Positions 1 to 23,418 of a stretch of DNA of 23,418 bases are shown here, one piece after another. Each line of letters opens with the position of its first letter. The stretch's first letter is position 1. The notes under the pieces were generated by a model that searched no databases, was not told where the DNA came from, and saw only the letters and a program-made list of their open reading frames with translations. Origin of the DNA: Stephanodiscus triporus (lineage: Eukaryota; Bacillariophyta; Thalassiosirophyceae; Thalassiosirales; Thalassiosiraceae); NCBI GenBank assembly GCA_036939755.1, contig JALLAZ010000100.1, positions 1 to 23,418 on the forward strand, written 5' to 3'. A program made the position numbers and the translations under genes.

Positions 1-1310
1 CATCATATCAATGTCATTGCCACCGCCACCGCACCGCAGGGATCCCCTCCCCCCCCTTCCCTTATGCATCCCCGCTGTCGTCATTGTCGTCATCATTGTC
101 GCTATCACTTCGTTGTCACGTCAACAAACTGCGGCACTCGGCTCCCACGCAGATTAATTTTTTGGAGCTCAAATCTCTGCCTGCCAATTTTGGCCGTAAT
201 GGAGGTAAAAAGGCCATACATCGGCAACTGCTCTTCGGATCAGGCCAACACCTGTACCCTTCTGGTAAGTGCTGGCACGTTGGTTTATTGTTTCTTGATG
301 CGCCGGCCTATTGCATGCCCAAGCAAACTACACCGGCGTTTTGCCGTGATAAATTTCCAACCGCGTCGCTCCCTCCGCAGCCCCCCCCATTGCTATATAA
401 TCATCACCCCTCTCCCCGTGCCCCTCTTAATTGTACATCCAACATGGTAGGTAGCGCTCGTGCGAGGATATGATGGGGGACTGGGGGATTCATGGTAAGT
501 AATATGTATAATATTATTTTATTTTATTTTTCCCTGCATTGTTGCCTTACCATACCCGAGGCAATGTAAATCACGTCACTGCTGACACTTATTAGGTTGA
601 AGCACTTGGTATGACGCAGACACAAGATGATCAATGCGCACCAATGTGGGGAGTATCCAGCAAGAATCTGCATAAAATAATACTTTTGCTAGTAATTCTT
701 ATTACCGACTAGACCAATACACGTGTATTGGTCTAGTCGGTAATAAGAATTACTAACAGCAGAGACATGTGCCAATATGAATTAGGCAAAGAAAGGCAAG
801 AAGCACACTATCAAGACACGTGCCTAGACCATGACAATCGAATTCCACTGAATTGATTGGGGAAAATCTGCACAATTTGCTCAACCTAATTTTTATTCTT
901 TCTCTGAATAAAGTGATCGTTATTATAAGTCTCCCATCCTCGCGATGAACCGCATTTCCTTTATGAAAACCTCATCGGTCGTCGTGTCCTTCAATTCTCA
1001 CTCTGTGCTTTTGCAAAATGTTCCATTGCATTTGTATTCTTCAAGCAGACAAAATGCAAATGCCAAGCGAATGTGTGTCTCCGTGCAAAACTGCGCCTGT
1101 TCACGTACTGTATTGATATGTGCCTCGATGGCGGGTTTGTGTTTGCCCCCTAGAAAAAATATGTTGCCCCACTTCCCCTCCCCTCCAAGCAGTACCTAAT
1201 CATCCTCATAATATTATGGCAACACAGACCCCTAAACAGAATATGTAGGCTCACAATACTCCATGAGATAGGAATTTTACTCATTGTTAAGTCGAGGTCC
1301 TTTCCTCATT
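1..1310. other. Upstream region without a confident gene
   Basis: I see no convincing long coding exon here. The first 470 bases hold short open frames, and one ATG at 199 is followed by 66 open bases and a good splice donor (GTAAGT at 265). Further donor-like sites follow the ATGs near 444 and 492, but I could not connect any of them to a protein I recognise. From about 490 to 1300 the DNA is AT-rich and non-coding in appearance. It contains the 66-bp palindrome listed separately and probably the promoter of the gene starting at 1311. A remote 5' exon of that gene cannot be excluded. Confidence 0.4.
690..755. repeat. Perfect 66-bp palindrome
   Basis: Bases 690-722 are the exact reverse complement of bases 723-755, with no spacer; the centre is CACGTG. 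As single strand or RNA it would form a 33-bp hairpin. It lies in AT-rich non-coding DNA about 550 bp upstream of the selenoprotein start. It could be a very short foldback or MITE-like element, the footprint of a recombination event, or an assembly foldback artefact. I see no transposase nearby and no clear target-site duplication. Confidence 0.95.
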
Positions 1311-2718
1311 ATGGCGACGGACAGAAGTGTTGAACTGTGTTGTGGTAGATACCATGGTAGGTATTGTACTGATTCCCATCAGTTAAAAAGATCCTTACTT
1401 CATTCTTCTTTTGCCTTCTCTCCGAAACGTTCCCCACAACATCCCCGGTCAAAGCCTCTCTGTTGTTGCAGGACGCGCGCTAGAGGAGGACCGTCAACAT
1501 GAAGGAGACAGTGGGGTGAGTGACTGGATGAGGACTATTCTTCTCTACAGTGAAGAGCGACGAGTCTGGTAAAGCGGCCTCCTGTGGGGGCGCGTGTTCG
1601 CTGGCCAAACATTTGTTTCTTTTCCATTATCTCATCGGGTTCTAAATGCAAAATGTTTCTTCTTCTTGTTGTTTGCGCCCCCAAAAGTGATTTTTACGCC
1701 CATATCGTCGACGGGGTAACCGTCTCCCAACCCCTCACATCTTCTACAAAACTTCTGACATCCAAGAAGGTCCCCTCTGTCATTCACTTTTACGATGGAG
1801 GGTGAGGTGGGTGCCGCCCCTGTGCCGCTCAGATGGAGGTATGGGCCTCGAGATATGGGAAGCAGGTTCAGTTTCTCATGGTTTGTGTGGACACAGCAGG
1901 GGTGGCAATTCAGTTTGGAAAGATGTTCGGGTTAAAGAATGTCATCAATTGCTGGATTCCTAGTCGAGGTTACATGCCGGTGGGGTGCGTTCTTTGTATT
2001 GTTTCTTTTTTACCACTTTTGGTGCGCGTTGCTAAACAAAATCCACTCTTCCACATTTAGGTATGGACAGTTGGGTTGTTCCGGGTTCATTGTCTCCGAT
2101 GGACAGGGTTGCTTTGTAAGCCGCAAGACGAAAGCGTACCTCCAGTATGGCGACGATGCCTTTAGTCATGTTGAAGAGTTACTCCGCCAGAACTTCGCGA
2201 TCCAACCCTGGACAGAAGATAGAAGACATGCCAAGATAAAAGAAGATGTCTTGGATCCCAATTGGACCTTGCCTTCCGTTGGTGTTTCGAGCATGGATCA
2301 CGAACATGAAGAGTGCGAGAAGGCTCTCTCCCTTCTACTCCGCACACATACTGTCGTATCACTTAGGGAAGCACTCGAAAAATTGACGGAGCACTTCCAG
2401 CATGAAGAATGCCTGATGAAATCATCTGGATTCGGAAGCCCTGGCGAGTCATTCTCCCCTTACGCCAACCATATCAAAGATCATGAAAGGATACTTGACA
2501 TCGGTTACTTAGAGTTGGCAAAACTAACCAAGGCAAAGGAGCCACACAAGTCTTTCTTGGCGATGACCTGCTCTGACGTTCGAGAGAACGGGGCAGCCGC
2601 CTGACCATCAGCGGCGGACATTGCCATGATTGACAAGTCCGTCGCTGAAAATATTGTGTGTGAATTTAGATTGCACGCGATAAGGTTTGATATGCTGTAT
2701 CAAGGTCGTCATACATAG
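1311..2718 (+). CDS. Candidate selenoprotein: thioredoxin-fold (UGGC) fused to hemerythrin domain
   Basis: The proposed exons are 1311-1356, 1472-1515, 1767-1984 and 2061-2604 or beyond. All junctions are GT-AG and in phase. The second intron (1516-1766) is the least certain, because open frame extends upstream to about 1688. The TGA at 1803-1805 is in frame and followed by uninterrupted coding. The motif FYDGGUGGCRPC aligns with the F-x4-C-x-x-C of thioredoxins, so Sec (residue about 43) replaces the first active-site Cys. A thioredoxin-like half follows, ending near VEELL. The C-terminal half is hemerythrin-like. It has His in DHEHEE, then 29 residues on HFQHEE (His and Glu four apart), then NHIKDH (His pair four apart). 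The last ligands (His-x4-Asp) are missing before the TGA at 2602. They appear in the same frame after it (HAIRFDMLY), ending at TAG 2716-2718. Role (inferred): selenium- and iron-dependent redox or O2/peroxide chemistry. Two SECIS-like hairpins follow. Confidence 0.8.
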
Positions 2719-2737
2719 GGATCAGATCACATGTTCC

Positions 2738-2806
2738 AAAGCAGAATGATAACCCCTCGTCGTGAAATTATGCCCCCTGTATTTTGCATCAGGTTTGACA
2801 TTGCTT
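2738..2806 (+). promoter_or_regulatory. SECIS-like element 1 (3' UTR)
   Basis: Helix I is AAGCA (2739-2743) paired with TGCTT (2802-2806). An internal loop follows, then a SECIS core: ATGAT at 2746-2750 opposite TGAC at 2796-2799, which would form the non-Watson-Crick GA quartet. Helix II starts with AACC (2751-2754) paired with GGTT (2792-2795). It continues with bulges to an AAA (2765-2767) at the base of the apical loop. The upper helix is imperfect, so apical folding is uncertain. The element starts 20 bases after the TAG at 2716 and about 135 bases after the second in-frame TGA. By sequence logic it would direct Sec insertion at the upstream UGA. Confidence 0.65.
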
Positions 2807-2896
2807 ACAGGAACTCTTGATCCAAGGCACAACCCCATCCATCTTGTTTTTTTGCATAACCATCAGGTGAAGACTACTCCACGAAAGTGGGATTTC

Positions 2897-2961
2897 TAGC
2901 AGAATGATGATGTAACATGGAACTCCACTTTTTGGAGTTGCGGTTAGGTTTGAGATTGCTT
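2897..2961 (+). promoter_or_regulatory. SECIS-like element 2 (3' UTR, tandem copy)
   Basis: This repeats the flanks of element 1. The 5' box AGCAGAATGAT (2898-2908) and the 3' box AGGTTTGA-N-ATTGCTT (2946-2961) are the same as in element 1, but the interior differs. AGCA (2898-2901) pairs with TGCT (2957-2960). ATGAT (2904-2908) faces TGAG (2951-2954). TAAC (2913-2916) pairs with GTTA (2943-2946). An AA at 2921-2922 sits 13 bases after the ATGA, just below a strong CTCCA/TGGAG minihelix (2923-2927 with 2933-2937). That is the layout of a form-2 SECIS. Conserved core and helix I with a diverged interior argue for selection on RNA structure. Confidence 0.7.
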
Positions 2962-2975
2962 TTCATCACCTTGAC

Positions 2976-2981
2976 AATAAA
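2976..2981 (+). terminator. Polyadenylation signal AATAAA
   Basis: A canonical AATAAA lies 15 bases after the second SECIS-like hairpin. Use of this site would put both hairpins in the mature transcript. The remaining bases to 3301 separate this gene from the convergent coiled-coil gene and show nothing else I can name. Confidence 0.5.
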
Positions 2982-3301
2982 TTAAAGAAACTATGAAGGA
3001 TTGTGTGTGTTGCGGTTAGTTAAATATTATTGAGAAATCAAACAGCACAAGAACATTATTGTATTTTCGGAAAAGTCCTCAAAAAGGACAAGCAGAGAGC
3101 CTTGAGGCCGACCGTAAACGTGTTTGGTGCCGCTCCGCCCTTCCCCACGTCTCATTATTTGCCTTCACTTCCAACTCGACTTCCACGAGCGCGATTCTTC
3201 TTCACAATATTCAAATTTTGCCTTCTTCTCCTTCGCTTTCTTCGTCTCGTGGAATCAACAGTCTCAGGTGCCTCAGTCAGTATCTCAAGAAAGCTTCTCA
3301 G

Positions 3302-5548
3302 TCAAAGTTTATCAAGAGCTCGTCGATACTGCAGTCCTGGCTTCACTGCTCCAACAAAATTGTTAGGGTTGTATGATAGATTGATCGATGGCCAATTATC
3401 AAGGTCTACATTGATAATCCTTCCAGGTAGGAGTGAATCGTCTGATTGTTTATTATCAGGAAGGGAGGGCAAGAAATCGGCATGGGAAGCGGCATCAGCC
3501 ACCATGGGAGCAGCCTGTGTTGCCACCCCGTATGTCTCCTTAATACTTTCAGCATACTTGTGAGTGATTTTTTCGAGAACAGATTCAAGCTGAGCAAGTG
3601 CGTTGTCTCTATTAGAAACGTCGTCTTCCTTCTCAGCGATATCCACCTGTTGGGTGCGAATCACCTCTTTTGACGCGTTCAATTCGGTCACAAGTCTGTT
3701 TACATTTGTGATCATTTTTCCATGATCATCTTTCAACATAGACATGATATCATCGTTGGTTACACATTCTCTGCGCATTTTTCGTAGGATACATCGAAGC
3801 GAGTCGATATTTTGCTCCAACGTGCAATACTTTTCTTGCATTTTCAACATCTTGTCCTCGTATTTACGATTAGAAGAAATACTTGAATGTAACATTTTTT
3901 CCAAGTCCCAGATTCTCAACCTTCGATCCTCTAACTGTTTTTGGTGTTCATCTTGATATTTGCGCATCTCAATGGCGTAAGATTTATGTATTTTCTGAAA
4001 TGCTTTGTCCAGACTGAAGTACCCCATTTGCAGCCGATTCTGCAAATTGCCAATGATGTGGCGTTGGTCGGTTTCATCCAATAGAATGGATGACCAATCA
4101 ATAACATCGGATTTGTCTTTATTGTCCAGGTGTTCCAGCATCGTACGCACTTTATCATTGATCGGTTCATGAGATGTTTTCAATTTCTGATCGTTCGTGT
4201 GCAACTCTGAGCCATTCTTGACGAGTAGATTTTCTTGCACAAGACATTTCTCGTACGTTGAGCGGGTGCAGCTTAGCAAAAGGTTAAATAACACAGATGT
4301 TTCTTGCCGAAGATGTTCCGTTTCACGAACGAGTTCATCAGTTTTTGCTAACGCCCCATCCCAGTTTTGCGGAACGAATGCTATTGAACCTCTACATCTA
4401 GCGCCTTCCAACATAGCCTGAATAGACTTGCTGTAGTATGCAGCTTCCTCGGCATTCTTTTTGGATTTATCTTCAAGGGCTCTTATTGTTGTTTCGGAAT
4501 CTGAGCACCTCGATTCAAGATTACTTATCTGACACTTCAGCTGGTGCTTCTGTTGATGAAATTCGGCTTCTTGTTCGCCGATTGCACGCTCTGCCTTGTG
4601 CAGGCATGCGCCAATTTCTTTGGTTGCAGCTTGACTCTTGACAAGATCCTGTGTCAGCGTTGAGCAATGGTCATCTGCCTTTCGGAATTGGTCATTAGCC
4701 GCCATAAGATTCTGGTATAGTTGCTCGTTTTGATGTCCGAGAAGAGACAGCTGCTGCGTGAGCGAATCCTTCACGCTTTCCAACTGCCTATTCCGCTGCA
4801 CCTGCTCATAAAACTTTTCCTCCCATTGCTTTGACTCGGCTCGGACTTTTTTTTCCTCAACCACCAGTCGCCCGTGGTCAAGCAATGTTGGTTTCTGACT
4901 CTCCATTGTAGTTTCAAGGTTTCTCTTGTCCGATTTGAGCAGTCTGACCTCTGTGTCCAGTTCATTTCGGTCGGCGACTTGGTGTTTCAGCGACAATATC
5001 TGCTCCGTTAGAATATCTTGCTCGTCCTGTCTCTTCGCCATAAAATCTACCAGACGGTCACGATCTTCCTGAGCATTAACTTTGGCCTCTACCAACTTCA
5101 TGCTTAGTGTTGTTTCCCTCTCTTCTAATATTTGCATGGAGCGCTTGAAGTTCGCGATACGGGCACTCTCTCGATGGATGACTTCCATTTGTCCTCCGCA
5201 AGTCCAACACGGCCGATGTCGCAACTCGCACCCTTCTGGGGCGAATAAACGAAATGTCTCTCGTAGGTCGATCGAGGGCAAAGAGTCAAGCGACGAGAAA
5301 CTCTGGAAAGGGTTCGTCTCGTCGAAATTTTCAATGAGACCCTGCCGTCGTGCATCAATCAAGCATTCTTTGACAACCAAAACATCTCGGTGATATGCTT
5401 TTCGGATAGCATCGAGCAATTTATTGCGCCGGTCAAGGCTTCCGCGGAGTTCATTGATTTGGTCACATACGTGATATGAAGACCTTTCGTCGGGAAAATT
5501 CTGCAATTCCCTTTCTCTCTTAGGTAAATCTGCTGCTGATTTGATCAT
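3302..5548 (-). CDS. Large coiled-coil protein of unknown function
   Basis: A single 748-residue open frame without introns. Residues 1-100 are mostly helical, with a basic segment around RKAYHRDVLVVKECL (about 49-63). A Cys cluster follows at C107, C114 and C117 (PCWTCGGQ), which could bind zinc. From about residue 125 to 660 the sequence is almost continuous heptad-rich helix full of E, K, Q, R and L. The tail (about 660-748) is less ordered and rich in N, P and D. This architecture suits a structural or cytoskeletal/centrosomal scaffold, but no named family is recognisable and the role is inference. Codon use is balanced, with no GC-rich repeat tracts, unlike the genes to its right. It converges on the selenoprotein gene. 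Confidence 0.88.
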   Translation of the reverse strand: MIKSAADLPKRERELQNFPDERSSYHVCDQINELRGSLDRRNKLLDAIRKAYHRDVLVVKECLIDARRQGLIENFDETNPFQSFSSLDSLPSIDLRETFRLFAPEGCELRHRPCWTCGGQMEVIHRESARIANFKRSMQILEERETTLSMKLVEAKVNAQEDRDRLVDFMAKRQDEQDILTEQILSLKHQVADRNELDTEVRLLKSDKRNLETTMESQKPTLLDHGRLVVEEKKVRAESKQWEEKFYEQVQRNRQLESVKDSLTQQLSLLGHQNEQLYQNLMAANDQFRKADDHCSTLTQDLVKSQAATKEIGACLHKAERAIGEQEAEFHQQKHQLKCQISNLESRCSDSETTIRALEDKSKKNAEEAAYYSKSIQAMLEGARCRGSIAFVPQNWDGALAKTDELVRETEHLRQETSVLFNLLLSCTRSTYEKCLVQENLLVKNGSELHTNDQKLKTSHEPINDKVRTMLEHLDNKDKSDVIDWSSILLDETDQRHIIGNLQNRLQMGYFSLDKAFQKIHKSYAIEMRKYQDEHQKQLEDRRLRIWDLEKMLHSSISSNRKYEDKMLKMQEKYCTLEQNIDSLRCILRKMRRECVTNDDIMSMLKDDHGKMITNVNRLVTELNASKEVIRTQQVDIAEKEDDVSNRDNALAQLESVLEKITHKYAESIKETYGVATQAAPMVADAASHADFLPSLPDNKQSDDSLLPGRIINVDLDNWPSINLSYNPNNFVGAVKPGLQYRRALDKL

Positions 5549-6134
5549 TCCAACATTTCGCGGACAACATTCGCTATTGGTTAGTATTTGTTGGAGGGCT
5601 GGGAGAGAAAATTTAAAAAATGCAGCCAGACGATATTGTAAGTAGGTCCAGCATCGTCACGTCAAGAAGTCACTACCTCCTCCAATATGAAAGTTGCTGC
5701 AATGATGTAGGGGAGTGCCTATATGCCAATAACAATACGTGCTGTAAAGTTGGGAAGAATGGAGTTGTAGGAAAGAGAGTCAACAAACACGCCAGCTTTG
5801 GGAGGAGCGGAAATTACCTGCTTCCCCGACTGACAGAAAAAAGAACAGCATTAACACTGGAATAACAAAAGTTCTAATTCTAAATGTGATTAACAAACTG
5901 CATACTTACCTCAGCAGCATTGCATTCCGTTGCGTGTGTTCTTTGTCATGGAAGGGGAAAAACAAATTATCATATCGAGGAACGCGGAGAAACTGGAATG
6001 TTTCCGATCCGTATATTGTATCGGCACGCCGGCATAACATCGCCTCCTCGGACGTCAAACAGGTAATCAAGGAAAATCTCGCAACGCTACGTTCCAAGGC
6101 AAGTTGTTCGGTCCTGCCGTCATTGTGTGGTATG
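5549..6134. other. Intergenic: coiled-coil gene promoter side and PRMT7 3' flank
   Basis: This 586-bp stretch lies upstream of the coiled-coil gene and downstream of the PRMT7-type gene, both on the minus strand. It is AT-balanced. Short open frames occur on both strands (for example plus 5620-5865 and 5886-6305), but none resembles a protein and the last runs into the PRMT7 C-terminus. I see no RNA gene or repeat. Confidence 0.5.
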
Positions 6135-7936
6135 CTATTGAAGATGCACCTCAAAAGTAAATGTATGATCTTCAATACCGTCAGGATCAACGCCAAAGGA
6201 TGCCTTACAGTAAACATTGGCACCAGCTGCAACATGTTCATCCGTAAAAGCGAATGGCTTGGACAATTTTCGGACGAGTTGTCGATGCGAATACGATGCA
6301 GTTGATATCATAGCAAAGTGATCTCCGGCGCCACCAGATTCATCAACCACACGACAGGCATAGTCAACCCAAAACACGACAGCATGGGCAATACCGGCCG
6401 AGATCAATTCTGCCGCGCAATCCGCTCCTGTTTCTATTGTTGGAGTCTCGCCTTCGTACGATATTCTGGCCACAGAACAACTTTCGGAAATTCTTCTGTA
6501 TCGATACTGCCACATGGGTAGCGACACGTCGTAGGTGTGATATCGATCGCCGTAATAGTTCACGGAGGAATGCCTAAGACCAGAGACTAGACCACTTCCA
6601 TCGCCGACTTTCCCATACGCTGAGAAGAATTCATCGAACTCGACTACACACGCCATGACGTTCGCATAAGCCGGCACAGAGAGAGCGGCTGGAGAGATCA
6701 CTCCTCGTTTCTTCAACGAGCGAACGGTGTAAAAGTAATTGAGTGCCTCTTGGAGGTGCCAGCCTTCTAAAATTTCATAGTAAGGCTCAGCGACAACGAT
6801 TTCAGCTGCACAGCCAGACATGTTTTCCACTGAGATGTGCTCCGCAAGGCCGTGAATGATACGAAATTCGGCACCCGCCCGAGGTAAACCATTGCCAACC
6901 TGTGCCACCGTAGCCGCGACCGTTGGTAAAGTTCCGGAGCTACTTTCTATGCTCGTCACATTACGTGCACCCAAAACCGATGCAATCATGGCACAAAGTC
7001 CAAAGTCCGAAAGATCGAGTAATGGTGCATCCCGGCCTTTTGATTCGATGCAATATCGAATTGAAACTTTCAAAGTGCGAGTTCGAGATGCATCGTTGAG
7101 CTGAAGGGCTCGTGTTGTAGAAATATAATGACTCAATGGTGGGCAAACTGTTTCGTTATGTTCATCCATTTTACGACGTTGCACTGGTCTTGAGTCGCCG
7201 TCCTCATCGTTCTGAACTTGACCTGCACAATATGCACTGCTATTCATGTCGATGGAGAATGAGATCGAGCTGTCGTCGTGGGATGCAATTATATTCATGG
7301 GAGAACCCCTCGTCAACCTCCTCGATCCCACGGCGTTATTATCCGAATGACCATCCCCAAAGACGAACAGACACTGCTGCCAATGGTCCTGCCAAAGCGA
7401 TTCGTTGCCATCCTTGGTCTTCTCGCCGCCAATGCCAGATGTGTACCTCATAGGCTTGGTGGAGTAGGTGCAGGAATCGCATAAGTCGAGCTCCCACCAG
7501 AATAGGACGCCGTGACACTCCCCGTCGGCCGTAGGAGAAATGCGCGTGATCGTGGACCGTCCGGTCGGGGGAGGGAGAGAATCCGCGCCGGAGGCGAAGT
7601 CGAAGTCCAGTACCATCGCGGGCTCGGCGAGCGGACGGATGCCCCTGAAATCGCCATCCCCCCCGTAGCCCGTCAGATTGGCGGACGGATCCCGGTATCC
7701 CTCGTCGAGCATGGCGTCGGCGTGAAGGGGGACCGTGATGCCCCCGACGACACTCCCTCCTCCCGTCGAATCGTCGCGACGACGCGGAGCTCCCAACAAC
7801 GCGCCCCCGTCGTACTGGGCGGCGTCGGCGTCGGTCGACGGCCGGACCCCGCCGGAAGCCAAACGGAACGCCCGGGGGTCCGGTCCCGCGAATGCCGACA
7901 CGGCGTTCACGACGACGGACGGCCCCCTCCCCGCCC

Positions 7937-7978
<42 letters not shown>

Positions 7979-8906
7979 CCTCCACCGGCACGGCGTACAC
8001 GCGCGCCCGTCTCGGAACGACGATCGCGTCCGGACGGAGGTGACGAACCCAAGCGTCGCGTATCGACGGCAGCGCGCCTTCGCCAAGGAGGCCGGAATCG
8101 AGCAGCTCCGACGTGCACGCGTCCGCCCTCTCGTCGTCGTCGTCGTCGTCGTAAATGACGAAATCGGCATCGGTCGAATGGCGCTCGATCACCTCGACGT
8201 GATCCGACAGGCCGTTCTCGTCGATTGTCATACGGGCGAGGCGGGCCATGGCGGACGCCATCTCGACGGACGTCACGCGCGCCCCCTTCGTCGCGCCGTC
8301 GGCGTCGAGAAGGCCCGCGGCGTCGAGGGCGTGCCGCGCTCCCATCATCGCCAGGAGGCCGGTGCCGGACCCGATGTCGAGGATGCGTATTATCGCCCTC
8401 GTCGCCCCCCTCCCCCCCCCGCCGCCGCCGCCGTCGTCGTCGCGTCCGACGGAGGAGGAGGAGGAGGAGGAGGAGGAGGAGGATCCGGCGGCGACGCGCC
8501 TCCCGACCAAGACTTGACACGCCTCCCGTATCGCGACGTCGTACATGCGATTGCGCCGACGATCGTTGAGCATCGGCAGGGCCCACGTCTTCGTGCGTAG
8601 GTGTCGGACGATCCCTTCGTCCTCCTCCGCGGCCGGGGATGGGTGGATGTCGAAGTCGTCATCGTCCCCGACGTCGCTCGCGGCGGCGGCGGCGGCATTC
8701 GTCGCGGCCGTCGTCGCGACGGACCTCCAGACGACCCCGCCGTTCTCCTCGTCGAGGCAAGCCACGAGGACGATTTCGACGGGAGTAGTGGACGACGACG
8801 CCGACCCGTCGTCGTCAACGTCGTCATTTTTGACCGTCACGACCACCGCCTCGTTGTAGCGGGCCGATCGAACGGCTTCGGTTATGGCGGCTTGGGCATC
8901 CATCAT
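6135..8906 (-). CDS. PRMT7: Protein arginine N-methyltransferase, PRMT7-type
   Basis: A 923-residue intronless frame. It would transfer methyl from S-adenosylmethionine to arginines in nuclear or cytosolic proteins. The first methyltransferase domain shows the pre-motif MLNDRRRNRMYDVAI (112-126), motif I LDIGSGTG (176-183), post-I VEM (214-216), and the double-E loop SELLDSGLLGEGALP with E267 and E276. The second, degenerate methyltransferase-like domain typical of PRMT7 occupies roughly residues 600-923 (DLSDFGLCAMIASVLGA, then AEPYYEILEG, then FWVDYA). The family is usually near 700 residues. The excess is an N-terminal extension plus poly-Ser, poly-Gly and poly-Asp inserts. Base composition changes inside the gene: the 5' half (7450-8906) is GC-rich with TCG repeats, the 3' half is ordinary. 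It shares a short upstream region with the divergent gene at 9136. PRMT9 is the main alternative. Confidence 0.9.
7938..7975. repeat. (CGA)n trinucleotide tract in PRMT7
   Basis: About twelve CGA/GAC units. On the coding (minus) strand they are TCG and add a run of Ser between the double-E loop and the rest of the first domain. Confidence 0.9.
8451..8482. repeat. (GGA)n trinucleotide tract in PRMT7
   Basis: About ten GGA units, read as TCC Ser codons on the minus strand. They fall in a linker just before the SAM-binding motif I. A C-rich, GCC-repeat stretch follows directly at 8405-8440 (poly-Gly/Asp). Confidence 0.9.
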
Positions 8907-9135
8907 CCATCGTCCGTCGCGTCGTCCTCACCTCGGTGTGTTTTTTAGAGTGTTTCTGTTAAGTCCCGACCACCCTGGAGGTCATCTAATATCCCTCAAC
9001 TCCACTATGGTGTTTGGCTGTTTCTTATGCCCCGACTTTTATGGTAAATACTTGCACAATTAATTATTCACCAAGGACGTCATTTTTCTGGTCTCCGCAA
9101 CCTCCGTCCCCGTCTCTTTACCCTCTCTATTAACA
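8907..9135. promoter_or_regulatory. Short divergent (bidirectional) promoter region
   Basis: These 229 bases separate the start codons of the PRMT7-type gene (minus) and the unknown gene at 9136 (plus). The composition drops from about 70% GC in the flanking exons to AT-rich here. Both 5' UTRs and any core promoter must fit within it. I see no unambiguous TATA box. Confidence 0.5.
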
Positions 9136-9276
9136 ATGGCCATCACCGCGTCCGCGGAAGGGTCGCAATCCTCGCGGCTGGCCGTCGCCGTGGGGGCGGA
9201 TGCGGTGGTCGTCGTCCCACCCCCCGCCACCGTCGACGGCGGGACGTCCCTCGGCAGCCGACGACGGCGGCGCGAG

Positions 9277-9309
<33 letters not shown>

Positions 9310-10397
9310 AACGGCGACAACGACGACGGCGACAACGACGCCTTCCTCCTCTCCATGACGTTCGCCTCCGGGAAAAGCGGGTGCGTCTGCTTGGACTGCG
9401 GGGATGATCCTCTCCCGAGGTCGCTGCGAGACGCCGTAAACGCTCACAACGAGCGGAGGGGGCTCGCGGCGGCCGATGGGCCCGGAGGTTCGCGTACGAC
9501 GACGACGACGACGACGACGAAGCGCCAATATCGTAAACTGGTGAAGAGGGAGATGGGATTCGACCTATGGAGGCTCGGACTGCCCGTCGACGTCGACGAT
9601 CCCATCGTGGAATATCGGAACAATCACCGGATCATGTTCGTGGAGCGGCTGGACGAGGTGCGCACCCCCCATCGCCACCGCGTGCCCACGTGTTTTTTTC
9701 CGATCGTGCTCGCCGCGCATCGCTTTTTCCCCCCCTTCCTACTTATCTTCTCCGCCCCTCTCATCATCGTAATAAACAAAAAACAAAAAACAAATTCAAA
9801 CACGCATCCCACTCAAATAAGGCGTCGAGCGTGCTTTCCGTCGGGGAGGGCATCATCGGCTCCGCCGCGGAGGAGAGGAGCAGGAGGCGACTCGACTGGC
9901 GCGAGGGGTCGTCCTACCTCCTCGCTCGCTCCGATGGGATGGCGTGCGGATGGATACACAAGCGCGGCGGCGGCGGCGGCGGCGACAACGTCCGAGGCGA
10001 AAGGAGGAACGACTACGGCGAGGCCGACGAGGGAGGGGGCTCCGCTACCCCCAACGACGACGACGACGGCGGGCCGACGACGACCGACGTCGACGACGTC
10101 GTGCTGTACTCGTTGAAGGTATCCGCGGAAACCCTCCGGGGGATGGAGGACGCCGTACCGGAGGGAGCGTCGACGTGGGTGAGAAGATCCCGCGAGCTTT
10201 TCCTCGGACGTCTGGCGGGGGAAAGAACCGACGACGCGTTACGACGACGACGGCCGCGAAATTCCGACGATCGGGTGGAGGAAGACGGCGGCGGAGACGA
10301 CTCGAGGGACGATCGGACGATCGCCCCTCCGGAGGGCATCGTCCTCACGGACGACGAGACGCTGACGATGAGACTAGTGATCGACCTCGCCCGATGA
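9136..10397 (+). CDS. Two-exon protein of unknown function with Asp/Thr/Gly tracts
   Basis: Exon 1 is 9136-9657 and exon 2 is 9822-10397. They join in phase across a 164-nt GT-AG intron whose AT-rich composition contrasts with the GC-rich exons. The product is 365 residues. Low-complexity tracts (poly-Asp near 48-58, poly-Thr near 122-129, poly-Gly) interrupt better-ordered segments. These include MTFASGKSGCVCLDCG, with Cys-x-Cys-x2-Cys, and KLVKREMGFDLWRLGLPV. After the junction come VLSVGEGIIGSAAEE, then LLARSDGMACGWIHKR, and near the end VVLYSLKVSAETLRGMEDAV. There is no signal peptide or membrane segment. I do not recognise the family. The start is the first ATG after the AT-rich upstream region. 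Confidence 0.8.
9277..9309. repeat. (GAC)n trinucleotide tract
   Basis: Eleven GAC units encoding a poly-Asp run in the plus-strand gene at 9136. A second ACG tract near 9498-9521 of the same exon encodes poly-Thr. Confidence 0.9.
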
Positions 10398-10455
10398 CCT
10401 ACACACCCCCCACCCCCCCCCCTTCATCCTCAAATGTGAAGAACGAGGTGTTTTG

Positions 10456-10536
10456 TTTTTACGATGTGTAATGGAGAGGTATTCAAAAAAATTTGGCTGT
10501 GTGAGCTTTACTGGTCTGCCTGCATACAATAAGTAG
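10456..10536 (+). pseudogene. Remnant of a GT90 glycosyltransferase C-terminus
   Basis: Read from 10468, the frame gives VMERYSKKFG and continues to a stop at 10534-10536. This matches the C-terminal end of the tandem GT90 protein in this window (VMERYSKIFG, ending at 21497). The DNA shares a 20-base identical stretch, 10468-10487 against 21464-21483. The preceding codons (FLRC) do not extend the match. It sits between the stop codons of two convergent genes, with no start codon or upstream domain. I take it as a fossil 3' end of a GT90 gene copy; a chance match of 20 bases is unlikely. Confidence 0.5.
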
Positions 10537-10586
10537 GTCTGTTGGTCCATTCAAATATTATTTTATCTCATTATATATTTGCCTTC

Positions 10587-13043
10587 CTACAATGGCTCCA
10601 ATTCCTTTGCCCGGATTTCAATTTCCTGTCCGCTACTGCTGCTTGACGACGTCTCCTCTAACTCCACTTCAATCTCCTTCTTCTTCGGTGCCGGAGCCAT
10701 GTTGGCTTCCACCACTTGCTTAAGCAAAGGCTTCAAGACCTCAGGTTCTTTTTCCACCTGAGCATCGACTTTAGTCTCTGATTCTGATTCATCATCATCC
10801 TCATCATCTGGAACCTCTAATCCCAATTGGGTAAGTACCGACTCTTCCTCGAATCTCTCCAATTCCTTACCACTCAGCAACTCCTTCCTCTTCTCCGCCA
10901 AGATATAATTGACTTCCTCCGAAGGAAATCCCAAACTACGCAGCACTGCTCCTCCAAACGGAAGAGTTAATAGTAAGTTGTCTTCTGGTAGGATAGGAAC
11001 CATTGCCGCCACATCCAAAGTCGTCTGCAGACGTTTGGCATGATCGGCATCCTTCGCGCGTGCAAAGATAGGTTTGTCGGGATAGAGCCTCCTCAATGCA
11101 ATGACGGCGCGAGTGGCCTCTGCTTTATCAGAGATGGTAACAATGACAGCCTTGGCCTTGCCGACTTTAAACGCTTCCGCTACCTCTTGACGTCCGATAT
11201 CACCAAAGAAGACTGGGAGACCCTTGTTTCTAGCCTGGATAGCCTTTTTCGGGTCCTTTTCCATGCCAACGTACTTAACGAACTTCTTATCCAACAGGTC
11301 GCACACGACCTTTCCAACGACTCCGTATCCAACCACGACGACGAAGTCAGAATCTTGACCGTCAGTGATCTCACGCGCATCGTCGTCTTGGCCCGTGTAA
11401 TGCGTGAAATCGGATCCCTCTTCCATCTTCTTCGCGATCTTGGTTCCCACCTGGTCCAGGAATGGAGTCAACGCCATGGTCAGGCTGACGCACGTCAGGA
11501 GCATTTTCGTGGTCGCCTTGTCCAGGATCCCGAGACTCCTCGCTAGGCCGAATGCGACGAAGGCGAACTCCCCGCCCTGGCTCAGTATCAATCCGGTCCT
11601 CACGGCCGTCGATCCGCTCAGCCCGAACGCCTTGCAAAGCAACGTCAGTATGCCCGCCTTCAATCCCAGTATGCTCGCCACGATCGCCGATACCATCGGG
11701 AGGTTCCGCGCGATGAGCCCGACGTCGATCTCAAACCCGACCGTCACAAAGAACAGTCCCAGGAGTACCCCCCGGAACGGCGCGATGTCCGCCTCGACCT
11801 GGTACCGGTACTTGGTTTCTGAAAGGAGCACGCCGGCGAGGAACGCACCGAGGGTGTTGCTCAATCCCAATCCCTCCGTTAGGAACGACATCCCGAGCGC
11901 GGTCAGGAGGATGACGCCGAGGAACGCCTCCTGCGAATTCGCAGCGGCGACCGTCTTGAAGAGGGGGTTCAGCGCGAACCGCCCGGCCAGGGCGATGCCA
12001 CTCAATGCCATGGCCGCCTTGACTAGGGCGCTCCCGAGCGCTCCCGCCATGCTTCCGCTGCCCGCCAGGATGGGCGTGGCGACCAACAGCGGCACGACCG
12101 CTGGAGTTGTGTGTGTGCGCGCAAGTGCGTGTGTAAAGAAGGGGAAAGGGTGGGTAAGGGTCGAGCACGAGAAAACGGGGGGGGGGTGCACGACAAGAGA
12201 ACCCCGCGCGTCGGGTGGCGTGAAGGAGGGGAGAAGAGATGAGACTCACCCAAATCCTGGAGCAAAAGCACCCCGAAGCTCGCCTTCCCGAACCGAGTCG
12301 CCAATTCCTTCTTGTCCTTGATCAGCTGCAGCACGAAAGCCGAGCTACTTAGACTCAGCGCCCCTCCCACCACGACCGACGCGGGTCCGCTCAATCCGCC
12401 GAAAACCTTGGCGACTAATCCGATGACGACCGCAGTTATACCGTACTGGCTCAACCCTAGTCCGAAAACGTCCTTCTTCATGCTCTTTAGCCTCTCGACG
12501 CTCAATTCTATGCCCATCTCGAATAGGAAGAAGACAATGCCGAGCTCGGCCAACGTTTCGGTCGTGTGTATCCCCGAGATCACGCCGAAGCCGTTCGGAC
12601 CAAGGAGCATCCCGCTCGCGAGGAATCCTAATATCGGCGACGTGCCGGCCATCTTGCACAGGGGCGTGATGAGGGCCGTCGCGAACAGGAGGAGGAGGGT
12701 GTCGCTCTTCGGGCCGCGCATGTAATCGCGTAGGTCGGATAACGCGTCCGTGAAAGTCTTCTGGGTCTGGGCGGACAGGTCGTCGACGGCGGAGGAGGAT
12801 GACGACGACGACGACGACGACGCGGCGGCGGCGCCTCCGCCGCCGCGGGGGGCGTCCCATCGATCGACGATGGTCCGTATCACGGGCGACGCGGGCGAGG
12901 AGGCGGACGATGGTAGTAGGCGACTCCTACTCGCGCGAGTCGTCGAGACGACGGCGTCGAGGACCCCCCCCGACCCCACGCGCGCCGCAACGGCCGCCGC
13001 CGGTGACGACGCGGAGTCCCCCCCCCCGCGAGGCGCGACGACG

Positions 13044-13075
<32 letters not shown>

Positions 13076-13729
13076 AGACGAATGACGATACGACGACGGG
13101 TCGTCGCGATGATTCGCCGCCCCCGCCGCCGCGACGGAAAGGAGGGCGGAGAACGCCACGGCGAGTCCGATCAGGTCCCTCCTACCGAGCCACGGGCGTC
13201 GTCTAAGGCCTCCGTCATCTCCCCCTCCATCTACTACTTTGCCCGAAACGACCCGTCGTCCCCGGATCCTCCTCGAAATCTCGGAGAGTGCGTATCTCGA
13301 TCTCGACCACTCCCAACGACGGCCGACGGGACCAACGACGAAGTCGTCGTCGTCGCCCGACGCGGTCGTCGCGAAATGCGGCGCGACGACGACGACGGAG
13401 GAGGAGGAGGAGGAGGAGGAGGAGGCGGCGGCGCCGCTCCGACGACGACGACGAAGATGACGGGAGGACGACGGCGCCATCATCGTAATGGCCGTACCCG
13501 TCGGGGCGAAGGACGGGGAGCCTCCTAGTCCTCCTACGCGACCACCCGCGAACGGACGGACGACGACGTTGTTGTTGATGTTGCTGTTCCCATACGACGA
13601 CGACGACGACGACGACGACAGGGCGTACGCGGTCGTCGTCGTCGAGAGCGAGAAGACGACGACGGCGGCGGCGGCGGCGGCGGCGGCGATAGCCATGGCC
13701 GTCCGGGCGGCGCGTGGCATCCTCGTCAT
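10587..13729 (-). CDS. KEA/Kef-type K+/H+ antiporter with RCK (TrkA-N) domain, probably plastid-targeted
   Basis: Exon 1 is 12250-13729 and exon 2 is 10587-12100, joined in phase across a 149-nt GT-AG intron. The junction rebuilds LLLQDLAVVPLL, a hallmark of the CPA2 family. The product is 997 residues. The N-terminus has a hydrophobic signal-like segment (about 10-36, ending TAYAL), then a long Ser-rich, basic, poorly conserved stretch with another hydrophobic segment. This fits the bipartite presequence of diatom plastid proteins, although the +1 residue appears to be Leu rather than Phe. The exchanger domain runs from about 340 to 720 (LLGPNGFGVISG, LGIVFFLFEMGIEL, NTLGAFLAGVLLSE, LSQGGEFAFVAFG). 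The RCK domain starts about 747 with the nucleotide-binding GYGVVG (751-756). Plant KEA1-3 act in envelope or thylakoid K+/H+ exchange. The tail is acidic. The exchanger core assignment is firm; plastid location is inference. Confidence 0.92.
13046..13075. repeat. (CGA)n trinucleotide tract in antiporter presequence
   Basis: About ten CGA units, read on the minus strand as TCG (Ser). Similar tracts at about 12798-12822 (CGA), 13398-13423 (GGA), 13590-13618 (CGA) and 13660-13688 (GGC, poly-Ala) all fall in the N-terminal 330 residues, outside the exchanger core. Confidence 0.9.
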
Positions 13730-14193
13730 GGTTTTGGTTGTTGTTGTTATGAAATATAGTATGTGTGTGGTGAGTAAGGGAGTTAGTTATGTATCGTAGA
13801 TACTACCATATGGCTTCACCGCGCGCTGGTCACAAAACCATCATACCATCTTGCTGCCTACCTATCCTTGGTACTTGGGAGATTTAATGACGTCACTCCT
13901 TCTTCTTGCTTCACGGTGTAGAGTAGGTACTTACAGAAGGATACTCACTAAAGTAGACTATCTGTTAAGTGAATATTCTCTAAAATAGTGTAAATAATAA
14001 ACACACCTTTTTCTAACCCGCGCCGTCCAACGACCAATGGCGGGCGCATCGCCGTCCTCCGCTTGCGCCGTCCGACCTGCAGGTGAAGACCAGCGGTGGA
14101 TTATATGAAGGCAGAGGCTTGGCGGAGGCGGCGACGGTTTATGTAAAAGGGGCGGCTGTCGGAGGGAGCGAGGGCCAAACCACTCTCTAGTAG
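13730..14193. promoter_or_regulatory. Divergent upstream region, antiporter and phosphopantetheinyl transferase
   Basis: A 464-bp region between the divergent starts at 13729 (minus) and 14194 (plus). The antiporter side is AT-rich (13730-14000), and GC rises towards 14194. A minus-strand open frame runs through 13958-14539 but has shadow-like composition. I see no RNA gene or defined operator. Confidence 0.45.
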
Positions 14194-16052
14194 ATGAGAT
14201 CACACCAGAGAGGTAATAATCATACTCTCCGTCGACCCCGCCCCCGGCCCCGGCCCCGGCCCGCGACTGTCCCGATGTGCTTCTGTTGCTGGTGGGCGGA
14301 CTGGGACGGCACGGATGACGGCCCGTCCGCGCCCGCCCATTATCGTCCCCCCCCCGCCGGGACGACGATCGACGGGTCGGCGGCGGTCGGGGACGACGAA
14401 CAACAACGCCCCCCCGCGCCGCCCGAATTGACGCTGTCGATCGTGCGATTGGGCCGTCGCCGTCCCCCCCCCCCCCTTGACGACGACGACGACGACATCG
14501 CGACGACGGTCGATCGACGTCCGATATCGGAGACGGCATCGGCCGTCATCGACGACCTATCGTGCGTCTCGCCGGAGGAGTACGACGCCCGACCCCTCAA
14601 CCTCCTCGGGAGACGACGATTGTCGCCGCGTACTCCCCCTACCCCTCCCGTGGATCGTCGCCACGACGTCGACGACCGCGCGCGTCGGCGACGGGAGGCG
14701 GCGAAGGCGTCCATAACGAGATATCGCAACGACGACGACAGGAGGACGGCGTTCGCGTCTCTGCTGCTCAAGAGCGTGGCGTACCATCGCTCGGTCGATC
14801 CGGATTTCGGACAGTCCTCCTCCCCGTCGTCGTCGTCGTCGTCGTGGGGGGGGGGGAGGAGGAGGAGGAGGACGACGACGACGACGACGACGACGGGGAT
14901 TGTCGTCGAGGGAGGACGACGAAGCTTCCAATCGTCGACCTACCGCGCACCGGGCACGGCCGACCCTATCTGCCCCGTCGTCCGAAAGACGACGACGACG
15001 ACGACGAAGACGACGACGACGTGACATCGCGTCCATTCTCCTCCTCCTCCCATCCCGAGGGAGGGGAGATCGTCGACGAGGATCGTCGTTCCCTGATGAA
15101 CGTGTCGCACCAGCACCCCTGGGTGTGCATGGTGCAGCGTCGTCGGCGATGGTCGCGGGGGCGACGGTCCCGTACGTCGTCGGGAACGTACGCGCGCGTC
15201 GCGTCGACGTCGTCGTCGTCGTCGTCGTCCACCTCCTCCTCCTCGATCGGTCTCGACGTCGTTGTCTTCGACGCGAGGATCAGTCGTCACACTCCTACCG
15301 TGTCGGACTTCCTGAAGCCGTTCGTCGGGAGCTTCACCCCTTGGGAGTGGGAGAGGATCGCGTGCGTTCGCATGCGACGTCCGTCGTCGTCGTCGTCGTC
15401 AACGCGCGGTGGCGGCGGCGACATTCATACCCCCGGCAGGAGGAGCGACGATGATTATGCGCCCCCGCCCCCCCGCGCTCGACCTAGGACCGACGGGTCG
15501 AGGCTGATCGAGTTCTACCTCCGCTGGTCGATGAAGGAGGCGTACACCAAGGCGTTGGGATTGGGCATGACGGTGAACTTCGACGAGTTGGAGATACGAC
15601 TGTACGGTACGGATATCGACGCGGTAGACGATGACGACGATAACGACGAGGAGGAGGAGGAGGAGGGCATATGGAATTCCATCGGGATGCGTTCATCGTC
15701 GAACGGTTTACGTCGGGGTAGCGTCGACAGACGTCGATACTACTCCGCCATCGGCAGGGTGAAGCGTCTAAGATCGACGACGACTACGATGACAACGAAA
15801 ACGACGTCGTCGTGGGACGCGTGGGAGTTCATTTTCGTCCCCCTCGGCGGCGACGATCTCGGACCCGAATGCGATCCCACGGTTTGTCCCTCGCCTCGGG
15901 TCGTCGTCGGCGACGAATCGGCATGCGCCTGCATTTGCAGGGGTCCTTTGCCGAAGAATGCGTCGTACGGCCGAGTCGAGAGGTGTCACATCGTACTCGA
16001 ATCCCTGACGTTGACTGATCTGATTCGGCTGCACGGAGGCGGTCCGTTGTGA
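14194..16052 (+). CDS. 4'-phosphopantetheinyl transferase (Sfp/AASDHPPT type), frame change in repeat tract
   Basis: The enzyme moves 4'-phosphopantetheine from CoA to a serine of acyl or peptidyl carrier proteins. The N-terminal part (frame from 14194) holds the family pattern ITRYRNDDDRRTAFASLLLKS. From about 14915 the frame shifts and gives LPRTGHGRPYLP, then LMNVSHQHPWVCMV, the Mg-binding GLDVVVFD, and RWSMKEAYTKALGLGM, the diagnostic W-x2-KEA-x3-K. The tail has WEFIFVPL. The two frames are separated by 11 G, GGA and GAC repeats at 14826-14895. Either a 71-nt intron (14844-14914, phase-compatible GT-AG) or a one-base error or slip in the G run reconciles them. The G-run reading gives a Glu/Asp tract like those in neighbours, so I lean to it. 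The start could also be the ATG at 14275. Multiple Asp/Ser inserts make the protein longer than typical (about 250-350). Confidence 0.85.
14826..14895. repeat. Compound microsatellite (TCG)n-G11-(GGA)n-(CGA)n
   Basis: TCG repeats to 14845 are followed by 11 consecutive G (14846-14856), then GGA units, then about eight CGA units to about 14895. The tract sits exactly where the phosphopantetheinyl transferase changes reading frame. Confidence 0.9.
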
Positions 16053-16244
16053 TCTCATTGTTTGTTAATTCGGACGCAATGGAATATGTACGTCGTGATC
16101 ATGGTATGCAGTATCCCAAAAATCTCGGTAGTTCGAACCACCATCTTCTCTCTCGCAGTGCTCTCATGCGCCATGGCGATGACAGCGGCCGGTCCGGGGC
16201 GTTGGTGCGCGCTCTGGGCCGTCGGCGGTGGCGGCCCTTCGTCA
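16053..16244. other. Convergent intergenic spacer
   Basis: These 192 bases lie between the phosphopantetheinyl transferase stop and the stop of the minus-strand candidate gene. A GTTCGAAC palindrome near 16131 recalls a tRNA T-loop, but no cloverleaf can be built around it. Confidence 0.5.
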
Positions 16245-16918
16245 CTATCGTCTGCCGGAGATGAGCGTCGTCGATCCTCTCGATGACGGCGGCGGCGGCG
16301 GCGGCGACGGCGGCGATCTTCTGGAATGGTCTACGGGCCGTCGTCTTCCTCCAACGAGGGTCGGACGGGCGTTGCCGTCCGGAGGCATGAGAATGACTGC
16401 TCCGGTGACTTCGCGGCGTCCATCAATGAAGACATGGATGGTCCCGACGATCCGGGGAGGAAGTATGCGAAGGGGCGACGCGTCCTCCCTTTTCAATGCC
16501 GTCCTGCGATCCGCCCAATCGTCGGCATTGTCCGCGGATGCCCCCGGGAGCGGAGGACTCGGGAGCACGGTAGTGAGCGACGGTCCGAGCTTACCGCCGC
16601 GTGAGAGGGAGCTGGCGGTGGTATTCGTCGCCCGCCGTGTCGAGGGAGTCAATTTGTTGGAAGTCCGAGGCGGTAAACTTCGAGAGGAGGATGTGGCATC
16701 GTCACTCTCGATCCATGGCAATCGACTGCGATGAGGACGAAGTCGTGCAGTTGCGGACCGAATTCTCGTCCGCTAGAAGGAATGTGGAGTACGAGTCCGA
16801 TACCTCCTAGAGCGACGAAGAAAGCACCGACAGAAACAGGGTCCGACGCGACGTTGTACGATAGAATGCCTGATGCGATAAGGTGCAGGGTCGTGGGGGG
16901 CTGCGTGTTGTAAGCCAA
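16245..16918 (-). CDS. Probable spliced gene of unknown function with one membrane segment
   Basis: On the minus strand, three coding-looking pieces in different frames follow each other. First, about 16918-16650 has a hydrophobic stretch (SVGAFFVALGGIGLVLHIP) and then GREFGPQLHDFVLIAVDCHG. Second, about 16652-16595 has KFTASDFQQIDSLDTAGDEY. Third, 16503-16245 has PPRIVGTIHVFIDGRREV and then GAVILMPPDGNARPTLVG, ending at a TAG. Pieces two and three join cleanly through a strong donor (GTAAGC at 16594) and acceptor (CGCAG ending 16504): a 91-nt in-phase intron. The one-to-two junction is unresolved (a 28-nt intron would be too short; a 94-nt one would skip most of piece two). The first frame begins at TTG without an ATG, so a 5' exon is missing. 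Family unknown. Overlapping open frames exist on the plus strand (16228-16734), so strand is not certain. Confidence 0.4.
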
Positions 16919-17175
16919 TTAAACATGGGGATCCTATTACTTCCATTTATCCCCCGACAGCCTTTTTGGCGAGAATAAAATACAACACAGCCAGTCCGCC
17001 ACTTCGGATCGTTCACATACAACCTGATATCGGAAGTGTGGACTGATACCTCTATGTTTGGCTAATCTAATAACAACCTATTAATCATCCCCCCTCCATC
17101 GCCTCGGCCATCGCGCACCCGCATGCATACTGTGGTCCACGCCTTAGATGATAAAAAAATCACGCCGCATTGCAG

Positions 17176-18636
17176 TTAATGTTTCGGTCGCGCCTTCTTT
17201 TTCCTGCATCTGCGTTTTATCACGTCCGGGCTGAATAATATCTCGTCGCTGTCAACTGCCTCTTCCGCCAGGGCATTCGTAGACAAGCCATCCTCCAAGC
17301 GTCCGAGGACATTTTCGAGCCAAGTCCGTACGCCCACTCGTTCCTCGTTGATCTGGATGAGATATTGTCGCATCGGATAATCACTGATCAGACATAGGAG
17401 TTCGTCAACGAGGAAGCTCTTTGCCTCTCGACGAGCCGAACCGACGTTATTTTTGTGCTCGAAATCCAGCATGCTGAATAGTAGGCAACAGAAATCGATG
17501 TGCAGGAGAACGGGAGAGTACTGCACCTCCCCGTCGTTCTCGTCGCATCCGTCCTTCGACGCGTCCTCGCCCTCGGCTCCACCATCCTCCGGAATACCGA
17601 TAGCGAAAGCGAACATGCGCGACTCCGTCGTGGGAGGACCGCCATGCACTTCGTTCCCTCCCGCTAGGAGGGTCGCTCCCGGTTCCACCGTCAGCCCCAG
17701 CGCGCGCGCGACGGGCTGGTAGAGCTTCCCGAAACAAAGCAGCTGCGAATCGATAGTGTTCCAACGGGCGAAGTACCTCGTGTACCACTTGGCGCCCAGC
17801 TCCCTACCTCCGTCGTTCAGCAATATACTCCTCACGAGATCGGGAACGTCCCCCCCCTCCCGTCGTCGTCGTCGTCGTCGTCGTTGCCAGAACTCCACGA
17901 GAGACGCTCCGTCCGTCACGGGCGATCCGTCGTCCCCGTCGTCCATCATGTATACTGTCGTGCTCGGACAACGGCGAGACATGTACGTGCATATCTGTAG
18001 GTTGGGGACCATGTTGTCGATGTGGCGCACCTGCCCAACCGTCGGACCACCGAACTGCATGACAAGCATGAGATTCCCGAGACGGTCGTAGATCCGCCGG
18101 TCGCCTCTCTCCCGCGCGCGTCGGCCGCACATCCTTAGCATGTAGCCCTCGATGTCCGCGGTCGTGAGATGCGACCTCCCCCCGCGATGGCGATTGTAAA
18201 GATCGAGTAGCCGAATGGCGGCATTCTCGTCGATCGTCCTCCTCTTGCCCCTGCCCCCCCTCGTCGTCGTCGTTCCTCCTCCTCCGTCGCGACCTCGTCC
18301 GTCTCCTCCCTCCGACGACGACGACGACGACGACGACGACGGGAACGACACCCTGTAGATCGGGTGGTCGTCGCTGCCGCCCTGGAGTTCACCCACGGAA
18401 GAGCCGGATCCTCGTCGAAGGTCGGCCTCGAGTATCCCCCGGCACGCGTCCGCCTCCTCGCGTAGGACGAAATTCGAGAACTCGCCGAACGATGCGGCGA
18501 GGTCCTCGTCGTGCCTCGTCCGTGGCTCGTAGACGTCGACTCCCATCTCGGCGAGCTCTCGCCTGATTCCGTCGACGTCGCTGCGTTGTTCGGGATGATG
18601 ACTTGCGCGCATTGATGAGCCTCCTATTCCTGCCAC
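17176..18636 (-). CDS. Putative Fe(II)/2-oxoglutarate-type oxygenase-like protein
   Basis: A 486-residue intronless frame. The core reads LMLVMQFGGPTVGQVRHIDN, giving an H-x-D pair (H205, D207). After an insert rich in Arg it continues LLAGGNEVHGGPP, then ESRMFAFAIG, giving a distal H331 and R340. The pattern H-x-D, H, then Arg nine residues later is the metal and 2-oxoglutarate binding signature of the double-stranded beta-helix oxygenases. The 124-residue gap is long but contains a low-complexity insert (poly-Arg near 252-259). There is a poly-Ser run (99-108) and a basic, possibly nuclear-localising tail (KRRCRKKKARPKH). The assignment is inference from motif spacing; I do not recognise a named family, and substrate is unknown. 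The second Met at residue 9 is an alternative start. Confidence 0.85.
   Translation of the reverse strand: MAGIGGSSMRASHHPEQRSDVDGIRRELAEMGVDVYEPRTRHDEDLAASFGEFSNFVLREEADACRGILEADLRRGSGSSVGELQGGSDDHPIYRVSFPSSSSSSSSSEGGDGRGRDGGGGTTTTRGGRGKRRTIDENAAIRLLDLYNRHRGGRSHLTTADIEGYMLRMCGRRARERGDRRIYDRLGNLMLVMQFGGPTVGQVRHIDNMVPNLQICTYMSRRCPSTTVYMMDDGDDGSPVTDGASLVEFWQRRRRRRRREGGDVPDLVRSILLNDGGRELGAKWYTRYFARWNTIDSQLLCFGKLYQPVARALGLTVEPGATLLAGGNEVHGGPPTTESRMFAFAIGIPEDGGAEGEDASKDGCDENDGEVQYSPVLLHIDFCCLLFSMLDFEHKNNVGSARREAKSFLVDELLCLISDYPMRQYLIQINEERVGVRTWLENVLGRLEDGLSTNALAEEAVDSDEILFSPDVIKRRCRKKKARPKH
18313..18341. repeat. (CGA)n trinucleotide tract
   Basis: About nine CGA units giving the poly-Ser run in the oxygenase-like gene (minus strand TCG). 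A TCG tract at about 17866-17884 of the same gene is instead read as CGA (Arg). Confidence 0.9.
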
Positions 18637-19025
18637 GTCAAAGAATACATCATGGATCGATGGTGGGGTAGTCGGCGTCTTCGTCGTACACGATATGGCT
18701 CTCGTCGGCTATCTAAAGTAGGAATCAGCACGAAATGTTGAGCTGAGAATTTTGTGCGTTGGGCCACCCGCCCCGGCGCCGCCCACGCAACTAACCTGCT
18801 TCCGACATTGACGAGAGAGCTGAAGTCTCCCTCTTGCTCGAAGTTCCTTCGACATCAATTCACCGCGCAGGACAGAGGAACAAGAAGGGAGAGGGCAGGA
18901 CAGTACGAGCACACCACCCGCCAAGGAAAAAGCGAGAGAGATCGACGATGTCGTTCACATGCACTTTCCAAATACTTAGTTGGGAGGTGTCGATACTTCA
19001 AAGCTGCTGAGCGATACCACACACC
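18637..19025. promoter_or_regulatory. Divergent upstream region, oxygenase-like gene and GT90 gene
   Basis: 389 bases between divergent start codons at 18636 (minus) and 19026 (plus). Composition falls from GC-rich to AT-rich across it. Short open frames on both strands look non-coding. No specific regulatory motif is evident. Confidence 0.45.
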
Positions 19026-21497
19026 ATGATGACGAACCCATTCAGGCAGCGAAACAATGCAAAAACAACTATATTATTTATCATTATACTATTTGCTATC
19101 GAAACAATAGTTCAACGATGGGTCGATAAAAGTACGCCTCGCCGAACTGATCATGCTGAGCTCTCGCTTGACGAGTACAAAATACATGCTAAGCGACCAC
19201 AACAGATCTCCCCACGTCCTGAAGAGCATTCAGCCTTCTACTCCATCAGTGATAACATAAAAAAAGAGTACGAGCAATGGCACGCGTTGGTATGGAATTT
19301 ATCCCAAATGAAGCTGCAGCCGACGAATTGGACGCCCGACATCAATGATTGGCATCACCACCCAAGAGATAGATCAGATCGTTTTCCAAGCGTCGCTCAA
19401 CGCGTGCAATACTACATGGGAAAGTGGTACAATTCATCAATACCAATGTATGGTCGAAAGTTCGAGAAGGCTACGTTTATACAGCGAAAGACCACCCGTG
19501 AGTTTGGACCATACTCCAACATTTTGGTAAACTTATACAATCTTGATAAGGGTAGATTGCTCCAATGCTACGAGAGCAAGAAGGAAATGAAAGTCTTCTC
19601 TCCATATTGTAGAGATTATACCGATATCGCAATCTTGCACTCTGAAGGGTCGGCGGACGTATTACATTACATTGGTGATGGACTTCCATACATATCCGAC
19701 GAGATCAGGAGGTATCCGTTATTCGCAAAGGTTCGACACCTTTGCGATGCGGACGCAAGCGAATTTAAGGCTAACCCATGCTGGAAAACGGAAAATTGGA
19801 TACAACCAATCCTTCTTCCACTCAATCGAAAGCGACATTATGGAGTGGCGTCGATCGTTCCTGAGAATGATATTCCATGGGAATTGAAAAAAGGCCGGGC
19901 GGTATGGAGAGGAAAGTATCGCAACGCCCACGATGCATCGACTCTTTTGGTCTCCAAGCATCACAACTCGACATTGGTCGACTGTAAGTTTTCCAAGAAT
20001 ACGATAGGCGTTTCTAGGCATTTGGTGGGTTCTTATATGGATATGAAGGATCAACTTACTTACAAATACATCATTTCAATAGAAGGTAACGACGTCTCGT
20101 CTGGCCTGAAGTGGATGCTATTATCAAATTCTGTTGTGTTGACACCTCCGTTTACGATGGAATCATGGGCAATGGAGGGAAAGTTGAAGCCGTTTGTACA
20201 TTTCATTCCGTTGAAAGCTGACATGTCGAACGTTGAAGACATGATTAGGTGGGCAGAAATGCATCCAAAAGAGACCCGATTGATATCAGAACGCAGCACT
20301 CTCTTTGTTTATGACGAATTCTTTCATCCCGATGCCATTAAAGATGAGAAGGAAATTATTATCCGCATTATGGAGCGGTACGAGCAGAACTTTGGACATG
20401 ATGCGGAAACGAGACGACAAACATTAGGAACTCATTCGAACAAGCTTCCGCCAAAACGAGCTAGATTCCCTTCCGTGCAAGAAAGGGTCGAGTTTCTAAT
20501 GGGCAAATGGTATCACAACGAAGATGCTATCTCTATGCAAAGATCAAATCTACGAATTTTGTTCCATTCATCACTGAACAATACCATCTCAAGAGACAGA
20601 CTCTTCATAGCATCTGGGCACCATTTGTCGGAATGTGCCATGGCCAACAGTACATTTTCGAAGGACGTTCGTTTATTGTGCCAATCGTCACTACAACATT
20701 TTGATGAGAGACTCACTGCCGACCTCAAGTCAAATTCATTCAATAGACTTCGCCAGTCAGAAACGGGAGCGAAGATACGGTTTGCTCCTAAATCTTCTTG
20801 GAGGCATGATGGAGACAATGCCATAAAAGAATCCAAGAGGGTAATCCTCGATGACATAATCAAGATAATTTGCATAGGAAACTGCTCACGGGAAGGAGTC
20901 AACGCGAATATAAACACAAGAGCATTCCCATACTTTGCCAGTTACAGGCAAAACAACGATGCCATTCTTTGGCCATTTAATCTCGACTATGCATATGACA
21001 TAGCCAAGTATGGCTGGCTTGAAAATTGGGACATAAATTTTGAAGACAAAACTGCCGATGCAGCAGCGTCCATTGGAATAAGAAAGATACCTTTTACTGT
21101 CAACGAATTATATTCTAAAAAGAATGATCGAATTCGCGATATGCTATCGCACCGGTATTTGTTGGCAACGGATAGCGTGGAGGGCATCAATGAAGACCTC
21201 ATATGGATGCTGCTGAGTAAAAGTGTAGTGCTCATGCCAGGTGAACGACAATTCACATCATCATGGCTGATGGAGAGCTTCCTGGAACCATACTCGCATT
21301 TCATCCCTGTTGCACCCGATTACTCAGATGTCTATGAAAAAATCAACTGGTGTGAAAATAATCTTGAAAAGGCCAGGGATATTTCGGAGCGTGCAACCAT
21401 ATATGTTCATGATATGTTGTTAGACAGAAGCTCGGAAAAGGAAAATGAGGAGATAAAATTTCAAGTAATGGAGAGGTATTCAAAGATTTTCGGATGA
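19026..21497 (+). CDS. Type II membrane protein with tandem GT90 (CAP10-like) glycosyltransferase domains
   Basis: 823 residues, no intron. A basic N-terminus and one hydrophobic segment (about 14-30) predict a Golgi/ER type II anchor with a lumenal catalytic part. Two homologous units follow. Unit 1 starts RFPSVAQRVQYYMGKWY (about 119) and unit 2 starts RFPSVQERVEFLMGKWY (about 480), a period near 361 residues. Unit 1 carries GT90 hallmarks: GRAVWRGKYRN, YKYIISIEG, SGLKWMLLSNSVVLTP, LKPFVHFIPL and the closing IMERYEQNFG. Unit 2 keeps IWMLLSKSVVLMP, LEPYSHFIPV and VMERYSKIFG. It has lost the W-R-G box and the K-Y-x4-EG context, so it is probably a non-catalytic or repurposed domain. GT90 enzymes add xylose or glucose to glycans or proteins (POGLUT, Cryptococcus CAP10). 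The exact donor is unknown. Codon use is AT-leaning, unlike its GC-rich neighbours. A doubled ATG at the start leaves a one-codon ambiguity. Confidence 0.92.
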   Translation: MMTNPFRQRNNAKTTILFIIILFAIETIVQRWVDKSTPRRTDHAELSLDEYKIHAKRPQQISPRPEEHSAFYSISDNIKKEYEQWHALVWNLSQMKLQPTNWTPDINDWHHHPRDRSDRFPSVAQRVQYYMGKWYNSSIPMYGRKFEKATFIQRKTTREFGPYSNILVNLYNLDKGRLLQCYESKKEMKVFSPYCRDYTDIAILHSEGSADVLHYIGDGLPYISDEIRRYPLFAKVRHLCDADASEFKANPCWKTENWIQPILLPLNRKRHYGVASIVPENDIPWELKKGRAVWRGKYRNAHDASTLLVSKHHNSTLVDCKFSKNTIGVSRHLVGSYMDMKDQLTYKYIISIEGNDVSSGLKWMLLSNSVVLTPPFTMESWAMEGKLKPFVHFIPLKADMSNVEDMIRWAEMHPKETRLISERSTLFVYDEFFHPDAIKDEKEIIIRIMERYEQNFGHDAETRRQTLGTHSNKLPPKRARFPSVQERVEFLMGKWYHNEDAISMQRSNLRILFHSSLNNTISRDRLFIASGHHLSECAMANSTFSKDVRLLCQSSLQHFDERLTADLKSNSFNRLRQSETGAKIRFAPKSSWRHDGDNAIKESKRVILDDIIKIICIGNCSREGVNANINTRAFPYFASYRQNNDAILWPFNLDYAYDIAKYGWLENWDINFEDKTADAAASIGIRKIPFTVNELYSKKNDRIRDMLSHRYLLATDSVEGINEDLIWMLLSKSVVLMPGERQFTSSWLMESFLEPYSHFIPVAPDYSDVYEKINWCENNLEKARDISERATIYVHDMLLDRSSEKENEEIKFQVMERYSKIFG

Positions 21498-21960
21498 TGT
21501 GTGCCTATTCTGACTGCCGACCCGCGTTATGATCGGTTGGGATTCAGGTAATATTTCATGTCATGCGTCAAATTCTTTGCATGGACCGAAAGGGTGCACC
21601 TAATCAAGACTTGTGGCATCACACATTTTTCAAACGTCATACATGATTTGTTTTGGTATGGTCTCGTTTTTTTACTATATTCTTGTCGATCATTAATGTT
21701 GGAGTAATTATTGATTCATAAAAGCATACGTGACTTTCATTGTCATCTCTCATTTCCCAAATAAAAGAAATGGAAGAGTCATTCAGAATGTTGATGCTCT
21801 ACTCTCATGCTTTGCTGATTCTTAAATGTGCGATGTGAATCATTCAATACAACGATTCGATTTCATCCAATGGATCGAAAATTTCCATTGAAGTCATGAC
21901 GAAAAGGTGTATTCCCGATCAATTTCTCAGACAATTATCTCACAACAAGACTCTTGTTTC
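21498..21960. other. Convergent 3' intergenic region
   Basis: 463 AT-rich bases between the GT90 stop and the stop of the minus-strand gene at 21961. AATAAA at 21760-21765 is a possible polyadenylation signal for the GT90 transcript. Nothing coding is apparent. Confidence 0.5.
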
Positions 21961-22874
21961 CTATGAGTTGATTCTTTCGGAACGTTCGTTTTCAATCTCA
22001 GAGCAAATGTCATCGAATTTGCCTCTTATCTTCCAGTTGCATGTTCCATTGGCACACAGTGTCTGCCATGGCTGTTGTTGTTTGGCATCTCCAACTAAAC
22101 AAAGAGACGTATTCTCTTCCTCAAATGTAGAATCATATCCCGATAATGAAGTCTCACCCAAACAAGATAAATGATTCAACTCAGCATTCAAACGTTGCGT
22201 CTCCTTCCTTGCCGCTGCCTTAGCCTTTCTTAAACTCCACTGGCCGAACGGTTCCCATCCATTTCTCTCGCCGTGTTGTAAAATAACTTTCTTCCTTATG
22301 TTGGAATGGCAGCGGCATCCATACATACGCACCACAGATATCTCTACCTCTCCAAGTTTATTCTTCTGTTTAATCTGGAATTCAAAAGGGCGGTACTTCT
22401 TCTTGCATACCGGTATACCAATGTTTTTGTAATTGTCCCATCCCCGATGGGTGTCCTCTCCCCATATCTCATTGATGTTCTGGATGGCGCGGCCTTGGAG
22501 AGTGTCAGTCGCAGCTGAAGGATGAAACATGGAGCCCCCATAGAGCTCCCCTTGATTGCGAACTACGGTGGAAATATAGATTGCAGTTAAGTAAGTGCCT
22601 GATTCGGGCATTCAGATAGAGCTCGTTACACAATCACTTACCGGGATATCCACAAATGAATCCGAGAGGCACTCTGAGAATAGAGCAAATGTTCAAGGAT
22701 TCGGGCATGAATACAACGCTTGCAGACAAATGAATAAAGCCCACTACCACGAGACGCAATTAAATAATGGGCGCACAGAACACTGATGTACGACCCGACA
22801 CTGCAATGAAAACCCTCACCTGTGTGGAATCGCACTGGCCGCGACCTTGGATCAGTCGCTCGGCAAGATTCCAT
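21961..22874 (-). CDS. Two-exon hypothetical protein
   Basis: Exon 2 (21961-22562) has a good pyrimidine-rich acceptor. It joins in phase to exon 1, which ends at 22820 with a strong donor (GTGAGG), leaving a 257-nt intron. With the first in-frame ATG (22874) the product is 218 residues and begins MESCRATDPRSRPVRFHT. The same frame stays open upstream to about 23045 without an ATG, so an earlier exon may exist. Features include an aromatic/charged segment (EIWGEDTHRGWDNYK), a CRCH motif (MYGCRCHSN) and a Lys/Arg-rich helix (WSLRKAKAAARKETQRLNAE). There is no signal peptide or membrane span. I do not recognise the family. Another minus frame, 23058-22852, starts with ATG and is very basic; it may be an alternative first exon. 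Confidence 0.6.
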
Positions 22875-23418
22875 AATCCTCGCCGTAAATTCGAGCGTCG
22901 CTTCCGGCGTGACGGCGTTTGAGCGCACGTTGGGAGCGCCGCGTGCCGGACTGGGCGTCTTGTTGACGCTTGGAACGTCTCGTTGACCCGAGCGCACGGG
23001 GTTTGGCGTTGACCGGTGTGGCGCTCCCGCCAACAGTGGATGTGTTTGTTATCGACATGTATAATTATTTGGATGGTCAGACTTCAGTTCACTTGGTGGT
23101 GCTCGATACCATCGAACCAAAAGATCAGAACACCATAAATAGTTGTTATTATCAGCGGCGCCCGCGGCCGTGGCGTGGAGTACGTATGTGTAGATACCAT
23201 TCATCCCCTCTTTCATCGAGCGGTCGCAAACGTCGTGTCCCACGTCGCAAACGCACTTGCCGGGCACGTGGCCTACTAAGTTCTTTAGATACGTATTACC
23301 GCTGCCACGCAAGTGCCGCGCCACATTAAAAAAAATAATTTCCCACAACCCACAAAAGCGAGTCCCCCGATTCAATTCAATAGAATCGTCCCCACCACCC
23401 GCCGCGTCATATCTCCGC
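22875..23418. other. 5' flank of the last gene
   Basis: This holds the upstream part of the open minus frame (to about 23045) and the basic ATG-started minus frame 23058-22852. Beyond 23060 I see no supported gene; open frames on both strands there look like shadows. Confidence 0.35.

Follow-up and report, generated by a model that had tools for sequence, protein, structure and literature searches.

The gene at positions 1499–2718 of the window (the whole 23,418-nt stretch of Stephanodiscus triporus DNA analysed here) very likely encodes a diatom selenoprotein with two selenocysteine (Sec) codons, which would place Sec at residues 45 and 286 of one chain. The product is a TlpA/DsbE-like fold fused to a hemerythrin domain. 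Two in-frame TGA triplets, hereafter TGA-1 and TGA-2, occur in a single reading frame, and comparison with homologous proteins indicates that the coding sequence flanking each of them on either side is conserved. In addition, two homologues have Cys close to the TGA-2 column, the genome contains a Sec tRNA together with other Sec genes, and the model of one homologue matches both folds. If both triplets are read as Sec, selenium chemistry and a diiron-type domain are combined in one diatom enzyme, with the second Sec codon deciding whether that domain is completed, and this reading has implications for the use that diatoms make of selenium. An earlier note on this DNA had recognized TGA-1, but missed the second in-frame TGA at 2602–2604 and the hemerythrin domain.

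Gene structure and the first in-frame TGA

The predicted spliced model joins three exons (1499–1515, 1688–1984 and 2061–2718) into a frame of 323 codons (Table 1). Exactly two internal stops are found in this model, both of them TGA; the final stop is TAG at 2716–2718, and no further stop or frameshift occurs across the 323 codons of the window copy. The N-terminus encoded by exon 1 agrees with that of full-length homologues (e.g., M..VGDFYVH).

Table 1. Features of the proposed two-Sec gene and its 3' flank (window coordinates).
Feature	Position	Strand	Basis
Exon 1, MKETVG (first two bases of the Gly codon); predicted	1499–1515	+	ATG at 1499, splice sites, frame kept
Intron 1; predicted	1516–1687	+	GTGAGT...CAAAAG splice sites
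Exon 2, most of the thioredoxin-like domain	1688–1984	+	Read-through, splice sites, thioredoxin match
TGA-1, residue 45, proposed Sec at the attacking position	1803–1805	+	Frame, thioredoxin alignment, homologue starts
C48-R-P-C51, Cys residues after Sec45	1812–1823	+	Sequence; coordinates from the spliced frame
Intron 2; predicted	1985–2060	+	GTGCGT...ATTTAG splice sites
Exon 3, from the last part of the thioredoxin-like domain through linker and hemerythrin domain (with TGA-2 and helix D) to the TAG stop	2061–2718	+	Sequence, frame
Hemerythrin domain, about residues 178–320; approximate borders	2278–2706	+	Borders inferred from the P0026 model and alignment A2
C275, possible redox partner; Cys located 11 residues upstream of TGA-2	2569–2571	+	Conserved; role inferred
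TGA-2, residue 286, proposed second Sec	2602–2604	+	Frame, homologue ends, W/Cys in homologues
Stretch of 37 codons downstream of TGA-2; helix D of the hemerythrin domain, including H310 and D315	2605–2715	+	Tail conservation, P0026 model
SECIS-like hairpin in the 3' UTR; candidate	2898–2960	+	Home-made SECIS scans, folding

As the earlier note had stated, TGA-1 lies within a thioredoxin-like frame; read-through yields FYDGGUGGCRPCAAQ, conserved on both sides of the stop, and F40 precedes residue 45 by the five residues claimed. When residue 45 was typed as Cys, the alignment to the thioredoxin of PDB entry 1t00 was gap-free around the active site, with residue 45 meeting the first Cys of CGPC and C48 facing the second. 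The proposed placement of the UGA at the first Cys of CxxC, with a Cys three residues later, is borne out by this alignment, and C51 follows as well (UxxCxxC). Sec45 would stand at the attacking position, where the helix that follows the first core strand of the TlpA/DsbE-like thioredoxin fold begins. One detail had to be revised: the TGA corresponds to residue 45 of the spliced model rather than to residue 43. The suggested search for Cys at this column in homologues found it in none of the nine that span the column among the matches listed, all nine having W there.

The homologue set comprised 121 proteins, i.e., 120 listed of the 205 found, and one added from a region-limited protein search (the region-limited searches returned two matches each, one of them new). 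Among the matches listed, the predicted start coincides exactly with M55, the first Met after TGA-1, in 78 of the 121 homologues, and in the nine homologues that span the TGA-1 column the segment upstream of it is conserved too; ten homologues whose alignment crosses the column but has a gap at it were not included among these nine. All of the seven MMETSP homologues labelled 'type:complete' (among the matches listed) begin just after the TGA-1 column. This label presumably denotes a transcript-derived record, and such starts are expected if the stop stays in the mRNA. Sec at TGA-1 is well supported.

The species-named homologues among the matches listed are diatoms, including Thalassiosirales, Eupodiscales and Bacillariales as well as Thalassiosira and Mediolabrus, with the single exception of P0025, a EukProt record labelled Alexandrium tamarense.

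Hemerythrin domain and the second in-frame TGA

The model of homologue P0026 matches DsbE over 1–151 and myohemerythrin over 173–312. A hemerythrin four-helix bundle was found, and its helix D comes after the W at the TGA-2 column in the P0026 model. The sequence match to myohemerythrin covers the first helices only, helix D being placed by the P0026 model, and the hemerythrin family models score below the cut-off. Of the seven iron ligands of myohemerythrin (H25, H54, E58, H73, H77, H106 and D111), three are aligned in the sequence match (H25, H54 and E58); H242, H246, H310 and D315 of the window protein are invariant in alignment A2. H310 and D315 would correspond to the last two ligands, H106 and D111, judging solely from where the structural ranges end.

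The 37 codons between TGA-2 and the TAG stop read PSAADIAMIDKSVAENIVCEFRLHAIRFDMLYQGRHT. These residues were compared with the tail of each of 11 homologues: for 10 of them no shuffle out of 1000 reached the match score, while for P0104 5 of 1000 did. Besides the two putative iron-ligand residues H310 and D315, F307, F314, L317 and Y318 are invariant in A2. At the TGA-2 column, W is found in 9 of the 11 homologues with helix D, and a nearby Cys in 2 of the 11 (P0087 and P0090; both counts among the matches listed). In A2, this Cys is three columns beyond the TGA-2 column in P0087 and five columns ahead of it in P0090, the linker being variable in length and the two columns different; both proteins begin at M55.

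C275 is conserved in at least 90% of alignment A2. A Cys is also found 0–15 residues before the end in 94 of the 101 homologues that end before helix D (among the matches listed), and four of the seven exceptions are cut three residues after the DHxRIL motif. P0104 has no Cys in the tail preceding its W. As a separate observation, Cys is the last residue of ten homologues (P0060, P0081, P0085, P0097, P0098, P0100, P0101, P0112, P0117 and P0119), some of which close as CxxC (SCEAC, SCGAC).

The C-terminal ends were judged by means of the DHxRIL motif, which made 112 of the 121 homologues usable; the nine without the motif were left out. Among the matches listed, helix D is retained by 11 of the 112 motif-bearing homologues, and the other 101 have predicted ends ahead of it. 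Such ends would suit a one-Sec TlpA selenoprotein in which TGA-1 alone is Sec, while TGA-2 is a true stop in most members and the tail is lineage-restricted or made at a low level, and the accessible text of the 2020 algal selenoproteome survey (Jiang et al., PMC7539508) names no second Sec for TlpA. However, since standard-code predictions end at a TGA anyway, the 101 short homologues do not separate one Sec from two. Moreover, the tail that follows TGA-2 in the window is conserved and carries residues invariant in A2, the hemerythrin domain would lose helix D without it, and P0087 and P0090 read through with Cys nearby. A single Sec is thus considered rather improbable, and the reading with Sec at both TGA-1 and TGA-2 is preferred.

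Selenium machinery, reading of TGA and the SECIS candidate

The genome search covered 21.65 Mb in 1,324 contigs. A tRNA-Sec with the anticodon TCA was found (83.7 bits), together with a second tRNA-Sec match of 71.1 bits, and SelD/SPS2 was detected at 208.4 bits, with its TGA at LKGUACKVP. Both tRNA-Sec matches (L007 and L008) are above the Rfam cut-off; the second has an odd anticodon loop according to ARAGORN and adjoins an RNase MRP match. SepSecS was not found in the 21.65 Mb (1,324 contigs) searched. Two further genes have an in-frame TGA: a GPX, at VASKUGLT, and a SELENOT-like gene, at FCTSUGMK; a TAG, which may be intronic, also falls within the stretch matched in GPX. Separately, L023 (G000:C42:22121-22945, minus strand) matches AhpC-TSA_2 and has two TGA inside; it could be a SELENOU-type gene or contain an intron.

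The W residues that homologues carry at the TGA-1 and TGA-2 columns most likely stand for TGA, as far as can be judged from protein records. P0009 reads CGADAWPSAAE, while P0001 and P0012, which are 98.9% identical to it over 179 residues and 99.4% over 176, respectively, stop exactly at CGADA. A gene caller operating under translation table 4 writes TGA as W, and stops of P0001 and P0012 facing the W of P0009 fit a TGA read in this way. In P0121, 8 of the 159 leading residues are W, against a TGG share of 1.3% among triplets of the window's upstream stretch, which would be consistent with table 4 as well. Neither a residue at the TGA-1 column nor hemerythrin helix D is present in any of the 16 MMETSP, EukProt, UniRef or species-named NCBI homologues among the matches listed. 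Scans of viral_contigs and genome_contigs for DNA of relatives yielded none.

The same W residues, seen in 9 of the 9 homologues spanning TGA-1 and 9 of the 11 with helix D (among the matches listed), could alternatively be taken to mean that TGA is decoded as Trp at one or both sites, through a changed code or through stop-codon read-through by tRNA-Trp. Against this, internal stops are absent from 25 of the genome's 26 chlorophyll-binding stretches (the remaining one has two TGA and one TAG), so that there is no sign of general decoding of TGA as Trp; the TGA of GPX, SELENOT and SPS2 stands at the Sec site; P0087 and P0090 have Cys, not Trp, near TGA-2; and Trp at the column of the first thioredoxin Cys makes little chemical sense. 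On the strength of the chlorophyll-binding stretches and the Cys homologues, decoding as Trp was set aside as highly improbable. Even less credible is that TGA-1 is spliced out, or that either TGA is a sequencing error or the mark of a dead gene: GGTGAG at 1801–1806 does resemble a 5' splice site and a broken fragment of the gene also exists in the genome, but there is no sign of splicing, in line with the earlier note, removal of the 31-nt GT-AG stretch 1802–1832 would break the frame, the MMETSP 'type:complete' homologues (7 of 7 among the matches listed) begin after the TGA-1 column, many separate records share both the start and the end places, and the window copy is otherwise intact over its 323 codons.

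The broken fragment, at C446:13067-13506 on the minus strand within locus L006 (G000:C446:9500-15303), is homologous to the last part of exon 2 and a portion of exon 3 and has a TGA inside. By reading of the matches, it contains neither TGA region of the window gene and is therefore uninformative on both.

In the candidate SECIS hairpin (Table 1), downstream of the Sec45/Sec286 frame, the lower stem is AGCAG/TTGCT, and an upper stem follows beyond the internal loop AATGAT/TGAGA, with AA located 13 nt after ATGA. The z value of its energy is −2.78, with 1 of 200 shuffles as good, and equally good SECIS candidates appeared in shuffled UTRs in 6 of 400 and 3 of 300 cases. The home-made scan is unspecific: it gave 24 candidates in 46,836 bases (the window, both strands), nine of which, including the hairpin itself, are as good by the cut-offs. 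The Rfam SECIS model had no match in 1400–3400 nor anywhere in the genome, despite the classic Sec genes there. With looser spacing, the home-made scan yielded one SECIS candidate for GPX and one for SPS2, while none passed the scans of the SELENOT gene, where weak folds only were seen. The hairpin may act as a SECIS element, and as such it weakly supports the selenoprotein reading.

Proposed function and relation to known selenoproteins

In the proposed enzyme, Sec45 of UGGCRPC would be the catalytic selenol; it may attack a disulfide or a peroxide, with resolution by C48 or C51. Sec286, located in the loop before helix D, and C275 may form a second redox centre, a mobile one on the linker, with which Sec45 may exchange electrons. 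The hemerythrin domain would bind iron, and perhaps oxygen, beside these redox centres. Decoding of TGA-2 would be needed for helix D, which carries the last two residues of iron-ligand type. Because helix D would be made only if TGA-2 is decoded, whether the iron site is completed would be controlled by the supply of selenium. Such selenium gating, in which Sec leads to helix D and a complete diiron hemerythrin, whereas without Sec synthesis ends at TGA-1 or TGA-2 and no complete site is formed, is put forward tentatively, as something possible rather than probable. If true, it would constitute a built-in selenium-iron-oxygen switch across diatoms. Most of the homologue records examined are cut at both ends, missing the active site and the last helix of iron-binding type.

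According to the 2020 survey, diatom selenoproteomes are large, and algae possess a TlpA selenoprotein with a hemerythrin metal-binding domain, 80% of TlpA members containing Sec (PMC7539508). The make-up of thioredoxin-like and hemerythrin parts agrees with the window protein, by description only and with Sec predicted here from sequence. From this description of TlpA, TGA-1 probably belongs to the published family; the part of the earlier claim that sees a selenoprotein at TGA-1 stands, but its newness is doubtful. A thioredoxin-like/thioredoxin-fold selenoprotein was also described from Thalassiosira pseudonana (Lobanov et al. 2007, PMC2375036). By description, both it and the window protein are thioredoxin-type diatom selenoproteins, but the word 'hemerythrin' is absent from the main text of that paper. 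What is probably new is the second Sec, on which helix D depends, as the accessible text of the two papers describes none in this protein.

Compared with TlpA/ResA/DsbE thiol-disulfide oxidoreductases, the window protein has UGGCRPC in place of CxxC, as well as the hemerythrin fusion; compared with myohemerythrin and other hemerythrins, its last helix is encoded beyond an in-frame TGA and a thioredoxin-like domain is fused to it. Eukaryotic proteins with several Sec residues include SELENOP, two-Sec SELENOW, two-Sec SELENOJ and MSP, going by the accessible text of both papers (PMC7539508, PMC2375036). More than one Sec per chain is common to all of these and the proposed enzyme, whereas the Sec residues here would lie in different domains, the second preceding a helix with residues of metal-ligand type.

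Several other elements were observed in the window. A perfect-to-97% palindrome at 687–758, with two 36-nt arms and no spacer, is perhaps a small mobile element or a hairpin, and a 64-base copy of it, 92% identical, occurs at G000:C742:2206-2269. On the minus strand, a match to a sodium/hydrogen exchanger with a TrkA-N domain spans two ORFs at 10587–13729 that overlap and probably represent exons of a single gene. On the plus strand, the ORF at 14562–16052 matches phosphopantetheinyl transferase, and that at 19026–21497 matches a family 90 glycosyltransferase.
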